64,000 nucleotides of DNA from Alphaproteobacteria bacterium LSUCC0684 (GTDB lineage Bacteria; Pseudomonadota; Alphaproteobacteria; Puniceispirillales; UBA1172). Of this stretch, positions 1 to 64,000 are shown piece after piece (within the stretch, counting starts at the first letter, position 1; every line of letters starts with the position of its first letter). A program made the position numbers and the translations under genes. The DNA lies in NCBI GenBank assembly GCA_041228335.1, contig CP166130.1, forward strand, positions 706,638 through 770,637, given 5' to 3'. The notes beneath the pieces are model-generated. The model made no database searches, was not told where the DNA came from, and saw only the letters and a list, made by a program, of their open reading frames with translations.

Positions 1-469
1 CCTGACGCTCGTGGACGTGCCCGGCTTCATGCCCGGAACCGCGCAGGAAAACGGCGGCATCATCAATCATGGGGCAAAGCTTCTCTATGCCTATGCCGAG
101 GCGACCGTGCCCAAAGTCACGGTCATTACGCGCAAGGCTTATGGCGGGGCTTATGATGTCATGGCATCCAAGCATCTCAGGGGGGATGTCAATTACGCCT
201 GGCCGACGGCAGAGATCGCCGTGATGGGGCCGGAAGGCGCGGCCCGTATCATTTTCCGTGAAGATGCCAAAGATCCCGAACAGCTCAAGGCCAGAACAGC
301 GGAATATCGCGAGAAATTCGCCAATCCCTTCATCGCTGCTGGCCGCGGCTTTATCGATGACGTGATCATGCCGCGCAACACGCGCCGCAGAATTGCCCGT
401 GCCTTCGCCATGCTCGAGGATAAAGAGCTCGAAAATCCATGGCGCAAACACGACAACCTGCCACTTTAG
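1..469 (+). CDS. pccB: Propionyl-CoA carboxylase beta subunit, C-terminal part (5' end outside window)
   Basis: Carboxyltransferase subunit of a biotin-dependent acyl-CoA carboxylase, most likely making methylmalonyl-CoA from propionyl-CoA in the cytoplasm. The reading frame is open from base 2 and ends in TAG at 467-469. It begins inside the conserved DVPGFMPG segment and continues with the AYGGAYDVM and VMGPEGA motifs and a terminal TRR-x(n)[11 protein letters not shown] tail, all typical of PccB. The biotin-carrying PccA follows after 9 bp, so the two are co-transcribed. Acetyl-CoA or methylcrotonyl-CoA specificity is less likely given the partner's domain order, but substrate cannot be proven from the fragment. 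Confidence 0.93.
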
Positions 470-478
470 GGAGATCCG

Positions 479-2455
479 ATGATGTTCAGCAAGATTCTGG
501 TGGCAAACCGTGGTGAAATCGCCTGCCGCATCATGAAAACAGCAAAGCGGATGGGTATCAAGACCGTCGCTGTCTATTCGGATGCTGATGCCAATGGCGA
601 ACATGTGGCGATGGCGGATGAGGCTGTCCGGATTGGCCCGGCGCCTTCGGCAGAGAGCTATCTTAAAGGTGATGTGATCATTGAGGCGGCAAAAAAAACC
701 GGGGCCGAAGCCATCCATCCCGGATTTGGCTTTCTTTCCGAAAATGCCGGTTTTGTTGAGGCCGTGGAAGCGGCGGGCATCGTCTTTATCGGCCCTGATC
801 CGAAGGCGATTGCCGCAATGGGCGACAAGATCACCTCCAAAACCATCGCCGAGAAGGCCGGCGTCTCAACGGTGCCTGGCACGCCTGATGCTGTTGAAGA
901 TCTGGATGAGGCTGCGGTATGCGCCAAAGAGATCGGGTATCCCGTGATGATCAAGGCTTCGGCTGGCGGCGGCGGCAAAGGCATGCGGATCGCCCATGAT
1001 GAGGCGGAGCTTCGCGTCAGCATGCCCCAGGCACAGAACGAGGCGGCATCTTCCTTCGGGGATTCACGGGTTTTCATTGAAAAATTCGTCACAAGCCCGC
1101 GCCATATCGAAATACAGGTGCTCGCGGATACCCATGGCCATGTGATCCATCTCGGGGAGCGGGAATGCTCGCTTCAGCGCCGACATCAGAAGGTTTTTGA
1201 GGAGGCGCCGTCCCCGTTCATCAGCGCAAAAACACGCGAAGCCATGGGCAGCCAGGCTGTCGAGCTTGCCAGGGCTGTCGGCTATCGTTCGGCCGGCACG
1301 GTGGAGTTCATTGTCGGCGCGGATCAGGATTTCTATTTTCTTGAGATGAACACGCGTCTCCAGGTGGAACATCCGGTGACCGAGATGGTCTATGGGCTTG
1401 ATCTCGTGGAATGGATGATCCGCATTGCGGCCGGGGAGAAACTTGCCCTTGCCCAGAAGGAGGTGAAGCCTGATGGCTGGTCGGTGGAGGCGCGTGTCTA
1501 TGCGGAAGACCCGTCGCGGAATTTTCTTCCTGCCATAGGCCGCTTGCAGCGCTATGTCGAGCCCGAAGGCGAAGGCGTGCGCGTCGACAGCGGCATTGCC
1601 GAGGGCGGCGATATCTCCATGTTCTATGACCCGATGATTGCCAAACTGGTTGCCTGGGGAAAGACAAGGGATCAGGCATTGGACCGGCTGGCGCTGGCGC
1701 TTGATGGCTATGTTATTGACGGGCCGGGGCATAACCGGCAGTTCCTGCGCCATGTGACGGACCATCCAAGATTCCGTAAAGGTGACATGACCACGGCCTT
1801 CATCGCCGAGGAATATCCCGAAGGATACACTCCGGGTGTCCCGGGTGAAGATGATCTTGGCTGCCTGCGCGCATTGGCGGTGCTGATCATCGCGGATCGG
1901 ATGCGGCGCATGGCAGATTGTGGAAACGGCGCGGGTGAAACAGAATTTCATCTTCTTGACGAGGGGGGGGAGACCTCGGCCTCGGTGAATCCTGATCATC
2001 CGCTTGTCGTGACCGTGGCGGGCAAGAATTTCAGCTTCAGTCATCTGCCTGACATGGCGCGGCGGCTTTTCAAGGGGGAGATCAACGGCAAGCCGAAAAC
2101 CCTGCAATACCGGCGGCTGGCAGAAGAGGTGCATCTCATGGCCGGTGCCTGCCGTCTCAGGGTGCTGGTACTTCCGGCCCGGGCAAAAGACGCCCAGGCG
2201 CTGATGCCGGTCAAGGAAAATGCCTCCGGCGCGGCGACGATTGTTGCGCCCATGCCTGGCTTGCTCAGCCGACTTCTGATCAAGGAAGGCGATACGGTTG
2301 CCGCTGGTGATGATGTGGCGGTGATCGAAGCCATGAAGATGGAAAATCTGCTGAAAGCCGACCGGGGCGGCGTGGTTGCCGAAGTCATGGCCAGCGAGGG
2401 CGAAAGCCTGGCTGTTGATCAGCCTATCCTGCGGTTTGCTTCCGGTGATGAGTAG
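479..2455 (+). CDS. pccA: Propionyl-CoA carboxylase alpha subunit (biotin carboxylase + BCCP)
   Basis: ATP-dependent carboxylation of biotin and its transfer to PccB. The 658-residue protein has an N-terminal biotin carboxylase (KILVANRGEIACR near residue 5, the glycine-rich ATP loop SAGGGGKGM near 160, EMNTRLQVEHPVTE near 290), a middle linker/BT region, and a C-terminal biotinyl domain with the EAMKMEN motif, where Lys620 is the biotin site. Length and order match bacterial PccA. Two ATGs lie in tandem at 479 and 482 behind AGGGAGA; either may be used. It is 9 bp after pccB and 5 bp before the HEPN-like gene, forming one transcription unit. Confidence 0.95.
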   Translation: MMFSKILVANRGEIACRIMKTAKRMGIKTVAVYSDADANGEHVAMADEAVRIGPAPSAESYLKGDVIIEAAKKTGAEAIHPGFGFLSENAGFVEAVEAAGIVFIGPDPKAIAAMGDKITSKTIAEKAGVSTVPGTPDAVEDLDEAAVCAKEIGYPVMIKASAGGGGKGMRIAHDEAELRVSMPQAQNEAASSFGDSRVFIEKFVTSPRHIEIQVLADTHGHVIHLGERECSLQRRHQKVFEEAPSPFISAKTREAMGSQAVELARAVGYRSAGTVEFIVGADQDFYFLEMNTRLQVEHPVTEMVYGLDLVEWMIRIAAGEKLALAQKEVKPDGWSVEARVYAEDPSRNFLPAIGRLQRYVEPEGEGVRVDSGIAEGGDISMFYDPMIAKLVAWGKTRDQALDRLALALDGYVIDGPGHNRQFLRHVTDHPRFRKGDMTTAFIAEEYPEGYTPGVPGEDDLGCLRALAVLIIADRMRRMADCGNGAGETEFHLLDEGGETSASVNPDHPLVVTVAGKNFSFSHLPDMARRLFKGEINGKPKTLQYRRLAEEVHLMAGACRLRVLVLPARAKDAQALMPVKENASGAATIVAPMPGLLSRLLIKEGDTVAAGDDVAVIEAMKMENLLKADRGGVVAEVMASEGESLAVDQPILRFASGDE

Positions 2456-2460
2456 CGGGG

Positions 2461-2835
2461 ATGGACCAGAGGAGCACCATCACCCGGCTTGAAGGGTATA
2501 TTCCTGATCTCGGCCCCCATGCCGGGCGACTGATGGGAGAGATGCTTGCCGCCCAGCGCGCCGGGCTAGATGCAACGGTGATCATCCTTGCGGTGGCGGT
2601 GCTGGATGTGGCCTTGAGGGAGCCGTCGGGATATCCGGCTGGCGCGGATGGAATTGATCTTGCCGCTGCCCGTGACAGCCGTGACGCTTTCTGGCTAAGG
2701 GAGCGACGCAATGGCATTGTCCATTTTGAAGGCGGCCGCGGCGGCCTGATGGGGGATGAGGAGGCCGCGCTCAAGCTTGATGCCATCCGGGCCATGAAAG
2801 TGTTGGCCGAGGCGCTTGATCTGCTGATGCCCTGA
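2461..2835 (+). CDS. Small conserved-type protein with HEPN-like R-x4-H motif
   Basis: Function unknown. The 124-residue, mostly helical protein starts 5 bp after pccA, so it is probably translated from the pcc transcript. Residues 83-88 read RNGIVH, an Arg followed by a polar Asn and then His four residues on, which is the R-phi-x(3-5)-H pattern of HEPN-superfamily proteins, many of which are RNases or nucleotide-metabolism partners. The motif is followed by FEGG and a C-terminal helix. No signal peptide or membrane segment is visible. The HEPN assignment is an inference from one motif plus helical character; it could be an unrelated helical protein. Confidence 0.7.
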   Translation: MDQRSTITRLEGYIPDLGPHAGRLMGEMLAAQRAGLDATVIILAVAVLDVALREPSGYPAGADGIDLAAARDSRDAFWLRERRNGIVHFEGGRGGLMGDEEAALKLDAIRAMKVLAEALDLLMP

Positions 2836-2891
2836 AAGGTCAAATCTTCTTCCATTGCTTGATATCGGGTGGGGCAGGTTGCCGAAATGAG

Positions 2892-3578
2892 TCAGAAGAC
2901 GGAATTGAACGTCTCTCTGAGCGCGGTATCGAGCCTCTCCGGATCAGCATCTCTGCCCAGCGCCTTGATCGATGTCACCCCGCCATCATGTATCCCGCAA
3001 GGCACAATGCCCGCAAAGGCCTTGAGGTCAGGATCGCGATTGATCGCCATGCCATGCCAGCTCACCCATTTGGAAAGCCGGATGCCGATGGCCGTAATCT
3101 TGTCTTTTGCCATGCCGTCCTGCCGCTCAACCCAGACACCGGGAAAACCCTGCCGCCGTGTCGCCGTGATATCAAGCCTCGCCAGGGCGGCTATGGACCA
3201 GGCCTCGATCTGATGAACAAATCTCCGCAGATCATGGCCGCGGGCGGAAACATCGAGAAGAATATAGACAACGCGCTGGCCAGGTCCGTGATAGGTCCAT
3301 TCGCCGCCACGGCCGGTCTCACGGATCAGCGCATCGCCGGGGTCAAGCAGATCCTCCCTCTTGGCCGAAGTGCCGGCGGTATAGACCGGCTCATGTTCAA
3401 GCAGCCAGATGAGCTCGCCCGCCGTGCCTTCGCGGATTGCCGCCGCCCGTTCCTGCATCAGGGAAACCGCCTCATCATAAGCCACGGGCACGGGCGAGAT
3501 GCGCCATTCCAGCGGCAGGGAAAGCGGGGTATTGAGGCTGTTATCGGTGTTTTCTTTCCTGATATGCATCGCGTCCAT
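2892..3578 (-). CDS. lipB: Octanoyltransferase LipB
   Basis: Transfers octanoyl from acyl carrier protein to lipoyl domains, the first step of lipoate synthesis in the cytoplasm. The protein shows RGGEWTYHGPGQ, the LipB signature, with the catalytic pair Lys160 (KITAIGI) and Cys194 (IVPCGIH). An open frame extends up to 3719, but the extra N-terminus is low-quality. The ATG at 3578 has an AAGAG ribosome site five bases upstream and gives 228 residues, the family's usual size, so I chose it (the ATG at 3569 is an alternative). It is convergent with the pcc operon. Confidence 0.92.
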   Translation of the reverse strand: MDAMHIRKENTDNSLNTPLSLPLEWRISPVPVAYDEAVSLMQERAAAIREGTAGELIWLLEHEPVYTAGTSAKREDLLDPGDALIRETGRGGEWTYHGPGQRVVYILLDVSARGHDLRRFVHQIEAWSIAALARLDITATRRQGFPGVWVERQDGMAKDKITAIGIRLSKWVSWHGMAINRDPDLKAFAGIVPCGIHDGGVTSIKALGRDADPERLDTALRETFNSVF

Positions 3579-3975
3579 ATGGCTCTTTTCATCCGTGAGG
3601 TATCGCCTGTACCCCCAGGGTTGATCCTGACCTTGCCACTCTAGCAGGAGATGAGAGGCGGGGGGAGATTTTCTCCCCATTCTGTTTCGGCAATGGATAT
3701 TGGGGCGGTGCGCCGGCACGGGGAAGGGATGTCCCGTGATCAGTTGGCTGTATGATAGCGGAAGAAGGAGAGGGAGAGGGAGAGGGAGAGGGAGAGGGAG
3801 AGGGAAAGGGAAAGGGAAAGGTGATCATGGTTGAAGATGGAGCCGCCGTGGTTGAGGTCGGGTCCATTATGGTTCGGGGGCAAAATTCCCGTGAAAGACC
3901 TGCATATCAGGCTTGCTTTACGCATCGGTATTCGTTATCACTTGTCGATCACGATGGCATTGCCTGCCATCCCGT
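3579..3975. other. Intergenic region between lipB and tRNA-Leu
   Basis: About 400 bases without a convincing gene. It contains the upstream region of lipB and a purine-only hexanucleotide tract. Reading frames across the tract on both strands (GEGEG and SLSLS repeats) are artefacts of the repeat. Nothing else is recognised. Confidence 0.6.
3767..3820 (+). repeat. Hexanucleotide tandem repeat (GGAGAG)6(GGAAAG)3
   Basis: Six perfect copies of GGAGAG (3767-3802) run directly into three copies of GGAAAG (3803-3820), forming an uninterrupted 54-base purine tract. Such tracts can change copy number by slipped-strand pairing and can adopt non-B structures. It sits about 190 bp upstream of the lipB start, on the far side from that gene, and 155 bp before tRNA-Leu. 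Confidence 0.95.
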
Positions 3976-4062
3976 GCGGCTGTGGCGGAATTGGTAGACG
4001 CGCAGCGTTGAGGTCGCTGTGGGATAAAACCCGTGGAAGTTCGAGTCTTCTCAGCCGCACCA
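3976..4062 (+). tRNA. tRNA-Leu (anticodon GAG)
   Basis: The acceptor arms GCGGCTG and CAGCCGC pair fully, followed by A and an encoded CCA (4060-4062). The D arm GGAATTGGTAGACGC, the anticodon stem CAGCG/CGCTG with loop TTGAGGT (anticodon GAG, reading CUC/CUU), a long class II variable arm and the T arm GTTCGAGTC are all visible. Its 3' end is the boundary of the A+T-rich island and is copied at 5129. Confidence 0.97.
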
Positions 4063-4067
4063 TTTTT
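4050..4067 (+). repeat. Putative attachment site, tRNA-proximal copy
   Basis: Eighteen bases covering the last 13 bases of tRNA-Leu plus five T residues. They are identical to 5129-5146, in the same orientation. Such a repeat of a tRNA 3' end is what tyrosine-recombinase integration leaves. No integrase gene is present, so attachment-site status is inferred. Confidence 0.7.
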
Positions 4068-4137
4068 CCTGATTTATGATTGTTTTTGGCATCTGTTAGT
4101 TTCCGCCAGCAGGGTTTGAAACTGATGGAGGCTTTTC

Positions 4138-4572
4138 ATGGCAAACCAGTATAAAACAGGGCGATGCGCTTGCGGTAAAGTTGTGTTCGAAGCGAGGCTT
4201 CCGCACGAAAAATCAATTATTTGCCACTGTAAATCATGTCAGCTTCGCACAGGGTCTGTATTTGGCCTTATGATTTATTTCAAAAGAGGCCAGCTTTCTT
4301 TCCCCCAACATCTTTTGAGCCTGTTTCAATATAGAGCAGAGTCTGGAAATGCCATGCAATCCCATTTCTGCAAAGAATGCGGGACATCACTATTTCTGAC
4401 AGGGGCGTTGAATGCTGGGCTTATTGGCGTGGCCGGTGGATGCTTTGATAATGATCTTTCTTGGTGCAAGATAGATAGAGAAATATTTTGCAGAAGCAAA
4501 GCTGATTTTGTTCATGTCAACACTGCCGTTTCCCTGGAAACGTCGCCGCGATACAAACCCAAGAAGGTGTGA
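4138..4572 (+). CDS. GFA-family (CENP-V/GFA domain) zinc protein
   Basis: A 144-residue cytoplasmic protein of the glutathione-dependent formaldehyde-activating (GFA) fold. Zinc-binding cysteines are visible in CACGKVVFEA, ICHCKSCQLRTGS and the C-terminal FCKECGTSLF. The family includes Gfa, but most small members have no proven role, so no reaction is claimed. An ATG at 4138 follows TGGAGG four bases upstream. It lies alone between the two tRNA-derived repeats, so it would be the main cargo of that 1.08-kb segment. Base composition is A+T-richer than the lipB side. Confidence 0.85.
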   Translation: MANQYKTGRCACGKVVFEARLPHEKSIICHCKSCQLRTGSVFGLMIYFKRGQLSFPQHLLSLFQYRAESGNAMQSHFCKECGTSLFLTGALNAGLIGVAGGCFDNDLSWCKIDREIFCRSKADFVHVNTAVSLETSPRYKPKKV

Positions 4573-4719
4573 AAAACACAGTTTAATTGCCAAAAAACCT
4601 TTTCATCAAGCAACTTGATGTAAATTATTTTGAGTAGAGTTTTGGCCATGCTATCCCATGGCCTGCCAGACCTGATACTGACTAGCCCTATTCCATTACC
4701 GGTAAGTTTTTTAAAAAAG

Positions 4720-4890
4720 TTATTTGTGTGGGTTCTGCACAGCCCTCAAACATTCCTTATAGAGTTCTAAATGTTGTTCTTTGGAGAGCCTTTCGTTGTT
4801 GCTATGGTAAACGAGTCGGTAGATATAGGTGTGTAGGTCATATGCAACCTTTTCTTGGCTGTATTGTAACACATTCGTTTCTTCTGCCAT
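4720..4890 (-). CDS. Small hypothetical protein, 56 residues
   Basis: Not recognised as a family. The frame starts at ATG 4890 with a strong ribosome site, CAGGAG, six bases upstream (AGGAGAAGCCACATG), and ends in TAA at 4720. The product begins MAEETNVLQYSQEKVAYDLH and ends RAVQNPHK. It is rich in Glu, Tyr, Leu and His with a balanced, soluble, helical composition unlike random translation, and has no signal peptide. It lies inside the segment bounded by the tRNA-derived repeats. The overlapping plus-strand frame at 4728-4988 has a random composition and no ribosome site. Confidence 0.6.
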   Translation of the reverse strand: MAEETNVLQYSQEKVAYDLHTYIYRLVYHSNNERLSKEQHLELYKECLRAVQNPHK

Positions 4891-5128
4891 GTGGCTTCTC
4901 CTGTTCCATTGAAAAGAAAGTTAGCAGCACATCTTGGCGAGAAACATTAACGGAGCCGAACAGGAAAAGGTCAGTGCTGCGTTATTAATACAAATGGGTA
5001 TAGTACCGCAGGCCGTCAACTATCCATAAGGCTAATAGCGATCACAAAAGGTGTCACAAGCCTCTTGGCCACCCTTCCATAGATCTACTGATATTAAAAA
5101 GGTCAAACGGCACCCACTAAGATATTGC

Positions 5129-5146
5129 CTCAGCCGCACCATTTTT
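5129..5146 (+). repeat. Putative attachment site, distal copy of tRNA-Leu 3' end
   Basis: A perfect 18-base copy of 4050-4067. No tRNA body precedes it, so it is a transposed 3' end rather than a second gene. The bases on either side differ from those of the first copy, giving sharp repeat edges. Confidence 0.72.
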
Positions 5147-5197
5147 TTCTCAAAAACCCGAGAGATATCCTAGAGTTTTCCTGCTGCAGTTGTAAAG

Positions 5198-5218
5198 GGT
5201 AGGACAAACGGTAGGACA
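5198..5218 (+). repeat. Tandem GGTAGGACA motif (two copies, 12-base period)
   Basis: GGTAGGACA occurs at 5198-5206 and 5210-5218, separated by AAC. Its position about 50 bases from the distal tRNA-derived repeat is typical of integrase arm-binding sites. That role is an inference. Confidence 0.5.
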
Positions 5219-5236
5219 TTTTGGCCAGAAAACAGG

Positions 5237-5824
5237 TTAAGGAACTATCAATCCACGATGTTCAAGGACGCCGTCAATAAATTCCGTTGATGTTAGGTCT
5301 TTTTCAAAGCAGTTGGAGATGTTTGAAATTCTGCTTCCCACAGTAGATGCTGGGAAACCCATTTCACTCATCGCTGTCTTTAATTCAGCAATCGCAGATT
5401 TCAGTAGGCTTTCCCCGTCTTCATATTCGTCTCTTATGCGAAGAGTTGCTATGCAATCAGATATGCTCTCGTTCATCATATGTGCAGGACTGTTCCGCGG
5501 TGGATGTGGCAAATCAATGTCGCCTGTCTGGTGATGAGCACATTCATGCAAATCCACGAAACGCTGAAGTGCCTCTGGGGATTTTTGATAACTGAACCTG
5601 TAAACGACAGGTAACCCATCCTTGTCCCTGTTAGCCATGCCTGCCGCGCTGGGTGCGTTGGAATTATTGATGTTTGTGAAGATTACAGTCTCACCTTTGC
5701 TGTTTGTGCAAATTGGTGGTTCCACAATGTCAAAAGAAGATGCGTGATTACCTGCCCAGCTTGGATAACTCAGAAAAAGAAGAAGAATAGCCAGGAAAAT
5801 TTTGGGGTTAAGGAGGTCCATCAT
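5237..5824 (-). CDS. Secreted protein with HExxH zinc-protease-like motif
   Basis: A 195-residue protein with an N-terminal signal peptide (hydrophobic run ILLLFLSYPSWAG, probable cleavage after SWA near residue 24), so it is exported. Residues near 92-97 read HECAHH, an HExxH metallopeptidase motif, followed about 25 residues on by NESISDC, where the Glu could be a third zinc ligand. Four mature cysteines could form disulfides. The specific peptidase family is not recognised and the substrate is unknown. It stands alone in the island, with the next minus-strand gene 49 bp upstream. Confidence 0.72.
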   Translation of the reverse strand: MMDLLNPKIFLAILLLFLSYPSWAGNHASSFDIVEPPICTNSKGETVIFTNINNSNAPSAAGMANRDKDGLPVVYRFSYQKSPEALQRFVDLHECAHHQTGDIDLPHPPRNSPAHMMNESISDCIATLRIRDEYEDGESLLKSAIAELKTAMSEMGFPASTVGSRISNISNCFEKDLTSTEFIDGVLEHRGLIVP

Positions 5825-5873
5825 CTTTGAAGAAATACCTGTTGGAACTAATGCCGGTTATTTTCAAGGCACG

Positions 5874-6203
5874 TTAGTCTTTAGAGATTGGTGTTGAACC
5901 TGTTTCCGTTCTCCAAAAGAGTCCGTCTTTCTTGGTAATGACCATCATCACCGCATCAGTGGTGCCGTTTGGAAAATCAGTCATTGAATGCATGACCAAG
6001 ATGTCTTCATTTTCATAAATACATCTTCTGTTATACTGACGGATATTTTCCATCATTTTTTCTCTATCAGCCAAAGACATGTCATGTTTTTTTAGGATTT
6101 TACCTGTGGAATGAAATTTCATTTCCCAATCTTCATGGTATAAATCCAACTCTGCTTGCGCATCCTTATTTTCCCAAGCATCAACGAACCTTTGATACAA
6201 CAT
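5874..6203 (-). CDS. NTF2-like / SnoaL-type small protein
   Basis: A 109-residue protein starting LYQRFVDAWENKDAQAELDLYHEDWEM, the usual opening helix and strand of NTF2-like folds, and ending in a strand with DGLFWRTETGS. These folds serve as small enzymes, binding proteins or stress proteins, and no reaction can be named. GGAG lies ten bases upstream of the ATG at 6203. The IS copy at 6237 sits just upstream, so the gene's original promoter has probably been separated from it. Confidence 0.7.
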   Translation of the reverse strand: MLYQRFVDAWENKDAQAELDLYHEDWEMKFHSTGKILKKHDMSLADREKMMENIRQYNRRCIYENEDILVMHSMTDFPNGTTDAVMMVITKKDGLFWRTETGSTPISKD

Positions 6204-6236
6204 CCTTAATCTCCAAACTTTTCCTAAAAAAAATTA

Positions 6237-6945
6237 GGGGCTGTACCAGATAACTAGCCCATATGTTTGTTAACCCATTGTTTGACTTGTTTTAATTGCG
6301 TCTGTGGTGATGGGTTGTTGAATCGCCACTCGCACTCCTTTAAAAATATCGGAAAATGCTTGGCAGGAATACCGTTAAATTTACGCATATGCCGTTTCGC
6401 CTGGTTCCAGAAGTTCTCAATGCCGTTAATGTGGTTTTTCTTATCTGCAAACAATACTGAATGATTAATGCGGTAATGCTTAAATTCAGATACATCAAGG
6501 ACATTGTATCCACGCCAGCAATCTGAATATACGATGCTATCAGGCATAATACGATCTTCTATGATAGGTATAAGCGTTTGACCTGACGCATCTGGAATGA
6601 TCTGTGTGTAAACCTTACCGCCACGTTTGAGGATACCAAACACAGGAACTTTGCCCGCAGAACCTCGCCCGCGTTTGCCTTTACGTGTGCCTCCAAAGTA
6701 ACTCTCATCCACCTCAAATTCACCTGAAAGCACATCGTTATTTTGCGTCTCAAGGGCGATGATTTCCCGCAGACGATGAAAGTAATATGCTGCTGTTTTG
6801 AAGTTTACACCCACCAAATCAGCGGCACATCTCGCCGTCGTTCCCGCAACATAATGCTCCATCAATTTAGTCTGCTTCAATCGGCTTAATCTGCTCTTTC
6901 TCATCACTATACCTATAACTTGTACTAGTTATCTGGTACAGCCCC
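6237..6945 (-). mobile_element. IS1595-family insertion sequence, copy 1 (709 bp)
   Basis: Bounded by inverted repeats beginning GGGGCTGTACCAGATAACTAG, with matching ends at 6237 and 6945. It is flanked by a perfect 8-bp target duplication AAAAATTA (6229-6236 and 6946-6953). One transposase gene fills it. Size and 8-bp duplication fit the small IS1016-like branch of the IS1595 family. Confidence 0.95.
6254..6907 (-). CDS. IS1595-family transposase (ISXO2-like), copy 1
   Basis: A 217-residue transposase. It has an N-terminal helix-turn-helix region (residues about 5-45) and an ISXO2-type catalytic core with the acidic residues of EVDESYFGG and VYSDCWRGY and the later Asn of HINGIENFW. It lacks the zinc-ribbon N-terminal domain of longer IS1595 members, as in the IS1016 group. 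The frame is intact and identical in protein sequence to the copy at 9245, so it is probably functional. Confidence 0.95.
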   Translation of the reverse strand: MMRKSRLSRLKQTKLMEHYVAGTTARCAADLVGVNFKTAAYYFHRLREIIALETQNNDVLSGEFEVDESYFGGTRKGKRGRGSAGKVPVFGILKRGGKVYTQIIPDASGQTLIPIIEDRIMPDSIVYSDCWRGYNVLDVSEFKHYRINHSVLFADKKNHINGIENFWNQAKRHMRKFNGIPAKHFPIFLKECEWRFNNPSPQTQLKQVKQWVNKHMG

Positions 6946-6976
6946 AAAAATTATTAATGATTATGATAAATCCGGC

Positions 6977-7267
6977 TTATTCAGCCCCTTCAATAATCAT
7001 AAGGTCTGTATCAGCACATTCATCCCGGACGGCTTTTGCTGCTTGATACTCATCACTGAAATAAAATTTTTCTGCGACTTCCTTGCTTTCAAATTCTATC
7101 ATCATCACCACGCCTGATAGACTGCCTTCGTGTCTGTCGGCACCTGGACCCCTTGCTAGAACCCTTCCGCCAAACTTTTGTATTACAGGACCTGCCATAC
7201 CTGAAAAGTTTTGGAATTTGTCTTTGTCATTCACTCTTATGTTAGCCACGAGGTAACCTTTTGGCAT
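6977..7267 (-). CDS. DUF1330 family protein
   Basis: A 96-residue protein beginning MPKGYLVANIRVNDKDKFQ, with GGRVLARG in the middle and SDEYQAAKAVRDECADTDLMIIEG at the end. These are the conserved features of DUF1330, a dimeric ferredoxin-like alpha-beta barrel fold of unknown activity. It is cytoplasmic and has AGGAG upstream of the ATG at 7267. IS copy 1 inserted 31 bp beyond its stop codon, and may have split it from the NTF2-like gene. Confidence 0.85.
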   Translation of the reverse strand: MPKGYLVANIRVNDKDKFQNFSGMAGPVIQKFGGRVLARGPGADRHEGSLSGVVMMIEFESKEVAEKFYFSDEYQAAKAVRDECADTDLMIIEGAE

Positions 7268-7668
7268 AGTTCACTCCTGTAATTATAAATGTTCGAGAAA
7301 TTTTGTTTCACACCAATCGCCATGCAGGCACGCAAAGTGAAGCAATTCAATTGGTTATATCGGGTGATACACAGGAAATGGTGCTGGTGGAGAGCAGGTC
7401 TGCGCTACTGCGGTGCGCCACTTACCAATTGAACTACAGTAATACTGCCAGTTTATGTGATGCATTTAGCCTGTCAACACGCACAAATCTCTCACAGTTT
7501 GTTTTACAGGAAGTGCTTACTTAAATGTAAGTCACCTTCAATGCCGCCTGGCATGGGCCAGAGAGGAGTATGCGCGTGTATATACATATGCTGTTACACA
7601 GATCAGGTGTTAGCAATGGTAACCACTTGTCCGTTGCCTTCCACACTCATGTGGGAGAATGGATAATG
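7268..7668. other. Non-coding stretch with tRNA-like scrap and a repeat arm
   Basis: Four hundred bases with no supported gene. On the minus strand, 7382-7450 contains CTGTAGTTCAATTGGTAA, the D-arm consensus of a tRNA, followed by GC-rich bases and ending GCACCA, but no complete cloverleaf can be drawn. The part at 7471-7590 resembles, in inverted orientation, 12220-12310. Short frames at 7303-7524 and 7457-7666 have random composition. Confidence 0.5.
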
Positions 7669-9129
7669 CTATTCCAGCATGGGCTTGTTGCAATATTCTT
7701 CGTTTGTTCCTTCAAAATTTACCAACCGTAGCAATGCTTTTTTATTGGTGTCGACAACGTCATCTGGAAGCCCCAGTTTTTTGAGATGGCCGGTGTTGCG
7801 ATAATATTTATTTCCTTCAAGATTGGTGATGAACAGCGAGACATCTTCATCTGATGGTAAGTTGGTCAACCCGTTTGTTTTTGCAAAATCAAAAAAACAA
7901 GCAAAGCGTTGCTTTAGGCCAGAAACTGTTCTGTCGAATTTTGGCTTCTCAAAACCAATCTGGTTGGAATTAATCTGCTGAATTTGCGGTTCGGTGGTTT
8001 CTATTTGATACAATTTATCAACGGAGTTCGGGTTGAGACACCCTATATCAATTCCAAACCCTTTTGTTTGCTTGGAATCTTTTGTTAGAAACACGCTCAA
8101 TTGTTGATGATTTTTTATGCGTATTGAATTTTCATGTTCAGGAAATCTGGATACATACACTTTCAAAAAGGAAAATGTCCCCCATCTCTCGCCATCATTT
8201 TTGCCATAATCCTGATTAAGCGGGTCACCTTTAGGGGATGATTTCATTTTCTTTGCATATGGAAAAATCACGTTGGCATCGTCTATTGCATCAATCATGT
8301 AAGATACAGCTTTGTGCAGTTTGTCTGCATATGTTTCGTAACTTTTAAGGCCGATATTTTCACCCATCTCGATAAGGGAAAGCAGATATCCAAGTTCCCG
8401 CCCTGTGTAAAAAACTGCTCTTCTGCCTCGAATTGCTTCATCCGGCAATGCGCCATCTTTATCCATTTTCCCAAATTGATAATTGAGTTCCCAATTTATC
8501 AGTTCTGCTGCGGATTTTTTGTTAAACCCAGCCTTAACTTTTCTATCTGTAAGAAGGGCCGTCTTGACGGCCGCGACAACCCATACGGTTCGATGATTGT
8601 TTTTTGAGGTTTCATATTTTCGATTCTTGTGAAGAGCATTATGAAGCCATTCTGCCAATTCATGGTCTTTGTTGAGTTGAGCATCAAGTCTCTCATCTGC
8701 AATGAGAAGGGCTTCCAGAAAGGAAACAAAAAACTCGTTTGACTGAAACGATTCTTCCCACCAATTCTCGCTATCATAAGGTGATTTGGCTACAAGATAG
8801 GTTTTTTGCTGCCAGTTCTTGGCAGCCTTTATAATGCCATGGCAAGACGCATTAGAATGTTCATTTTCCTTGAGGCAACTTCCTGCGGCTAGACTGAGCG
8901 CTTCTCTTGCTTGCCACATGTTTTCTTCAAATGCTGTTGCATCAAGGCTGTATTGTCCGAATATCTGCCCGGTTATATTGGCCGTGAGGTCGATTTCAAG
9001 CTGAGATGGATTAAATTCCTTAATACTGCAATTTGCATCTCCATAATCCCTGATTTCATAGGAAGAGGCTAATACAATTGCTTCATAAATGAATATAAAT
9101 AGAATACTCAAAGTGATAAACCTGAGCAT
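7669..9129 (-). CDS. Secreted alginate-lyase-like protein (PL5-type domain)
   Basis: A 486-residue protein with a signal peptide (hydrophobic residues 4-20, likely cut near VLASS). The segment around residue 177 reads NNHRTVWVVAAVKTALLTDR, and 40-70 residues later come DGALPDEAIRGRRAVFYT and YLLSLIEMGENIG. This matches the NNH, ELxRxxRAxxYH helices of AlgL-type alginate lyases (alpha/alpha toroid, PF05426). Asn-Asn-His, the Arg pair and the Tyr are present. The C-terminal 120 residues match nothing I recognise. Expected role is periplasmic or extracellular cleavage of mannuronate-containing polymers, but a different uronate or amino-sugar substrate is possible. It is alone, with no alginate operon nearby. 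Confidence 0.68.
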   Translation of the reverse strand: MLRFITLSILFIFIYEAIVLASSYEIRDYGDANCSIKEFNPSQLEIDLTANITGQIFGQYSLDATAFEENMWQAREALSLAAGSCLKENEHSNASCHGIIKAAKNWQQKTYLVAKSPYDSENWWEESFQSNEFFVSFLEALLIADERLDAQLNKDHELAEWLHNALHKNRKYETSKNNHRTVWVVAAVKTALLTDRKVKAGFNKKSAAELINWELNYQFGKMDKDGALPDEAIRGRRAVFYTGRELGYLLSLIEMGENIGLKSYETYADKLHKAVSYMIDAIDDANVIFPYAKKMKSSPKGDPLNQDYGKNDGERWGTFSFLKVYVSRFPEHENSIRIKNHQQLSVFLTKDSKQTKGFGIDIGCLNPNSVDKLYQIETTEPQIQQINSNQIGFEKPKFDRTVSGLKQRFACFFDFAKTNGLTNLPSDEDVSLFITNLEGNKYYRNTGHLKKLGLPDDVVDTNKKALLRLVNFEGTNEEYCNKPMLE

Positions 9130-9227
9130 GTATCACCTAAAAAATAATGTCAATGATGTAATATCCTAACGAATTTAGGATTCACTTCAATGGCTTAAAG
9201 GATTTCTTAAATCAATTAATTAAAGTT

Positions 9228-9936
9228 GGGGCTGTACCAGATAACTAGCCCATATGTTTGTTAACCCATTGTTTGACTTGTTTTAATTGCGTCTGTGGTG
9301 ATGGGTTGTTGAATCGCCACTCGCACTCCTTTAAAAATATCGGAAAATGCTTGGCAGGAATACCGTTAAATTTACGCATATGCCGTTTCGCCTGGTTCCA
9401 GAAGTTCTCAATGCCGTTAATGTGGTTTTTCTTATCTGCAAACAATACTGAATGATTAATGCGGTAATGCTTAAATTCAGATACATCAAGGACATTGTAT
9501 CCACGCCAGCAATCTGAATATACGATGCTATCAGGCATAATACGATCTTCTATGATAGGTATAAGCGTTTGACCTGACGCATCTGGAATGATCTGTGTGT
9601 AAACCTTACCGCCACGTTTGAGGATACCAAACACAGGAACTTTGCCCGCAGAACCTCGCCCGCGTTTGCCTTTACGTGTGCCTCCAAAGTAACTCTCATC
9701 CACCTCAAATTCACCTGAAAGCACATCGTTATTTTGCGTCTCAAGGGCGATGATTTCCCGCAGACGATGAAAGTAATATGCTGCTGTTTTGAAGTTTACA
9801 CCCACCAAATCAGCGGCACATCTCGCCGTCGTTCCCGCAACATAATGCTCCATCAATTTAGTCTGCTTCAATCGGCTTAATCTGCTCTTTCTCATCACTA
9901 TACCTATAACTTGTACTAGTTATCTGGTACAGCCCC
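9228..9936 (-). mobile_element. IS1595-family insertion sequence, copy 2 (709 bp)
   Basis: The same element as at 6237, in the same orientation, with identical terminal repeats. It has a perfect 8-bp target duplication TTAAAGTT (9220-9227 and 9937-9944). It lies upstream of the alginate-lyase-like gene, about 100 bp from its start codon. Confidence 0.95.
9245..9898 (-). CDS. IS1595-family transposase, copy 2
   Basis: A 217-residue intact transposase with protein sequence identical to copy 1 (ISXO2-type core, EVDESYFGG / YSDCWRGY / HINGIENFW). The perfect duplication and absence of drift indicate recent transposition. Confidence 0.95.
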   Translation of the reverse strand: MMRKSRLSRLKQTKLMEHYVAGTTARCAADLVGVNFKTAAYYFHRLREIIALETQNNDVLSGEFEVDESYFGGTRKGKRGRGSAGKVPVFGILKRGGKVYTQIIPDASGQTLIPIIEDRIMPDSIVYSDCWRGYNVLDVSEFKHYRINHSVLFADKKNHINGIENFWNQAKRHMRKFNGIPAKHFPIFLKECEWRFNNPSPQTQLKQVKQWVNKHMG

Positions 9937-10005
9937 TTAAAGTTTATATAACTAATTGAAATTAATTATATTTTCTTACTTCTCCTGATATTTCCATTTC
10001 TGCCC

Positions 10006-10080
10006 TCACACATCGAAAATACGCAGGACTTCGTCGCCATAGTGGTTGATGGCCTTGACCGCAATGCGTCGTCTTGCCAT
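10006..10080 (-). pseudogene. C-terminal scrap resembling a DNA methyltransferase or helicase tail
   Basis: A 24-codon frame reading MARRRIAVKAINHYGDEVLR and ending IFDV before TGA at 10006. IAVKxINHYGDEV strings like this occur at the C-terminus of type III-like methylases or helicase subunits that travel with DUF3800 and NPILNSP-type endonucleases. Stops lie in frame upstream, so only a tail remains. Recognition is by pattern memory and is tentative. The rest of 9937-10252 holds no gene. Confidence 0.4.
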
Positions 10081-10252
10081 TTCTGTTCACACTCCTCAAT
10101 GGTGCAAACGCAACAGGCAAAGCAAAAAATGAACAGAAATCAAAAATTGTTGCGTTTATCTCAATTTGAGATTATATTTACGTTGCATTGCCGTTCCTCC
10201 TCATGGGCTCCCTCTGGAGTACCTAGCGCTAGCGCAGGGGGGACGGTTTTTT

Positions 10253-10861
10253 TTACCAGTCATAATGCAAATCGCTTTTCTTCAGTTTTAATTTGTTCCT
10301 CCAGCGATTGGAATTCTTGTTGTCCTGATACAATGAGCGAGCAATGGCCCCTGCCACCATATCCGCCAGTTGAATAAGATTATCCTTCTTGGAATCGCGC
10401 ATTCCTATTTGTTTGACTGTGTCTGGATTTATTGCATTCAGATGGTTTTTATGATGCTTTAAATAATGCTCAAGCTTCTTATTAATTTTACCATCCAGAC
10501 GAATTCTGGCATCGGTCAATTTCCAAAGATGAAACAAATTGTTCAGGGCAATTTGATATTCCACCATGGGTGAAAGCTGAACATTCTTTGGAATATGGCT
10601 GAGTTTGTCCATATTCCGGATAACAGCTTTAACCTCAAAAGACCGTGGCATGATGGCATCAAAAAATGCATCGCGTGTTTTATAACTTACCTGTGAAAAT
10701 TTAAACTCACGTTTGTGATGGCCTGTTTGGCGTAGCGTTTCTATGGCCATATCCACCTCTTTTGCATCCGCCGTTGAATGGAAAATCACCATTGCTATCA
10801 CTAGGTATTTGCTGCCTGTTCCAACACCCGGATCCCCGCTCTCATCGATGAAGACCAGCAT
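10253..10861 (-). CDS. DUF3800 protein (RNase H-like fold, defence-associated)
   Basis: A 202-residue protein with MLVFIDESGDPG at the N-terminus and SKKDNLIQLADMVAGAIAR near the C-terminus. These two acidic clusters define DUF3800, predicted to be an RNase H-fold nuclease or nuclease-like protein, often found in restriction and defence loci. It starts two bases after the stop of the endonuclease remnant at 10864, so the two are translationally linked. The acidic residues expected of an active site (Asp6, Glu7, Asp10 and the late Asp) are present. No activity has been shown for most members. Confidence 0.85.
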   Translation of the reverse strand: MLVFIDESGDPGVGTGSKYLVIAMVIFHSTADAKEVDMAIETLRQTGHHKREFKFSQVSYKTRDAFFDAIMPRSFEVKAVIRNMDKLSHIPKNVQLSPMVEYQIALNNLFHLWKLTDARIRLDGKINKKLEHYLKHHKNHLNAINPDTVKQIGMRDSKKDNLIQLADMVAGAIARSLYQDNKNSNRWRNKLKLKKSDLHYDW

Positions 10862-10863
10862 TT

Positions 10864-11571
10864 CTATGCCCTCGCCCGTCGACCGGTAGCAATGTCCGAG
10901 AGGATTTCACGCGCTTCATGCATATTGGTGATTTCAACAAAGTCCCAACGGCCCCAGCGGCCATCATTGTTTACGGCAGGCACCCATTGGCGGATGGCCG
11001 TATCTGCCTTCACCCTGTCCTGGTCATCCCGTTGCCCCTTGATTTCAACAATCAGGTTCAACAAATCGCCACGGCCGTGCCCATCATTGATAAGAGCAAT
11101 GTAATCAGGCAAATACTTGTGATGCTGTTTTTGATATTCGTAGGGAATTTCAACCCCGAGTCCTTCATTGCGGATATAAGCTTCAACAGCTGGCTCATCT
11201 TCAAGGAACCGGCAGAAACTCATCTCCCATTCGCTGTCACAAACCGCAAGATTGACATGGCATTTTGCGGCGCTTGTTTCAACGCGCAATGTCTTCCTTG
11301 TCTGGAAATTCACGATGAATGTTGAACCCTCCTGCGTGAATTTATCAATCACAGGAATGATGACTTCCTCTCCGGCATCTTCAGGAATGCAGGCTCTCTT
11401 GATGCGTTCTGCTGCTTTTCGTGCATTGACTTTCCACAACAGATGCTGACTAGCTCTCCGTCCTTCTATGAGCCTACCATTTGGCTCACCTTTATCATCA
11501 AGCTGCCAATGGAATTTAGGAATCGCATAAGGTGAATTGAGAATTGGATTGGCGTTGAAGTCTCGCGCCAT
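10864..11571 (-). CDS. Internally deleted type III-like restriction endonuclease (helicase lost)
   Basis: A 235-residue protein. The first 45 residues (NPILNSPYAIPKFHWQLDD, LIEGRRASQ) match the N-terminus of the large helicase-nuclease subunit I know as the BPTD_3080 family. The rest (KCHVNLAVCDSEWEMSF, then GVEIPYEYQKQHHKYLPDYI and LIVEIKGQRDD, then AVNNDGRWGRWDFVE) matches its C-terminal nuclease part. The central superfamily 2 helicase, normally hundreds of residues with Walker A and DEAH-type motifs, is missing without a frameshift. The PD-(D/E)xK-like residues (PDY and EIKG) survive. It is either a remnant or a stripped-down nuclease, followed directly by DUF3800. Confidence 0.65.
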   Translation of the reverse strand: MARDFNANPILNSPYAIPKFHWQLDDKGEPNGRLIEGRRASQHLLWKVNARKAAERIKRACIPEDAGEEVIIPVIDKFTQEGSTFIVNFQTRKTLRVETSAAKCHVNLAVCDSEWEMSFCRFLEDEPAVEAYIRNEGLGVEIPYEYQKQHHKYLPDYIALINDGHGRGDLLNLIVEIKGQRDDQDRVKADTAIRQWVPAVNNDGRWGRWDFVEITNMHEAREILSDIATGRRARA

Positions 11572-12353
11572 TTTTGGCCCCTGTTTTTTCTGTTTTGAGG
11601 CAACCCAAAAAGAAAAACACGAACTTAATCCTAGCTTAATTCTTTAGTGTCTTTTGTGAGGAATGTCAAAAAAGGGGCTTTAGCCCCTTCCGGCATATTT
11701 ACAGATCAAATTTATCCATCAGAGGTGGCTACATCTGAAATCAGGGCAAAAGTTGTTTTTCCTATTCCTTGAGTTGCAAATATCCCCGTTAATCCCTTTA
11801 TACCCCTTCCGGTACATGGGTTCATTATCCTATGGTTTCGATACCCTGATTACGGTGATTGAATATTGATAGGATTACGCTCTCTTCAACATGAGGCACG
11901 ATGATGGCAAGCGGCAGTTGATTTTTCATGGGGGCGGCAGAGCCCGGAACGCTTCTTTCCTGTAACATAGGAACGGAAAACAAAGATTCTGAGCAGTCAG
12001 ATCATCCTTGGCTGATGCGCCATCATCTTCGATGGACCAATCAGAAGATGAAACCCTAATTGCGCTGGCCAAGATCGAAGCCAGGATGAAGCAGTTGAAA
12101 AAGTTTCACCAACATTTAGCAACTTACAGCATCACATTCTCACTTTGGACATAGATGATGTCAAAAGTAAGGCCCAGATTCCAATTACGCTATGTTGCTG
12201 TTCTTAACGCAACTAAGTGCTGTATAGGGTGTATATGTGCATATCCTCTGCGGCCCATGCCCACCCAGAAAAGCAAAGCAAACTGTGAAAATTTATGCGC
12301 GTAAATCTAGAACCTTTACCAATGGATGAAGAAAATCAAAACCTAGTTTCTTC
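11572..12353. other. 782-base stretch without a supported gene
   Basis: Probably decayed DNA. It contains a minus-strand terminator-like hairpin (11668-11689), a 40-codon plus-strand frame at 12032-12154 whose end (ARMKQLKKFHQHLATYSITF) faintly resembles a 2TM-domain start but lacks a ribosome site, and a partner (12220-12310) of the repeat at 7471-7590. No other feature is seen. Confidence 0.5.
11668..11689 (-). terminator. Rho-independent terminator-like hairpin
   Basis: AGGGGC-TTTA-GCCCCT stem-loop with a run of A on the plus strand, giving a U-tract for minus-strand transcripts. No intact gene ends here; the nearest upstream minus-strand gene is 660 bases away. Confidence 0.5.
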
Positions 12354-13781
12354 TTAGAAATTGGATTGTCTGCCCGGGCATTGCTGAAATGCCAGCCCCC
12401 AAGCATTTTGCAATCTGTCCATCGGAATAGGTGCGGAAGTCATGAGGCGAATGTTCATGTCGGTTGAAACCATGTACCATGATGAGCCGATGAATTCCTG
12501 ATACATGCGAAAGGCGGTCATGTTCAGTTCACGGTTATCAATCATCTGGTTGCCATCTGAAAGCACACATTCCTCAATCTCAACCCAGTGTGAATATTGG
12601 AGCCCTTCAGGGTATCCTGTCGTGGCAAAGTTATAGACCTGTTCCATGAGGGTCTTTTGCCGGGATTGATAGTTCGACCAGTATTGCTCCCATTCGGCCC
12701 GTTCGGCCTCTGCCTTTTGTTGCCGCTCTTGTTCCGCCGCTTCTTCGGCAAGACGAACACGCTCCATCTCCTCAAGTCGGGCAACCATGATGGTTTCACC
12801 CTTATCGAAGACTTTTTCCAGAACAGGATGCGCTTCTTTCCATATCAGCATCAGGGTGAACGTTGACGTGTTCCAATCATTCAGCCTGCCGCTGTTGTAA
12901 TTGAAATCAATGCAACTCTGGGAGCCAATGGGTATCTTGCGTTCAATCAGGTTGCCATTGTCATCAACGTCTTGTTCAATTCGGTATTCCTGCTCATGAC
13001 ACTGGATACCACTATAGCGAAGATTGCCGAGAAAATGCCGGGTTAATTTGTCGTAAAAGCCGGGGCTGGTTTGCTCTTTTTTGGAAAGGCATGACGAAAG
13101 GTTGGCGTTGGCTGCATTATGGATATTTTCCATGAGACCAAACCGTTGCAGTTGAACCCCTTTCTTTTCAAACATCCTCCTTATCCACAGACTGGCCGCC
13201 TCAATTCCCTCCCAGTCGAAATCTGAGTTCATCGTGTCAAGTGCGCGATAATCATCGCTTGTATAGGTGAAAAAAGGATGCTCGAAGACTTGGCAAATTT
13301 CATCTGCGGTCGCAAGCATGCCAAGTTGAACATAACCGGTATCACCATAACCTGTGGTGGGAGACCAGAATTCTGTTGTGGTGGTTTTGGCGTTTTCAAT
13401 TGCTGCCGCTGCGGCGGCAATCATATCGTAATCAATCTCGATGCAGTTGACGGGAACAGATTCTTGATTTCGGGTGACAGAACCATCACGCCTGTTGATG
13501 ATAAATTGATTTCCCTGTTTCATATATGTGATCGCATCATCGCTGATGCTGTATTCGGTCAGAACTGTTTCGGTATTTTCGGAAGTGTAACTATCGAGAT
13601 ACTGAATTTTCTGTAATATGCTTTGCTGTTCGGGCTGTTGGTTGAAAGAAACCTGATAGTTCCACCCGTTGCCCTGACAATGGAAGTAAATGGTCTTTTC
13701 ATCAGATGCGATGGCAAGGTCTGCAATCGTCAAAAACGCAAATATAATGGAATAACAAAAAAGATGGTAAATTTTCATCAT
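12354..13781 (-). CDS. Large secreted protein of unknown function
   Basis: A 475-residue protein with a signal peptide (hydrophobic run FCYSIIFAFLTIADLAIAS, cut after AIAS near residue 26). The mature part has paired cysteines (HCQGNGW, VNCIEID, GIQCHEQ, SQSCIDF, EECVLSDG, QQCPGRQ) that suggest disulfides in the periplasm. An Ala/Glu/Gln-rich stretch near residues 335-375 is a likely coiled coil. I recognise no domain. It has no operon partner and is the last gene of the A+T-richer island before the base composition returns to that of the host. Confidence 0.7.
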   Translation of the reverse strand: MMKIYHLFCYSIIFAFLTIADLAIASDEKTIYFHCQGNGWNYQVSFNQQPEQQSILQKIQYLDSYTSENTETVLTEYSISDDAITYMKQGNQFIINRRDGSVTRNQESVPVNCIEIDYDMIAAAAAAIENAKTTTTEFWSPTTGYGDTGYVQLGMLATADEICQVFEHPFFTYTSDDYRALDTMNSDFDWEGIEAASLWIRRMFEKKGVQLQRFGLMENIHNAANANLSSCLSKKEQTSPGFYDKLTRHFLGNLRYSGIQCHEQEYRIEQDVDDNGNLIERKIPIGSQSCIDFNYNSGRLNDWNTSTFTLMLIWKEAHPVLEKVFDKGETIMVARLEEMERVRLAEEAAEQERQQKAEAERAEWEQYWSNYQSRQKTLMEQVYNFATTGYPEGLQYSHWVEIEECVLSDGNQMIDNRELNMTAFRMYQEFIGSSWYMVSTDMNIRLMTSAPIPMDRLQNAWGLAFQQCPGRQSNF

Positions 13782-14029
13782 ATCACCCGACTTTAAGCGT
13801 AATTACATGCTCTTGACCTAAATCAGGAAAAGAACTTTTCAAGTTTTAAATGATGTAAACTTCCGGGGGTCGGCAGGCAAAACACGAAGGGTTGTTTTGA
13901 CCTTAACATACACCTGCGGTGAATGGAGATATCTTCACTTTTCGGGATGCGGCGTCATGGAGTGGCAGGCCTGTTTGAAAGTTCTTGCGGGAGGAGGGCA
14001 AGACACCTTGACAATCACCTTGCCTTCGG

Positions 14030-14905
14030 TCACTGAATTCCTTCTTTAACTCTCTTCCGGTGGAAGGCGTAAATGCCGGATGCCACAATGATGCCGGAGC
14101 CGATGACGGTGTTTGGGGCCGGGATATCGTTGAAGACAACATAGCCCAATATCACCGCCCAGATCATGGCTGTATACCGGAATTGAGATACCAGGCTGAT
14201 CTCGCCTATACGCATCGCCATGGTGCTGAAAAGGTAGCCGAAGAAAATCGCCACCGCCGCCGAAAATACCAGCAGCAACGCGGTCGCATCAGGCATTTCA
14301 AGGGTAATGAACGGCAAGGCTGCGCCGGACATGACGGTCACGGCCAGCGCGGTGACGAAGGTTACCATCAGTGATGGAACCTCGGCGGGAACCTTGCGGG
14401 TGACGATCTCTCTCAACGTGACAAAGACAACCGAAAGGACGGCATAGAATGAGTAGTTCGAGAAACCTTCAGTCCCGGGCTTGATCACAATGATCACGCC
14501 GATAAAGCCGATAATGATCGCGGCCCATCTTCTTATGCCAACGCGTTCATTTAAAAACAATGCCGCTGCCATCGTCACGGTAAGGGGCAGGATCTGGATG
14601 ATCGCGGTGACGTTGGGAAGAGGAAGATACTTTAAGGCGCTGAGAAATGAAATCGTTGCCATGACTTCGGCAAATCCCCGCATCAGCATGAAATTCCAAC
14701 CTGTCCTTGCATGGTTGAAGATTTGAATTTTTTTGGTTTTCATCACGATGAAAAGAAGGGGCAGGCAGAATAATCCCCTTAAAAATATGATTTCAAAAAG
14801 CGGGTAATGATAGAAAAGAGATTTCATGAAAGTATCGTTGACGACGAAACCGAAAATGCTGACCACCATGAAGGTGACCCCTTTTGCGTTATCGGACCAA
14901 TTCAT
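14030..14905 (-). CDS. DMT-superfamily transporter (EamA type)
   Basis: A 291-residue inner-membrane protein with about ten hydrophobic segments arranged as two EamA repeats (repeat 1 from residue 10, repeat 2 from about 150). It has the typical FLRGLFCLPLL and NERVGIRRWAAIIIGFIGVIIVIKP motifs. Members export or import small metabolites such as amino acids and nucleotides, and the substrate cannot be read from sequence. A second EamA-type gene lies 0.8 kb away on the opposite strand (15743), sharing the motif but not close in sequence. Confidence 0.85.
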   Translation of the reverse strand: MNWSDNAKGVTFMVVSIFGFVVNDTFMKSLFYHYPLFEIIFLRGLFCLPLLFIVMKTKKIQIFNHARTGWNFMLMRGFAEVMATISFLSALKYLPLPNVTAIIQILPLTVTMAAALFLNERVGIRRWAAIIIGFIGVIIVIKPGTEGFSNYSFYAVLSVVFVTLREIVTRKVPAEVPSLMVTFVTALAVTVMSGAALPFITLEMPDATALLLVFSAAVAIFFGYLFSTMAMRIGEISLVSQFRYTAMIWAVILGYVVFNDIPAPNTVIGSGIIVASGIYAFHRKRVKEGIQ

Positions 14906-15043
14906 CGAATTCTACTTTTGTTGTAAATCGCTGGATTGACTGTGAACCTAATTGCGGTGTTTTGAAATAAAAAATTTATTGCTTTTCATCAAGGTTGATG
15001 CCCCGTCATTTCTGGTCCCGAGGAGTCGGTTCACAAGCGAGGC

Positions 15044-15502
15044 TCAACCCTTGAGATACCGGACGCCAAGGATCTCACACATATGGGCGTTCTGGAGCTG
15101 GGTGCGCTGATCGTCGATCATCTTCACCCAGACATCATAGCCGACTTTCTGTGACATTTTGCCGGTGATGACCTGGATGGCTTTCTCGCATTGACCGGTA
15201 TCGCCTGCGCCGATACCTTTTCCGGGCTCGCCGCAGATCGCATCGGAGTTGCGCACCAATGCGCCTGACTCATCCCGAACGAGAACCGAGACAGCCTCAA
15301 CCCCCCGGCCAGACCTGTTTTTAAGCTGAAGCCGCAGCATGAAATAGGTGGCAACCCCGTTCGCATCATCTTGGAAGACGACATCGACCATGCAGGGGGT
15401 TTTGTTCTTCTCATGGGCAAGAAGAGGCGGGGCAAGAAGAGGCAAGTTGCCAAGACCTGCCAGCATCAAGGCACCCAGCGCTGCCAGAAGCGGTTTCTTC
15501 AT
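15044..15502 (-). CDS. Periplasmic protein of unknown function
   Basis: A 152-residue protein with a signal peptide (hydrophobic run LLAALGALMLAGLG, cut near LLAHE). The mature part has a beta-rich stretch (YFMLRLQLKNRSGRGVEAVSV) and four cysteines (TPCMVD, AICGEP, GQCEKA, HMCEIL) that may pair. No family is recognised. The ATG at 15502 follows GGAAGAGAC. A terminator-like hairpin sits 60 bases upstream, in the same orientation, and could attenuate it. Confidence 0.7.
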   Translation of the reverse strand: MKKPLLAALGALMLAGLGNLPLLAPPLLAHEKNKTPCMVDVVFQDDANGVATYFMLRLQLKNRSGRGVEAVSVLVRDESGALVRNSDAICGEPGKGIGAGDTGQCEKAIQVITGKMSQKVGYDVWVKMIDDQRTQLQNAHMCEILGVRYLKG

Positions 15503-15561
15503 TTCTGTCTCTTCCGGTCCATTGCATTTCTCCTCTTTTGCCGCATTTGCCAGTCTGCCAT

Positions 15562-15588
15562 AAAAAAATGGACCGGCAAAGCCGGTCC
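15562..15588 (-). terminator. Rho-independent terminator or attenuator upstream of 15044-15502
   Basis: Perfect 8-bp stem GGACCGGC/GCCGGTCC with an AAA loop (15570-15588), followed on the minus strand by seven U residues (15562-15568). No minus-strand gene ends here, so it may terminate a short transcript or regulate the gene that starts at 15502. Confidence 0.7.
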
Positions 15589-15742
15589 AAAGTCAGGGAG
15601 GATATCACAATTCGGATATTTCTATTAACGACATGGCCGGGAAAATGTTAGCCGCGCTCTATGGGGCTTGTAATGGTATATCTTTACACCCCTTCTTATC
15701 ACTGATAGGCCTTGAGTGATGATGTTCAGGCGTTAACAGATC

Positions 15743-16663
15743 ATGAGTTCCAGTCTTCTGCGGGCCATAATTGCCATCCTCGTCGGCATTGCCGCGCTGG
15801 ATTCCATGGGAGTAATCGTGCGCATGCTGGGCGGGGATTACCCGATCCTGATGGTATCGGTCATGCGTAATTTTTTCGGCCTCATCCCGGTCATTGCCAT
15901 TCTGATGATGGGCCCGGGGCTTGGCGAGATCCGCAAGATATTCAAGGCGCGGCATCTGCTGATACTGGCCTTGCGCGGCGCTTCGGTGCTGATGGCGCAG
16001 ATGAGTTTTTATACCGCGCTGACAAAGATCGAGTTTGCCACGGCTTCCGCGCTCGGTTTCACCAGTCCGTTTTTCATCTCGGCGCTTTCCATTCCCATTC
16101 TTGGTCATCGTGTCGGCTGGGTAAGGTTCGCCGCAATCGTGGTAGGATTTGCCGGGGTGCTGACGATCCTTAAACCTTTTGACGAGGCTTTCACGATCTG
16201 GATGCTGCTGCCGGTGCTGGCGGCATTGGGTTACGGGCTTTCAAACGTGCTGGTCAGGCTGTTCCCCGATGATGTTCCTTCCGCGGCAATTCAGACGGGC
16301 CAGCAATGGGCCTCATTCTGTTTCGGGCTGGTGCTGCTTTTCACCATCAGCGAGCCAGTGCCGATTGCCTCAAGTACCGATGCCATGCTTTTTATATTGC
16401 TTGGATGTTTTGGCGGAATAGGGGTGATGGGGCTGGTGGTGGCGTATCGGCTTGTTGAGCCGTCGATCCTCGCCCCGTTTGAATATTTCGGAATTCCCAT
16501 TTCCTTTCTGCTGGGCTGGATGTTTTTTGATGAAGCACCTTTTGCCACGCTCTTCCCGGGGGTGCTTTTCATCGTTGGTGCCGGGCTTATCATTATCGTG
16601 CGGGAGCGAAGGGCGCAGAACCGGAAAGCTTCGGTCGATCTGCCGATCAAGGTGAAAGGTTGA
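15743..16663 (+). CDS. DMT-superfamily transporter (EamA type)
   Basis: A 306-residue inner-membrane protein with ten predicted membrane segments in two EamA repeats. The first contains GHRVGWVRFAAIVVGFAGVLTILKP and the second APFEYFGIPISFLLGWMFFDE. A basic C-terminal tail (RERRAQNRK) would lie in the cytoplasm. Substrate is unknown. The gene stands alone, divergent from the periplasmic protein gene at 15044. Confidence 0.87.
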   Translation: MSSSLLRAIIAILVGIAALDSMGVIVRMLGGDYPILMVSVMRNFFGLIPVIAILMMGPGLGEIRKIFKARHLLILALRGASVLMAQMSFYTALTKIEFATASALGFTSPFFISALSIPILGHRVGWVRFAAIVVGFAGVLTILKPFDEAFTIWMLLPVLAALGYGLSNVLVRLFPDDVPSAAIQTGQQWASFCFGLVLLFTISEPVPIASSTDAMLFILLGCFGGIGVMGLVVAYRLVEPSILAPFEYFGIPISFLLGWMFFDEAPFATLFPGVLFIVGAGLIIIVRERRAQNRKASVDLPIKVKG

Positions 16664-16803
16664 AGCTAGCTGCCTGGCTCAGTTATTTCGTTCCGGCTTT
16701 ATCGAAAGGTTGCTGTTCTTGTTATGGCGGCACGATTTCTTTCTGCCCAGGCCTGAAGGTTGGCCGGGTTTTCCTTGCCACCGGCAGCATGCTATGTTAT
16801 TAA

Positions 16804-16817
16804 GTTATTGTAATAAC
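16804..16817. promoter_or_regulatory. Perfect A+T-rich inverted repeat, possible operator
   Basis: GTTATT-GT-AATAAC lies about 85 bases upstream of the SDR-like gene, in the only strongly A+T-rich part of the 237-base gap. It could bind a dimeric regulator, but no regulator gene is adjacent. Confidence 0.3.
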
Positions 16818-16900
16818 AATAATAATTTTAATTTTTTGGAAATAAAAACATGATCCTTATGCGCTGAATATTCTGCGTATCCTTGAACAGGAGTTTGCGA

Positions 16901-17860
16901 ATGACAGCTTTACACATGTGTTCAGATGAAAACCTGGCCCGCGATCTAAGTGGAAAAACATATCTTATAACAGGAACATTATCAGGGCATATGAAAACAT
17001 TGGCAGGGCAGCTTGCCTCGCAAGCGGCGACCGTTGTCATAGCCAGTCAGGATCGTGCCGCAACGCACGCCCTTGCGGAAAGAATTGCTGCATCAACAGG
17101 CAACCCAACGGTGCGCGGTGAGCATCTTGATATGACGTCACTGGACTCGGTGCGGCGTTTTGCAGACAAGTTCAAGAACACCAATTCCTGGCTGGATGGC
17201 CTGATCAATACCGGCGACATGGACAAGACAAAAGCTGTTAATACCCATGACGGGCATCATTGGCAAATCGGCGTCAACTTTCTTGGCCCGTTTCTTCTGA
17301 CCGAATTGCTGATGCCCTTGCTGAAGATTTCCGCCCCTGCCCGTATCGTGCATACATCCTGCGTTTTTCACGAACGTGGTGAGCTTGATCTGACGGATCT
17401 TGATTACAGGACCAGAAAAAATCCAGGAAGAGAAGCCTGGTGCCAGTCAAAACTGGCGTTAGCGCTCTATGCCCGCGCGCAGGCGAAAATGCTGGAAGGA
17501 TCAGGCGTATCTGCCTTTGGGGTCCATATCGGGTGCACGCAAACCAAAACCTTGCAATTTCCCCATATCTCACTTTACAGGAAACTGCTGAAGATCCTGA
17601 AAGGGTCGGATGGACTGATTACGACATGGCAATCGGTTCAGACCACGCTTCATTGCCTGCTTGATGAGGAAAGCCAATATCATGCCGGGGAATATTTCTC
17701 CCAAGGCAGCGTTTTCTATCGATCCAGACAGCACCGCAGCGGGGGCTGGCCGATGACCTCCCCGCATCCTGACATGCAGGATGATCAACTTGGGCTGATG
17801 CTTTATGAAAAAGCCGCCCAGCTGGTCAATCTTCGTGGGGTCAGGGACAAAGCCGCATGA
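16901..17860 (+). CDS. SDR-family protein lacking the catalytic tyrosine
   Basis: A 319-residue short-chain dehydrogenase/reductase-fold protein resembling the retinol-dehydrogenase/WWOX branch. The fold marks are LSGKTYLITG, VNFLGPFLLTELLMPLL and SQSKLALALYA-like helix. However, the nucleotide loop is TGTLSGHM (the last Gly of TGxxxGxG is Met), NNAG is replaced by INTGD, and the active-site YxxxK is WCQSK, with Trp in place of Tyr. It is therefore probably not an oxidoreductase, but may bind a nucleotide or ligand. The ATG at 16901 has AGGAG seven bases upstream, better than the open frame from 16883. Confidence 0.75.
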   Translation: MTALHMCSDENLARDLSGKTYLITGTLSGHMKTLAGQLASQAATVVIASQDRAATHALAERIAASTGNPTVRGEHLDMTSLDSVRRFADKFKNTNSWLDGLINTGDMDKTKAVNTHDGHHWQIGVNFLGPFLLTELLMPLLKISAPARIVHTSCVFHERGELDLTDLDYRTRKNPGREAWCQSKLALALYARAQAKMLEGSGVSAFGVHIGCTQTKTLQFPHISLYRKLLKILKGSDGLITTWQSVQTTLHCLLDEESQYHAGEYFSQGSVFYRSRQHRSGGWPMTSPHPDMQDDQLGLMLYEKAAQLVNLRGVRDKAA

Positions 17861-17995
17861 TTCATCCGCGCTCTTCATCCTGAAAGCACCTGTCCTGCCT
17901 CGCAATGCTGCCCTTTGGGTCATGTGCTGATCCCAATGCGTGATTGCTGACATATCTTTCTTGCGCTTAGGTTTTTCCGAAAACAGGAGAGCCAT

Positions 17996-18712
17996 TTGCG
18001 TTGCGCCACGGTTACTATTTTTTTGCGCAGGATCATTCGGGCAACTGTTGTGGGAAAGGGATTTTCCCTCATTGAGCTGCTGGTGGTCATAGCGATTATC
18101 GGTATTCTCGCTTCCGTCGGGCTGGTGGCTTATCAGACCTATATTACCAGCACGAAAGATGATGCCGGCATCGCCACCGCGGATGAGGTGGTCAATCTGC
18201 TGGAATATGACCATGCCTCGATCACCTCGGATATCAGTTCCAGATCCGCCTTGAACCAGAATCTCGGCAAGACGTCCTGGTGCCGGGATCAGGTGGATCA
18301 GATCGTCTTTCAGCTCAACACGGTACAGAACAAGACAAACACCCATGATGATGCCTGTCCTTTCGCCTTTAACGGCAACAGGGCCTGGAGGCAGGCGGAC
18401 TATCTCGATACCTCGAACAACGTCAACTATTTTGCGCAATGCCCGGTGCAGATCAGCGGGGCCAGCATCGATGTCCCGCGCGGCAGCCTGATGGTTGCCT
18501 GCGTCAACAGCATCGCGACGATTGAAAGCAGCCAGTACAGGTTATTCACCTGTTTCTGCAGTGGGGAGGACAGTTGCGCGACCACCGATGTCGGCACGGA
18601 TTGTTCAGCGCCGCCGCATCTCGGCTATGGGAGCGAGAGTGCCTGCAGGCTCAACTGGTCCACCCATCCCGGAAATATCGATAAATGCGCCTCCCCGGGA
18701 GCGTTCAGATGA
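17996..18712 (+). CDS. Type IV pilin-like (pseudopilin) protein
   Basis: A 238-residue protein with a prepilin cleavage and methylation motif, KGFSLIELLVVIAIIGIL at residues 21-38 (cleavage after Gly22, Glu+5 present), followed by a hydrophobic helix and a globular C-terminal part with ten or more cysteines. The start is TTG at 17996 with AGGAG seven bases upstream. It overlaps or abuts nothing upstream, and the next gene starts 17 bp after its stop. Type II secretion or type IV pilus genes are not in the window. It probably forms a minor pilus subunit that carries or assembles with the lectin-like protein. Confidence 0.8.
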   Translation: MRCATVTIFLRRIIRATVVGKGFSLIELLVVIAIIGILASVGLVAYQTYITSTKDDAGIATADEVVNLLEYDHASITSDISSRSALNQNLGKTSWCRDQVDQIVFQLNTVQNKTNTHDDACPFAFNGNRAWRQADYLDTSNNVNYFAQCPVQISGASIDVPRGSLMVACVNSIATIESSQYRLFTCFCSGEDSCATTDVGTDCSAPPHLGYGSESACRLNWSTHPGNIDKCASPGAFR

Positions 18713-18728
18713 TCAAGGGAGAATGGAA

Positions 18729-20609
18729 ATGAAACCTTCAGTCTTTTTGCCGATTGCTGTTCTAGGCACTGTTCTGCCCCAGGCCGGGGCAATGGCAGGT
18801 TTCACCACCAGCGAATTTGGCGAGGGAAAATATGTTGATGGATCGAGGGTGAGCGACATTCTCGATAATCTCATCGGTGTTGACGGCGCCCAGCCAATTG
18901 ATCCCGCTGATATTGCGGCTCTGGCAACCGGCTTTGCGAATACCGGCAGTTACGTCTATACGGGCACGGACAATCTCGCCCTTTTTGACGCCGATAATGA
19001 CGGGGCGATCAGCGCACAGGAATTCGTGGACAGGCTGGCCGCAATATCCTCGATCAGCGGGGTTGATACCTCCGGCAATGGTCTTTATGCGCAAGCCTAT
19101 GCCGCGGAACTCGGCGCGATTACGATGCCGGTCACCGAAGCCAAGATAATGGCCGCGATCACGGCGGGGAACATGTACGCGGTCCAGGCCCCGCAGGTGA
19201 CGCGAAGATCGGTCAGTTTTGATGGCACCGATACAAGCCATAGCCAGTCGCTGGGGCTGATTGACGGGCTTGGCAACAGGCTGGATAACGGCGTTGGGAG
19301 CGTTACCCATTCGCTGATCGCAAGCCATGATGACGACCCGCAGGCAAGCCGCCGGTTTGATATCAACCCATCCGGCAGCCTGACGCTGGCAAGTGGCGTC
19401 AGTGTTGAAGATCTTTCCCCCGGGCGATACACGATTTCGGTCACGGTGACCGACAGCAACGCGGATACCTACGGGCTTTCCGCATCAACAGATGTTTCCC
19501 TTACCGTGTCGAATGAGCGGGGATGTATTCTCAACAATGGTATTTCGGAGACCCAGTTCAGCGCGGGCAGTTCTGCGGGAAGTATTGAAGGTGCAACGGT
19601 CACCATCAGTGGAGATCACAACACCAGTGATAAGCTCTTTGTCCGGGGTGCGACTTCGATTTCAACCGATTCCGCGACAGGTGATGTGACCTATGGAGGA
19701 TTTGGCGTCGCCGGGATCACTGCCGTCTATGACAAAAGTTCAGGCGAGCTTGAGTTCAGCGGTACAACCACGCTCGCCAACTGGATCAATATCTTTCGCA
19801 AGGTGGGATATATCTATGACAGCAGCGGCAGCGCTTCGACAGGCACAAGATCACTGATCTTCTCGCTGTCAAACCGGATACCCTATAACCATGCTGATGG
19901 CCGGGTGCATTTCTATGATTATGTTGACCGAAACGACATCACCTTCAACGATGCCCGTATCGAGGCCAGCAGCAATGCCAAAAGACTGTTCGGGCTTGAA
20001 GGATATCTGGCCACCATCACCAGCGCGGCGGAACAGGCCTATATCGAACCCAAGATTGATGGCTTCGGCTGGCTTGGTGCCTGTGATCGTCTTGAAAACA
20101 GCACGGTGCAGGGTTTATGTGGCGTGACGGCAGCGGAGGTCAATTCACTGGCCCAGCGGCCGTTCAGCTCCACCTATCCTGCAATCTATGTCTATGGCGA
20201 AGGGGAGGGGTACTGGTACTGGGTGACGGGGCCGGAAAGGCTGGATTACATGTTCCGCGATACCGGTAACTGCACCGTGGCCGAGTTGTCGAACCTCAGA
20301 CGAAACAGCAATGCGGCGAAATCCTATCCGAGGTCAGGAAACACTTTCGATGACCGGGGCTCGGATCAGCCCTACCGGAATTTCCGTCAATGTGAGCCGA
20401 ACAATTATACCCTCAGCTCGACCGGTATCGCGGAGAACCATCTCCATTTCTATCGGGATGGCACCTGGAACGATTTTCCAAATAACAGCACCTCAATCCA
20501 TGGGTATCTGATCGAGTGGGGCGGCATGCCCGGTGATCCCTCTCTCATCCTCACGGTGAACAAGACCTATGACATTGCAAGAGAGGGCGAATTCTGCGCC
20601 CATCAGTAG
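18729..20609 (+). CDS. Secreted EF-hand / cadherin-like / C-type-lectin-like protein
   Basis: A 626-residue exported protein. A signal peptide covers residues 1-24 (VFLPIAVLGTVLPQAGAMA). An EF-hand loop, DADNDGAISAQEF, lies near residue 85. A beta-rich cadherin-like segment is near 150-255 (RFDINPSGSLTLASG, ISVTVTDSN). A C-type lectin-like domain occupies about 440-620, with YLATITSAAEQ, YWYWVTGPE, CEPNNY and GTWNDF, and a closing YLIEWGG. EPN and WND are calcium and sugar contact motifs in that family. The ATG at 18729 is chosen because AAGGGAG stands at the correct distance; the frame runs open back to 18495. Likely a calcium-stabilised adhesin. Confidence 0.8.
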   Translation: MKPSVFLPIAVLGTVLPQAGAMAGFTTSEFGEGKYVDGSRVSDILDNLIGVDGAQPIDPADIAALATGFANTGSYVYTGTDNLALFDADNDGAISAQEFVDRLAAISSISGVDTSGNGLYAQAYAAELGAITMPVTEAKIMAAITAGNMYAVQAPQVTRRSVSFDGTDTSHSQSLGLIDGLGNRLDNGVGSVTHSLIASHDDDPQASRRFDINPSGSLTLASGVSVEDLSPGRYTISVTVTDSNADTYGLSASTDVSLTVSNERGCILNNGISETQFSAGSSAGSIEGATVTISGDHNTSDKLFVRGATSISTDSATGDVTYGGFGVAGITAVYDKSSGELEFSGTTTLANWINIFRKVGYIYDSSGSASTGTRSLIFSLSNRIPYNHADGRVHFYDYVDRNDITFNDARIEASSNAKRLFGLEGYLATITSAAEQAYIEPKIDGFGWLGACDRLENSTVQGLCGVTAAEVNSLAQRPFSSTYPAIYVYGEGEGYWYWVTGPERLDYMFRDTGNCTVAELSNLRRNSNAAKSYPRSGNTFDDRGSDQPYRNFRQCEPNNYTLSSTGIAENHLHFYRDGTWNDFPNNSTSIHGYLIEWGGMPGDPSLILTVNKTYDIAREGEFCAHQ

Positions 20610-20718
20610 GAAAACCTGCCGAAAGACCTGTCACCGATATCTGCAAGAAATCCTTTAATCTGTCATCTGCGTCGCAAGACGACTGGCCAGATCGTTATGC
20701 TGATATATATTAGTAAAA

Positions 20719-20724
20719 TATAAT
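20719..20724 (+). promoter_or_regulatory. Putative -10 box of the urease operon
   Basis: A consensus TATAAT 30 bases upstream of the ureD start, in an A+T-rich patch. The -35 element (about 20695-20700) is poor, suggesting activator help, for example nitrogen control. No NtrC-type site was recognised. Confidence 0.5.
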
Positions 20725-20753
20725 TTACCTATTGATTATGGTGGAAAGCCATC

Positions 20754-21584
20754 ATGCCCGGATCTGCCGACTTGCATCACGAAGAGATTGCCCTTGAACG
20801 CGCTCATGGCAAGGTAAATCTCACCCTCAAGGATGCGGCATTGCAGCGGTTGTTCCAGTCCGGATCAGCCAAGGCATTCCTGCCCGTAACATATGGGAAG
20901 GCGACGGAAGTTGTGCTCGCCAATACCGCTGGCGGGCTTGCTGATGGTGATATCTTTTCCTATGAGATTTGCGCCGAGGCGAACAGCCGCATCGCGGCAA
21001 CAACGCAGGCAGCAGAGCGGGTGTATCAGGCGCTTGGGGGCGGCATGGCTGAGGCCCGTCTGACCATCAAGGCAACGGGCAGGAGCGATGTATTCTGGTT
21101 GCCGCATGAAACCATTCTCTATGACAGGAGCCGGTTTTGCCGCCGGATTGATGTCCATCTTGATGCCTCCAGCAAGGTAGTGCTGGGTGAAATTGTTGTG
21201 TTTGGCCGTAAAGCCAGTGGTGAAGTGATGACCGCGGGTCATATTGAGGATCACTGGCGGGTGCATCGTGATGGCCAGCTTGTTCATGCCGAAGCTTTCC
21301 GGCTGGCGGGTGATGTCAGGGCAATTCTTGCACATGCGGCAGGCGCAAATCAGGCTGGCGTGATGGCAACATTGTTGATGATTGCGCCAGAGGAATTACA
21401 TCCGCTGGCTGCCACTCTCCGCAATATTGAGTCCACCGATGGCGCATGGGTTGGGGTGTCATCCTGGGATGGCAAACTGGTGGTGCGGCTTGTTGCGCCG
21501 GAACTCTTTTCGATCAAACCCACCATCGCAACAATACTTGAACGGATGACGTCATTACCCCTGCCAAGAGCCTGGGCATTATAG
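20754..21584 (+). CDS. ureD: Urease accessory protein UreD
   Basis: Scaffold protein that joins UreF and UreG on the apo-urease for nickel insertion. The 276-residue protein shows the family features: an N-terminal KVNLTLKDAALQRLFQSGSAK, NTAGGLADGDIFSYEI (the conserved GGL/GGD-type loop), the TTQAAERVY strand and a late VVRLVAPELFSIKP region. The ATG at 20754 follows GTGGAAAG. It is the first gene of the complete ureDABCEFG operon, and 14 bases separate it from ureA. Confidence 0.93.
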   Translation: MPGSADLHHEEIALERAHGKVNLTLKDAALQRLFQSGSAKAFLPVTYGKATEVVLANTAGGLADGDIFSYEICAEANSRIAATTQAAERVYQALGGGMAEARLTIKATGRSDVFWLPHETILYDRSRFCRRIDVHLDASSKVVLGEIVVFGRKASGEVMTAGHIEDHWRVHRDGQLVHAEAFRLAGDVRAILAHAAGANQAGVMATLLMIAPEELHPLAATLRNIESTDGAWVGVSSWDGKLVVRLVAPELFSIKPTIATILERMTSLPLPRAWAL

Positions 21585-21598
21585 ATTAAGGAGAGGCC

Positions 21599-21904
21599 AT
21601 GAAACTGACCCCGAGAGAAAAAGACAAATTGCTGGTTTCGCTGGCGGCCATGGTGGCGCGGTCCCGCCTGGCCCGGGGTGTCAAGCTCAATTACCCGGAA
21701 GCGGTGGCGCTGATCACCGATTTCGTCGTTGAAGGTGCGCGGGATGGCAAGAGCGTGGCCGAGCTGATGGAAGCCGGCGCCCATGTTGTCCGCCGTGGTG
21801 ACTGCATGGAAGGGGTGCCGGAGATGATCCATGATGTTCAGGTTGAGGCGACTTTTCCCGACGGCACGAAACTCGTGACCGTCCATCACCCCGTTCGTTC
21901 GTAA
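21599..21904 (+). CDS. ureA: Urease gamma subunit
   Basis: Smallest urease subunit, 101 residues, cytoplasmic. It begins [20 protein letters not shown] and carries the conserved [12 protein letters not shown] and [22 protein letters not shown] segments. Separate alpha, beta and gamma genes are normal for most bacteria. AAGGAGAG precedes the ATG, and ureB follows after 14 bases. Confidence 0.97.
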
Positions 21905-21918
21905 AGGGAGCAAGGCAG

Positions 21919-22224
21919 ATGATACCAGGTGAAGTAATCGTCAATGATGAAGAGTTGCTGCTCAACCCAGATCATGAGGCCATCGAGATTGAAGTGGCCA
22001 ATACGGGCGACAGGCCGGTTCAGGTTGGCAGCCATTATCATTTTCATGAAGCAAACGCGGCGCTTGCCTTCGATCGTGAGGTCAGTCGCGGGATGCGCCT
22101 TGATATTCCTGCCGGGACGGCGGTCAGGTTCGAGCCGGGGCAGAAGCGTCTTGTGCGCCTCATCCCCTATGGCGGGGCGCGGCGGGTTTTCGGGTTCAAT
22201 CAGCAGATCATGGGAGAGCTGTGA
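21919..22224 (+). CDS. ureB: Urease beta subunit
   Basis: A 101-residue urease structural subunit, starting [16 protein letters not shown]. It contains [18 protein letters not shown], the family hallmark, and [21 protein letters not shown] near the end. GGGAGC lies upstream of the ATG. Its stop codon overlaps the start of ureC, indicating coupled translation. Confidence 0.97.
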
Positions 22225-23933
22225 TGGCGGTATCAATCTCGCGTAAAATCTATGCCGACATGTATGGCCCGACGACGGGTGACAAAATCCGCCTTGCCGA
22301 TACCGAATTATTCATTGAAGTGGAAAAAGACCTCACCAGCTATGGCGAGGAAGTCAAGTTCGGTGGCGGCAAGGTGATCCGCGACGGCATGGGGCAGTCG
22401 CAGTTGACCAGGCAGGACGGTGCCGTTGACACCGTCATCACCAATGCGCTGATTGTCGATGTTACGGGGATTTACAAGGCAGATATCGGGCTCAAGGATG
22501 GCGTGATCCATGCCATTGGCAAGGCCGGCAATCCGGATACCCAATCCGGCGTTGATATCGTCATCGGCCCCGGAACAGAGATCATCGCCGGGGAAAAGCA
22601 TATTGTCACCGCTGGCGGGTTTGACAGTCATATCCATTTCATCTGCCCGCAGCAGATTGATGATGCGCTTCATTCCGGCCTGACCACCATGCTGGGTGGC
22701 GGTACCGGGCCTGCCCATGGCACGCTGGCAACAACCTGCACCCCGGGGCCATGGCATATCTCAAGAATGCTTCAATCGGCGGATGCCTTTGCCATGAATC
22801 TGGCCTTTGCGGGCAAAGGCAATGCCAGTCTGCCCGGGGCGCTGGAAGAACAGGTTTCTGCCGGAGCATCGGCGTTGAAGCTTCATGAAGACTGGGGCAC
22901 CACCCCGGCTGCCATCGATACATGCCTTTCGGTTGCAGATGCCATGGATGTGCAGGTGATGATCCATACCGATACGCTTAATGAAAGCGGGTTTGTCGAG
23001 AATACCATTGCCGCGATCAGGGGCAGGGTGATCCATGCTTTCCATACCGAAGGTGCAGGCGGCGGCCATGCACCGGATATCATCAAGGTTTGCGGTGAGC
23101 CCAATGTCATTCCGTCATCGACCAATCCGACGCGGCCCTATACCGTCAACACGCTGGAAGAGCATCTTGATATGCTCATGGTCTGCCACCATCTCGACAA
23201 GTCGATCCCAGAGGATGTGGCCTTTGCGGAAAGCCGCATCAGAAAAGAGACCATCGCGGCGGAAGACATTCTGCATGACATGGGGGCATTTTCCATCATC
23301 GCGTCGGACAGTCAGGCCATGGGGCGTGTCGGCGAAGTGATTATCCGCACCTGGCAGACAGCCCATAAAATGAAAATCCAGCGGGGCAGGCTTGCGGAAG
23401 AGACAGGCGATAATGACAATGCCCGGGTCAAACGCTATCTTGCGAAATACACGATCAATCCGGCCATCTGCCACGGGTTATCCCGACATATCGGATCCAT
23501 CGAAGTCGGTAAGCGTGCCGATCTTGTGTTATGGCATCCGGCATTCTTTGGCGTCAAACCGGAAATGGTATTGCTTGGAGGGAGCATTGTCGTTGCGCAG
23601 ATGGGGGACCCGAATGCATCCATCCCAACGCCCCAGCCTGTCTATACAAGGCCGATGTTTGGCTCCTGTGGAGGCGCGGTGTCGGCATCGGCCGTGACTT
23701 TTGTGAGTGCGGCGGCGCAGTCTTCCGGCATCGGGGCATCCCTTGGTCTTGCCAATCAGACGCTGGCGGTGGAAAAAACGCGGAATATTTCCAAAGCCAG
23801 CATGATCCATAATGATGCCCTGCCACGAATTGAGGTTAACCCCGAAACCTATGAAGTCCGTGCCGATGGAGAGTTGCTGACCTGCGCCCCGGCAGAGGTG
23901 CTGCCCATGGCGCAGCGGTACTTCCTTTATTGA
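22224..23933 (+). CDS. ureC: Urease alpha (catalytic) subunit
   Basis: Hydrolyses urea to ammonia and carbamate at a di-nickel site. The nickel ligands are visible as SHIHF (about His136 and His138), the carbamylated Lys219 in [10 protein letters not shown], the later histidines in MIHTDTLNE and [15 protein letters not shown], and the flap residues around MVCHHLD. The [11 protein letters not shown] and [19 protein letters not shown] motifs complete the family pattern. Length is 569 residues, typical. ATG 22224 overlaps the ureB stop; GTG 22221 is an alternative start one codon upstream. Confidence 0.98.
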
Positions 23934-23952
23934 CGGCAAGGCAGGTCGAAAG

Positions 23953-24411
23953 ATGCATGTTGCCCATCATATCCAAAAAATCGAATCTCATGACCATTAT
24001 GACGATACGGTTACCCTGACATTTGAGGCACGTTTCCTGCGCCGCCGAAAACTTGTCAGCGATGGTGGCGAGTCCTTTCTGGTCGAGTTGCCCGAAACAC
24101 GATCGCTGGAAGAAGGCGAGGGGTTTCTGCTCGATGATGGCCGCATCTTTCGTGTTGTTTCCGCCCCGGAGCCGCTGGTTGAGGTGAGGCATGACGAACT
24201 CCCCCGGATTGCCTGGCATATCGGCAACCGGCATACGCCATGTGAGATCCGGTCCGATCATCTCTTGATCCGGCAGGATCATGTGGTTGAAGAAATGCTC
24301 AGAAAGCTTGGCGCAAGACTTGAGGCTGTTGAGGCACCGTTCTCACCCGAAGGCGGTGCCTACGGCCATGGCCGGACCCATGGGCATGAGCACCATCATG
24401 ATCTGCCATGA
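23953..24411 (+). CDS. ureE: Urease nickel chaperone UreE
   Basis: Dimeric metallochaperone that delivers nickel to UreG. The 152-residue protein has the N-terminal beta domain (LTFEARFLRRRKLVSDGGE), the central ELPRIAWHIGNRHTPCE segment carrying the interface nickel-binding His, and a His-rich tail (HGHGRTHGHEHHH) for extra metal binding. Its start lies 19 bases after ureC, and its last bases overlap the ureF start. Confidence 0.93.
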   Translation: MHVAHHIQKIESHDHYDDTVTLTFEARFLRRRKLVSDGGESFLVELPETRSLEEGEGFLLDDGRIFRVVSAPEPLVEVRHDELPRIAWHIGNRHTPCEIRSDHLLIRQDHVVEEMLRKLGARLEAVEAPFSPEGGAYGHGRTHGHEHHHDLP

Positions 24412-25043
24412 GAAGCATTGAGCACAATATTTCCATTCTGCAATCCTGGTTCTCTCCAGCCTTTCCAATAGGCGGTTTCAGCTATTCCCACGGTCTTGAG
24501 CGCGCAATCAATCAGGGGTTGGTGAAAGATGCGGAAAGCCTGCAGGACTGGATAGCCTCTATCATCAGCCACGGAACAGGGCGCAACGATGCGCTTTTCA
24601 TCCAAGCCGCCTTCAAGGGGGAGGATTGCAACGACCTCTGTCTCGGTCTTGCCGCTGGCAGGGAACGGCATCAGGAAACTGTTGAAATGGGTAGAGCCTT
24701 CACCAACGTGGTCAATGAAAGTTATGGCCTGGCGTTGCCTGATGGGCTGGCTTATCCGGTCGCGGTCGGGGTCGCTGCATCAAAACTCGGGCTTGATCCT
24801 GGCCTGACAATCCAGAGCTACCTGCAGGCTTTTGCCAGCAACCTTATTTCAGTCGGGGTGCGGAACATCCCCATCGGGCAGATGGCGGGGCAATCCTGTC
24901 TAGTCCGTCTCATGCCGGGTATTCACAAACTTAAAGATGAGGTTGATGTATCAAGTCTTGATGATCTGGGTGGCTCGGCGCTGATTGCTGATATCGTATC
25001 CATGCAGCACGAATATGATGACGTCAGGATGTATCGGACATGA
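24408..25043 (+). CDS. ureF: Urease accessory protein UreF
   Basis: Helical accessory protein that acts in the UreDFG complex and controls UreG GTPase activity during nickel insertion. The 211-residue protein carries [21 protein letters not shown], the UreF signature (slightly separated here), and [16 protein letters not shown]. The ATG at 24408 lies within the end of ureE (four-base overlap), and its stop overlaps ureG. Confidence 0.92.
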
Positions 25044-25666
25044 CGGCAAAGATCAAGCATGGCCCATTAAGGGTGGGAATAGGCGGGCCTGTCGGGGCCG
25101 GCAAGACAAGCCTTACGGAAGCCTTGTGCCGGGCGCTGGCGCCGCGTCTTTCCATGGCCGTGATCACCAATGATATCTATACCCGTGAGGATGCCGATTA
25201 TCTGGTGCGGGCGCAGGCTCTTCCTGAAGAACGTATCCGCGGCGTGGAAACCGGCGGATGCCCGCATACCGCCATTCGTGAGGATGCCTCGGTCAATCTG
25301 GCCATGGTGGAGGATCTCAAGCGATGCTTTCCTGATCTTGATCTGATCCTGATTGAATCCGGTGGTGATAATCTGGCGGCAAATTTCAGCCCTGAACTCG
25401 CAGACCTGACCATCTATGTCATCGATGTCGCCATGGGGGCGGATATTCCGCGCAAGAAAGGACCGGCGCTGATGCGTTCGGATATGCTGGTGGTCAACAA
25501 GATTGAACTTGCCCCGCATGTCGATGTTGATCTTGAACAGATGCAGCGGGATACCAGGGAAAATCGCGGCGGGCGGCCGTTTATTTTCGGCTCGATGCGG
25601 AAAAGCAGGGGCATTGATGAACTGGTCGATTTTCTCGTCGATCAGGGCGGCTTGCACCTGAAGTGA
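25040..25666 (+). CDS. ureG: Urease GTPase UreG
   Basis: GTPase that powers nickel transfer into urease. It shows the P-loop [11 protein letters not shown] (residues 15-25), the metal-binding GCPH ([16 protein letters not shown]), the [15 protein letters not shown] switch region and [16 protein letters not shown]. Length of 208 residues is typical. It is the last gene of the operon. No urea transporter is in the window. Confidence 0.97.
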
Positions 25667-25820
25667 TATCCCAAGAAAGATGGGGCAGGTTTTCCCGCCT
25701 CGGTTCTGTCCGTTTCAAGAATGCGTGATCAGGGGGTTGGCGAAGAGGCTCTCATCCATAATACTATGGTAAGCCCGGGCGATTTCCGGGAAATGCTCTG
25801 ACCCTTCTTGAGACATTGAG

Positions 25821-27491
25821 ATGAGCCCTCAACGAAACATCCTTTTCATCATGTTTGATCAGTTGAGGTTTGATTATCTTGGCTGCACGGGCCACCCGCA
25901 TCTTGATACCCCGAATATCGATCGGCTGGCGCAACAGTCGCTCCGGTTCAATCGATGCTATGTCCAGTCGCCGGTTTGCGGGGCCTCGCGCATGTCCTTC
26001 TATACCGGCCGATATGTCAGCTCGCACGGGGCGGCGTGGAATAATGTGCCGCTCAAGGTGGGTGAAGTCACCCTTGGTGATCACCTGCGCAATGCCGGCA
26101 TGGATGCTGTCCTCATCGGTAAAACCCATATGCGGGTGGATGCAAGAGGCATGGCACGGCTGGGGCTTGCCCCGGATAGCGTGATCGGTGCCCGGGTCGC
26201 CGAATGCGGGTTTGATGCCTTTATTCGCGATGACGGACTTTGGGGGGAGGGGCCTGACGGTGCCTATGACCAAAAGCCTTCACCCTATCAGGCGTATCTC
26301 AGGTCGCGGGGCTATGACGGCGGCAATCCCTGGCATGACTACGCCAATGCCGGGGTGGATGATGATGGCAATATCGCCTCTGGATGGCTTTATGAAAATG
26401 CCGGTCTGCCTGCAAATATCCGCGAGGAAGATTCGGAAACGCCTTGGCTCACCCGTGAAGCCATCAGGTTTCTTGAAGAACGTAAATCAAGCCCCGAAAC
26501 CCCGTGGCTGTGCCATCTTTCCTATATCAAGCCACATTGGCCCTATATCGTGCCGGCCCCTTATCATGACATCTACGGGGCTCAACATTTCCTCCCCGTG
26601 AACCGTCATGAGGATGAGCTCAAGAATCCCAACCCTGTCTATGCTGCCTTTGCCGGAAATGCCATCGGCCAGGCTTTCAGAAAGGAGTCGGTGCGCGCCA
26701 AGGCGCTTGGTGCCTATATGGGGCTGATCAAACAGATCGATGATCAGATGGGGGTTCTCTTCTCCTGGCTCGAAGAATCCGGCCAGATGGATAACACCAT
26801 GATCGTGATCACCTCGGATCATGGCGATTACATGGGTGATCACTGGCTGGGGGAAAAGGACCTTTTTCATGAGCCATCGGTCAAGGTGCCGTTGATCATC
26901 CATGACCCTTCAAGCAAGGCTGATGCTTCCCGCGGGAACGTCTCGGATGCGCTGGTGGAAAGTATCGATCTTGCCCCGACGTTTCTTGATTTCATTGGCA
27001 GCCCGCAACCGGACGAGATACTGGAAGGCCGGTCTCTGATGCCGTTTCTTCATGGTGAGACACCGCAAGGATGGCGTAAATATGCGATCAGCGAATATGA
27101 CTTTTCGGCCTCCGCCATGGCCGATGAGCTCCATCTATCCCCGGATGATGCGCGGCTCTTCATGGTGGCGGATAAAAAATGGAAGTTCATCCATGCCGAA
27201 GGCGGTCTGCCGCCAATGCTCTTTGATCTTGAAAACGATCCGCATGAACTGGTCGATCTCGGGCGTGAGCCGGCCTATGCTGACGTCATCGATGCGTGTT
27301 ACGACAAGCTTTTTGAATGGGCGCGACGCCCGGCACAGCGAACGACGATGAGCAAGGCGGAACTCATGGCAAGGCGGGAACGCCCTGCCCATACCGGTAT
27401 TATCCTCGGCGCGGAACGTTCTGGCGATGTCGACCCGGAACTCATGCGCCACTATACCGGCCCTGCCCGCCAGCGTCATGACAGGAAATAG
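25821..27491 (+). CDS. Sulfatase-superfamily hydrolase (arylsulfatase / phosphonate monoesterase type)
   Basis: A 556-residue alkaline-phosphatase-fold hydrolase without a signal peptide, hence cytoplasmic. The formylglycine motif is CGASRMSFYTGRY with Cys53, matching C-x-A-x-R, and metal ligands appear at FDQLR (Asp13) and in TSDHGDYMGDH. The HxxxxxWPY and KDLFHEPSVKVPLI segments are usual for the family. Similar proteins act on sulfate esters such as choline sulfate or on phosphonate monoesters. This cannot be decided from sequence. A formylglycine-generating enzyme is not in the window. The gene is monocistronic and points toward cueR. Confidence 0.82.
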   Translation: MSPQRNILFIMFDQLRFDYLGCTGHPHLDTPNIDRLAQQSLRFNRCYVQSPVCGASRMSFYTGRYVSSHGAAWNNVPLKVGEVTLGDHLRNAGMDAVLIGKTHMRVDARGMARLGLAPDSVIGARVAECGFDAFIRDDGLWGEGPDGAYDQKPSPYQAYLRSRGYDGGNPWHDYANAGVDDDGNIASGWLYENAGLPANIREEDSETPWLTREAIRFLEERKSSPETPWLCHLSYIKPHWPYIVPAPYHDIYGAQHFLPVNRHEDELKNPNPVYAAFAGNAIGQAFRKESVRAKALGAYMGLIKQIDDQMGVLFSWLEESGQMDNTMIVITSDHGDYMGDHWLGEKDLFHEPSVKVPLIIHDPSSKADASRGNVSDALVESIDLAPTFLDFIGSPQPDEILEGRSLMPFLHGETPQGWRKYAISEYDFSASAMADELHLSPDDARLFMVADKKWKFIHAEGGLPPMLFDLENDPHELVDLGREPAYADVIDACYDKLFEWARRPAQRTTMSKAELMARRERPAHTGIILGAERSGDVDPELMRHYTGPARQRHDRK

Positions 27492-27496
27492 CCCTT

Positions 27497-27901
27497 TTAG
27501 CTGATTTCCTTTTCTCCCTTGCTAAAGGCATTGAGTATGGGGCAGTGAGACCGGTTGTCTCCATCGCATGAAGAAGCAAGATGGCTGAGTTGAGCCTTGA
27601 GCGAGGCAAGCTCGGAGAGTTTCTGATCGATCTCGGCAATTTTATTGAGCGTCATCTGCTTGACTTCACGGCTTGGCCTGTTCTTGTCCTCGTAGAGCGC
27701 AAGCAACTCCCGGCATTCCTCCACCGAAAAATCAAACTTTCGCGCTGTGCCGACAAGTTGCAGTTTTGCAATATCGCTATCCGCATAGGCGCGATATCCG
27801 GTCGCCTTGTGGCGGGCGGGCACAATCATCCCGATATTCGCATAATAGCGGACCGTTTTTACCGTCAGGCCGGAGCGGTGAGCAGCTTCGCTGATATTCA
27901 T
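27497..27901 (-). CDS. cueR: Copper-responsive MerR-family regulator CueR
   Basis: Cu(I)-sensing transcription activator. The 134-residue protein has the MerR winged helix (MNISEAAHRSGLTVKTVRYY), a dimerisation coiled coil (about 75-108), and a C-terminal metal loop with Cys112 and Cys120 (SCDGDNRSHC) at exactly the positions and spacing of CueR. The Ser/Asp pattern between them also fits CueR and not the zinc or mercury members. It is divergent from a copper module, with an operator matching MerR-type promoters between them. Confidence 0.92.
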   Translation of the reverse strand: MNISEAAHRSGLTVKTVRYYANIGMIVPARHKATGYRAYADSDIAKLQLVGTARKFDFSVEECRELLALYEDKNRPSREVKQMTLNKIAEIDQKLSELASLKAQLSHLASSCDGDNRSHCPILNAFSKGEKEIS

Positions 27902-27912
27902 GTTTTTTCCTC

Positions 27913-27943
27913 TTTACCTTCCCCTTAGGGGAAAGCGTATAAG
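27913..27943 (+). promoter_or_regulatory. CueR-type promoter and operator
   Basis: -35 TTTACC (27913-27918) and -10 TATAAG (27938-27943) are separated by 19 bases, the long spacer characteristic of MerR-family promoters. The spacer contains the dyad TTCCCC-TTA-GGGGAA (27919-27933), matching known CueR sites. It drives the DUF4396 gene that starts at 27964. Confidence 0.82.
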
Positions 27944-27963
27944 GATATCAACAGGAGGTCAAT

Positions 27964-28410
27964 ATGAGCGCGATTGCAACAAGTGAAGGAATCAGCTGGA
28001 CCTGTCGGCACACCTGGCGGCGGGCATCGATCAATACGATGTGGTGTCTTATCGGCTGTTCCATCGGCGATATGGGAACAATACTTTTTTTCCAGGTGAG
28101 CGGCATTGACTGGCCGACGCTGGCGATCATGAGTCTGGCGATCATGAACGGTCTTTTGACGTCAATTATTCTTGAAACCATTATTCTTTCCCGGCAGATG
28201 GCGCTGGCGCTGGCGCTTAAAACCGCGCTTGGCATGTCACTCCTGTCGATGATTTCCATGGAAGTGGCGATGAATGCGGTGGACGTGATGCTCACCGGTG
28301 GAGCGCGGCTCACCTGGTGGGTATTGCCCATCATGCTGACGGCCGGGTTTATCACGCCGCTGCCGTATAATTACTGGCGGCTGAAAGCGCTGGGCAAGGC
28401 CTGCCATTAA
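27964..28410 (+). CDS. DUF4396 membrane protein, copper-regulated
   Basis: A 148-residue protein with about four membrane segments. The conserved features of DUF4396 are visible: NTMWCLIGCSIGD near residue 30, and PYNYWRLKALGKACH at the C-terminus. Methionine density is high in the central helices (MSLLSMISMEVAMN), and CxxxC is in the first helix, as would suit copper ligands. It follows the CueR-type promoter, so copper induction is expected. Its biochemical role is unknown; copper binding, export or handling is inferred from context. AGGAGG stands upstream of the ATG. Confidence 0.8.
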   Translation: MSAIATSEGISWTCRHTWRRASINTMWCLIGCSIGDMGTILFFQVSGIDWPTLAIMSLAIMNGLLTSIILETIILSRQMALALALKTALGMSLLSMISMEVAMNAVDVMLTGGARLTWWVLPIMLTAGFITPLPYNYWRLKALGKACH

Positions 28411-28427
28411 CACATTTGGGAATGGAG

Positions 28428-28910
28428 ATGATCCTGAAAACCAACGCCAAATCCGCAAGCCGACTTTATATCACCTCTCTTTTTGCGGGATCTTTCGTGG
28501 TGGTGTCTGGCGTGCTGATTGGCGGGTTGGCCCATGCCCATAAAGATGCAACCGGCATCGTCAAGGAGCGGATGGATAATTTCAAGAAAAGCCAGGAAAA
28601 CCTCAAATCCATCCGGCGGCTGATCCGGGATGGGGAGGCTGAAGCCATTGTCCCGCTGGCAGATGAGATCCGCAACTGGGCGGTTCGGATACCTGAATAT
28701 TTTCCCGAAGGCAGTGGCGCTGCGCCCTCCGAGGCTGCGGCCGCAATCTGGGAAGATGTTGAAGGGTTCCGAAAGGCCGCCAGAAGTCATGAACAGGCAG
28801 CGGATACACTTTCACGTCTTGCCCGAAGCGGCGATATTGCAGGGCTTGATGATGCTTTCGGGGAATTGGCGGGCAGTTGCAAAGCCTGCCACCAGCGGTT
28901 TCGGCAATAA
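28428..28910 (+). CDS. Class II-type c-type cytochrome (c556-like)
   Basis: A 160-residue exported haem protein. A signal peptide (residues 10-30, LFAGSFVVVSGVLIGGLAHA) is followed by a helical body and a C-terminal haem site CKACH (about residues 152-156), the layout of four-helix cytochrome c'/c556. A Met or other axial ligand is not obvious. It lies between DUF4396 and the multicopper oxidase and shares their direction, so it is probably part of the copper regulon. Start is ATG at 28428; TTG at 28416 and ATG at 28422 are alternatives. Confidence 0.82.
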   Translation: MILKTNAKSASRLYITSLFAGSFVVVSGVLIGGLAHAHKDATGIVKERMDNFKKSQENLKSIRRLIRDGEAEAIVPLADEIRNWAVRIPEYFPEGSGAAPSEAAAAIWEDVEGFRKAARSHEQAADTLSRLARSGDIAGLDDAFGELAGSCKACHQRFRQ

Positions 28911-28965
28911 TGCTGTTTTTTGATGAGTTTCAATTCTCTATGCTGATATCCGGGAAGGAAAATAC

Positions 28966-30351
28966 ATGATGCTGACTCGCCGTTCGATGATCCAGTCGCT
29001 CGCCGCATCAGTCGCCTTCACAGCGATCCCTGTGCCGGGGCTGGCGGGAGAGCAGGTTTATGATCTGACAGCCGCGCCAGCCGAATTCCCGCTTGCCGGA
29101 AGTGAAGGTGATCCGACCCGTCTCTGGCTCTACAACGGCACCTCGCCGGGGCCGCTGATCCGTGCCCGCAAGGGAGATATCCTCAAGGTGAATTTCACCA
29201 ACAGACTCGATCAGCCGACGACGGTGCACTGGCACGGCATCCGCAACATCAATGCCATGGATGGTGTGCCGGAACTGACCCAGCCTGCGGTTGAACCTGG
29301 TGAGACCTTTACCTATACCTTTCCTCTCCCCGATGCCGGGAGTTTCTGGTATCACGCCCATAACAAATCCTGGGAACAGGTGGCCCGCGGACTTTATGGT
29401 CCGCTGATTGTCAGCGAAGATGCGCCCAGGGCTGATCCACATGACATTCTCCTCGTTGCCGATGACTGGCGTCTGGATGAGGGCTATCAGCTTGATGAGC
29501 AGAGCTTTGGCTCACTCATGGACTGGTCGCATCAGGGGCGGCTTGGCAACTGGCTGACCATCAATGGAGAGAGCAGACCCCGGGTGAATCTGCCCCGGTC
29601 AACCGCCCGCATCCGCCTGATGAATACGGCCAATGCCCGGACCCTTGCGTTTCGTTTCGGGGATGGACTGCCTGTTGAAATCATTGCCCTTGACGGCGCT
29701 GCCTGCACGCCCTTCCGCACCGATACGATCCGGCTGGCGCCAGCCCAGCGTGTTGATCTTCTTCTTGATGGAAATGCGGAAATCGACGCTCTTTATGAGG
29801 TCAGCTCCAGCCGACCTTTTGCTGCGGCATGGTTTACCCGCAACGAGGAGGTGGCGGGCGGGAGCGGAAAACGTCTCCTTCCAGATCCGGCCCCGCTCTA
29901 CCCCATGCCCCTGATCGATGGTGCAACGATTATTCCGATCCACATGCAGGGGGGTGCCATGGGCAACCTTGCCGCCGCCGAATTCGAGGGCGAGGTGCTG
30001 CCCTTGCGTGAACTTGCGACCGAGCATTCCAAACTCTGGGCCTTCAATGGCGTGGTGGGGGGATATCATCATATCCTGGCTGATCTGTCGCTTGGTGAGC
30101 GCGCGGTTCTGCGTGTCCGGAACGATACGAGATGGGAGCATGCCATGCATCTGCACGGGCATCATTTCTGGGTCCGCTCGCGTGAATTCGGAGATCAGGA
30201 GCGGCATGTTCTGCGCGATACCTATCTGATGGCGCCAGGTGAAGAAGCCGATCTTGTCTTCATTGCCGATAATCCGGGCCTGTGGCTTTTCCACTGCCAT
30301 ATGCTTGAACATCATGCCGCCGGCATGGGCGGCGTGATCAGCATCAGCTAG
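28966..30351 (+). CDS. Multicopper oxidase (CueO/laccase type)
   Basis: Periplasmic oxidase that probably oxidises Cu(I) and limits copper toxicity. The 461-residue protein has a Tat-like N-terminus (LTRRSMIQSLAAS, then a hydrophobic run). The copper sites are HWHGI (His88/90), WYHAH (His130/132), HLHGHHF in the third domain, and HCHMLEHHAAGM (His443, Cys444, His445, His449 and Met454, the type 1 axial ligand). Only two clear plastocyanin-like copper-bearing domains plus a middle domain are needed for this length. The CueR regulator and operator upstream support the copper role. AAGGAAA precedes the ATG. Confidence 0.92.
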   Translation: MMLTRRSMIQSLAASVAFTAIPVPGLAGEQVYDLTAAPAEFPLAGSEGDPTRLWLYNGTSPGPLIRARKGDILKVNFTNRLDQPTTVHWHGIRNINAMDGVPELTQPAVEPGETFTYTFPLPDAGSFWYHAHNKSWEQVARGLYGPLIVSEDAPRADPHDILLVADDWRLDEGYQLDEQSFGSLMDWSHQGRLGNWLTINGESRPRVNLPRSTARIRLMNTANARTLAFRFGDGLPVEIIALDGAACTPFRTDTIRLAPAQRVDLLLDGNAEIDALYEVSSSRPFAAAWFTRNEEVAGGSGKRLLPDPAPLYPMPLIDGATIIPIHMQGGAMGNLAAAEFEGEVLPLRELATEHSKLWAFNGVVGGYHHILADLSLGERAVLRVRNDTRWEHAMHLHGHHFWVRSREFGDQERHVLRDTYLMAPGEEADLVFIADNPGLWLFHCHMLEHHAAGMGGVISIS

Positions 30352-30447
30352 TTTCATCCTTTCATTGATGAAGATCGGAAAAGGCATTGCGTGATGATTG
30401 GCCATTGTGGAACAATGCGGTCATCCCGAAGCTAAGGAAATATTGCC

Positions 30448-31029
30448 ATGACCGCGTCGCCTGATCAGCTCCATATTTCACGCTATCCTGTGCCTGAAAT
30501 CACGTCTCTTCCCGAAGACATGAGGGAGATGATCATGGCCGTGCAGGAAAAGGCAGGTTTCGTGCCCAATGTCTTTCTGGGGCTTGCGCACCGTCCCGAT
30601 GAGTTGCGGGCCTTTTTTGCCTATCATGAAGTGCTGATGCGGCGCGAATCCGGCCTGACAAAGGCTGAAAAGGAAATGATCGTTGTGGCGACATCGGCGG
30701 AAAACGACTGCCTTTACTGCGTGGTGGCCCATGGCGCCATTCTCCGTGTTTATGAGAAGAATCCCCGAATTGCCGACCAGATTGCCACCAATTACCGGCA
30801 CGCGGAGATCTCACCGCGGCAGAAGGCCATGCTTGATTTTGCCGTCGCCGTTGCCAACAAATCATCGGAACTGGCAGAAGCAGATTTCAGCATCTTGCGT
30901 GAACATGGATTTTCCGATGAGGATATCTGGGATATCGGGGCGATTTCAGCTTTCTTTGCCATGAGCAACCGGCTTGCAAGTATGCTGGCGCTTCGTCCGA
31001 ATGATGAATTCTATGCGCTGGGGCGCTAA
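30448..31029 (+). CDS. AhpD-like / carboxymuconolactone decarboxylase family protein
   Basis: A 193-residue helical protein of the peroxidase-related AhpD family. The conserved redox pair is CLYC (NDCLYCVVAHGAIL), with a Glu-rich helix upstream (LTKAEKEMIVVATSAEN) and the SDEDIWDIGAISAFFAMSNR motif later. Such proteins reduce peroxides or act as decarboxylases. No substrate is implied. It is 96 bp after the multicopper oxidase and 53 bp before hyuA, so the unit may be linked to either, and its sequence does not say which. Confidence 0.83.
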   Translation: MTASPDQLHISRYPVPEITSLPEDMREMIMAVQEKAGFVPNVFLGLAHRPDELRAFFAYHEVLMRRESGLTKAEKEMIVVATSAENDCLYCVVAHGAILRVYEKNPRIADQIATNYRHAEISPRQKAMLDFAVAVANKSSELAEADFSILREHGFSDEDIWDIGAISAFFAMSNRLASMLALRPNDEFYALGR

Positions 31030-31082
31030 ATTTGATGGCTTTTGCCAGGTGAGTTGCTGGCAGGTGAAAGGAAGAGTTCTTT

Positions 31083-33164
31083 ATGAGCATCCGGCTAGGC
31101 GTTGATATAGGTGGCACCTTCACCGATGTGGTGCTGGAAGGTCCGGGGGGGCGGTTTTCCACCAAGGTGCTCACCACCTATGGCCGGCCTGAAGATGCGA
31201 TCATCGAAGGGATCAGGACTGTTACGGCCAAGGCCGGTACCACGCCGCAGGAGATCAGCCAGATCATCCATGGAACGACACTGGCAACAAACGCGTTGAT
31301 CGAACGCCGCGGCGCCAGCACCGCCTTTATCACCACCCAGGGGTTTCGTGATGTTATAGAAATGCGGACCGAAAGCCGGTTTGAGCAATATGATCTCAAC
31401 CTTGTGCTGCCGGAACCACTACTTCCCCGCAACAGGCGATATACTGTTCGTGAACGCCTCGCCGCGGATGGAGAGGTGCTGATCCCCCTTGACCGGCGCG
31501 AGGTCGAGGCACTGGCCGATGAGATCAAAGACGCCGGATATGAGAGCGTCGCCGTCGGTCTTCTCCATGCCTATGTCAATGATGCCCATGAAAGGCAGAT
31601 TGCCGATATTCTGGCCGAGCGGCTGCCGGGGGTGCTGGTGTCTCTTTCAAGCCAGGTCTCCCCGCAGATGCGTGAATACGAGCGTTTCAACACCACCATC
31701 GCCAATGCCTATATCCAGCCGCTGATGAAATCCTATCTGGACCGGCTGAAAGCACGCCTTGAAGACGAAGGCGCAGGTTGCCCGGTTTTTCTCATGCATT
31801 CTGGTGGCGGAATCATTTCACTTGAAAATGCGGCAATGTTCCCTGTTCGGCTGGTGGAAAGTGGCCCCGCGGGCGGGGCTGTCTTTGCCGCGGATATAGC
31901 GGCCCGCCACGGGCTGGACAAAGTGCTTTCCTTTGATATGGGCGGCACGACGGCAAAAATCTGCCTTATCAAGGCGCAGACACCGAAGACCGCCCGTGTC
32001 TTTGAGGTTGCCCGGACCTACCGGTTCAAGAAAGGATCCGGCATGCCGATTTCCATTCCCGTGATTGACATGGTGGAAATCGGGGCTGGCGGCGGATCTC
32101 TTGCCCATGTGGACAGCATGGACCAGATCCGTGTCGGGCCGGAAAGCGCGGGGTCCGAACCCGGCCCCGCCTGCTATGGCAGAGGCGGAGACAAACCTGC
32201 GGTAACCGATGCCGATCTCATGCTCGGCAAGCTCGATCCGGATCGTTTTGCCGGCGGGAACATCACCCTTTATCCGGAAAAATCCATTGCTGCACTTGAA
32301 AATGTGCTTGGCGCAAGGCTTGGGATGGATACCGTCGAGGCGGCCTGGGGGCTTGTCGAGGTGGTGGATGAAAATATGGCCAACGCCGCCCGTGTCCATG
32401 CGGTCGAGAATGGCGAAGACCTTAGCGAATATACCATGATTGCCTTTGGCGGGGCGGCACCGCTCCACGCCGGAAGGCTGTGCGAGAAACTTGGCATATC
32501 ACGATGCCTTATCCCTGCCGGGGCCGGGGTCGGCTCGGCGATCGGCTTCCTGCGGGCGCCGTTCAGTTTTGAAGCCAATCGCAGTGTTTTCATGACCTCG
32601 GGGAGATTTGATCCTGAACTTGTCCGCAATCTTTTTGCTGAAATGGAAGCGGAAGCGATGGGCTTTGTCCGGACCTGCGATGCTGAAGCTGAAATACTGG
32701 CAGATTTCCGGGTTTTCATGAGATATGCAGGGCAGGGCTGGGAAATTCCCGTTCCCCTGACACGCGCGCAGGCGATGGAGGCTGACCGCCGGGTTATCCT
32801 TGATCTTTTTGAGAAGGCCTATACAAGGCTTTTCGGACGTCCGGTTGCCGGGATGGAGGTGGAAATCACCGTCTGGTCCGTCAATGCCCATACCGAGGTG
32901 CCGCCGCCATCGGCAGCCCTGCCGCCGAAGCATGGGATTACGCCTGAGCCTTCAGGTGAGCGCCAGCTTTTCGATGCCGCGAGCGGAGCGATGCTCGTGG
33001 CAGCAGAACATCAAAGGGCGGCGCTCGAGCCGGGCAGTCTGGTCTCCGGGCCTGCGGTCATCACCGAAGAGGAGACCACGATCGTCGTTCCCGCAAGCCG
33101 CATGGCAGGCGCGCTGACGGATGGCTGCCTTGATCTTTGTCTTGTGGAAGGAGGGCAGTCATGA
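31083..33164 (+). CDS. hyuA: Hydantoinase/5-oxoprolinase-type subunit A
   Basis: A 693-residue cytoplasmic ASKHA-fold subunit. The N-terminal LGVDIGGTFTDVVLEG motif is the phosphate-binding loop, IHGTTLATNALIERRG and the FDMGGTTAKICLI block define hydantoinase A/oxoprolinase, and a C-terminal beta domain is present. With HyuB it hydrolyses an ATP-activated cyclic amide such as 5-oxoproline, N-methylhydantoin or a hydantoin. The exact ring cannot be told. Its stop overlaps the hyuB start by four bases. Confidence 0.92.
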   Translation: MSIRLGVDIGGTFTDVVLEGPGGRFSTKVLTTYGRPEDAIIEGIRTVTAKAGTTPQEISQIIHGTTLATNALIERRGASTAFITTQGFRDVIEMRTESRFEQYDLNLVLPEPLLPRNRRYTVRERLAADGEVLIPLDRREVEALADEIKDAGYESVAVGLLHAYVNDAHERQIADILAERLPGVLVSLSSQVSPQMREYERFNTTIANAYIQPLMKSYLDRLKARLEDEGAGCPVFLMHSGGGIISLENAAMFPVRLVESGPAGGAVFAADIAARHGLDKVLSFDMGGTTAKICLIKAQTPKTARVFEVARTYRFKKGSGMPISIPVIDMVEIGAGGGSLAHVDSMDQIRVGPESAGSEPGPACYGRGGDKPAVTDADLMLGKLDPDRFAGGNITLYPEKSIAALENVLGARLGMDTVEAAWGLVEVVDENMANAARVHAVENGEDLSEYTMIAFGGAAPLHAGRLCEKLGISRCLIPAGAGVGSAIGFLRAPFSFEANRSVFMTSGRFDPELVRNLFAEMEAEAMGFVRTCDAEAEILADFRVFMRYAGQGWEIPVPLTRAQAMEADRRVILDLFEKAYTRLFGRPVAGMEVEITVWSVNAHTEVPPPSAALPPKHGITPEPSGERQLFDAASGAMLVAAEHQRAALEPGSLVSGPAVITEEETTIVVPASRMAGALTDGCLDLCLVEGGQS

Positions 33165-34867
33165 AACCGGGTTCGACGGTAGCTTTCCAGGTCATGTGGA
33201 ACCGCCTGATCTCGGTGGTGGAAGAACAGGCCCAGGCGCTTGTCCGTACGGCGTTTTCCACCTCTGTTCGTGAGGCAGGTGATCTTTCGGCCGGAGTCTA
33301 TGACAGCAACGGAAGGATGCTGGCCCAGGCCGTGACCGGCACCCCGGGCCATGTCAATGCCATGGCTGATGCGGTGGCGCATTTCATCCGCCGGATCGGG
33401 CGCAGCAATATCCATGAAGGTGATGTCTATATCACCAACGATCCTTGGGAAGGCACAGGGCATCTGCATGATATCACCGTGGTGACGCCATCGTTTCACC
33501 GGGGGCGGTTTGTCGGCTTCTTCGCCTGCACGGCGCATATTGTCGATATCGGCGGCCGCGGGTTCGGGGCGGATGCAAATTCGGTCTTTGAGGAAGGGCT
33601 CTATATCCCCATCATGAAACTGATGGCCGAAGGTGAGGTCAACGACACCCTGATCCATATCATCCGCGGCAATGTGCGTCTGCCGGATCAGCTGATCGGG
33701 GATATTTTCGCGCTGGTGACCTGCAACGTCATCGGCCATCGGCGGCTTGTCGACATGATGGATGAGTTTGATCTTGAAGATCTTGAAGGTGTTGCGAAGT
33801 TTATTTTCTCATCTTCAAGAAAAGCCACGCTTGAGCGGATTGCAGCCCTTGGCAAGGCCGAGGCAGAAGGCGCCATGCGGATCGATGGCTACAGCACCCC
33901 GATCGATCTCAAGGTCAGACTCCGTCTTGAGGGGGACCATATCTCCTGTGATTTTACCGGCACATCCGGGGTGGATAAAAAGGGGATCAATGTTCCGCTT
34001 GTCTATACCAAGGCCTATGCCTGTTATGCCCTGAAATGTGCGATTGCACCTGAAATTCCGAATAATGCGGCATCGCTTGAGCCATTTCATATCACCGCCC
34101 CGGAAGGATCGATTGTCAATGCCGTCCATCCGGCGCCGGTGGCCTTGAGGCATATCATCGGCCATATGATCCCTGATGCCATCTATGCGGCGCTTGATCA
34201 GCTTATCCCCGGGACGGTTCCTGCCGAAGGGGCGGGCTGCCTGTGCAATTTTCAGGTATCGATCCGGCCACGATCTGATACCTCTCCCCCGCAAGATGCC
34301 ATCCGGGCCGAGGTGCTGACCTTCAATTCAGGCGGCTCCGGCGCAAGGCCTGATCTCGACGGGATGAACGCGACGGCTTTTCCATCGGGGGTGATGACGA
34401 TGCCGGTGGAGGCGACCGAGAATGTCGGGCCGGTGCTGATCTGGCGCAAGGAGCTCCGGGAGGACAGCGGCGGGGCGGGCAAGTATCGCGGCGGACTTGG
34501 ACAGTTCATGGATGTCGGCGTCCGGGAAGGTCATGAATTTGACCTTCAGGCCATGTTTGACCGGATTGATCACCCGGCCCGTGGACGCGCTGGTGGCGGC
34601 AACGGGGCGCCGACGAGCATTACCCGCAACGATGGTCTTGTCATGAAGGGCAAGGGCAGGCAGTTTGTCCCCCATGGGCATATTGTCCGAATGGCTTTCC
34701 CGGGCGGGGCAGGCTATGGCGAGCCGGGGGAACGTGCGCGGGAACTGGTGGAACGTGACCTTGCACTTGGCTATATCACCCCTGAATATGCCCAAAGATA
34801 TCATGGCCTGACCGAGGCCGAATGCGAGAAAGTGCTTGCGCGATCCCGCAACGGCGAAATCTTTTGA
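33161..34867 (+). CDS. hyuB: Hydantoinase/5-oxoprolinase-type subunit B
   Basis: A 568-residue HyuB subunit. It shows WNRLISVVEEQAQALVRTAFSTSVREAGD at the N-terminus, TPGHVNAM, NDPWEGTGHLHDITVV and the C-terminal GGGNGAPTSITRN and HGHIVRM segments of the family. The ATG at 33161 overlaps the hyuA stop (ATGA), so translation is coupled; an open frame continues to 33137 but that would lie inside hyuA. The partner HyuA makes the full enzyme. Confidence 0.93.
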   Translation: MKPGSTVAFQVMWNRLISVVEEQAQALVRTAFSTSVREAGDLSAGVYDSNGRMLAQAVTGTPGHVNAMADAVAHFIRRIGRSNIHEGDVYITNDPWEGTGHLHDITVVTPSFHRGRFVGFFACTAHIVDIGGRGFGADANSVFEEGLYIPIMKLMAEGEVNDTLIHIIRGNVRLPDQLIGDIFALVTCNVIGHRRLVDMMDEFDLEDLEGVAKFIFSSSRKATLERIAALGKAEAEGAMRIDGYSTPIDLKVRLRLEGDHISCDFTGTSGVDKKGINVPLVYTKAYACYALKCAIAPEIPNNAASLEPFHITAPEGSIVNAVHPAPVALRHIIGHMIPDAIYAALDQLIPGTVPAEGAGCLCNFQVSIRPRSDTSPPQDAIRAEVLTFNSGGSGARPDLDGMNATAFPSGVMTMPVEATENVGPVLIWRKELREDSGGAGKYRGGLGQFMDVGVREGHEFDLQAMFDRIDHPARGRAGGGNGAPTSITRNDGLVMKGKGRQFVPHGHIVRMAFPGGAGYGEPGERARELVERDLALGYITPEYAQRYHGLTEAECEKVLARSRNGEIF

Positions 34868-35011
34868 GCATCGGCTTAAATACCTGAAATTTCAGAAAAA
34901 TGTCTTTGATCAGACCGTTCAGGCAAATCTTTCTGCTCATGGTGGTTGACGTTGCGGCCATGGCCCGCAAGAATACGCAGGTTAATTTTTTACCGGACCG
35001 GAGTTTTTGAT

Positions 35012-35383
35012 ATGCGTATTTCTGCCCTGATCTTGTCAGCGTCTCTTGTTGTTTTTGCCGCGCCAGCCATCGCCGGAGATCCCGGCGCAGGCGAGAAAGT
35101 TTTCAAGAAATGCAAGGCTTGCCATGTGGTTGATAGTGAAAAACACAAGACCGGCCCGCATCTGGTCAATATCATGGGCCGAGCCGCGGGTTCCGCCGAA
35201 GGCTACAAGAAATATTCCGACGCCATGAAGGAAAGCGGGATTGTCTGGGATGAAACCACGCTGGATGCGTATCTGGCGGCGCCGAAAAAATATATCAAGG
35301 GCACGCGGATGGCTTTTGCCGGCCTGAAGAAGGACGAAGATCGCGCCAACGTGATCGCCTATCTCAAGCAGTTCAGCCAGTAG
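35012..35383 (+). CDS. Class I cytochrome c (c2/c550 type)
   Basis: A 123-residue periplasmic electron carrier. It has a signal peptide (MRISALILSASLVVFAAPAIA), a haem site CKACH at about residues 34-38, and the distal ligand in GTRMAF near 101. YKKYSDAMKESG and YLKQFSQ complete the mitochondrial-like c2 fold. An open frame extends to 34946, but ATG 35012 gives the signal peptide immediately. Upstream is a short A+T-rich region; downstream the asparaginase gene is convergent. Confidence 0.92.
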   Translation: MRISALILSASLVVFAAPAIAGDPGAGEKVFKKCKACHVVDSEKHKTGPHLVNIMGRAAGSAEGYKKYSDAMKESGIVWDETTLDAYLAAPKKYIKGTRMAFAGLKKDEDRANVIAYLKQFSQ

Positions 35384-35392
35384 ATAGCGGCT

Positions 35393-36436
35393 TCAGGCGT
35401 CAAGGCGTAGCGGGTCTTTTGCATAAATACTGCCGACGTCTTCTCCGGCCCAGTTCTTGAGGCCCGGACGGAAGAAGGGCCTAACCTCATCGGGGTGATC
35501 ATAGCCAAGGGCATGGATCACCGCGCCGATGGCGACTTCAGCCCCGCGTTTGTTTCCGTCTCTTGTCTTGACCATCAGGCCCAGCCCAAGTTCATGGAAC
35601 GCCGCCGCAAACACGCCTTCGGCACCTGTCTTGGCGGTGATTGCTGCGCCATAGCTCCGGGAAATCGCCGTGCAGGCGCGTCCGGTGCCGGCAATCATCT
35701 CAGGCGCAGCGGCGATGCTGTCGCGGATAAGGGCGCAGGCCTTCTCCCGTCTTTCAGGGATGACGCCGCCACCGGCAAAGAGAGCGAAGGCCCGGGCCCA
35801 GTTACCGAGCGGGCCGCTCAATGCAGGGGCACCGCAGCCATCAATTCCATGTGGATGGGCGGCAAGGTCTGTGCCGGTCATGGCCTCAAGGATGCCTAGG
35901 ATACGCTGCTGCACCGGGTGGCTCAGCGCGTTATACCCTTCAAGCGAGGCACCCATGATGCGGGCAAGCACCAGCATGCCCGCATGTTTGCCGCTGCAGT
36001 TGTTATGAAGCCTCGTCGGGGTCTCCATCATCCTTGCCTGGGCAATCGCCGTGGGCTGATCCAGTGACCAGTGGGCGCCGCAGACAAGAGCGGCCGGGTC
36101 GATGCCAAACCGATCAAGCAGATTTGCTGCCGCCTCGACGTGGCGCGGTTCGGCGTTATGGCTTGCGGTGATCAGTGCTATCTCTTCCGCGGATAGATGA
36201 TGATGGCCGGCGCTTTCCATCACCGTTTCGGCAAGAGCAATGCTCTGAAGCGGTTTCATGGCCGAACGCGGGAAAACCGGACGTTCAATATCTCCGAGAC
36301 CGAGAAGAACATGGCCATCGCCATCTACAAGGGCGATATCGACATCGTGCACGCTTTCTTCGGCATCGCCACGGGTCACGACAATTCGGAGCGGATCGGG
36401 TGAAATCAGGGGGAGTTCAATTCGTGGATTGCGCAT
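35393..36436 (-). CDS. L-asparaginase II (PF06089 type)
   Basis: A 347-residue asparaginase of the family first described in rhizobia, unrelated to the classic bacterial type. It has PVFPRSAMKPLQSIALAE, ITASHNAEPRHVEAA, HNNCSGKHAGML and DGCGAPALSGPLGNWARAF. It lacks a signal peptide, so acts in the cytoplasm, releasing aspartate and ammonia. The gene is divergent from the dehydratase at 36600 and convergent with the cytochrome, and appears monocistronic. Confidence 0.9.
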   Translation of the reverse strand: MRNPRIELPLISPDPLRIVVTRGDAEESVHDVDIALVDGDGHVLLGLGDIERPVFPRSAMKPLQSIALAETVMESAGHHHLSAEEIALITASHNAEPRHVEAAANLLDRFGIDPAALVCGAHWSLDQPTAIAQARMMETPTRLHNNCSGKHAGMLVLARIMGASLEGYNALSHPVQQRILGILEAMTGTDLAAHPHGIDGCGAPALSGPLGNWARAFALFAGGGVIPERREKACALIRDSIAAAPEMIAGTGRACTAISRSYGAAITAKTGAEGVFAAAFHELGLGLMVKTRDGNKRGAEVAIGAVIHALGYDHPDEVRPFFRPGLKNWAGEDVGSIYAKDPLRLDA

Positions 36437-36599
36437 GATGGTTCAGGTGAGGTGCTGTTCAATGCCTGAGTATGTAACCTGCCTGCCTCGCATGTCCATG
36501 GTGAAAATTGATTTGCGCCTTGCCCGATCGTGCCAGCCGGGATGGGTTGTGCCCATGCCTTAACCAAACTAGGATATCCCCGATGGGAGGGGAAGTGCC

Positions 36600-37616
36600 A
36601 TGACGTTGAACAATCAGCCGGACCTGAGCGATATTCTGAAAGCTCGAAAGGCCATTTCCGGGGTGGCTGACCAGACACCGCTCATCCCGTCGCCGTTTTT
36701 TTCCGGCCGGGCCGGAGGGGATTTCCTTCTCAAGCTGGAAAATATGCAGCCCATAGGGGCGTTCAAGATCAGGGGTGCCATGACCGCGGTCAATGCTCTG
36801 CCAGCCGATGCCAGGGGCGTGATCTGCTGTTCAACCGGCAATCATGGCCGCGGCGTTGCCTATGCCGCCCGAATGCGCGGCCTGCCGGCAGTGATCTGCA
36901 TGTCGTCGCTGGTGCCCGAAGTCAAGGTTGAAGGAATAAAAGCGCTTGGGGCGGATGTCCGCATCATCGGGGAAAGCCAGGATGATGCCTGGGCCTTGTC
37001 GGAACAGCTTGCCAGAGAAGAGGGCCTCGTTGAAATATCACCTTTCGATGATCCGCATGTCATAGCCGGGCAGGGAACAATCGGGCTTGAAATTCTCGAA
37101 AGCCGGCCGGATCTGGAAACACTGATTGTGCCGGTTTCAGGTGGCGGGCTCATCGGCGGCATTGCTCTTGCGGCCAAGACCATCAAACCTTCGATTAGCG
37201 TCATCGGGGTGAGCATGGATCGCGGGGCGGCCATGCACGCAAGTCTTGCTGCCGGAAAGCCGGTGGATGTGGACGAAGTCGCAAGCCTTGCGGACAGTCT
37301 GGGTGGAGGTATCGGGGCCGACAACCGCTACACGCTTGATCTCTGCCAGCGATATGTGGATGAGCTCTTGCTGGTAAGCGAAGAGGAAATCTATCACGCC
37401 ATGCAGGCGCTATTCTATGAAGACCGGATCGTGGCCGAAGGGGCCTGTGTTGTGGGGCTTGCCGCGCTTCTTTCAGGCAAACTCCCGGGGCTCAAAACTC
37501 CTGCTGCAGCTATCATTACGGGCCGCAATCTCAACATGAAAATCTTTGCCGATATCATCGAGGGGCGTGATGTTGTTCTCGGCGAGAAGGTGATCAGGGG
37601 GAAAGCATATGCGTGA
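36600..37616 (+). CDS. PLP-dependent threonine/serine dehydratase-family enzyme
   Basis: A 338-residue type II fold PLP enzyme. AFKIRGAM holds the PLP lysine (about residue 57), STGNHGRGVAYAAR binds the phosphate, and VSGGGLIGGIALAAK is the second phosphate-binding loop. It lacks the C-terminal regulatory domain of biosynthetic IlvA. It overlaps the next gene by eight bases. That gene encodes an ornithine-cyclodeaminase-fold protein. The same pair occurs as EutB and EutC of ectoine and hydroxyectoine use, so this is a candidate EutB; a catabolic threonine or serine dehydratase is equally possible. Confidence 0.88.
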   Translation: MTLNNQPDLSDILKARKAISGVADQTPLIPSPFFSGRAGGDFLLKLENMQPIGAFKIRGAMTAVNALPADARGVICCSTGNHGRGVAYAARMRGLPAVICMSSLVPEVKVEGIKALGADVRIIGESQDDAWALSEQLAREEGLVEISPFDDPHVIAGQGTIGLEILESRPDLETLIVPVSGGGLIGGIALAAKTIKPSISVIGVSMDRGAAMHASLAAGKPVDVDEVASLADSLGGGIGADNRYTLDLCQRYVDELLLVSEEEIYHAMQALFYEDRIVAEGACVVGLAALLSGKLPGLKTPAAAIITGRNLNMKIFADIIEGRDVVLGEKVIRGKAYA

Positions 37617-38580
37617 TGTACTGATCATCAGTGAAGAGCAATTGCGCCGGAAGATCTCGCTTGACCGCAAGATGGTTGATCTCATCGAAGGCGCGTTTGA
37701 GCAACTCGCCGCCGGCAAGGTTATCCAGCCACCGATCCTTTCCATGGCCTTGCCCGAGGTCAATGGCGAGGTCGATGTCAAGACAGCCTATATCCCAGGG
37801 CTCGACGGGTTCGCCATCAAAATCTCGCCCGGGTTTTTCAACAACCCCTCCCTTGGTCTGCCCAGCCTGAACGGGCTGGTGGTTTATTTCGCGGCAGATA
37901 CGGGGCTGGTCAAGGCGGTCATCCTGGATAATGGCTATCTGACGGATATCCGCACCGCGGCCGCCGGGGCAGTGGCGGCGCGTCATCTGGCGCCGTCATC
38001 CGTGACAACAGCTGGCGTGATCGGCACCGGCGTTCAGGCACGACTCCAGGCCCGGGCAGCTTTTCTTGAACGTCCCTTTGTCCATCTTCTCATCCATGGA
38101 AGATCACGTGAGCGGGCCGAAACCTGCGCCAGTGATTTGGCGGATGACTTCAAGGATAAAGGCGTCAAGGTCAAGGTGGTCGACGAGGCCGAAGAACTGG
38201 TCAGGGAAAGCCAGTTTGTCATCACGACCACGCCATCATCTTCACCGCTGATCAAGGCGGAATGGCTTCACCCCGGGCTTCATATCACGGCGATGGGATC
38301 AGATCAGCATGAGAAGAATGAACTGGACCCGATGATTTTGGGGCAGGTGGATTGCTATTGCTGCGATGTCATTGCCCAGGCCCGGTTGCTCGGGGAGTTG
38401 CGCCCGGCACTTGAAGCCGGCATATGTGATGAGAGCATTGCGGTGGAACTGGGTGCCGTGATCGCCGGTGATGCACCAGGCCGCAAGGATGATGCGTCAA
38501 TCACGGTGGCGGATCTGACCGGCACGGGTGCCCAGGATACGGCCATCGCCACCCATGCCTTCCGCCTCTTCAATGGCTGA
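37609..38580 (+). CDS. Ornithine cyclodeaminase / mu-crystallin family protein
   Basis: A 323-residue NAD(P)-binding protein. It has the family's LDRKMVDLIEGAFEQLA start, the AVKISPGF-like strand (FAIKISPGFFNN), DIRTAAAGAVAARHLAP, the Rossmann loop GVIGTGVQA and the AMGSDQHEKNELDP region. Such proteins are cyclodeaminases, ketimine reductases, alanine dehydrogenases or EutC. Coupled translation with the dehydratase suggests the two act in one pathway, perhaps on an imine intermediate. No ectoine hydrolase (DoeA) or deacetylase (DoeB) is in view. Confidence 0.87.
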   Translation: MRDVLIISEEQLRRKISLDRKMVDLIEGAFEQLAAGKVIQPPILSMALPEVNGEVDVKTAYIPGLDGFAIKISPGFFNNPSLGLPSLNGLVVYFAADTGLVKAVILDNGYLTDIRTAAAGAVAARHLAPSSVTTAGVIGTGVQARLQARAAFLERPFVHLLIHGRSRERAETCASDLADDFKDKGVKVKVVDEAEELVRESQFVITTTPSSSPLIKAEWLHPGLHITAMGSDQHEKNELDPMILGQVDCYCCDVIAQARLLGELRPALEAGICDESIAVELGAVIAGDAPGRKDDASITVADLTGTGAQDTAIATHAFRLFNG

Positions 38581-38645
38581 GGCGCCAAAGATGTCGGAAT
38601 TTTCTCAGAATTGGGACAAAATCCGCACTGATTTCGCTAAATTCC

Positions 38646-38677
38646 TTGACACGCCGCATGATATCTTGGTGTGATAT
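38646..38677 (+). promoter_or_regulatory. Possible promoter of the solute-binding protein gene
   Basis: A perfect -35 TTGACA at 38646-38651 is followed by TGATAT at 38672-38677. The 20-base spacer is long, so the -10 assignment is unsure. A small GGGG/CCCC hairpin lies at 38689-38701 in the leader. Confidence 0.35.
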
Positions 38678-38730
38678 GTATCAAGTAAGGGGATGAACCC
38701 CGACAGTACACAGAATTGGGAGAATTTATT

Positions 38731-39849
38731 TTGAAAATGTCTGTAAAAACCATAGTGGCTTCGGCTGCGCTGGCTTCGATGACATTGGCTGCCTCTGCTA
38801 TGGCTGAGGTCAATGTTGTTTCTTGGGGTGGCGCATATACCGCATCCCAGCAGAAGGGGTATGAGCCAACCTGGACTGGTGAGAAAATCAACTGGATCAA
38901 CTACAATGGTGGTCTTGGTGAAGTCCGCGCTCAGGTTGAGTCCGGCAATGTTCAGTGGGATATCGTTGACGTTCTTCCTGGCGAAGCCCGGGTTGGTTGT
39001 GACGAAGGCCTGTTTGAAGAAATTCCGGATGAGTATCGTCTGCCAACTCCAGATGGCGTGCCGATGTCTGAAGACCTGATGGTTCCGCTGCCAAACAAAT
39101 GCGTGGTGCCGCAGATCTGGTGGTCCTATGCTGCCTTCTTCAGCGAGAAAGACTATCCCTCAAACGGCCAGACCAAGCACCAGAAATCCTTCGGGATTCA
39201 GCCTTCAACCATCGCAGATTTCTTTGACGTGGAAAAATTCCCCGGCAAGCGTGGCATCCACACCTGGGGTAACGCACTCATCGAAATGGCGCTGGTTGCC
39301 GATGGTGTCGCCATTGACGAAGTCTATGACGTGATGGATACCGCGGCCGGGATCGATCGTGCTTTTGCCAAACTTGATACCATCAAGGACCATGTTGTCT
39401 TCTGGTCATCCGGTGCCAAGCCGCTTGAACTGGTTGCTTCCGGTGAAGTGGCCATGTCACTTGCCTATAACGGACGTATTGGTTCCGCGATCCTCAACGA
39501 TGGCCAGCCTTTCGTGACCATCTGGGACGGTCAGGTGCTCGAAGAGGAATGGCTGGTTGTTGTTAAAGGTGCTCCGAACAAGGAAGAAGCCTTCAAACTG
39601 GCAGCACATATGTCTTCAACCGAGGCACAGGCTGAACAGGCTCGTTACATCAACTATGGTCCGATGCGGAATTCCGCGCTGAAGATCATCGAAGCTGGTG
39701 AGCCATGGTTCAACACCGGTGCCCGCATCCTTGAGCATATGCCGAACCGCGCCGAAGTTAACGATCGGACAATCATTGCCGATCCGGACTGGTGGGCAGA
39801 TAACGGCGCTGAAATCTCCGAGCGTTTCAACGCCTGGATGGCTCAGTAA
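38731..39849 (+). CDS. ABC transporter solute-binding protein (spermidine/putrescine-like family)
   Basis: A 372-residue periplasmic binding protein of the PotD-like class. It has a signal peptide (TIVASAALASMTLAASAMA), then VNVVSWGGAYTASQQKGY, the family opening, and LAYNGRIGSAILNDGQPF in the second lobe. TTG at 38731 fits GGGAG at 38718-38722 (eight bases), better than ATG at 38737. Codon choice is unlike its neighbours: more GGT, GTT, GCT and CTG, as in highly expressed genes. No permease or ATPase is adjacent, and a strong terminator follows, so it is monocistronic. Polyamines, amino acids or amines are likely ligands. Confidence 0.88.
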   Translation: MKMSVKTIVASAALASMTLAASAMAEVNVVSWGGAYTASQQKGYEPTWTGEKINWINYNGGLGEVRAQVESGNVQWDIVDVLPGEARVGCDEGLFEEIPDEYRLPTPDGVPMSEDLMVPLPNKCVVPQIWWSYAAFFSEKDYPSNGQTKHQKSFGIQPSTIADFFDVEKFPGKRGIHTWGNALIEMALVADGVAIDEVYDVMDTAAGIDRAFAKLDTIKDHVVFWSSGAKPLELVASGEVAMSLAYNGRIGSAILNDGQPFVTIWDGQVLEEEWLVVVKGAPNKEEAFKLAAHMSSTEAQAEQARYINYGPMRNSALKIIEAGEPWFNTGARILEHMPNRAEVNDRTIIADPDWWADNGAEISERFNAWMAQ

Positions 39850-39892
39850 CATCAGGGATAAACCGCAAGGTTTAAAATGATCTGAAACAAGG

Positions 39893-39921
39893 GAAGGGGC
39901 AGTAATGCCCCTTCTTTTTTT
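39893..39921 (+). terminator. Strong rho-independent terminator
   Basis: Eight-base stem GAAGGGGC/GCCCCTTC around AGTAAT, followed by seven T residues. It ends the solute-binding protein transcript, 43 bases after its stop codon. Confidence 0.92.
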
Positions 39922-40014
39922 GCCTGCGAGGCGGGATATCCGGCAAGTCTCTGCACCTGCATGACGCACCGCTCTGCAGGTGGATGATTTTTCGCTTGAA
40001 AGAAATGCCGGGTC

Positions 40015-40476
40015 ATGAAAGAACCTCAACCGGAACAGGTTGAGGATGAAATCATGGCCAAGCGTTCGCAAAACAGACCCGGGACTGTGCCTCAGCCCGC
40101 ATCCGGGTCCGGCCTGCCAAATGAATCAAAGATCATCATTGGCGACTCCCCGATCCATGGCCAGGGTGTTTTCGCCGCTGTTCCGATCAGGAAAGGCGAG
40201 GTGATTGAACGCTGCCCCTATATCGTGATTGATGATGATGATCTTCAGGAAGAAAATCGCCTGAATGACTATCTTTTCACCAGCCCGGATGCCAAGACGG
40301 ATTACCTTGTCGTGATGGGATATGGCATGATGTACAATCACTCCTCCGATGCCAACTCGGAATGGGAAATAGACGAGGATAATCGCTTCGTCCGTTTCTC
40401 GGCGCTTCGGGATATTGAGCCGGGCGAGGAGATCTTTCAGGATTACGGCGAAGAATACTGGAAGACGAGAGAATAG
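40015..40476 (+). CDS. SET-domain protein
   Basis: A 153-residue SET protein, a fold of lysine methyltransferases using SAM. The marks are SPIHGQGVFAAVPIRKGEVIE, the GYGMMYNHSSDAN motif, where NHS is the conserved cofactor site, and LRDIEPGEEIFQDYGEEYW, which holds the catalytic-tyrosine loop. Bacterial versions of this size have few proven substrates. An ATG at 40054 has a better ribosome site (GAGGATGAAATC) and would remove 13 residues, so the true start may be there. It precedes IS copy 3 by 124 bases. Confidence 0.85.
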   Translation: MKEPQPEQVEDEIMAKRSQNRPGTVPQPASGSGLPNESKIIIGDSPIHGQGVFAAVPIRKGEVIERCPYIVIDDDDLQEENRLNDYLFTSPDAKTDYLVVMGYGMMYNHSSDANSEWEIDEDNRFVRFSALRDIEPGEEIFQDYGEEYWKTRE

Positions 40477-40600
40477 CCCCAGCCAGTTTGTTCGGAATTG
40501 ATCCCGCCATTCCAGAACGGGTGCTGAAAGAAATTCGCTCACCTGTCCCTTGAAGGGAATTTTGTTCTTCAAAACCGGTGAAATGAGAAAAATTTTGTTT

Positions 40601-41309
40601 GGGGCTGTACCAGATAACTAGCCCATATGTTTGTTAACCCATTGTTTGACTTGTTTTAATTGCGTCTGTGGTGATGGGTTGTTGAATCGCCACTCGCACT
40701 CCTTTAAAAATAGCGGAAAATGCTTGGCAGGAATACCGTTAAATTTACGCATATGCCGTTTCGCCTGGTTCCAGAAGTTCTCAATGCCGTTAATGTGGTT
40801 TTTCTTATCTGCAAACAATACTGAATGATTAATGCGGTAATGCTTAAATTCAGATACATCAAGGACATTGTATCCACGCCAGCAATCTGAATATACGATG
40901 CTATCAGGCATAATACGATCTTCTATGATAGGTATAAGCGTTTGACCTGACGCATCTGGAATGATCTGTGTGTAAACCTTACCGCCACGTTTGAGGATAC
41001 CAAACACAGGAACTTTGCCCGCAGAACCTCGCCCGCGTTTGCCTTTACGTGTGCCTCCAAAGTAACTCTCATCCACCTCAAATTCACCTGAAAGCACATC
41101 GTTATTTTGCGTCTCAAGGGCGATGATTTCCCGCAGACGATGAAAGTAATATGCTGCTGTTTTGAAGTTTACACCCACCAAATCAGCGGCACATCTCGCC
41201 GTCGTTCCCGCAACATAATGCTCCATCAATTTAGTCTGCTTCAATCGGCTTAATCTGCTCTTTCTCATCACTATACCTATAACTTGTACTAGTTATCTGG
41301 TACAGCCCC
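40601..41309 (-). mobile_element. IS1595-family insertion sequence, copy 3 (709 bp)
   Basis: The same element as at 6237 and 9228, with terminal repeats beginning GGGGCTGTACC. It has a perfect 8-bp target duplication TTTTGTTT (40593-40600 and 41310-41317). It sits outside the island, 80 bp upstream of cysG. Confidence 0.95.
40618..41271 (-). CDS. IS1595-family transposase, copy 3
   Basis: A 217-residue intact transposase differing from the other two by one residue, Leu for Ile in HFPLFLKECE, caused by one base (plus-strand G at 40713 in place of T). All catalytic residues are kept. Confidence 0.95.
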   Translation of the reverse strand: MMRKSRLSRLKQTKLMEHYVAGTTARCAADLVGVNFKTAAYYFHRLREIIALETQNNDVLSGEFEVDESYFGGTRKGKRGRGSAGKVPVFGILKRGGKVYTQIIPDASGQTLIPIIEDRIMPDSIVYSDCWRGYNVLDVSEFKHYRINHSVLFADKKNHINGIENFWNQAKRHMRKFNGIPAKHFPLFLKECEWRFNNPSPQTQLKQVKQWVNKHMG

Positions 41310-41389
41310 TTTTGTTTTTAGCACCTGTTTAGAGATTTCATGCTTGATGAATTGCTGTTTCCTTTGCGTGAAAGGACAGGCAGCATCCG

Positions 41390-42856
41390 ATGAATTATTT
41401 TCCAGTTTACATGCAGATGAACGGCCGTCAGGTGCTATTTGTGGGCAGTGGTTTGATCACCCTCCCCAAGATCCGGCTGCTGTCCAAAACCTCGGCCGAT
41501 CTGGTCCTCTTCGGGTCTGTCACGGACCCGAATCTCGCACAACTCGTGCGGGACGGGCGGCTTGGTCACCATGACCGTTCAGTCTGTCCGGAGGACTGCG
41601 CCGAGGCTGTCTTTGCCTATATCGGCAGTGATGACGTGGTTGAACGCGATGCCGCGATCAGCGTCTTTGAAGCGACTAATCTGCCGTATTGCGTGATCGA
41701 TGACAAGGAAAGATCACGTTTTATCACGCCTGCCCTCGTGGACAGAAATCCGGTCATGATCGCCATAGGTTCGGAGGGAACATCACCGGTGCTGGCGCGC
41801 CGGATCAAGAGCCAGATCGAGATGCTGCTTGATCACGATACAGGCCTGCTGGCAGGCATCATGGGGGCATTCCGCCCCGAGGTGGAGACACTTGCCCCGG
41901 GAACGGCACGGCGACAGTTCTGGGGGGAATTTCTTGACCGGGTGGTCCCGTCTATCCGTAGCAAGAGCACGGCGCAGGGCAGCACGGCATGGGCCGCGGT
42001 CTATGAAAAAGGGTTGCGTGATCTGCTCGGCAAACACCTGCATGCGGGTAAGAGTGATGGAGAGACCCTGCACATCCATCCGGTTCAATTCGTCGGTGCC
42101 GGGCCGGGGGATCCTGATCTTCTGACCCGCAAGGCCATAAAGGCCATGGATGATGCCGATATCGTCCTTCATGATCGTCTTGTACCCGGTCCTGTCCTTG
42201 AACTCTGCCGACGTGAAGCAGAGATTGTCGAGGTTGGCAAAACAGGCTTTGGTCCTTCCTGGACGCAGGATGATATCAACGCGCTTATCATTGAAAAAGC
42301 ACGGGCCGGGCATCGTGTTGTCCGGCTGAAATCCGGAGATGCGGGAATCTTTGGACGCCTCGATGAAGAGATTGATGCCCTGCATGTAGCTGGGCTTGCG
42401 TTTGAGATTATCCCGGGCATCACCGCGGCGGCAGCAGCAGCAGCGGATATGGGGGTCTCGCTCACCCGCCGTGGCCGCAATCAGGCCGTGCATCTGATCA
42501 CGGGCCATGACCGTGAGGGGTTTGCTGATCAGGACTGGCGGCGTCTCGCAAAACCAGGCTCGGTTGCCGCGATTTACATGGGCATGCGTGCGCTTCCCTA
42601 TATCCGCAGCCGGTTGATGATGCAGGGAGCACATCCCGCAACACCGGTCACCATTGGTCAATCGGTAGGGCATGCGGGGGAAAAATGGCTGGCGACAACC
42701 TTGGCGGCGATGGTGGAAGACAGCGCGGATCAAGGCCTGAAGGGCCCCGCCGTCGTTCTTTATGGTCTTGAGCCCCATGCAAGCAGGCTGGAGCAGATCA
42801 TGCCTGTTTCAGGTCCTGAAATGCACGACTCCGTTGAGTTGCGGGAGATCGGTTGA
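41390..42856 (+). CDS. cysG: Siroheme synthase CysG
   Basis: Makes siroheme for sulfite reductase. Residues 1-200 are the CysG N-terminal part, precorrin-2 dehydrogenase and ferrochelatase (MNYFPVYMQMNGRQVLFVGS, SPVLARRIKSQIEMLL). Its nucleotide loop is VGSGLITLPK rather than the usual GGG with Ala/Lys, a small divergence. From about 230 the SAM-dependent uroporphyrinogen III methyltransferase follows (VGAGPGDPDLLTRKAIKAM, HDRLV, AGIFGRLDEE, HLITGHDREG). The stop overlaps the DUF2849 start by one base. IS copy 3 lies 80 bp upstream, so the promoter must lie within that gap or in the IS. Confidence 0.92.
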   Translation: MNYFPVYMQMNGRQVLFVGSGLITLPKIRLLSKTSADLVLFGSVTDPNLAQLVRDGRLGHHDRSVCPEDCAEAVFAYIGSDDVVERDAAISVFEATNLPYCVIDDKERSRFITPALVDRNPVMIAIGSEGTSPVLARRIKSQIEMLLDHDTGLLAGIMGAFRPEVETLAPGTARRQFWGEFLDRVVPSIRSKSTAQGSTAWAAVYEKGLRDLLGKHLHAGKSDGETLHIHPVQFVGAGPGDPDLLTRKAIKAMDDADIVLHDRLVPGPVLELCRREAEIVEVGKTGFGPSWTQDDINALIIEKARAGHRVVRLKSGDAGIFGRLDEEIDALHVAGLAFEIIPGITAAAAAAADMGVSLTRRGRNQAVHLITGHDREGFADQDWRRLAKPGSVAAIYMGMRALPYIRSRLMMQGAHPATPVTIGQSVGHAGEKWLATTLAAMVEDSADQGLKGPAVVLYGLEPHASRLEQIMPVSGPEMHDSVELREIG

Positions 42857-43164
42857 TGGCAGGAAAAGTCATTACAGCAAATACGTTTGACCGTGGCGCG
42901 GTTGTCTATCTCGGGGCGTCGCGTTGGGTCAGCGAGATTGCCGAAGCACGGGTTTTCACTACTGATGAAGAGGTGGAGGAATCTCTCCGAAACGCAAATG
43001 CCATGCCGGACCGTCTGATCGGTGCTTACGCGATCGAGGTACGCGTGATTGGTGATGCGATTTCGCCTCTATCGGTGCGTGAGCGCATTCGGGCTCTCGG
43101 GCCGGGCAACTATTACCATGGCAAGCAAGCCGGTGATGAGGCTGAACATGTATCAGTATACTGA
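42856..43164 (+). CDS. DUF2849 protein of the sulfite reduction cluster
   Basis: A 102-residue protein matching DUF2849: MAGKVITANTFDRGAVVYL, AEARVFTTDEEVEESL and a C-terminal PLSVRERIRALGP. The family is typical of alphaproteobacterial clusters between cysG and cysI. Its role is unknown, probably in sulfite reductase assembly or as a partner. ATG at 42856 overlaps the cysG stop, and it overlaps the cysI start by 17 bases. Confidence 0.87.
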   Translation: MAGKVITANTFDRGAVVYLGASRWVSEIAEARVFTTDEEVEESLRNANAMPDRLIGAYAIEVRVIGDAISPLSVRERIRALGPGNYYHGKQAGDEAEHVSVY

Positions 43165-44815
43165 TTTTGACCACACCTATCTCAAGCACCGGATCAGGGA
43201 ATTTCGTGAACATGTAAAGCTGCGTGTTCAGGGGGTGCTGACCGAAGATGAATTCAAGCCGCTGCGGCTTCAGAACGGGCTTTATCTCCAGCTTCATGCC
43301 TATATGCTCCGGGTTGCCATCCCCTATGGGACGCTCAGCGGTCGTCAGATGCGCAAACTTGCCGATATTGCCGAGGCCTATGACAAAGGCTACGGGCATT
43401 TCACCACCCGGCAGAATATCCAGTTCAACTGGATCCGTCTTCCGGATGTTCCCGATGCGCTTGAGGCGCTGGCCGAGGTGGATATGCACACCATCCAGAC
43501 CTCGGGAAACTGTATCCGCAATGTCACGGCGGATCACTTTGCCGGTGCTGTGGCCGATGAGGTGGAGGACCCCCGCATCATCGCCGAAATGCTGCGCCAG
43601 TGGTCAACCGGGCATCCGGAATACGCCTTCCTGCCGCGCAAGTTCAAGATTGCCGTCACCGGTTCCGCCGACGATCGTGCGGTGGTGGCATTCCATGATA
43701 TCGGGATCAGGGCTCTTCTTAACGAGGTTGGGGAAAAGGGATACAAGATCTGGGTTGGCGGCGGCCTTGGGCGGACGCCACGCGTCGGCCGGGTGCTGAC
43801 GGAATTCCTGCCCGAGAAGGACCTGCTGGCCTATATCGATTCCATCCTTCATGTCTATAACCGTTTCGGCCGCCGCGATAACAAGTACAAGGCGCGGATC
43901 AAGATCCTGATTGACGAGATTGGGATTGACGAAGCGAGGCACTGGATCAACAGTCATTTTCAGTCTATCCGCGGAACGGTATCTCCACCGGATGAGATGA
44001 TGCACCGGATCAGGGAGAGTTTCACCACGCCGGATTTCAGCCGCGCCCGGGATCATGATCTTGAGCAGGACAAGTTGATTTCCCCCGGTTTTGCCCAATG
44101 GTGCGAGAACAATCTGGCAAGGCATCGTGATCCGCTTCATCGTATCGTGAGCATTTCCCTCAAGGCACCCGGCCAGACACCTGGAGATGCCTCGGCCGAA
44201 CAGATGCGGGTGCTGGCCGATCTGGCTGAACACTATGCCCATGATGAAATCCGTGTCAGCCATGAGCAGAATATCATTCTTCCCCATGTACCGGCGGAGC
44301 ATCTTCTTGCCGTCTATACCGAACTTGCCAAAGCCGGACTTGCCACAAGCAATATCGGGCTGTTGTCCGACATCATTGCCTGCCCGGGGATGGATTACTG
44401 TGCGCTGGCCACCGCACGGTCTATCCCTGTTGCCAAGGATATCGCGCTGAGATTTGCAGCCTTACGCAAGGAGCATGAGATCGGGCCGCTCAAGATCAAG
44501 ATATCCGGATGCATCAATGCCTGCGGGCATCATCATGTCGGTCATATCGGCATACTCGGGCTTGATCGCGCGGGGGTTGAAAACTATCAGATCACCCTTG
44601 GAGGCGACGGAACAGAGGATGCCACGCTGGGGGAGCGGACAGGCCCTGGATTTGCCGCCGAAGACTTGCTGCTTGCCATTGAAAGGATCATCCAGTTCTA
44701 TCTCGGGCATCGACATAACAGGGATGAGACGTTCCTTGCATTCTACCGCCGGGTTGGTTTGGCGCCATTCAAGACGGTTCTTTATCCCGACACTGCAATG
44801 CGAAAGACAGGCTAG
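43148..44815 (+). CDS. cysI: Sulfite reductase hemoprotein (CysI-type)
   Basis: Siroheme-4Fe4S reductase that converts sulfite to sulfide in the cytoplasm. The 555-residue protein shows GHFTTRQNIQFNW (substrate and siroheme Arg region), the second-repeat EIRVSHEQNIIL, and the cluster cysteines in CPGMDYC (C-x5-C) and SGCINACGHHH (C-x3-C). The start is ATG at 43148 with GAGG six bases upstream; the frame is open back to 43049 inside DUF2849. No flavoprotein subunit (CysJ) is nearby, so the electron donor is probably ferredoxin or another reductase. Nitrite reductase is less likely given the DUF2849 and DUF934 partners. Confidence 0.9.
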   Translation: MYQYTDFDHTYLKHRIREFREHVKLRVQGVLTEDEFKPLRLQNGLYLQLHAYMLRVAIPYGTLSGRQMRKLADIAEAYDKGYGHFTTRQNIQFNWIRLPDVPDALEALAEVDMHTIQTSGNCIRNVTADHFAGAVADEVEDPRIIAEMLRQWSTGHPEYAFLPRKFKIAVTGSADDRAVVAFHDIGIRALLNEVGEKGYKIWVGGGLGRTPRVGRVLTEFLPEKDLLAYIDSILHVYNRFGRRDNKYKARIKILIDEIGIDEARHWINSHFQSIRGTVSPPDEMMHRIRESFTTPDFSRARDHDLEQDKLISPGFAQWCENNLARHRDPLHRIVSISLKAPGQTPGDASAEQMRVLADLAEHYAHDEIRVSHEQNIILPHVPAEHLLAVYTELAKAGLATSNIGLLSDIIACPGMDYCALATARSIPVAKDIALRFAALRKEHEIGPLKIKISGCINACGHHHVGHIGILGLDRAGVENYQITLGGDGTEDATLGERTGPGFAAEDLLLAIERIIQFYLGHRHNRDETFLAFYRRVGLAPFKTVLYPDTAMRKTG

Positions 44816-44824
44816 AGCGTGACC

Positions 44825-45250
44825 ATGCTTACCATTGTTTCAAGAGAAGGTTTTTCCGCCGATAATTGGGCTGAACGGCCCCAGGCAGGTTTGGACGATG
44901 CGTTGCAGCGCAAACTCCCCCGGGATGCGCATCTCCGTCTTGAGAATACAGCCGAAGTCGAAAACCTGATCCCGATCCTTTCCCGACTTGATGCGATTTC
45001 TGTTCACTTTCCTTCACCGCATGACGGGCGTGGCTTCTCGCTGGCCCGAAAACTGCGTAACCTCGGATATGAAGGGGCCTTGCGGGCGGAAGGCCATCTC
45101 CATGTCGGGCAGTTTCGCCATGCCCTCGAATGCGGGTTCACGGAATTGGCATTGTCCCCTGATGTGGTCATGCGGATGCCGGAAAAATACTGGCTCAATG
45201 CGATCGGGGAAAGAAACCTCAGTTATCAGCAGCAATTTTTGCAAGGCTGA
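44825..45250 (+). CDS. DUF934 protein of the sulfite reduction cluster
   Basis: A 141-residue protein of the DUF934 family, which nearly always follows sulfite reductase genes in proteobacteria. It contains VHFPSPHDGRGFSLARKLRN, GALRAEGHLHVGQFRHALECGF and EKYWLNAIGERNLSYQQ. Function is unknown, likely an electron transfer or assembly partner of CysI. ATG at 44825 is chosen over the GTG at 44819. It closes the cysG operon, with a terminator beyond. Confidence 0.88.
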   Translation: MLTIVSREGFSADNWAERPQAGLDDALQRKLPRDAHLRLENTAEVENLIPILSRLDAISVHFPSPHDGRGFSLARKLRNLGYEGALRAEGHLHVGQFRHALECGFTELALSPDVVMRMPEKYWLNAIGERNLSYQQQFLQG

Positions 45251-45270
45251 AGCGAGTATTCTCGACATTA

Positions 45271-45297
45271 AAACACCTTCTTGCGGGGGTGTTTTTT
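45271..45297 (+). terminator. Rho-independent terminator of the cysG-cysI operon
   Basis: Stem AAACACC/GGTGTTT around TTCTTGCGGG, ending in a T-rich run. It lies 21 bases after the DUF934 stop codon. Confidence 0.75.
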
Positions 45298-45327
45298 GTA
45301 ATAAATCTAAAAAAATTAAAGTTTTTG

Positions 45328-45357
45328 TTGACACTCTCCGGTTCCGCTTCGTTAAAT
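45328..45357 (+). promoter_or_regulatory. Putative promoter of the tctCBA-sau operon
   Basis: TTGACA at 45328-45333 and TTAAAT at 45352-45357, an 18-base spacer, 58 bases before the tctC start codon, just beyond the cysG operon terminator. Confidence 0.6.
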
Positions 45358-45414
45358 TCACCTATCAAATAAGGCCGCGCCAAAAGCGGAAGACAATACT
45401 GATTGGAGGAAATC

Positions 45415-46443
45415 GTGACAATTTTTTCAACAAAGACACTGACAGCGGTTGCTGTCGCCGCCACGATCGCAGGCGTGGCAAGCATCGCAAATGCAGGAGA
45501 GTGCCGCCGCGCCGAAGCCAGCATGGACAAGCCGGGTGGCTTCCCTGATCGTGCCCTGACCATGATTGTACCCTATGGCCCTGCCGGAGGTTCCGGTCAG
45601 GTTGCCGCAGCCATGGCTGAAGCTGTGACTGAACTTACCGGCGTCAGCATCAACCGTGACCACAAGCCAGGCGGGTCAGGCTCGGTCGGGATGACCGCCT
45701 ATATGGCCATGCCAGCAGATGGTTACAACGTGCTTGAACATATCGATGACGCCTCATCGGCACATGCGCTTGATTCAAGCAAGCCCAACCCGGCCAGCGA
45801 TCTCACCCCGCTGGTTGTTTCGCAGGTGACCTTCTCCCAGATCTATATTCGCAGCAACGAAACACGCTTTACCGACTGGCCAAGCTTTGTTGAATGGGTC
45901 AAGGCGCAGGATGGCAAGGCCACGATCGCCAATGTTTCGGCCGAAGGATCCATGGAACGGGTGACGATGAAATTCATCACCGATGCCACGGGCATGAAGA
46001 TTCAGCAGATTTCCTTCGATAAGGGTGCACCACGTTATGGCGCACTTCTCGGCGGCCAGGTTGATGCCCTGTTCGAGCAGCCGGGTGATGTCCGGAAATT
46101 CCTCGATGCCGGCAATTTCAAGCCGATTCTCAGCATTTTCAACGAGCGCCCGGGCATCTTTGCCGATGTTCCGACCCATAGGGAAATGGGCATGGATTTC
46201 GAACCTCTTCTGCGGTTCCGTGGTTTCTATGTCCACAAGGGCATTCCCGAAGATCGCCTCAACTGGCTTAAATGGGCTTTCCAGCGTGCCTACTGTCAGG
46301 ACAGCTATCAGAAATATAATGACAGCAAGTTCATGAATGTCATTGACAGCTACCGTGATACCGAAGGTGCCATCAAGCTGATCAGCAACTCGATCAACCA
46401 GTATCGTGAGGTCTACAAGGAGATGGGCCTTGACGTTAAGTAA
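45415..46443 (+). CDS. tctC: Tripartite tricarboxylate transporter solute-binding protein (TctC)
   Basis: Periplasmic binding protein of a TTT-family transporter. The 342-residue protein has a signal peptide (TAVAVAATIAGVASIANA) and then the Bug/TctC fold: FPDRALTMIVPYGPAGGSGQVA, the loop NRDHKPGGSGSVG, ALLGGQVDALFEQPG and VPTHREMGMDFEP. These hold carboxylates or sulfonates. The start is GTG at 45415 with GGAGG five bases before; the open frame from 45403 is not needed. It is the first gene of an operon with TctB, TctA and sulfoacetate-type enzymes, suggesting the ligand is a carboxylated sulfonate. Confidence 0.9.
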   Translation: MTIFSTKTLTAVAVAATIAGVASIANAGECRRAEASMDKPGGFPDRALTMIVPYGPAGGSGQVAAAMAEAVTELTGVSINRDHKPGGSGSVGMTAYMAMPADGYNVLEHIDDASSAHALDSSKPNPASDLTPLVVSQVTFSQIYIRSNETRFTDWPSFVEWVKAQDGKATIANVSAEGSMERVTMKFITDATGMKIQQISFDKGAPRYGALLGGQVDALFEQPGDVRKFLDAGNFKPILSIFNERPGIFADVPTHREMGMDFEPLLRFRGFYVHKGIPEDRLNWLKWAFQRAYCQDSYQKYNDSKFMNVIDSYRDTEGAIKLISNSINQYREVYKEMGLDVK

Positions 46444-46460
46444 GGTCTTATGATGATCTT

Positions 46461-46489
46461 GACCTGTCCGGCATTCGGCCGGGCAGGTC
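46461..46489 (+). other. Intercistronic stem-loop between tctC and tctB
   Basis: An 11-base stem GACCTGTCCGG/CCGGGCAGGTC (one G-U pair) with loop CATTCGG and no U-tract. Such hairpins can protect an upstream message, favouring more binding protein than permease. Confidence 0.6.
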
Positions 46490-46531
46490 TCCTTACCTTG
46501 TGCAGCATCTTACCTGATCAGGACCTCAGCC

Positions 46532-47089
46532 ATGGGCAATCTAACGCGCGCGCATCTTGTCGAGACCGGAATATGGCTGTTTATTTGCATTGTTTTTTTC
46601 GGTTTTTCCTTTGAATTCAACAAAACAATTGAAATTTATAAATTTGGTGCAACAGGCTGGCCGAGATCCATCCTTCTTCTCTTGATCCTTGTCGGGGCTG
46701 GCAATCTCTATTACGCGTGGAATAACGGCTCCGAGACGCAGAAAGGCCGTGTCGGCTTCAGCGAGGAAAGCAGTGAAGTCAGCTACAATTCCATGGGGCA
46801 GGTGATCAAGACATCCTTTATCCTTTTACTGCCTCTCTTTTATGCAATCCTGCTTAAACCGGTCGGGTTTTACGCCGGAACACCGTTTTTCATCGCCCTG
46901 ATCATGCTGGCCTGGGGAGAGCGGCGTGTTGGCAAGATCCTGCTGGTTACCCTCGTGATCTACGCGTTTCTGATCTTTTTATTCATGTTTCTCCTTAATG
47001 CGCCCTTGCCGCAGGGCAATGTCTCGCCGTTCTATGATTTCAGTGCGTTCATGCTCAAGACAAAAACGCAGCTTCAGCAGTTGATGTAA
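46532..47089 (+). CDS. tctB: Tripartite tricarboxylate transporter small subunit (TctB)
   Basis: A 185-residue inner-membrane protein with four hydrophobic segments, typical of TctB. It has YKFGATGWPRSILLLLILVGAGNLYYAW and a central hydrophilic stretch, then KTSFILLLPLFYAILLKPVGFYAG. It accompanies TctC and TctA. TctB is known to be poorly conserved, so the call rests on topology and place. Confidence 0.85.
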   Translation: MGNLTRAHLVETGIWLFICIVFFGFSFEFNKTIEIYKFGATGWPRSILLLLILVGAGNLYYAWNNGSETQKGRVGFSEESSEVSYNSMGQVIKTSFILLLPLFYAILLKPVGFYAGTPFFIALIMLAWGERRVGKILLVTLVIYAFLIFLFMFLLNAPLPQGNVSPFYDFSAFMLKTKTQLQQLM

Positions 47090-47099
47090 GGGGAAGACC

Positions 47100-48596
47100 A
47101 TGTGGGAGAATTTTCTGACAGGTACGGCGACGCTTTTTGGCGACCCTTTCACAATTGCGATTTTCATTTTCGGGGTGCTTGGCGGAATGCTGTTCGGGGC
47201 GATCCCGGGTGTGAGCATGCTTACGCTTGCCGCCATTCTTCTGCCATTTACCGCTGATCTTGATCCGGCCCAGGGGGTGATGCTGTTTGCGGTGATCTAC
47301 TGTACCGGCACCTATGGTGGAGCCATCACGGCTATTCTCTTCAATATTCCCGGCGCGCCTGAAAACGCCCCCACGTCATTTGATGGCTACCCCATGACAC
47401 GTCAGGGGAAGGCGGCCAAGGCTGTCGGCGCTGCGGTGTTGTGTTCTGCCATTGGCGGGACCGCATCGGCCCTTGTGATGATGTTGGCGACCGAACCTCT
47501 GGCGAAATGGGCGATCATGAATATCGGCCCGCCAGAAATCTTCGCGCTGGTCTTCTTCGGGCTTGCGGTGGCTTCCACCGTTGGCGGGCGGACGATCTGG
47601 AAAGGCTGGCTTTCGGTGCTTCTCGGTCTCTTGATTGCGACGATCGGCCAGGATCCAGTTGGCGGGATAAACCGCTATAATTTCGGCTTTTCCGATCTTG
47701 CCGCCGGTATCGCCTTTGTGCCGGCGATATTGGGTTTCTTTGCGGTATCCGAAGTTTTCGTACAGGCCGAAAAGAAGGCAAGCGGCAAATACGAAGCACC
47801 TGAACTGAGCGTCAACTTCCCCACATTCCGGGAGCTCTGGGCGCATAAAATTGCAGTTATCAGATCTATTTTTGTCGGGTTCTTCTGCGGGATCCTTCCC
47901 GGGATTGGCGCCACGCTTGCGGCCTTCATGGGGTATGGTGAAGCGGTGCGCTGGTCAAAGAACAAGGAAGAATTCGGCAAAGGCAAGCTTGAGGGCGTGA
48001 TCTCTTCGGAAACAGCAAACAATGCTGCCACCGGAGCTGCGATGATTCCGCTTCTTGCGCTTGGTCTTCCGGGTGGTGCGCTGACCGCGATGATGGTGGC
48101 TGTTTTCCAGATGCATGATCTTGAGCCGGGGCCACTTGTCTTCTACAACTCTCCCGATCTGATCTGGATTGTTTTCGCGGCCATGTTCTACGCAAATCTG
48201 TCTATTCTTTTCATCGGGCTGCTGGAAACAAAGACAATTCTCTATCTTCTGAAAATCCCGTTTCAGTTTCTGGCGCCACTCATCCTGATGCTGGCCAGCA
48301 TCGGGGCGTATATCGGTCGCGGCCTGGTGCTTGATGTGATGGTGATGTTTGCCGCAGGCATAATCGGTTTTCTTCTGCGCCGTTCCGGCTATTCCATTCC
48401 AGGTATCGTGCTCGGGTTGATTCTCGGAAAAATCGGTGAGCAGAATTTCGCCCAGGGGATGCAGATGGTCCATTATGATCTGGTTACATATTTTTCACGC
48501 CCGATTTGCACTATTCTGATTGTCGCCGGAGCGCTCACCCTGTTGAGGGGGGTGTATTCAGCAATTCAGTCATCAAGGTCAACGGAGGCAGTTTGA
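47100..48596 (+). CDS. tctA: Tripartite tricarboxylate transporter large permease (TctA)
   Basis: A 498-residue inner-membrane permease with about 11-12 segments. It shows the family's GAIPGVSMLTLAAILLPFT, YGGAITAILFNIPGAPENAPT and IPLLALGLPGGALTAMM (the paired glycine-rich signature loops). Ten bases after tctB. Substrate is decided by TctC; the neighbours point to sulfoacetate or a similar anion. Confidence 0.92.
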   Translation: MWENFLTGTATLFGDPFTIAIFIFGVLGGMLFGAIPGVSMLTLAAILLPFTADLDPAQGVMLFAVIYCTGTYGGAITAILFNIPGAPENAPTSFDGYPMTRQGKAAKAVGAAVLCSAIGGTASALVMMLATEPLAKWAIMNIGPPEIFALVFFGLAVASTVGGRTIWKGWLSVLLGLLIATIGQDPVGGINRYNFGFSDLAAGIAFVPAILGFFAVSEVFVQAEKKASGKYEAPELSVNFPTFRELWAHKIAVIRSIFVGFFCGILPGIGATLAAFMGYGEAVRWSKNKEEFGKGKLEGVISSETANNAATGAAMIPLLALGLPGGALTAMMVAVFQMHDLEPGPLVFYNSPDLIWIVFAAMFYANLSILFIGLLETKTILYLLKIPFQFLAPLILMLASIGAYIGRGLVLDVMVMFAAGIIGFLLRRSGYSIPGIVLGLILGKIGEQNFAQGMQMVHYDLVTYFSRPICTILIVAGALTLLRGVYSAIQSSRSTEAV

Positions 48597-48675
48597 CGGG
48601 CCTTTCCATGCAAGGGATATCGAGACCTCAGGATTGTGCATTTCGCAGGTGGTAAGTGATTTGTAAAGGTAAGAC

Positions 48676-50088
48676 ATGACAACAGCTGAAGATGATATCG
48701 CCGCCATTGATGCGATTGTTGCCCGTGCCCGTGCAGCCCAGGCCGAATATGAGAAAAACGGCGCACAGGAGCTGTTTGATCGTGCGTGTCAGGCTGTTGC
48801 CTGGGCGCTGATGGAGCCGGGACGGAATGCCGAACTTGCGGTGATGGCAGTTGATGAAACAGGGCTCGGCAACGCCGAAGACAAGATCAGAAAGAACCAT
48901 AACAAGACCTTGGGTCTGATGCGCGACATCAAGGACGTCAAGGCGTTTGGCCATATTGAAGATGATGATGCGAAAGGTCTTTCGATATATTACCGGCCCA
49001 AGGGCGTGATCGCCGCCATTGTGCCGTCGACCAATCCACTGGCAACACCAACCAACAACATCATCAACGCCCTCAAGACAGGTAACGCCATCATCGTGGC
49101 GCCGTCTCCCAAGGGGGCGAAGCCGATGATACGTCTTCTTGGCTATATTCACGCTGAACTCGACAAGATCGGGGTGTCGCGTGATCTTGTTCAGATGGTT
49201 CCGGCTCCGCCGTCCAAGGACAAGACCAGGAGATTGATGGAGATTGCTGATCTTCTTGTCGTGACAGGCTCGCAAAACAATGTCCGGGCAGGATATTCCT
49301 CGGGCACGCCGGCGATAGGTGTCGGGCAGGGAAATGTTGTCAGTATTATCGATGAAACAGCTGATATTCCGGGTGCCGCGGAAAAGATCGCCGCGTCCAA
49401 AGTCTTTGATAATGCCACGTCCTGTTCGTCGGAAAACGCCGTGATTGCCGTCTCGTCCGTCTATGATGAGGTCGTGGCCGAACTGGAGGCGGCGGGAGGT
49501 CTTCTTCTCAATCCGGATGAGGTTAAACGCCTTGAGGAGGTGCACTGGCACGACGGCAGGATGACAACAATGCTGCTGGCCAAGGATATCGATGTCATCA
49601 TCGACGCGCTTGATCTGAAATCAAGGGCCGGCGCCAATACTAGATTTCTGATTGCACCAGCGGAAAAGGCCGGTCCTGACGCGATCATTTCCGGGGAGAA
49701 AATGTCTCGTTTTCTTGCCCTCTATCGCGCCGAGGATTTTGATGCCGCGGTGGATCTCGCAAGGACGATACAGGATTATCAGGGCGCGGGGCATTCGCTC
49801 AGCCTGCATTCATCACTGGATGAAAGGGCGCGGCACCTTGCCATGGCAGCAAGGACCTGCCGGGTGATCGTCAATCAGGCGCATTGTTTTGCCAATGGCG
49901 GGTTTTTTAATAATGGTCTTCCGTTCTCCCTGTCCATGGGTTGCGGCAGTTGGGGCGGAAATTCGATCGACGACAACCTGAATTGGCGTCACTTCATCAA
50001 CCGTGTCCGGGTTGTTCGCGAAATAGCTGAAAACAAGCCGGAACTGGAAGATATTTTTGGTAACTACTGGAATACGTTCGGGAAGTAA
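48676..50088 (+). CDS. sauS: CoA-acylating aldehyde dehydrogenase, sulfoacetaldehyde dehydrogenase-like
   Basis: A 470-residue aldehyde dehydrogenase-fold enzyme of the acylating type (short N-terminus, no fixed Glu motif). The nucleophile is Cys250 in NATSCSSENA, with KGVIAAIVPSTNPLATP earlier and FANGGFFNNGLPFSLSMGCGSWGGNS late. The last two match acylating sulfoacetaldehyde dehydrogenase SauS, which converts sulfoacetyl-CoA to sulfoacetaldehyde. It abuts the CoA ligase at 50090. Alternative substrates such as succinyl-CoA or other acyl-CoAs cannot be excluded from sequence. Confidence 0.78.
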   Translation: MTTAEDDIAAIDAIVARARAAQAEYEKNGAQELFDRACQAVAWALMEPGRNAELAVMAVDETGLGNAEDKIRKNHNKTLGLMRDIKDVKAFGHIEDDDAKGLSIYYRPKGVIAAIVPSTNPLATPTNNIINALKTGNAIIVAPSPKGAKPMIRLLGYIHAELDKIGVSRDLVQMVPAPPSKDKTRRLMEIADLLVVTGSQNNVRAGYSSGTPAIGVGQGNVVSIIDETADIPGAAEKIAASKVFDNATSCSSENAVIAVSSVYDEVVAELEAAGGLLLNPDEVKRLEEVHWHDGRMTTMLLAKDIDVIIDALDLKSRAGANTRFLIAPAEKAGPDAIISGEKMSRFLALYRAEDFDAAVDLARTIQDYQGAGHSLSLHSSLDERARHLAMAARTCRVIVNQAHCFANGGFFNNGLPFSLSMGCGSWGGNSIDDNLNWRHFINRVRVVREIAENKPELEDIFGNYWNTFGK

Positions 50089-50089
50089 T

Positions 50090-51613
50090 ATGGCTGATCT
50101 TCCGCGTGATCTCCGCCAGCAGATCGAATTCAACGCAAGGACCCATGGCGATAAACAATGGCTGGTTTCACCTGAAACAGGTAAGACCGTGAGCTATGCG
50201 GAGGCGGTCTCCAGAGTAAGGGAAATCGCCGCCCATCTTGCCGGTCTCGGCTTCAGGCCCGGAGACAGGATCGCGGTTGCGGCGCATAATTCCATCGGCT
50301 CATGTCTTGCTTTCATGGGTATCACCTATGGCGGTTTTCACGCCACCCCTTTAAATCTTGTGGCTGGAGCCAGGGTCATGGCCTATGTGCTCAATCACTC
50401 AGGCGCCGGGCTGATTTTTGTTGCCGATGATTGCCGGGTCGAAATCGAAGAAGCGGCGGCCGAGGCAGGAACTTCACCCCAACTTGTTGCGCTGCATCCT
50501 GAAAAGGGACCAGACTGGCCAGAGGGGGCCACACCTTCGGAGCCAGTCATTCCCTCTTCCGAGGCCCCGGCGCTGCTGATGTACACATCCGGGACAACGG
50601 GCAACCCCAAAGGGGTAATGCTCAGCCATGCCAATCTGCTGGCGGCAGGGCGGAACGTCGCTGATGGCCATGGCATAGGTCCCGACGATGCCGGATTATG
50701 TGTTCTGCCGATCTATCATATCAACGGGCTTTGCGTGACGGTGATGGGAACACTTGTTTCCGCAAGCACGCTGGTCATGCCGTACCGGTTTTCGGTCAAC
50801 CGTTTCTGGGATCAGATCAAATCCAACAACTGCAGCTGGTTTTCAGCGGTACCGACATTGTTTGCGTATTTGCTCAACAGTCCGGATGATGCGGGTGACC
50901 TTGGACGTCTTCGGTTCTCGCGTTCCGCTTCCTCGCCGCTGCCGCCGGAAATTCACCGCCGCTTTGAAGATCGTTTCGGGATTCCGATCATTGAAACAAT
51001 GGGCCTGACGGAAACCGGCGCGCAGATACTTTCCAATCCCATGCCGCCGGCTGAACGCAAAATCGGATCCCCTGGCGTGGCGGTTGGCAATGAAGTCATC
51101 ATTGGTGATGAAAATCAGCAGCCTGTTGCCCCCGGTGTCACCGGGGAAATCCTCGTTCGAGGTGACAACGTGATGCTTGGATATCTTAACCAGCCCGATG
51201 AAACGGCCAAGACAATCACCGCCGATGGCTGGCTCAGAACGGGTGATCTTGGTCATATGGATGAAGACGGATATGTCTTCGTTTCCGGCCGGATCAAGGA
51301 GCTGATCATCAAGGGGGGAGAGAATATTGCGCCGCGTGAGATTGATGAAGTTCTGCTTGAGCATCCATCCGTGCTTGAAGCGGCGGCCTTCTCCATGCCT
51401 TGCGACAAATATGGTGAGCGTGTCGAAGCCTGTATCCGTCTCAAAGATGGCAAAGATGTCGAAATTGATCATCTCATCCGGCATTGCCAGGAACGGCTGG
51501 GTAAATTCAAGTCGCCCGACATGGTTCATGTGCTGGATGATCTGCCCAAGGGTCCTTCGGGCAAGGTGCAACGGATGAAGCTTAAACCTCTGGTCTATCC
51601 GGATCAGGGATAG
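50090..51613 (+). CDS. sauT: AMP-forming acyl-CoA ligase, sulfoacetate-CoA ligase-like
   Basis: A 507-residue ANL-family ligase. The AMP loop is YTSGTTGNPKGVML (residues about 167-180), then ETMGLTETGAQ, the hinge GWLRTGDLGHMDEDGYVFV, and GRIKELIIKGGENIAPREIDE, ending with the catalytic Lys in PKGPSGKVQR. With the acylating dehydrogenase one base upstream, it would activate a carboxylate, by position sulfoacetate as in SauT. Oxalate-type ligases share this fold, so the substrate is a context-based call. ATG at 50090 is chosen; the open frame from 50057 lies inside sauS. Confidence 0.75.
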   Translation: MADLPRDLRQQIEFNARTHGDKQWLVSPETGKTVSYAEAVSRVREIAAHLAGLGFRPGDRIAVAAHNSIGSCLAFMGITYGGFHATPLNLVAGARVMAYVLNHSGAGLIFVADDCRVEIEEAAAEAGTSPQLVALHPEKGPDWPEGATPSEPVIPSSEAPALLMYTSGTTGNPKGVMLSHANLLAAGRNVADGHGIGPDDAGLCVLPIYHINGLCVTVMGTLVSASTLVMPYRFSVNRFWDQIKSNNCSWFSAVPTLFAYLLNSPDDAGDLGRLRFSRSASSPLPPEIHRRFEDRFGIPIIETMGLTETGAQILSNPMPPAERKIGSPGVAVGNEVIIGDENQQPVAPGVTGEILVRGDNVMLGYLNQPDETAKTITADGWLRTGDLGHMDEDGYVFVSGRIKELIIKGGENIAPREIDEVLLEHPSVLEAAAFSMPCDKYGERVEACIRLKDGKDVEIDHLIRHCQERLGKFKSPDMVHVLDDLPKGPSGKVQRMKLKPLVYPDQG

Positions 51614-51630
51614 AAAGGAAGACAGCGGCT

Positions 51631-52401
51631 GTGCCAGAAAATTTTCTCAGTCTCATCATGCCGTCGCTGGATATCACTGTTCTTCTCGTGATGATGGTGA
51701 CTTTTTTCATCTCTGGCACTGTTAAGGGATTTCTCGGGATTGGTCTGCCCGCCGCTGCCATGGGGCTGCTCACGCTTGTCACAACCCCGACGCATGCGAT
51801 TGCCTTGCTGACCCTGCCGATCATTTTCACAAATCTGACCCAATTCGGCCGTGCGGCAAACAAGGTGGAGATAGCAAAGACCTATTGGGTATTCGCGCTG
51901 GCGATCATGATTGCGATTTTCGTCACCTCGCTATTCATCAACCGATATCCGACCTCCTTTCTTACCGTTTCGATCGGTATTGCGATGATCGTCTTTGCCT
52001 TGAACGGTCTTTACGGGATACGCCTGCCGATCGGACCTGGCAGGGGCTGGCAGGCTGGTTTCGGCTTGGTTTCCGGTATCCTTGGCGGGCTCAGTTCCAT
52101 CTGGTCGCCTACGGTTGCGATGTATCTGATCGCCCGTAACCTGGAAAAGGATGATTTCATTGCCGCAACCGGGTTCCTGTTTCTGGCTGGATGCTTTCCG
52201 CTGGCCCTCGGTCTTTATCTTGCGGGAACGCTGACCGTTGAAACGATGCTGCAGTCGCTCATCGGCATGGTGGTGGTGCTGACCGGGTTTCGCATTGGTG
52301 AGATTTTGCGCAACCATGTCCCGCAGCAGACTTTCCGCAAGATTGTGCTGATCGCGTTTCTTTGCATGGGAGCCCGGCTGATTGCGGTGGGCCTTTTCTG
52401 A
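51631..52401 (+). CDS. TauE/SafE-family permease, putative sulfite exporter
   Basis: A 256-residue inner-membrane protein with about eight segments. It has the family's FFISGTVKGFLGIGLPAA start and GLVSGILGGLSSIWSPTVAMYLI, the second glycine-rich repeat. TauE/SafE members export sulfite or sulfoacetate-pathway anions, which suits an operon that would release sulfite from a sulfonate. GTG start at 51631, 17 bases after the ligase. Confidence 0.85.
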   Translation: MPENFLSLIMPSLDITVLLVMMVTFFISGTVKGFLGIGLPAAAMGLLTLVTTPTHAIALLTLPIIFTNLTQFGRAANKVEIAKTYWVFALAIMIAIFVTSLFINRYPTSFLTVSIGIAMIVFALNGLYGIRLPIGPGRGWQAGFGLVSGILGGLSSIWSPTVAMYLIARNLEKDDFIAATGFLFLAGCFPLALGLYLAGTLTVETMLQSLIGMVVVLTGFRIGEILRNHVPQQTFRKIVLIAFLCMGARLIAVGLF

Positions 52402-52436
52402 AGACCGATATTGCCCCATGGCAAAAGGAGAGGGCG

Positions 52437-53741
52437 ATGTTTCTATTTACTGAATTGATGGCGCGCATCGAAGCAGGCGGCTCGGTCCGTGTGGCGCTTG
52501 TCGGGGCCGGCAAATTCGGCTCCATGTTTCTGGCCCAGGTGCCGACAACACCAGGCCTTCAGGTCGTCATCATTGCTGATCTTGATCCGGAGAAGGCGCG
52601 TCAATCCTGCCGGGATGTGGGATGGGATGAAGATCGCATTGCCTGGACCCGGTTCGTTGAGGACGGACTTGCCGCCATCACGCCTGAAGTTGATGTGATC
52701 ATCGAAGCCACCGGTCATCCCCATGCGGGTATTCGCCATGCGCGCGCCGCCATCCGGGAGGGGGTGCATATCATTATGGTAAATGTCGAGGCTGATGTGC
52801 TTGCTGGCGCCAGCCTGGCGGCTGAAGCGCGCGCCACCGGATGTGTTTATTCCATGGCTTATGGCGATCAGCCGGCGCTGACAGCTGAGATGGTGGAATG
52901 GGCGCGGGCTTGCGGGTTTCGTGTCATGGCTGCCGGCAAGGGGACAAAATATCTGCCTGCCTATCATGCTTCTACACCTGATAGTGTCTGGGATCATTAT
53001 GGATTGAGCGCGGAAGAGGCCGCTGAGGCAGGCATGAATTCAAAGATGTTCAATTCCTTTCTCGATGGCACGAAATCAGCGCTGGAAATGGCCGCGATTG
53101 CCAATGCCTGTGATCTGATGCCGCCTTCCGATGGGCTGGCTTTCCCGCCCTGCGGGATGGATGATCTGGCCCAGGTGTTGCGGCCCGCGGAAAAGGGCGG
53201 CGTGCTTGAGGCTGAGGGCATGGTTGAGGCGGTATCCTCCCTTAACCGTGACGGAAGCGATGTCGAAAGGGACTTGCGCTGGGGCGTTTATGTGGTGCTG
53301 GAAGCGCCAAACGATTACGCTGCCGCCTGTTTCCGTCAATACGGCATGAACACCGATACGACCGGTCAATTTTCCGCCATGTATAAACCGTTTCACCTGA
53401 TCGGTCTTGAGTTGAATATCTCGGTTCTGGCGGCAGGGTTGCTTGGCCGTGCGACGGGATCCACGCGATATTTTCGTAGTGATGTCGTGGCCACAGCCAA
53501 AAGAGCTATGCCTACGGGCACAAGGCTCGATGGGGAAGGGGGGCATTCGGTCTGGGGTAAACTCATCCCAGCGGAGCGATCACTTTCTCTTGGCGGCCTG
53601 CCCATAGGTCTTGCGGGTGATGTGAATCTTATCAGGCAGGTAAAGGCTGGCCAGATGCTGACCTGGGATGATATTGCGTGGGATGAGGGCGATGAAATCA
53701 TCCGCTATCGGCGTGCCATGGAACAAACCGGCGCCAGTTGA
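52437..53741 (+). CDS. COG4091-type NAD(P)-dependent oxidoreductase with SAF domain
   Basis: A 434-residue protein: an N-terminal Rossmann domain (VRVALVGAGKFGSMFLAQ, DLDPEKARQS), an oxidoreductase-like middle with homoserine-dehydrogenase character (GTKYLPAYHAS, DGTKSALEMAAIANACDL) and a C-terminal SAF domain (AGDVNLIRQVKAGQMLTWDD) near residues 395-420. The substrate is unknown. AAGGAG precedes the ATG at 52437, 35 bases after the exporter, so it probably belongs to the same operon and may act on a further intermediate. The gene below is close behind. Confidence 0.78.
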   Translation: MFLFTELMARIEAGGSVRVALVGAGKFGSMFLAQVPTTPGLQVVIIADLDPEKARQSCRDVGWDEDRIAWTRFVEDGLAAITPEVDVIIEATGHPHAGIRHARAAIREGVHIIMVNVEADVLAGASLAAEARATGCVYSMAYGDQPALTAEMVEWARACGFRVMAAGKGTKYLPAYHASTPDSVWDHYGLSAEEAAEAGMNSKMFNSFLDGTKSALEMAAIANACDLMPPSDGLAFPPCGMDDLAQVLRPAEKGGVLEAEGMVEAVSSLNRDGSDVERDLRWGVYVVLEAPNDYAAACFRQYGMNTDTTGQFSAMYKPFHLIGLELNISVLAAGLLGRATGSTRYFRSDVVATAKRAMPTGTRLDGEGGHSVWGKLIPAERSLSLGGLPIGLAGDVNLIRQVKAGQMLTWDDIAWDEGDEIIRYRRAMEQTGAS

Positions 53742-53755
53742 CGGGGAAGGCGATC

Positions 53756-54490
53756 ATGCCAAGACGATCCTTTGCCAAACTCGATATGTATCTGTCAGCC
53801 TCAACTGAACCCCTGTTCAACGCACTTGAAGACTGGATGCGGGAGGCATGTGGTGAAATCGACCAGTATCACGACCTTGCGGGCTTTGCCTTCGGCCAGA
53901 TTTGCGGGATTGAATTTGCCAAAGCCGATGCTGGCACATATTCCTATCTGGCAACCCTGTGGCTTGCCGATAAATCGGCTCCCGCTGGCTATTACCATTC
54001 CGTGCTGATCACCCCGCGGCAAGGCGGGCTGGAGGAACTGGAAGATTTTGATCCGGCGCGGCACAAGGTTGCCATCAATGAACTCGGGTCCTTTTCAGGA
54101 TCGGTTGTTTTTTCATCTCACATGCTGGGCAGGGGGGATGCCGGTTTCCCCCGGTACGTCTTGAGTGGCGGGCATGTCAAGTCGGTGCAGCTGGTGGCCG
54201 AAGGCAAGGTGAAGCTGGCTGCGATCGACCGGCTCAGCTTTAATATGGCAATATATGAACAGCCAGAACTTATCCAGCATATCCGTGTTCTTGGTCAGAC
54301 AGGTGATTATCCAGGCCTGCCTTTCGTTGCCCCGGGGAATCTTCCCGCAGATCAGGTGGAACACATGATCCAGCATCTGCTTGGTTTTGCCGAAACAGAA
54401 GCATTTCAGCAATTCGCGCCCCGTCTGGGGGTGGGGGGTATTCTCCGCCTCGATGATCCATCACGATATGCGGAAATGGCCAGGCTTTGA
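53756..54490 (+). CDS. PhnD-like substrate-binding-fold protein without signal peptide
   Basis: A 244-residue protein resembling PF12974 phosphate/phosphonate-binding proteins. Visible are AGFAFGQICGIEF, HKVAINELGSFSGSV (the AxNxxxSxSG anion-binding motif), VLSGGHVKSVQLVAEGKVKLAAID and a VLGQTGDYPGLPFV closure. It has no signal peptide, so it would be cytoplasmic, unlike the usual transporter subunit. It starts 14 bases after the SAF oxidoreductase. It may sense or chaperone an anionic ligand; a catalytic role is not known. Start is ATG 53756 with GGAAGG upstream. Confidence 0.7.
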   Translation: MPRRSFAKLDMYLSASTEPLFNALEDWMREACGEIDQYHDLAGFAFGQICGIEFAKADAGTYSYLATLWLADKSAPAGYYHSVLITPRQGGLEELEDFDPARHKVAINELGSFSGSVVFSSHMLGRGDAGFPRYVLSGGHVKSVQLVAEGKVKLAAIDRLSFNMAIYEQPELIQHIRVLGQTGDYPGLPFVAPGNLPADQVEHMIQHLLGFAETEAFQQFAPRLGVGGILRLDDPSRYAEMARL

Positions 54491-54589
54491 CCTACCGCGA
54501 TAATGGAGAAGCCCAACGCAAGGTGCATGACACCTATCAAGAGATATGTTAGCGTCATAGAGCATAATTAGTCTTAAGGGAGTCATTTG

Positions 54590-54706
54590 ATGAGAAAGAT
54601 TGTTGCAGGTGTATTGCTGACACTGACCCTTTTCGGTGCTGCGGGTTGTTCGAGCTACCCTTCCTGGGTGCCGGATTGGGCACAAGTCGGCGCAAGCGAT
54701 AGCTGA
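54590..54706 (+). CDS. Very small lipoprotein (38 residues)
   Basis: Start ATG at 54590 with AAGGGAG seven bases upstream, stop TGA at 54704-54706. The product has a basic start (MRKIV), a hydrophobic run and a lipobox, FGAAGC, with Cys19 as the lipidation site, leaving a 20-residue mature peptide rich in Trp, Pro and Ser (SYPSWVPDW). CATAAT near 54563 could be a -10 box. It may be an outer-membrane or periplasmic anchored peptide, resembling entericidin-like small lipoproteins. It lies alone between two operons and ends near a large hairpin. Confidence 0.8.
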   Translation: MRKIVAGVLLTLTLFGAAGCSSYPSWVPDWAQVGASDS

Positions 54707-54726
54707 TACATTCAGAAATTTTTAAC

Positions 54727-54762
54727 AAAGGAGCTCAGGCCGTTTTTTCCTGAAGCTCCTTT
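54727..54762. terminator. Bidirectional hairpin between the lipoprotein and MFS genes
   Basis: AAAGGAGCT-CAGG pairs with CCTGAAGCTCCTTT, with one bulge, around CCGTTTTTT. It includes the end of the MFS gene on the minus strand and lies 21 bases after the lipoprotein stop. It probably ends both transcripts, but the U-tracts are short. Confidence 0.5.
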
Positions 54763-55943
54763 GTCATACCCTGGCTCGGCAGGAACAGCGCCGCTGCCAT
54801 GATCAGCGCGGCGGTGGCACTCATGATCATGAAAAGATTTGCCATCGAATAGCCGTTCTGCAAGAGCATGGCACAGAGGGGAAGAACACTGGCCCCCACC
54901 GATAGATTAAGCAGAAACTTGATGCTGAGAATTCTTCCCCGCCATTCATCGGGCACATAGCGGACCATAATGGCATCGGTGATGGGGATCTGACCGAAAA
55001 CAAAGCTCATGGCCATGGTCATCACCGCCATCAGCGCAAGATCCGTGAACTGCGATGCCGCATAAAGAAAAATACCCTGGCCGGTGGCCATACAGAACAG
55101 CACCATTCGCGGCGAGCCCCGATCTATCAGCCAGCCTACGCCAATCTGGGCAAAGGAGGCTACCGCGTAGACGATCGAGGCAAGAAGCCCGGTGACGGCG
55201 ACAGAAACACTGACACTGGTCATGGAAATTTCAAAATATCGCGGCACCAGAAAGGTCATGGCCCCGAAGATAAAGCCGCCTGCGGTGGTGGAAAGCCCAA
55301 GGGCGAGAAGGGCGCGAAGCCATCCCCTTGAAAACCCGGAGGTAGCCTGGCCGGTGTTCTTGCCTGACGCGGTTGCCCGGGTTTCAGGCCTGAGCGCGAG
55401 GATGAAGATAATCCCATAGGCAAGGCAGACCCCGCCGCAAACCCAGAAACTAACCCGCCAGTCGCCGAGAAGCAGAAGAACACCCACAATCAGCGGCGCG
55501 GCGGCAACCCCCATATTGCCGAACACACCATTGATGCCAAGCCTGAGCCCGACCCTGCCTTCACGTCGCAACAGCATCGCTATACCGACGGGATGAAAGA
55601 TCGATGCAAAGATCCCGATCAGGGCAAGTCCGGCCATAAGCTCATCCAGTGTCCGGGCCTGGCTTGCAAGAATGGCCGCAACACCGATGCCGAAATGAAA
55701 GATCACCATCATGAGTGATCGCGAATATCGATCAGCAAGCCTTGCAGAAACAGGCGCCATCGCGCCAAAAAGCACAAACCCCAATGTCCCGTAGCTGATG
55801 ATATCCTGATATCCGATCCCGAAATGCCGGGCCGCATCATAGGCAGCCTTGGCAAAGATCAACATCATGAAATGGTCAAGGAAATGGCTGATATTGATAA
55901 AAATATCCCGAACAGATTTATGCTGGATATGCTGAAGCATCAA
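54735..55943 (-). CDS. Major facilitator superfamily transporter
   Basis: A 402-residue inner-membrane protein with about 12 segments, 6+6 in arrangement. ARLADRYSRSLMMVIFHFGIG between segments 2 and 3 is the MFS loop motif. A central cytoplasmic loop (ALRPETRATASGKNTGQATSG) splits the halves. Substrate is unknown; it is the last gene on the minus strand of this region and may belong to the preceding catabolic operon, with a 90-base gap between. Confidence 0.88.
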   Translation of the reverse strand: MMLQHIQHKSVRDIFINISHFLDHFMMLIFAKAAYDAARHFGIGYQDIISYGTLGFVLFGAMAPVSARLADRYSRSLMMVIFHFGIGVAAILASQARTLDELMAGLALIGIFASIFHPVGIAMLLRREGRVGLRLGINGVFGNMGVAAAPLIVGVLLLLGDWRVSFWVCGGVCLAYGIIFILALRPETRATASGKNTGQATSGFSRGWLRALLALGLSTTAGGFIFGAMTFLVPRYFEISMTSVSVSVAVTGLLASIVYAVASFAQIGVGWLIDRGSPRMVLFCMATGQGIFLYAASQFTDLALMAVMTMAMSFVFGQIPITDAIMVRYVPDEWRGRILSIKFLLNLSVGASVLPLCAMLLQNGYSMANLFMIMSATAALIMAAALFLPSQGMTKELQEKTA

Positions 55944-56032
55944 TAAACACCTGCCTTATATCTCAACCCTCGGCCCTTTTTCCGCCCGGTTCAAGACCAA
56001 ACCTTTTCTGGCCCTTCAAGACCAGGGCATGA

Positions 56033-57178
56033 TCAGAAACTCTGCTCAAAAAGCCATTGGAGATTCTGGCGGTCAAGCTGGACCGGGTTGCCGCCGCATG
56101 AAGGATCGTCAAGGGCCATGGTGATCAGATCCTCCATCCGTGCCGCATCCGCCCCAAGATCGGTCAAGGTCCGGGGAATGGCAAACTGATCGTTGAATTC
56201 CTGCACAAAGGCGCAGAACCCGTCAAACCCGCCATCTACCCCAAGATACGAGGTGGCGCGATCAAACCTCTCCCGGATAACAGGAGCATTGAGTTCCAGC
56301 ACCGCCGGCATGCAGACCGCGTTGGTTGTGCCGTGATGGGTATTGAAGACCGCGCCGATGGGGTGGCTCATGGCGTGGATCGCGCCAAGACCTTTCTGAA
56401 AGGCTGTTGCCCCCATCATTGCCGCGCTCATCATATGGGCCCGGGCTTCAAGATTGCTGCCATCCTGGTAGACAAGCGGCAGGTTTTCGATCACGAGTTT
56501 CATGCCTTCAAGCGCAATCCCTTGCGACATGGGGTGGTAATGCGGGCTTGAAAATGCCTCGACCGAATGGGCGAAGGCATCAAGTCCGGTTCCGGCGGTG
56601 ATGAATTTCGGCATGCTGACGGTAAGTTCCGGATCAGCGATCACCACCGATGGCAGCACTTTGGGATGGAAGATGATTTTCTTCACATGGGTTTCTGAAT
56701 TGGTGATGACGCTGGCGCGCCCGACCTCAGAGCCGGTGCCTGCGGTGGTAGGCACGGCAATGATGGGTTTGATCGCATCGGCATCGGCGCGGGTCCACCA
56801 ATCGCCGATATCTTCAAAATCCCATACAGGCCGTGTCTGCCCGCACATGAAGGCAACCATCTTTCCAAGATCAAGACCGGAGCCGCCGCCGAAGGCGATC
56901 ACACCGTCATGGCCGCCGTCATGGAATGCCTTGATCCCGTTGGTGAGGTTGACTTCATCTGGGTTGGGGTCCACCTCAGCGAAAATCGCCCGTCCAAGCC
57001 CGGCTGCATCAAGAATATCCAGCGCATGGGCCGTGATATCCACGCTGGCAAGGCCGCGATCCGTGACCAGCAGCGGCTTTTTAATGCCAGCCTGGGCACA
57101 GGCTTCGGGAAGTTCCTTGATACGGCCAGCCCCAAAGCGGATGGCAGTGGGATAGGACCAGTTGGCAGATGGTGTCAT
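56033..57178 (-). CDS. Iron-dependent (group III) alcohol dehydrogenase
   Basis: A 381-residue dehydrogenase. GGGSGLDLGKMVAFM binds the nucleotide phosphate, TTAGTGSEVGRASVI is the second motif, and iron ligands appear in HSVEAFSSPHYHPMSQG, GLGAIHAMSHPIGAVFNTHHG (the family's HxxSHxxGAxxxxxHG). It overlaps the upstream ALDH by four bases, so the two are translated together, suggesting alcohol to aldehyde to acid. The substrate is unknown. Confidence 0.9.
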   Translation of the reverse strand: MTPSANWSYPTAIRFGAGRIKELPEACAQAGIKKPLLVTDRGLASVDITAHALDILDAAGLGRAIFAEVDPNPDEVNLTNGIKAFHDGGHDGVIAFGGGSGLDLGKMVAFMCGQTRPVWDFEDIGDWWTRADADAIKPIIAVPTTAGTGSEVGRASVITNSETHVKKIIFHPKVLPSVVIADPELTVSMPKFITAGTGLDAFAHSVEAFSSPHYHPMSQGIALEGMKLVIENLPLVYQDGSNLEARAHMMSAAMMGATAFQKGLGAIHAMSHPIGAVFNTHHGTTNAVCMPAVLELNAPVIRERFDRATSYLGVDGGFDGFCAFVQEFNDQFAIPRTLTDLGADAARMEDLITMALDDPSCGGNPVQLDRQNLQWLFEQSF

Positions 57179-58557
57179 GATGTACCCTTTTTAAGATGGA
57201 ATGATTTTGGCCGTGTCAGATTCTGATAGCCGATGACCGACAGCCCGCCGCCGCGGCCAGTGTCCTTGCAGCCGGTCCAGCACAAACCCGGGTCCAGATA
57301 ATCCGCCCTGTTCATGAAGACGGTGCCGGTTTCGAGCGCGTTGCCGATCCGCTCGGCCCGCTCGATATCCTTTGTCCACAGGCTTGCGGTCAGTCCATAG
57401 GATGAATCGTTCATCAGGCGGATGGCTTCAGCATCGTCGCTGACCGGCATGATCCCGACCACCGGCCCGAAGCTTTCCTCGCGCATGACGTCCATCTCAT
57501 GGGTGACGTTCGTGAGGATCTGCGGCGTCAGATAGGCCGCCCCATCATCTTCGGCAAAAGGTTCGATATATGCGGTTGCCCCCATTTTGATCGCATCATT
57601 GATCTGCTGGCGGACGGTTTCAGCAAAGCGTGGATGGGCCATGGGGCCAAGCGTGGTTTCAGGGTCAAGAGGATTGCCAAGTTTAAGCGCATTCACCCAG
57701 GAAATCGATTTTTCCAGAAAGGCATCATAGATGCTTTCATGGACATAGATCCGTTCAATCCCGCAGCAGCACTGGCCGGAATTGAACATCGCGCCATCCA
57801 TCAGCGTATCGACGGCGGCATCGAGATCCGCATCATCCATCACATAACCCGGGTCCTTGCCGCCAAGCTCGGTGCTGACACCGACAAAAGTCCCCGCTGC
57901 TGCCTTTTCCATGGCACGTCCGGCACCAACGGAGCCGGTGAAATTGATGAAATCAAACATGCGTTCTTCGATCAGCCGGGTGGTTGTTTCATGATCAAGG
58001 AAGATATTCATGAACACATCTTCGGGAATACCGGCCTGATGAAAGGCCCTGGCCATGCGCTCACCCACCAGCAGGGTCTGGGTTGAATGTTTCAGCACCA
58101 CCGTATTACCGGCAATCAGCGCAGGCGCCACCGTGTTGATAGCCGTCATGTAAGGGTAATTCCATGGCGCGATGACAAACACGACCCCATGGGGAACTTT
58201 CCGGATGAAGCGCCTGAAATTTGCGTCTTCGCCAACCTCGATATCAGCGAGCGCCGTGTGGGCAATTTCCGCCATGTAACTTGCGCGTTCATCTACGCCG
58301 CGAAATTCGCCGCCAAAGCGAATGGGGCGGCCCATCATATGGGCAAGTTCAGGCACGATTTCATCACTCATCGCTCCAAGCGCGGCAACACCAGCCTTGA
58401 CCAGTTCGATCCGCTCTTCGAGCGGGCGTGCTGCCCATGCGGCCTGTGCCTGCCGCAGGGCTGAAATCTGTTTGCAGGCGGTTTCAAGCGATACGGTTTC
58501 CCTTGTTGCGAAAACCGAGCCATCAACAGGGGAGAGGCAGGTCAGGGTCTTTGTCAT
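57175..58557 (-). CDS. Aldehyde dehydrogenase (NAD(P)-dependent)
   Basis: A 460-residue aldehyde dehydrogenase. It has APWNYPYMTAINTVAPALIAGN, FTGSVGAGRAMEKAAAG, the catalytic Glu in STELGGKDPGYV, and the catalytic Cys in NSGQCCCGIERIYV. Length and a succinate-semialdehyde-like N-terminus suggest a small hydroxylated or amino-linked aldehyde. Upstream of the iron ADH by overlap, and 19 bases after the GS-like gene. Confidence 0.92.
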   Translation of the reverse strand: MTKTLTCLSPVDGSVFATRETVSLETACKQISALRQAQAAWAARPLEERIELVKAGVAALGAMSDEIVPELAHMMGRPIRFGGEFRGVDERASYMAEIAHTALADIEVGEDANFRRFIRKVPHGVVFVIAPWNYPYMTAINTVAPALIAGNTVVLKHSTQTLLVGERMARAFHQAGIPEDVFMNIFLDHETTTRLIEERMFDFINFTGSVGAGRAMEKAAAGTFVGVSTELGGKDPGYVMDDADLDAAVDTLMDGAMFNSGQCCCGIERIYVHESIYDAFLEKSISWVNALKLGNPLDPETTLGPMAHPRFAETVRQQINDAIKMGATAYIEPFAEDDGAAYLTPQILTNVTHEMDVMREESFGPVVGIMPVSDDAEAIRLMNDSSYGLTASLWTKDIERAERIGNALETGTVFMNRADYLDPGLCWTGCKDTGRGGGLSVIGYQNLTRPKSFHLKKGTS

Positions 58558-58576
58558 GTGATCACCAATAGCTCAA

Positions 58577-59938
58577 TCAGGCTTTTTCGAAACCGCGGGC
58601 GACTTCCCAATCGGTGACGACGCGGTTGAATTCTTCTATTTCCCATTCAGCACAGCGGGCGTAATGGTCCACCACCCAGTCCCCCATCGCGGCGCGCAGC
58701 ATTTTCGACCGGATGAGCTTGTCGCGAGCATCGCGCAGGGTCTGGGGGATACTGCCAGTTTTTCCCTTATAGACATCGCCCATTGTCGGAGGCTGAAGTT
58801 CAAGACCTTCTTCAATCCCGGCAATGCCAGCGGCAATCTGGGCGGCCATGGCAAGATAGGGGTTGATATCCGAGCCGCCGATCCGGCATTCCACGCGAAC
58901 AGATTTGGTTCCTTCACCGCAAAGTCTGAACCCGGCGGTGCGGTTATCCACCGACCAGATGGTGCGGGTGGGCGCAAACGTGCCCTTCATGAAACGCTTG
59001 TAGCTGTTGATATAGGGTGCAAGGAAATAGGTGCTGTCCGGGGCGTATTTCAACAAACCTGCCATATAGTTCTTCATCAGCGGCGACATGCCGTATTCAC
59101 CAGATGGGTCAAAAAAAGCGTTCTGGCCATCTTTCCACAGTGACTGATGGATATGACTGGATGAACCGACACGATTATGGTCCCATTTGGCAAGGAAACT
59201 GGCCGAATGTCCTTGCTGCCAGGCAATTTCCTTGATCGCGTGTTTGGCGATCGTGTGGTAATCCGCCGTCAGCATGGCTTCGGCATATTTGATATTGATT
59301 TCTTCCTGCCCGGCTTCGGCTTCACCTTTGGAGTTTTCAATCGGAATGCCGGCGGTATAGAGATGGTTGCGCACCGGCCGCAGGATGTGCTCTTCCTTGG
59401 TTGTCTGGAGGATATGGTAATCCTCGTTATATCCTGAGATGGGTTCAAGATCACGGAAGCCTTCTTTTCTGATCTCATCCAGGCTTTTGGCAAAGAGGAA
59501 GAATTCAAGCTCGGTGGCCATCATCGCCTCAAATCCCATCTCGCGCAGACGCGCCACCTGCGCTTGCAGAACCGCGCGCGGAGAATGAGGGACCGGCGCA
59601 TGGGTGTGATGATCGAGCACATCGCACAGCACCATTACCGTGCCTTCAAGCCAGGGCACAAGACGAAGGGATTTAAGGTCAGGCTTCATGGTGTAATCGC
59701 CATATCCCCTTTCCCATGACGTGGCCTGGTACCCATCCGGCGTTGCCATTTCAAGGTCAGTTGCGAGCAGGTAGTTGCAGCAATGGGTTTCTTCCCATGC
59801 GGTATCGATAAAATGACGGGCGTGGAACCTCTTGCCCATGAGACGGCCCTGCATATCAACAATACAGGCCAGGACCGTATCAATCTGCCTGTTCTCGACC
59901 ATGGGGACGAGATCATCCCAGTGCAGTGCTGTTGTCAT
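58577..59938 (-). CDS. Glutamine-synthetase-family ligase (PuuA/GlnA3-like gamma-glutamyl-amine ligase)
   Basis: A 453-residue GS-fold protein. It has ATELEFFLFAKSLDEI, the VGSSSHIHQSLWKDGQN region (ATP and metal site), FAPTRTIWSVDNRTAGFR, and RVECRIGGSDINPYLAMAAQIAAGI. The N-terminal region is long, as in gamma-glutamylpolyamine or -amine synthetases. It should join glutamate to an amine using ATP. ATG at 59938 with TGGAGG upstream is the best start; the open frame to 60034 has no better signal. Neighbours include oxidoreductases for the resulting alcohol or aldehyde. Confidence 0.85.
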   Translation of the reverse strand: MTTALHWDDLVPMVENRQIDTVLACIVDMQGRLMGKRFHARHFIDTAWEETHCCNYLLATDLEMATPDGYQATSWERGYGDYTMKPDLKSLRLVPWLEGTVMVLCDVLDHHTHAPVPHSPRAVLQAQVARLREMGFEAMMATELEFFLFAKSLDEIRKEGFRDLEPISGYNEDYHILQTTKEEHILRPVRNHLYTAGIPIENSKGEAEAGQEEINIKYAEAMLTADYHTIAKHAIKEIAWQQGHSASFLAKWDHNRVGSSSHIHQSLWKDGQNAFFDPSGEYGMSPLMKNYMAGLLKYAPDSTYFLAPYINSYKRFMKGTFAPTRTIWSVDNRTAGFRLCGEGTKSVRVECRIGGSDINPYLAMAAQIAAGIAGIEEGLELQPPTMGDVYKGKTGSIPQTLRDARDKLIRSKMLRAAMGDWVVDHYARCAEWEIEEFNRVVTDWEVARGFEKA

Positions 59939-59994
59939 AATATCCTCCAAAGCCAAAATTCTCTTACCCCGGCCTATCTTCGATCCTGTCCGTG

Positions 59995-61095
59995 CTAAAC
60001 CGCACTGGACTGATAGCTGGAGCGGGCCAGCCACTCGGGGTTGATTTCAATCCCCCAGCCCGGCTTGTCGGATATACTAGCATGACCATTTTCGATTTGG
60101 TAAGGTGTTTCAACATAAAGTCCCTCCTGCCAGGGGTAGTAATCCGGACCTTCAATGGAAAATTCGAGATACTTGCCGGCATTTGGAATCGCCCGCAGGA
60201 GATGCATGGTAAACAAGGTCACCAGCGAAAGATTGGCGCAATGCGGAGTCACGGGGAGCCCGGCTTTTTCCGCCATCCTGCAAACACGTAGCGTCCGGCT
60301 GATCCCGCCGAGGTAGAGGATATCCGGCTGGACAATATCCACCGCCCGCATGTCAATCATCCGCTGCCAGGTGGGCAGGTCGCAATCCTGCTCGCCACCG
60401 GTAACATCAATCTTGAGCGCATCGGTGACTTGCTTGGTCTGTTCAAGCTCCCAGTAGGGGCAAGGCTCTTCATAGTGACAGAACCCGTGATCTTCGAGGA
60501 TATGGCCGATTTCGATCGCCCGTTCGGGGCTGTAGCAGCTGTTCGCATCGATCAAGAGGTCCACTTTCTCGCCCAACTCCCGGCGCATGGTCGGGATGAT
60601 CTCCTCGGTACGGCCCGGCCATTCATCCTGATTGCGGCCGACTTCTGCCCCGGCCCGCATCTTGAACGCATCAAATCCGTATTTGTCCCTGAGCGCTTTC
60701 AGCCGGTCGGCTTCTTCGGCCGGGGTGATGTCGCGTTTCATCGAGCTGGCATAAGCACGGATAGGCCCTGGCGCTCCGCCGAGCAGGGAAACCACGGGTT
60801 TCCCGGCAATCTTGCCGCGCAAATCCCAGATCGCCGTATCCACCCCGGCCATGGCGCGCCTGAGATAAGAGCCGGGGAATTTATGTTCACGTTCCGTGAC
60901 CAGATCAAGAAGATCATCAAGGTCGGTTGTATCCTTGCCCAGCATCCATGGGGCAACCTGCCGATGCAGCACCTGACAGGTGATATCGCTGTGATAGGTG
61001 GAAACCTGTCCCCAGCCCTCGGCCCCGTCTTCGGCGGTGACGCGAACAAATCCGACATAAGGATTGCAAAAGGTTTCAATGGATCTGAGCTTCAT
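59995..61095 (-). CDS. Enolase-superfamily enzyme (mandelate racemase/muconate lactonizing type)
   Basis: A 366-residue two-domain barrel enzyme. Metal ligands are the Asp of LLIDANSCYSP, the Glu of CHYEEP and the Glu of VTGGEQDCD. The second-strand base is FKMRAG, a K-x-R rather than K-x-K pair, and the His-Asp dyad is in DIVQPDILYLGG and PVTPHCANLS. This suggests a dehydratase, racemase or epimerase on a carboxylate. The substrate is not evident. It starts after GAGGACACGAC, 13 bases from the GMC gene. Confidence 0.88.
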   Translation of the reverse strand: MKLRSIETFCNPYVGFVRVTAEDGAEGWGQVSTYHSDITCQVLHRQVAPWMLGKDTTDLDDLLDLVTEREHKFPGSYLRRAMAGVDTAIWDLRGKIAGKPVVSLLGGAPGPIRAYASSMKRDITPAEEADRLKALRDKYGFDAFKMRAGAEVGRNQDEWPGRTEEIIPTMRRELGEKVDLLIDANSCYSPERAIEIGHILEDHGFCHYEEPCPYWELEQTKQVTDALKIDVTGGEQDCDLPTWQRMIDMRAVDIVQPDILYLGGISRTLRVCRMAEKAGLPVTPHCANLSLVTLFTMHLLRAIPNAGKYLEFSIEGPDYYPWQEGLYVETPYQIENGHASISDKPGWGIEINPEWLARSSYQSSAV

Positions 61096-61108
61096 GTCGT
61101 GTCCTCAC

Positions 61109-62719
61109 TTATGCTTCGCCCCTGATGATACTGGCGGCTTTTTCCCCCACCATAATTGCGGGGGCATTGGTGTTGCCTGATGGAATCGTTGGAAAGATCG
61201 ACGCGTCCGCAATCCTCAGCCTGGCAATGCCATGCACCCTGAGATGTTCATCCACCACGGAAGTTTTCGCGTTCCTGCCCATCCGGCAGGTGCCGCATTG
61301 GTGGAACACCGTCCAGCTGATATCCCGGGCGGTTTCAAGGATCTCCTCATCGGTCTGCATCTGCGGGCCGGGATGGATCTCCTTGTCGGTCAGTCGTGCA
61401 AGAGAGGGCATGCTGGCGATATGGCGAACAAGGCGGGTGCCGGCGATCATCTGCCGGCAGTCTTCTTCGGTGGCAAGATAGTTGCCATGCAGTCGCGGTG
61501 CCTGCATCGGATCAGGTGAGCGAATTTCCAGATATCCCCGGCTTTCGGGTTTGCAGGGATTAAACCCGATCTTGTAGGCGGGGAAGGGATCAGGGCTCAT
61601 CAGTGGTCTTGTGCCCACCGGTGCGCGTGTATAGCTCATCGGCATGAAATAGAGCTGCAGATCAGGAGGCCCGGATTTCTCCTTCAGCCAGACAAAGCCT
61701 CCACCCTGATTAAGACTCATGCCGAGAGGGCCCTTACGGGTAAGAAGATACTGAAGCCCGACCTTGATCTTGCCGAAAAAAGGCCGCAGATCCTGGTTGA
61801 GGGTTGGTACCGTTGCGCCGTAAACGAGTTCAAGCCCGAGATGATCAGCAAGATTCCGCCCGACATGAGGCTGATTCAGCACAACTTCAATACCCATCGT
61901 CTTCAGCAGGGCCGCCGGGCCAATGCCGGAAAGCTGCAACAGTTGGGGCGTGTTGATTGCCCCGCCTGAGAGAATGACCTCACGGCGGGCACTCACCTTC
62001 ATGATCCGGCCACCTCGGATATATTCCACCCCCGTGGCGGCGCGTCCATCAACAAGAATACGCGTCACATGTGCTTTGGTGACGATTGAGAGGTTTTGCC
62101 GTGAGGCCGCCGGTTTGAGATACGCTCTTGCGGCGGACGCTCTCAACCCGTTTTGGGTTGTGATCTGAAAGAAGGAGGCGCCTTCCATATCTCCGGCGTT
62201 ATAGTCGCTGTTGGGCGGAATCCCCGCTTCCGCGGCAGCATTGATATAGGCGCGCGACAACGGATGCACCATGGGGCTGACATCGGTAACACCGAGCGGG
62301 CCGCCTTTACCGCGTTCTGCCCGCGCATCGCCAAGCCAGTTTTCCATGCGGCGGAAGACCGGCTCGACATCCTGCCAGCTCCAGCCCGGGGCGACTTCCC
62401 CCCATTCGTCGTAATCGTCCCGGTGGCCACGCACATAGACCATCGCGTTAATGGAAGATGACCCGCCGAGTACCTTGCCGCGTGGCCAGTAGACAGATCG
62501 GTTGTTGAGATTGGGTTCAGGCTCTGTGTGGTATTTCCAGTTATAGCGCTGATCATAGAAAACCTTGCCATAGCCGATGGGGATATGCAGCCATGGGTGC
62601 TTGCCCCATGGTCCGGCTTCTAGCACAAGCACGCGGGTTTGCTTGTCTTCGCTCAGCCTTGCGGCGATGGCGGACCCGGCTGAACCTGCCCCGACAATAA
62701 CGTAATCGAATTCATCCAT
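61109..62719 (-). CDS. GMC oxidoreductase (choline dehydrogenase-like)
   Basis: A 536-residue FAD enzyme. It has the N-terminal FAD motif FDYVIVGAGSAGSAIAARLSE, PRGKVLGGSSSINAM, VILSGGAINTPQLLQLSGIG and the C-terminal HQCGTCRMG block with SIFPTIPSGNTNAPAIM. It is choline dehydrogenase-like, but lacks any proof for choline; it may oxidise another alcohol. The ATG at 62719 gives a seven-base gap from the permease gene; the open frame to 62758 would overlap it by 32 bases. Confidence 0.9.
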   Translation of the reverse strand: MDEFDYVIVGAGSAGSAIAARLSEDKQTRVLVLEAGPWGKHPWLHIPIGYGKVFYDQRYNWKYHTEPEPNLNNRSVYWPRGKVLGGSSSINAMVYVRGHRDDYDEWGEVAPGWSWQDVEPVFRRMENWLGDARAERGKGGPLGVTDVSPMVHPLSRAYINAAAEAGIPPNSDYNAGDMEGASFFQITTQNGLRASAARAYLKPAASRQNLSIVTKAHVTRILVDGRAATGVEYIRGGRIMKVSARREVILSGGAINTPQLLQLSGIGPAALLKTMGIEVVLNQPHVGRNLADHLGLELVYGATVPTLNQDLRPFFGKIKVGLQYLLTRKGPLGMSLNQGGGFVWLKEKSGPPDLQLYFMPMSYTRAPVGTRPLMSPDPFPAYKIGFNPCKPESRGYLEIRSPDPMQAPRLHGNYLATEEDCRQMIAGTRLVRHIASMPSLARLTDKEIHPGPQMQTDEEILETARDISWTVFHQCGTCRMGRNAKTSVVDEHLRVHGIARLRIADASIFPTIPSGNTNAPAIMVGEKAASIIRGEA

Positions 62720-62726
62720 CCGGAAC

Positions 62727-63545
62727 TCACGATTTTTCACGACCAAATATCTGGGCAAGCACCATCATCAGTGTTGTCACGATGATCATGATTGTAGATA
62801 TTGCTGCAATAGTAGGATCTATCTGGTCACGCAAGGCATTAAACATGTTTCGGGTCAGGGTGGGATTGTCTCCACCTGAAATGAACATGGCAATCACCAC
62901 TTCATCAAAAGATGTAAGGAAGGAGAGAAGCGCGCCGGTCACCACCGCAAAGCGTATCTGCGGCAAGGTGATCGTCAGAAAAGCTTTCCAGCGTGGCGCA
63001 CCGAGTGCACGGGCAGCGTTTTCCTGATTCATGTCATAACTCTTCAGCGCAGCGCCCGTGACAATCAGCACCAGCGGCACCGCCATGATCGTATGCGCCA
63101 GCACGAGCCCCGTAATCGTGTAGAGGATTTTCAGTTTGACGAAAGCATAGAACGCCCCGATGGCGACCAGTACAACAGGCACCATCATCGGCATGATGAG
63201 CGTGACAAATGCCAGCCGCATAAACGGGATGCGCGAGGTGTGAAGCCCGTAGGCGGCAATCACGCCAAGCGGTGTTGCAACAAGCATGGTCAGAAAGGCC
63301 GCCTTGAAGGAGGTCCGGGTGGCGATCATCCATTCATCGGAGCCGAAATAATTGTCGTACCAGCGAGTGGACCAGATCTCAGGCGGGAATTCGAGGTACT
63401 GGGAGTCGGAAAAGGACATCGGGATCACAATCAGGGTCGGGGTGACCAGCAGGATCATGATGACCGTCGCGAGCGCATAGAGCCAGAGTCGCTGTCCGTG
63501 GGAGACCTGGGTCTCGGTCGCCGGTTGGTTGAGCCATTTCAGCAT
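62727..63545 (-). CDS. ABC transporter permease (PotC-like)
   Basis: A 272-residue inner-membrane permease with six segments. The conserved EAA loop reads ENAARALGAPRWKAFLTITLPQIR near residue 175. The family moves polyamines, putrescine, spermidine or related amines and opines. It abuts the other permease and precedes the GMC gene. No ATPase is seen in the window; it may lie beyond the end. Confidence 0.9.
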   Translation of the reverse strand: MLKWLNQPATETQVSHGQRLWLYALATVIMILLVTPTLIVIPMSFSDSQYLEFPPEIWSTRWYDNYFGSDEWMIATRTSFKAAFLTMLVATPLGVIAAYGLHTSRIPFMRLAFVTLIMPMMVPVVLVAIGAFYAFVKLKILYTITGLVLAHTIMAVPLVLIVTGAALKSYDMNQENAARALGAPRWKAFLTITLPQIRFAVVTGALLSFLTSFDEVVIAMFISGGDNPTLTRNMFNALRDQIDPTIAAISTIMIIVTTLMMVLAQIFGREKS

Positions 63546-64000
63546 CTAGTGGCCTCCCCCGACCATATTTTGCAGATTAAGAAAGCGTGAAGCTATCCAC
63601 AGCGTCGCAATGGTGATGATCAAAAGGATGACCCCGAGGGCGCTTGCCGCCCCCCAGTTCACGAAGAGCTCGATATTGGAGACGATTTTCATCGATACCA
63701 TGATCACCTTGCCGCCGCCCAGAACCGCTGGCGTCACAAAGAATCCAAGGCAAAGCACGAAAACCATCAACGCGCCGGCAAAGAGTCCCGGGGTGGTGAG
63801 AGGGAAGAACACCGTCCAGAAAGATCGGACAGGAGATGCGCCAAGATTGGACGCCGCCTTGAGGTAATCCCGGTCAATCGCCCGCATCGCGCCATAGACG
63901 GGGAGGATGAGGAATGGCAGCATGATATGCACCATCCCGATCAGCGTCCCATTGAGGTTATGCACGAATTTGATCGGATCATCCCAGAGTCCGGCTGAAA
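63546..64000 (-). CDS. ABC transporter permease (PotB-like), 5' end outside window
   Basis: A permease whose frame runs open to base 64000 and so continues outside; only about 151 residues are present. The EAA loop reads DYLKAASNLGASPVRSFWTVFFPLTTPGLFAG. It ends LQNMVGGGH one base from the next permease's start. Together they form a polyamine-type permease pair, to which the lone binding protein at 38731 or one beyond the window could belong. Confidence 0.9.
   Translation of the reverse strand, partial: SAGLWDDPIKFVHNLNGTLIGMVHIMLPFLILPVYGAMRAIDRDYLKAASNLGASPVRSFWTVFFPLTTPGLFAGALMVFVLCLGFFVTPAVLGGGKVIMVSMKIVSNIELFVNWGAASALGVILLIITIATLWIASRFLNLQNMVGGGH

Follow-up and report, generated by a model that had tools for sequence, protein, structure and literature searches.

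The standard way for Cu(I) to leave the cytoplasm is considered to be a CopA-type ATPase. The closest described systems are the E. coli CueR-CopA-CueO (Cue) system and proteobacterial CueR/HmrR-CopA layouts, with which the locus described here, from a 64,000-nucleotide stretch (the window) of the genome of Alphaproteobacteria bacterium LSUCC0684, shares the sensor family, a palindromic promoter with a 19-bp spacer, and a periplasmic multicopper oxidase (MCO). It differs from Cue systems in that the genome has no CopA P1B-type ATPase, a DUF4396 membrane protein stands in CopA's place, and a cytochrome c' is added. An alphaproteobacterial MCO is also found in the R. capsulatus cutFOG system with CopZ-CopA, where, according to PMC8456105, copper supply is linked to cytoplasmic copper export and MCO maturation requires export by CopA; a cell with an MCO and no CopA therefore needs another source of periplasmic copper. 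Unlike cutFOG, the window locus has DUF4396 in the operon and no CopA, and no cutF or cutG was recognized beside its MCO. Our favored reading, held with moderate confidence, is that the locus is a CueR copper tolerance operon in which DUF4396 replaces CopA, most likely as a non-ATPase Cu(I) exporter. Its features are as follows.

27497..27901, minus strand: cueR, MerR-family Cu(I) sensor, 134 aa (TIGR02044 over cutoff; Cys112/Cys120 aligned with 1q05)
27913..27943, plus strand: CueR-type promoter, assigned from sequence, driving DUF4396, cytochrome c', and MCO, with cueR divergent; TTTACC at 27913-27918, 19-bp spacer at 27919-27937, TATAAG at 27938-27943
27964..28410, plus strand: DUF4396 membrane protein, 148 aa, four predicted transmembrane helices (PF14342, alignment, AlphaFold2 model)
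28416..28910, plus strand: cytochrome c', class II c-type, exported, CKACH heme site (PF01322; nearest solved structures are cytochromes c')
28966..30351, plus strand: three-domain MCO with twin-arginine signal RRSMIQ (PF07732, PF00394, PF07731; nearest 4f7k)

The regulator is a CueR by several measures, as the initial annotation, which noted Cys112 and Cys120, had named it. It scores 150.3 bits against the curated TIGR02044 equivalog cutoff of 147.4, E. coli CueR (1q05) aligns with it end to end (E = 1.1e-27) with both metal ligands in register, and of the genome's two MerR_1 matches it alone is of the metal type. Between positions 27913 and 27943 lie the 19-bp spacer and the ACCTTCC-type palindrome of a CueR target promoter, and the TTCCCC-TTA-GGGGAA dyad noted earlier is present inside the spacer at 27919-27933. 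The same annotation called this promoter perfect; the spacer is exact, but the hexamers TTTACC and TATAAG are off consensus, and the word was too strong. In a genome-wide pattern search this was the sole site with one mismatch, the other four matches having three, and a reversed-pattern control gave five matches in total, equal to the five of the CueR pattern itself.

DUF4396 matches PF14342 over positions 1-141 of 141 (E = 1.8e-36; 126.1 bits versus a gathering threshold of 27) and contains 12 Met in 148 aa, in keeping with its initial description as a Met-rich membrane protein. Seven residues (C28, C32, S95, M99, E100, N104, and N136) are invariant in a 69-row family alignment, in which C147 and H148 are almost invariant, and the AlphaFold2 model (mean pLDDT, 86.1) together with the alignment places the invariant Cys, Met, Glu, and Asn within predicted transmembrane helices. 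A profile search of PDB structures found no solved relative and Foldseek returned nothing for the model at E < 0.001, results that say nothing in favor of a new fold; neither search revealed an ATP-binding or known transporter fold, and the best VIA Z score was 7.7, inside the range of common helical arrangements. No function assigned to DUF4396/PF14342 was found in the open-access literature; PMC7760498 touches briefly on the domain, which it places at the border of a metal resistance island.

The two downstream genes also proved to be what the initial annotation had called them. The cytochrome matches PF01322 (E = 4.9e-25, 89.3 bits), carries its CxxCH heme motif (CKACH) at the C terminus, and in an alignment with solved cytochromes c' places a Phe opposite the Phe of 1cpq; translation more likely begins with the ATG of 28422 or 28428. 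Cytochromes c' are usually gas-binding proteins rather than electron carriers. The MCO, a component shared with Cue systems and here part of the same gene run, shows by eye in translation the copper ligand motifs HWHG, HAH, HLHGHHF, and HCHMLEHHAAGM. By sequence it is laccase-like, with the 4f7k laccase as its best solved relative (E = 8.8e-84), and it falls below the cutoffs for CueO/CopA-MCO families (PRK10965, 135.2 versus 525; TIGR01480, 175.3 versus 478.95). Cuprous oxidase activity is therefore a putative assignment.

The initial annotation had noted that the classical CopA is missing, and this holds for the whole genome. The complete 2,704,644-bp sequence contains no CopA P1B-1 ATPase under CueR and a single PF00122 match, a FixI directly behind a FixH-like gene, which rules out a merely local absence. 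FixI/CcoI (CopA2-type) ATPases also move Cu(I) to the periplasm, but their role, according to PMC7558416, is cbb3 oxidase assembly, and the genome-wide pattern search found no CueR site near fixI. A PADLOC search gave no match. Within the order, DUF4396 occurs in 106 of 136 genomes; when only genomes of good quality are counted, 42 of 43 have it. P-type ATPases exceed the cutoff in four of the 136, all FixI-like; three ATPases from order genomes, first suspected to be CopA, proved FixI-like.

In a class-level sample of 289 genomes, 101 had a CueR over the cutoff. A P-type ATPase was present in 91 of the 92 CueR genomes without DUF4396 of subgroup A, versus none of the CopA type in the nine genomes with CueR beside subgroup A (six with no P-type ATPase, three with only FixI; Fisher p = 4.5e-7 for any P-type ATPase, uncorrected for kinship). 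CopA-type ATPases were absent from all 21 subgroup A genomes of the sample, 17 of which had no P-type ATPase and four of which had FixI. The ATPases of G052, G276, G279, and G288, initially suspected to be CopA, were FixI-like. Three DUF4396-positive genomes (G071, G079, and G285) were left outside subgroups A and B for lack of a locus, and G191, with CueR and neither a P-type ATPase nor DUF4396, represents a third solution. Exchange is visible among close relatives: within one genus, copA occurs in the DUF4396-free G065 and DUF4396 in G185 and G279, and in three further families DUF4396-free genomes with copA contrast with DUF4396 carriers (G029/G160 versus G258, G208 versus G102, and G080 versus G288). 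The copA of these DUF4396-free relatives adjoins cueR, except in G080. The missing CopA is thus no local curiosity but accompanies subgroup A DUF4396 across genomes, and the related genomes suggest that DUF4396 stands in for the missing pump.

A phylum sample of 299 genomes contained no second close relative and gave high identity only in the genome itself, and 50 further genomes with subgroup A loci were used instead to look beyond the class. These had 17 ATPases, of which L213, L218, and L219 fell outside the tree for want of a DKTGT frame, and L215, L217, L220, and L221 were neither clear FixI nor clear CopA by identity. In the genome with L049, the one ATPase present is FixI-like. A CopA-type ATPase accompanied subgroup A in five of the 50, ruling out strict mutual exclusion. 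Since many genomes with two to nine P-type ATPases also encode distant DUF4396 proteins (subgroup B), the function of the family is not simply that of CopA.

The initial annotation tied DUF4396 to copper through a DUF4396-cytochrome-MCO module, and suggested that electrons or copper may pass between the oxidase and the cytochrome. The tie to copper is well supported. Of 80 relatives, 44 have a divergent cueR less than 600 bp from DUF4396, and in 47 a cueR is found no more than 5 kb away. At a cutoff of 0.7 of the published consensus, a CueR box stands upstream of DUF4396 in 49 of 78 relatives, versus 14 of 668 control genes and 18 of 1,560 shuffles. Genes for CopC, CopD, MCO, cupredoxin, and cytochrome c recur as neighbors (CopC, CopD, and class I cytochrome c verified by Pfam), and in G056 (L117) and G147 (L008) a distant DUF4396 forms a single polypeptide with an MCO. 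Neighborhoods without metal genes, which would speak against the link, are a minority: at 22 of 80 loci, all seven copper-type families considered are missing from the surrounding 5 kb, and three of these 22 have a CueR box. The module, present in the window, is not general; only 16 of 80 relatives have an MCO in the surrounding 5 kb and four a cytochrome c', so that CueR and DUF4396 form the conserved core, to which cytochrome and MCO are accessory. In 21 of 80 relatives, the gene immediately downstream of DUF4396 encodes a c-type cytochrome of one class or the other, and the trio is one of several layouts rather than one fixed module.

The mechanism that we infer covers Cu(I) transport by DUF4396, its direction, topology, and residue roles. 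Cytoplasmic Cu(I) would bind CueR, which would reshape the 19-bp-spacer promoter and switch on DUF4396, cytochrome c', and the MCO. DUF4396 would be a four-helix inner membrane protein with both termini inside, taking up Cu(I) most likely at cytoplasmic sites C147/H148 and passing it along C28, C32, M99, E100, M103, and N104 to the periplasm, where the MCO, or elsewhere CopC, CopD, and class I cytochrome c, may oxidize or bind it. The mercury transporters MerT, MerF, and MerC are likewise small membrane proteins; they have conserved Cys within a transmembrane helix, and their genes diverge from that of a MerR-family regulator. The likeness is one of layout, and because the partner enzymes of DUF4396 are periplasmic, export rather than import is expected.

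Natural fusions with MCOs would also suit a protein that does not transport Cu(I) but binds it at the membrane, as a chaperone or sink, and supplies it to the periplasmic MCO and cytochromes, with detoxification by binding and periplasmic oxidation. The want of a known transporter fold is compatible with such a role, as is subgroup B, with its His- or Met-rich tails and its co-occurrence with CopA-type pumps. We consider this unlikely, though a serious contender: in CopA-free genomes we found no other route for Cu(I) out of the cytoplasm, the compartment in which CueR senses it, and the invariant residues sit within predicted membrane helices. Electron transfer is improbable. Here, DUF4396 and the cytochrome would feed the respiratory chain with electrons taken from Cu(I), either directly or by way of the MCO, with copper oxidized at the membrane. 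The 21 loci with a cytochrome directly downstream fit this idea, as do the CueR sites predicted ahead of cytochrome genes in Vibrio (PMC1526738), but most DUF4396 loci have no such gene, the window cytochrome aligns with cytochromes c' down to the Phe facing that of 1cpq, and no conserved heme ligand pair was seen by eye in the DUF4396 alignment.

Ecology bears on export by DUF4396 in another way. Outside lineages that are mainly marine, few genomes carry subgroup A, and ecology could therefore be a common cause of both subgroup A and the missing CopA. Taken to its end, the missing CopA would be a by-product of low metal and small open-ocean genomes, with DUF4396 unrelated but common there, streamlined genomes being among its carriers. 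This is the least probable account, as CueR boxes and CueR adjacency link DUF4396 itself to copper, copA and DUF4396 exchange inside a genus and families, and genomes of 4 to 5 Mb (e.g., G185, G696, G725, and G727) carry DUF4396 without any P-type ATPase.

Marine lineages lacking copA have been reported before, SAR11 among them in PMC4771312, whose accessible text names no substitute. A broader reading, which we consider finely balanced, is that DUF4396 is an unrecognized family of small Cu(I) exporters, not ATPases themselves, which have repeatedly displaced CopA from the CueR regulon, serving SAR116 and other abundant marine Proteobacteria for copper export and elsewhere fused to an MCO as a one-chain export-and-oxidize device. 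Its role is directly testable in the cultured carriers Sneathiella sedimenti and Amylibacter marinus. If DUF4396 does substitute for CopA, a domain of unknown function would acquire a role, Cu(I) passage by a route other than an ATPase could be tested, and metal resistance surveys that count copA would need correction for many ocean bacteria.

CueR sits at the head of a compact module in the complete, 2,704,644-bp genome that contains the window. The genes downstream of its promoter lie on one strand with short gaps:

27497-27901, minus strand: cueR, scoring above the curated CueR cut-off
27913-27943, between cueR and the DUF4396 gene: CueR-type promoter, with TTTACC and TATAAG around a 19-bp spacer containing TTCCCC-TTA-GGGGAA
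27964-28410, plus strand: DUF4396 membrane protein (148 aa)
28416-28910, plus strand: cytochrome c'
28966-30351, plus strand: laccase-like multicopper oxidase (MCO)

Cys112 and Cys120 of the regulator align with E. coli CueR. A genome-wide pattern search returned 27913-27943 as the sole site with one mismatch and four others with three mismatches; the reversed pattern gave five matches in total. A generic promoter and terminator scan gave no result exceeding chance; between the cytochrome c' and MCO genes there is a weak terminator-like stem (28902-28915). An AhpD/CMD-like peroxidase-related gene (TIGR01926; 30448-31029, plus strand) follows 97 bp 3' of the MCO gene and possibly shares its transcript. 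Elsewhere in the window, the minus strand at 22377-22664 matches the Rfam family 5_ureB_sRNA (120.4 bits), and because urease genes lie in its vicinity, the match suggests conserved ureB coding sequence and not a true small RNA.

A P-type ATPase search found no CopA, the usual Cu(I)-export ATPase of CueR regulons, in this complete genome. Its only P-type ATPase is a FixI/CcoI protein encoded directly 3' of a FixH-like gene, and the non-CueR member of its two MerR_1 matches adjoins IHF-like and FabH-like genes, leaving CueR with one clear target and CopA absent.

GTDB species genomes were scanned for DUF4396 relatives, of which there were at least 576; among the 80 best (68-81% identity, Alpha- and Gammaproteobacteria), 47 had CueR within 5 kb and 44 had divergent CueR within 600 bp. 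Other neighbors within 5 kb, in counts that include loci whose contigs stop early, were class I cytochrome c (30), CopC (22), CopD (20), MCO (16), cupredoxin (6), and cytochrome c' (4); at least one of seven copper-type families was present at 58 loci and none at 22. Pfam bore out the identification of CopC, CopD, and cytochrome c in the examples checked and that of cupredoxin in the one checked. CueR boxes, counted where a site reached 0.7 or more against the CueR/HmrR consensus of PMC1526738, preceded DUF4396 at 49 of the 78 loci with enough upstream sequence (L043 and L081 excluded), compared with 14/668 other genes and 18/1560 shuffles. These boxes, which include 12 at the 36 loci not scored with an adjoining divergent CueR, argue that the predicted regulatory link is a property of DUF4396 itself. 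Five subgroup A loci without CueR (L046, L048, L056, L071, and L077) place DUF4396 beside an MTTB-type methyltransferase and its neighbor, where it may be unregulated or regulated otherwise.

One set of 289 genomes of the class was searched for DUF4396, P-type ATPases, and CueR. DUF4396 exceeded the cut-off in 39, and 21 carried subgroup A, the one close to the window protein (identity of 64% or more, against 32% for the next-best match). Seventeen of those 21 lacked any P-type ATPase and 4 had one each, all FixI; among the other 268 genomes, 188 had at least one. CueR exceeded the cut-off in 101 genomes. It lay within 2 kb of DUF4396 in nine, none of which had CopA, and 91 of the remaining 92 had a P-type ATPase. 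Among the matches listed, at least 54 of 107 CueR genes were within 5 kb of a P-type ATPase, and none was near both an ATPase and DUF4396. The one genome of those 92 that has no P-type ATPase, G191, lacks DUF4396 as well; there (L199, 6026-7885) CueR is divergent from a small unassigned gene, after which come an HMA-domain protein, exported, and a small membrane protein that bears Cys and by eye is like MerT-like transporters, perhaps a third CopA substitute.

The exchange recurs between close relatives. In G065, CueR has as its neighbor a CopA-type ATPase gene preceded by a CueR-like box, whereas in the congeneric G185 and G279 CueR adjoins DUF4396 and CopA is absent. Like contrasts within families separate G029 and G160 (copA) from G258 (DUF4396), and G208 (copA) from G102 (DUF4396, CueR not adjacent); G080, from the family of G288, has copA with a CueR-like box and cueR on another contig. 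Of the 136 genomes in the window's order, 106 carry DUF4396 (as do 42 of the 43 good-quality ones), and four have P-type ATPases that exceed the cut-off, namely the window genome's FixI and three proteins 53-66% identical to it. Degenerate DUF4396 copies with internal stops also occur in this order (G613:C38:18821-19191, G574:C18, and G589:C29). An independent set came from the genomes of the 80 loci: of the first 50, 37 lacked P-type ATPases and 13 had one or more; five of these 13 carried a CopA-clade enzyme (G698 Sneathiella sedimenti, G706, G718, G735, and G738), and the rest had FixI-type, unclear, or unplaced ATPases. Absence counts are inflated by MAG incompleteness; in complete or near-complete genomes (G000, G213, G261, and good-quality ones of the window's order) the pattern is unchanged. 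In these counts, which are uncorrected for shared descent, the DUF4396-CopA exchange is strong, not absolute.

Across a 69-sequence alignment there is no variation at T25, C28, L29, G31, C32, G35, A59, S95, M99, E100, N104, G112, P134, and N136 and almost none at C147 and H148, even with five distant members (subgroup B) only 24-27% identical to the window protein. The AlphaFold2 model (mean pLDDT, 86.1; pTM, 0.75) is mainly helical and is read as four predicted transmembrane segments, the first long helix carrying C28/C32 and helix 91-111 carrying M99/E100/N104. An N-in/C-in topology is suggested by the positive charges at each end. Profile searches of solved structures and fold searches found no fold relative. 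Two subgroup B proteins fuse DUF4396 to an MCO in one open frame (L117:5338-7374 in G056; L008:1270-3123 in G147) through a His-rich stretch and one extra predicted membrane helix, which would place the MCO domain outside, provided that the DUF4396 part ends inside. Two genomes, G286 (C58, L144) and G075 (C1, L145), carry a second copy 61-64% identical to the window protein besides a CueR-linked one.

Rising cytoplasmic Cu(I) would lead CueR to activate DUF4396, which in a CopA-free cell would have to handle that Cu(I), and its operon partners (MCO, CopC, and cytochromes) would act in the periplasm. Export of Cu(I) to the periplasm is the simplest link between such a signal and such partners. 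Among the invariant residues, Cys, Met, Asn, and Ser are similar in ligand type to the sites within the CopA membrane domain (Cys, Cys, Tyr; Asn, Met, Ser; PMC7558416), a resemblance and not homology. Rivals to export remain, in which DUF4396 would be a Cu(I) chaperone or sink, or the module would serve membrane electron transfer.

In the open-access literature searched, DUF4396 is mentioned in one paper (PMC7760498), at the edge of a metal-resistance island, and no function for it was found. PMC4771312 reports copA absent from SAR11, and CueR in marine bacteria was surveyed in PMC10141476, whose excerpted text does not name DUF4396. In R. capsulatus, MCO maturation requires CopZ-CopA (PMC8456105), so some periplasmic Cu(I) supply would be expected in the window organism. 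The CueR system is classic; the difference lies in its partner.
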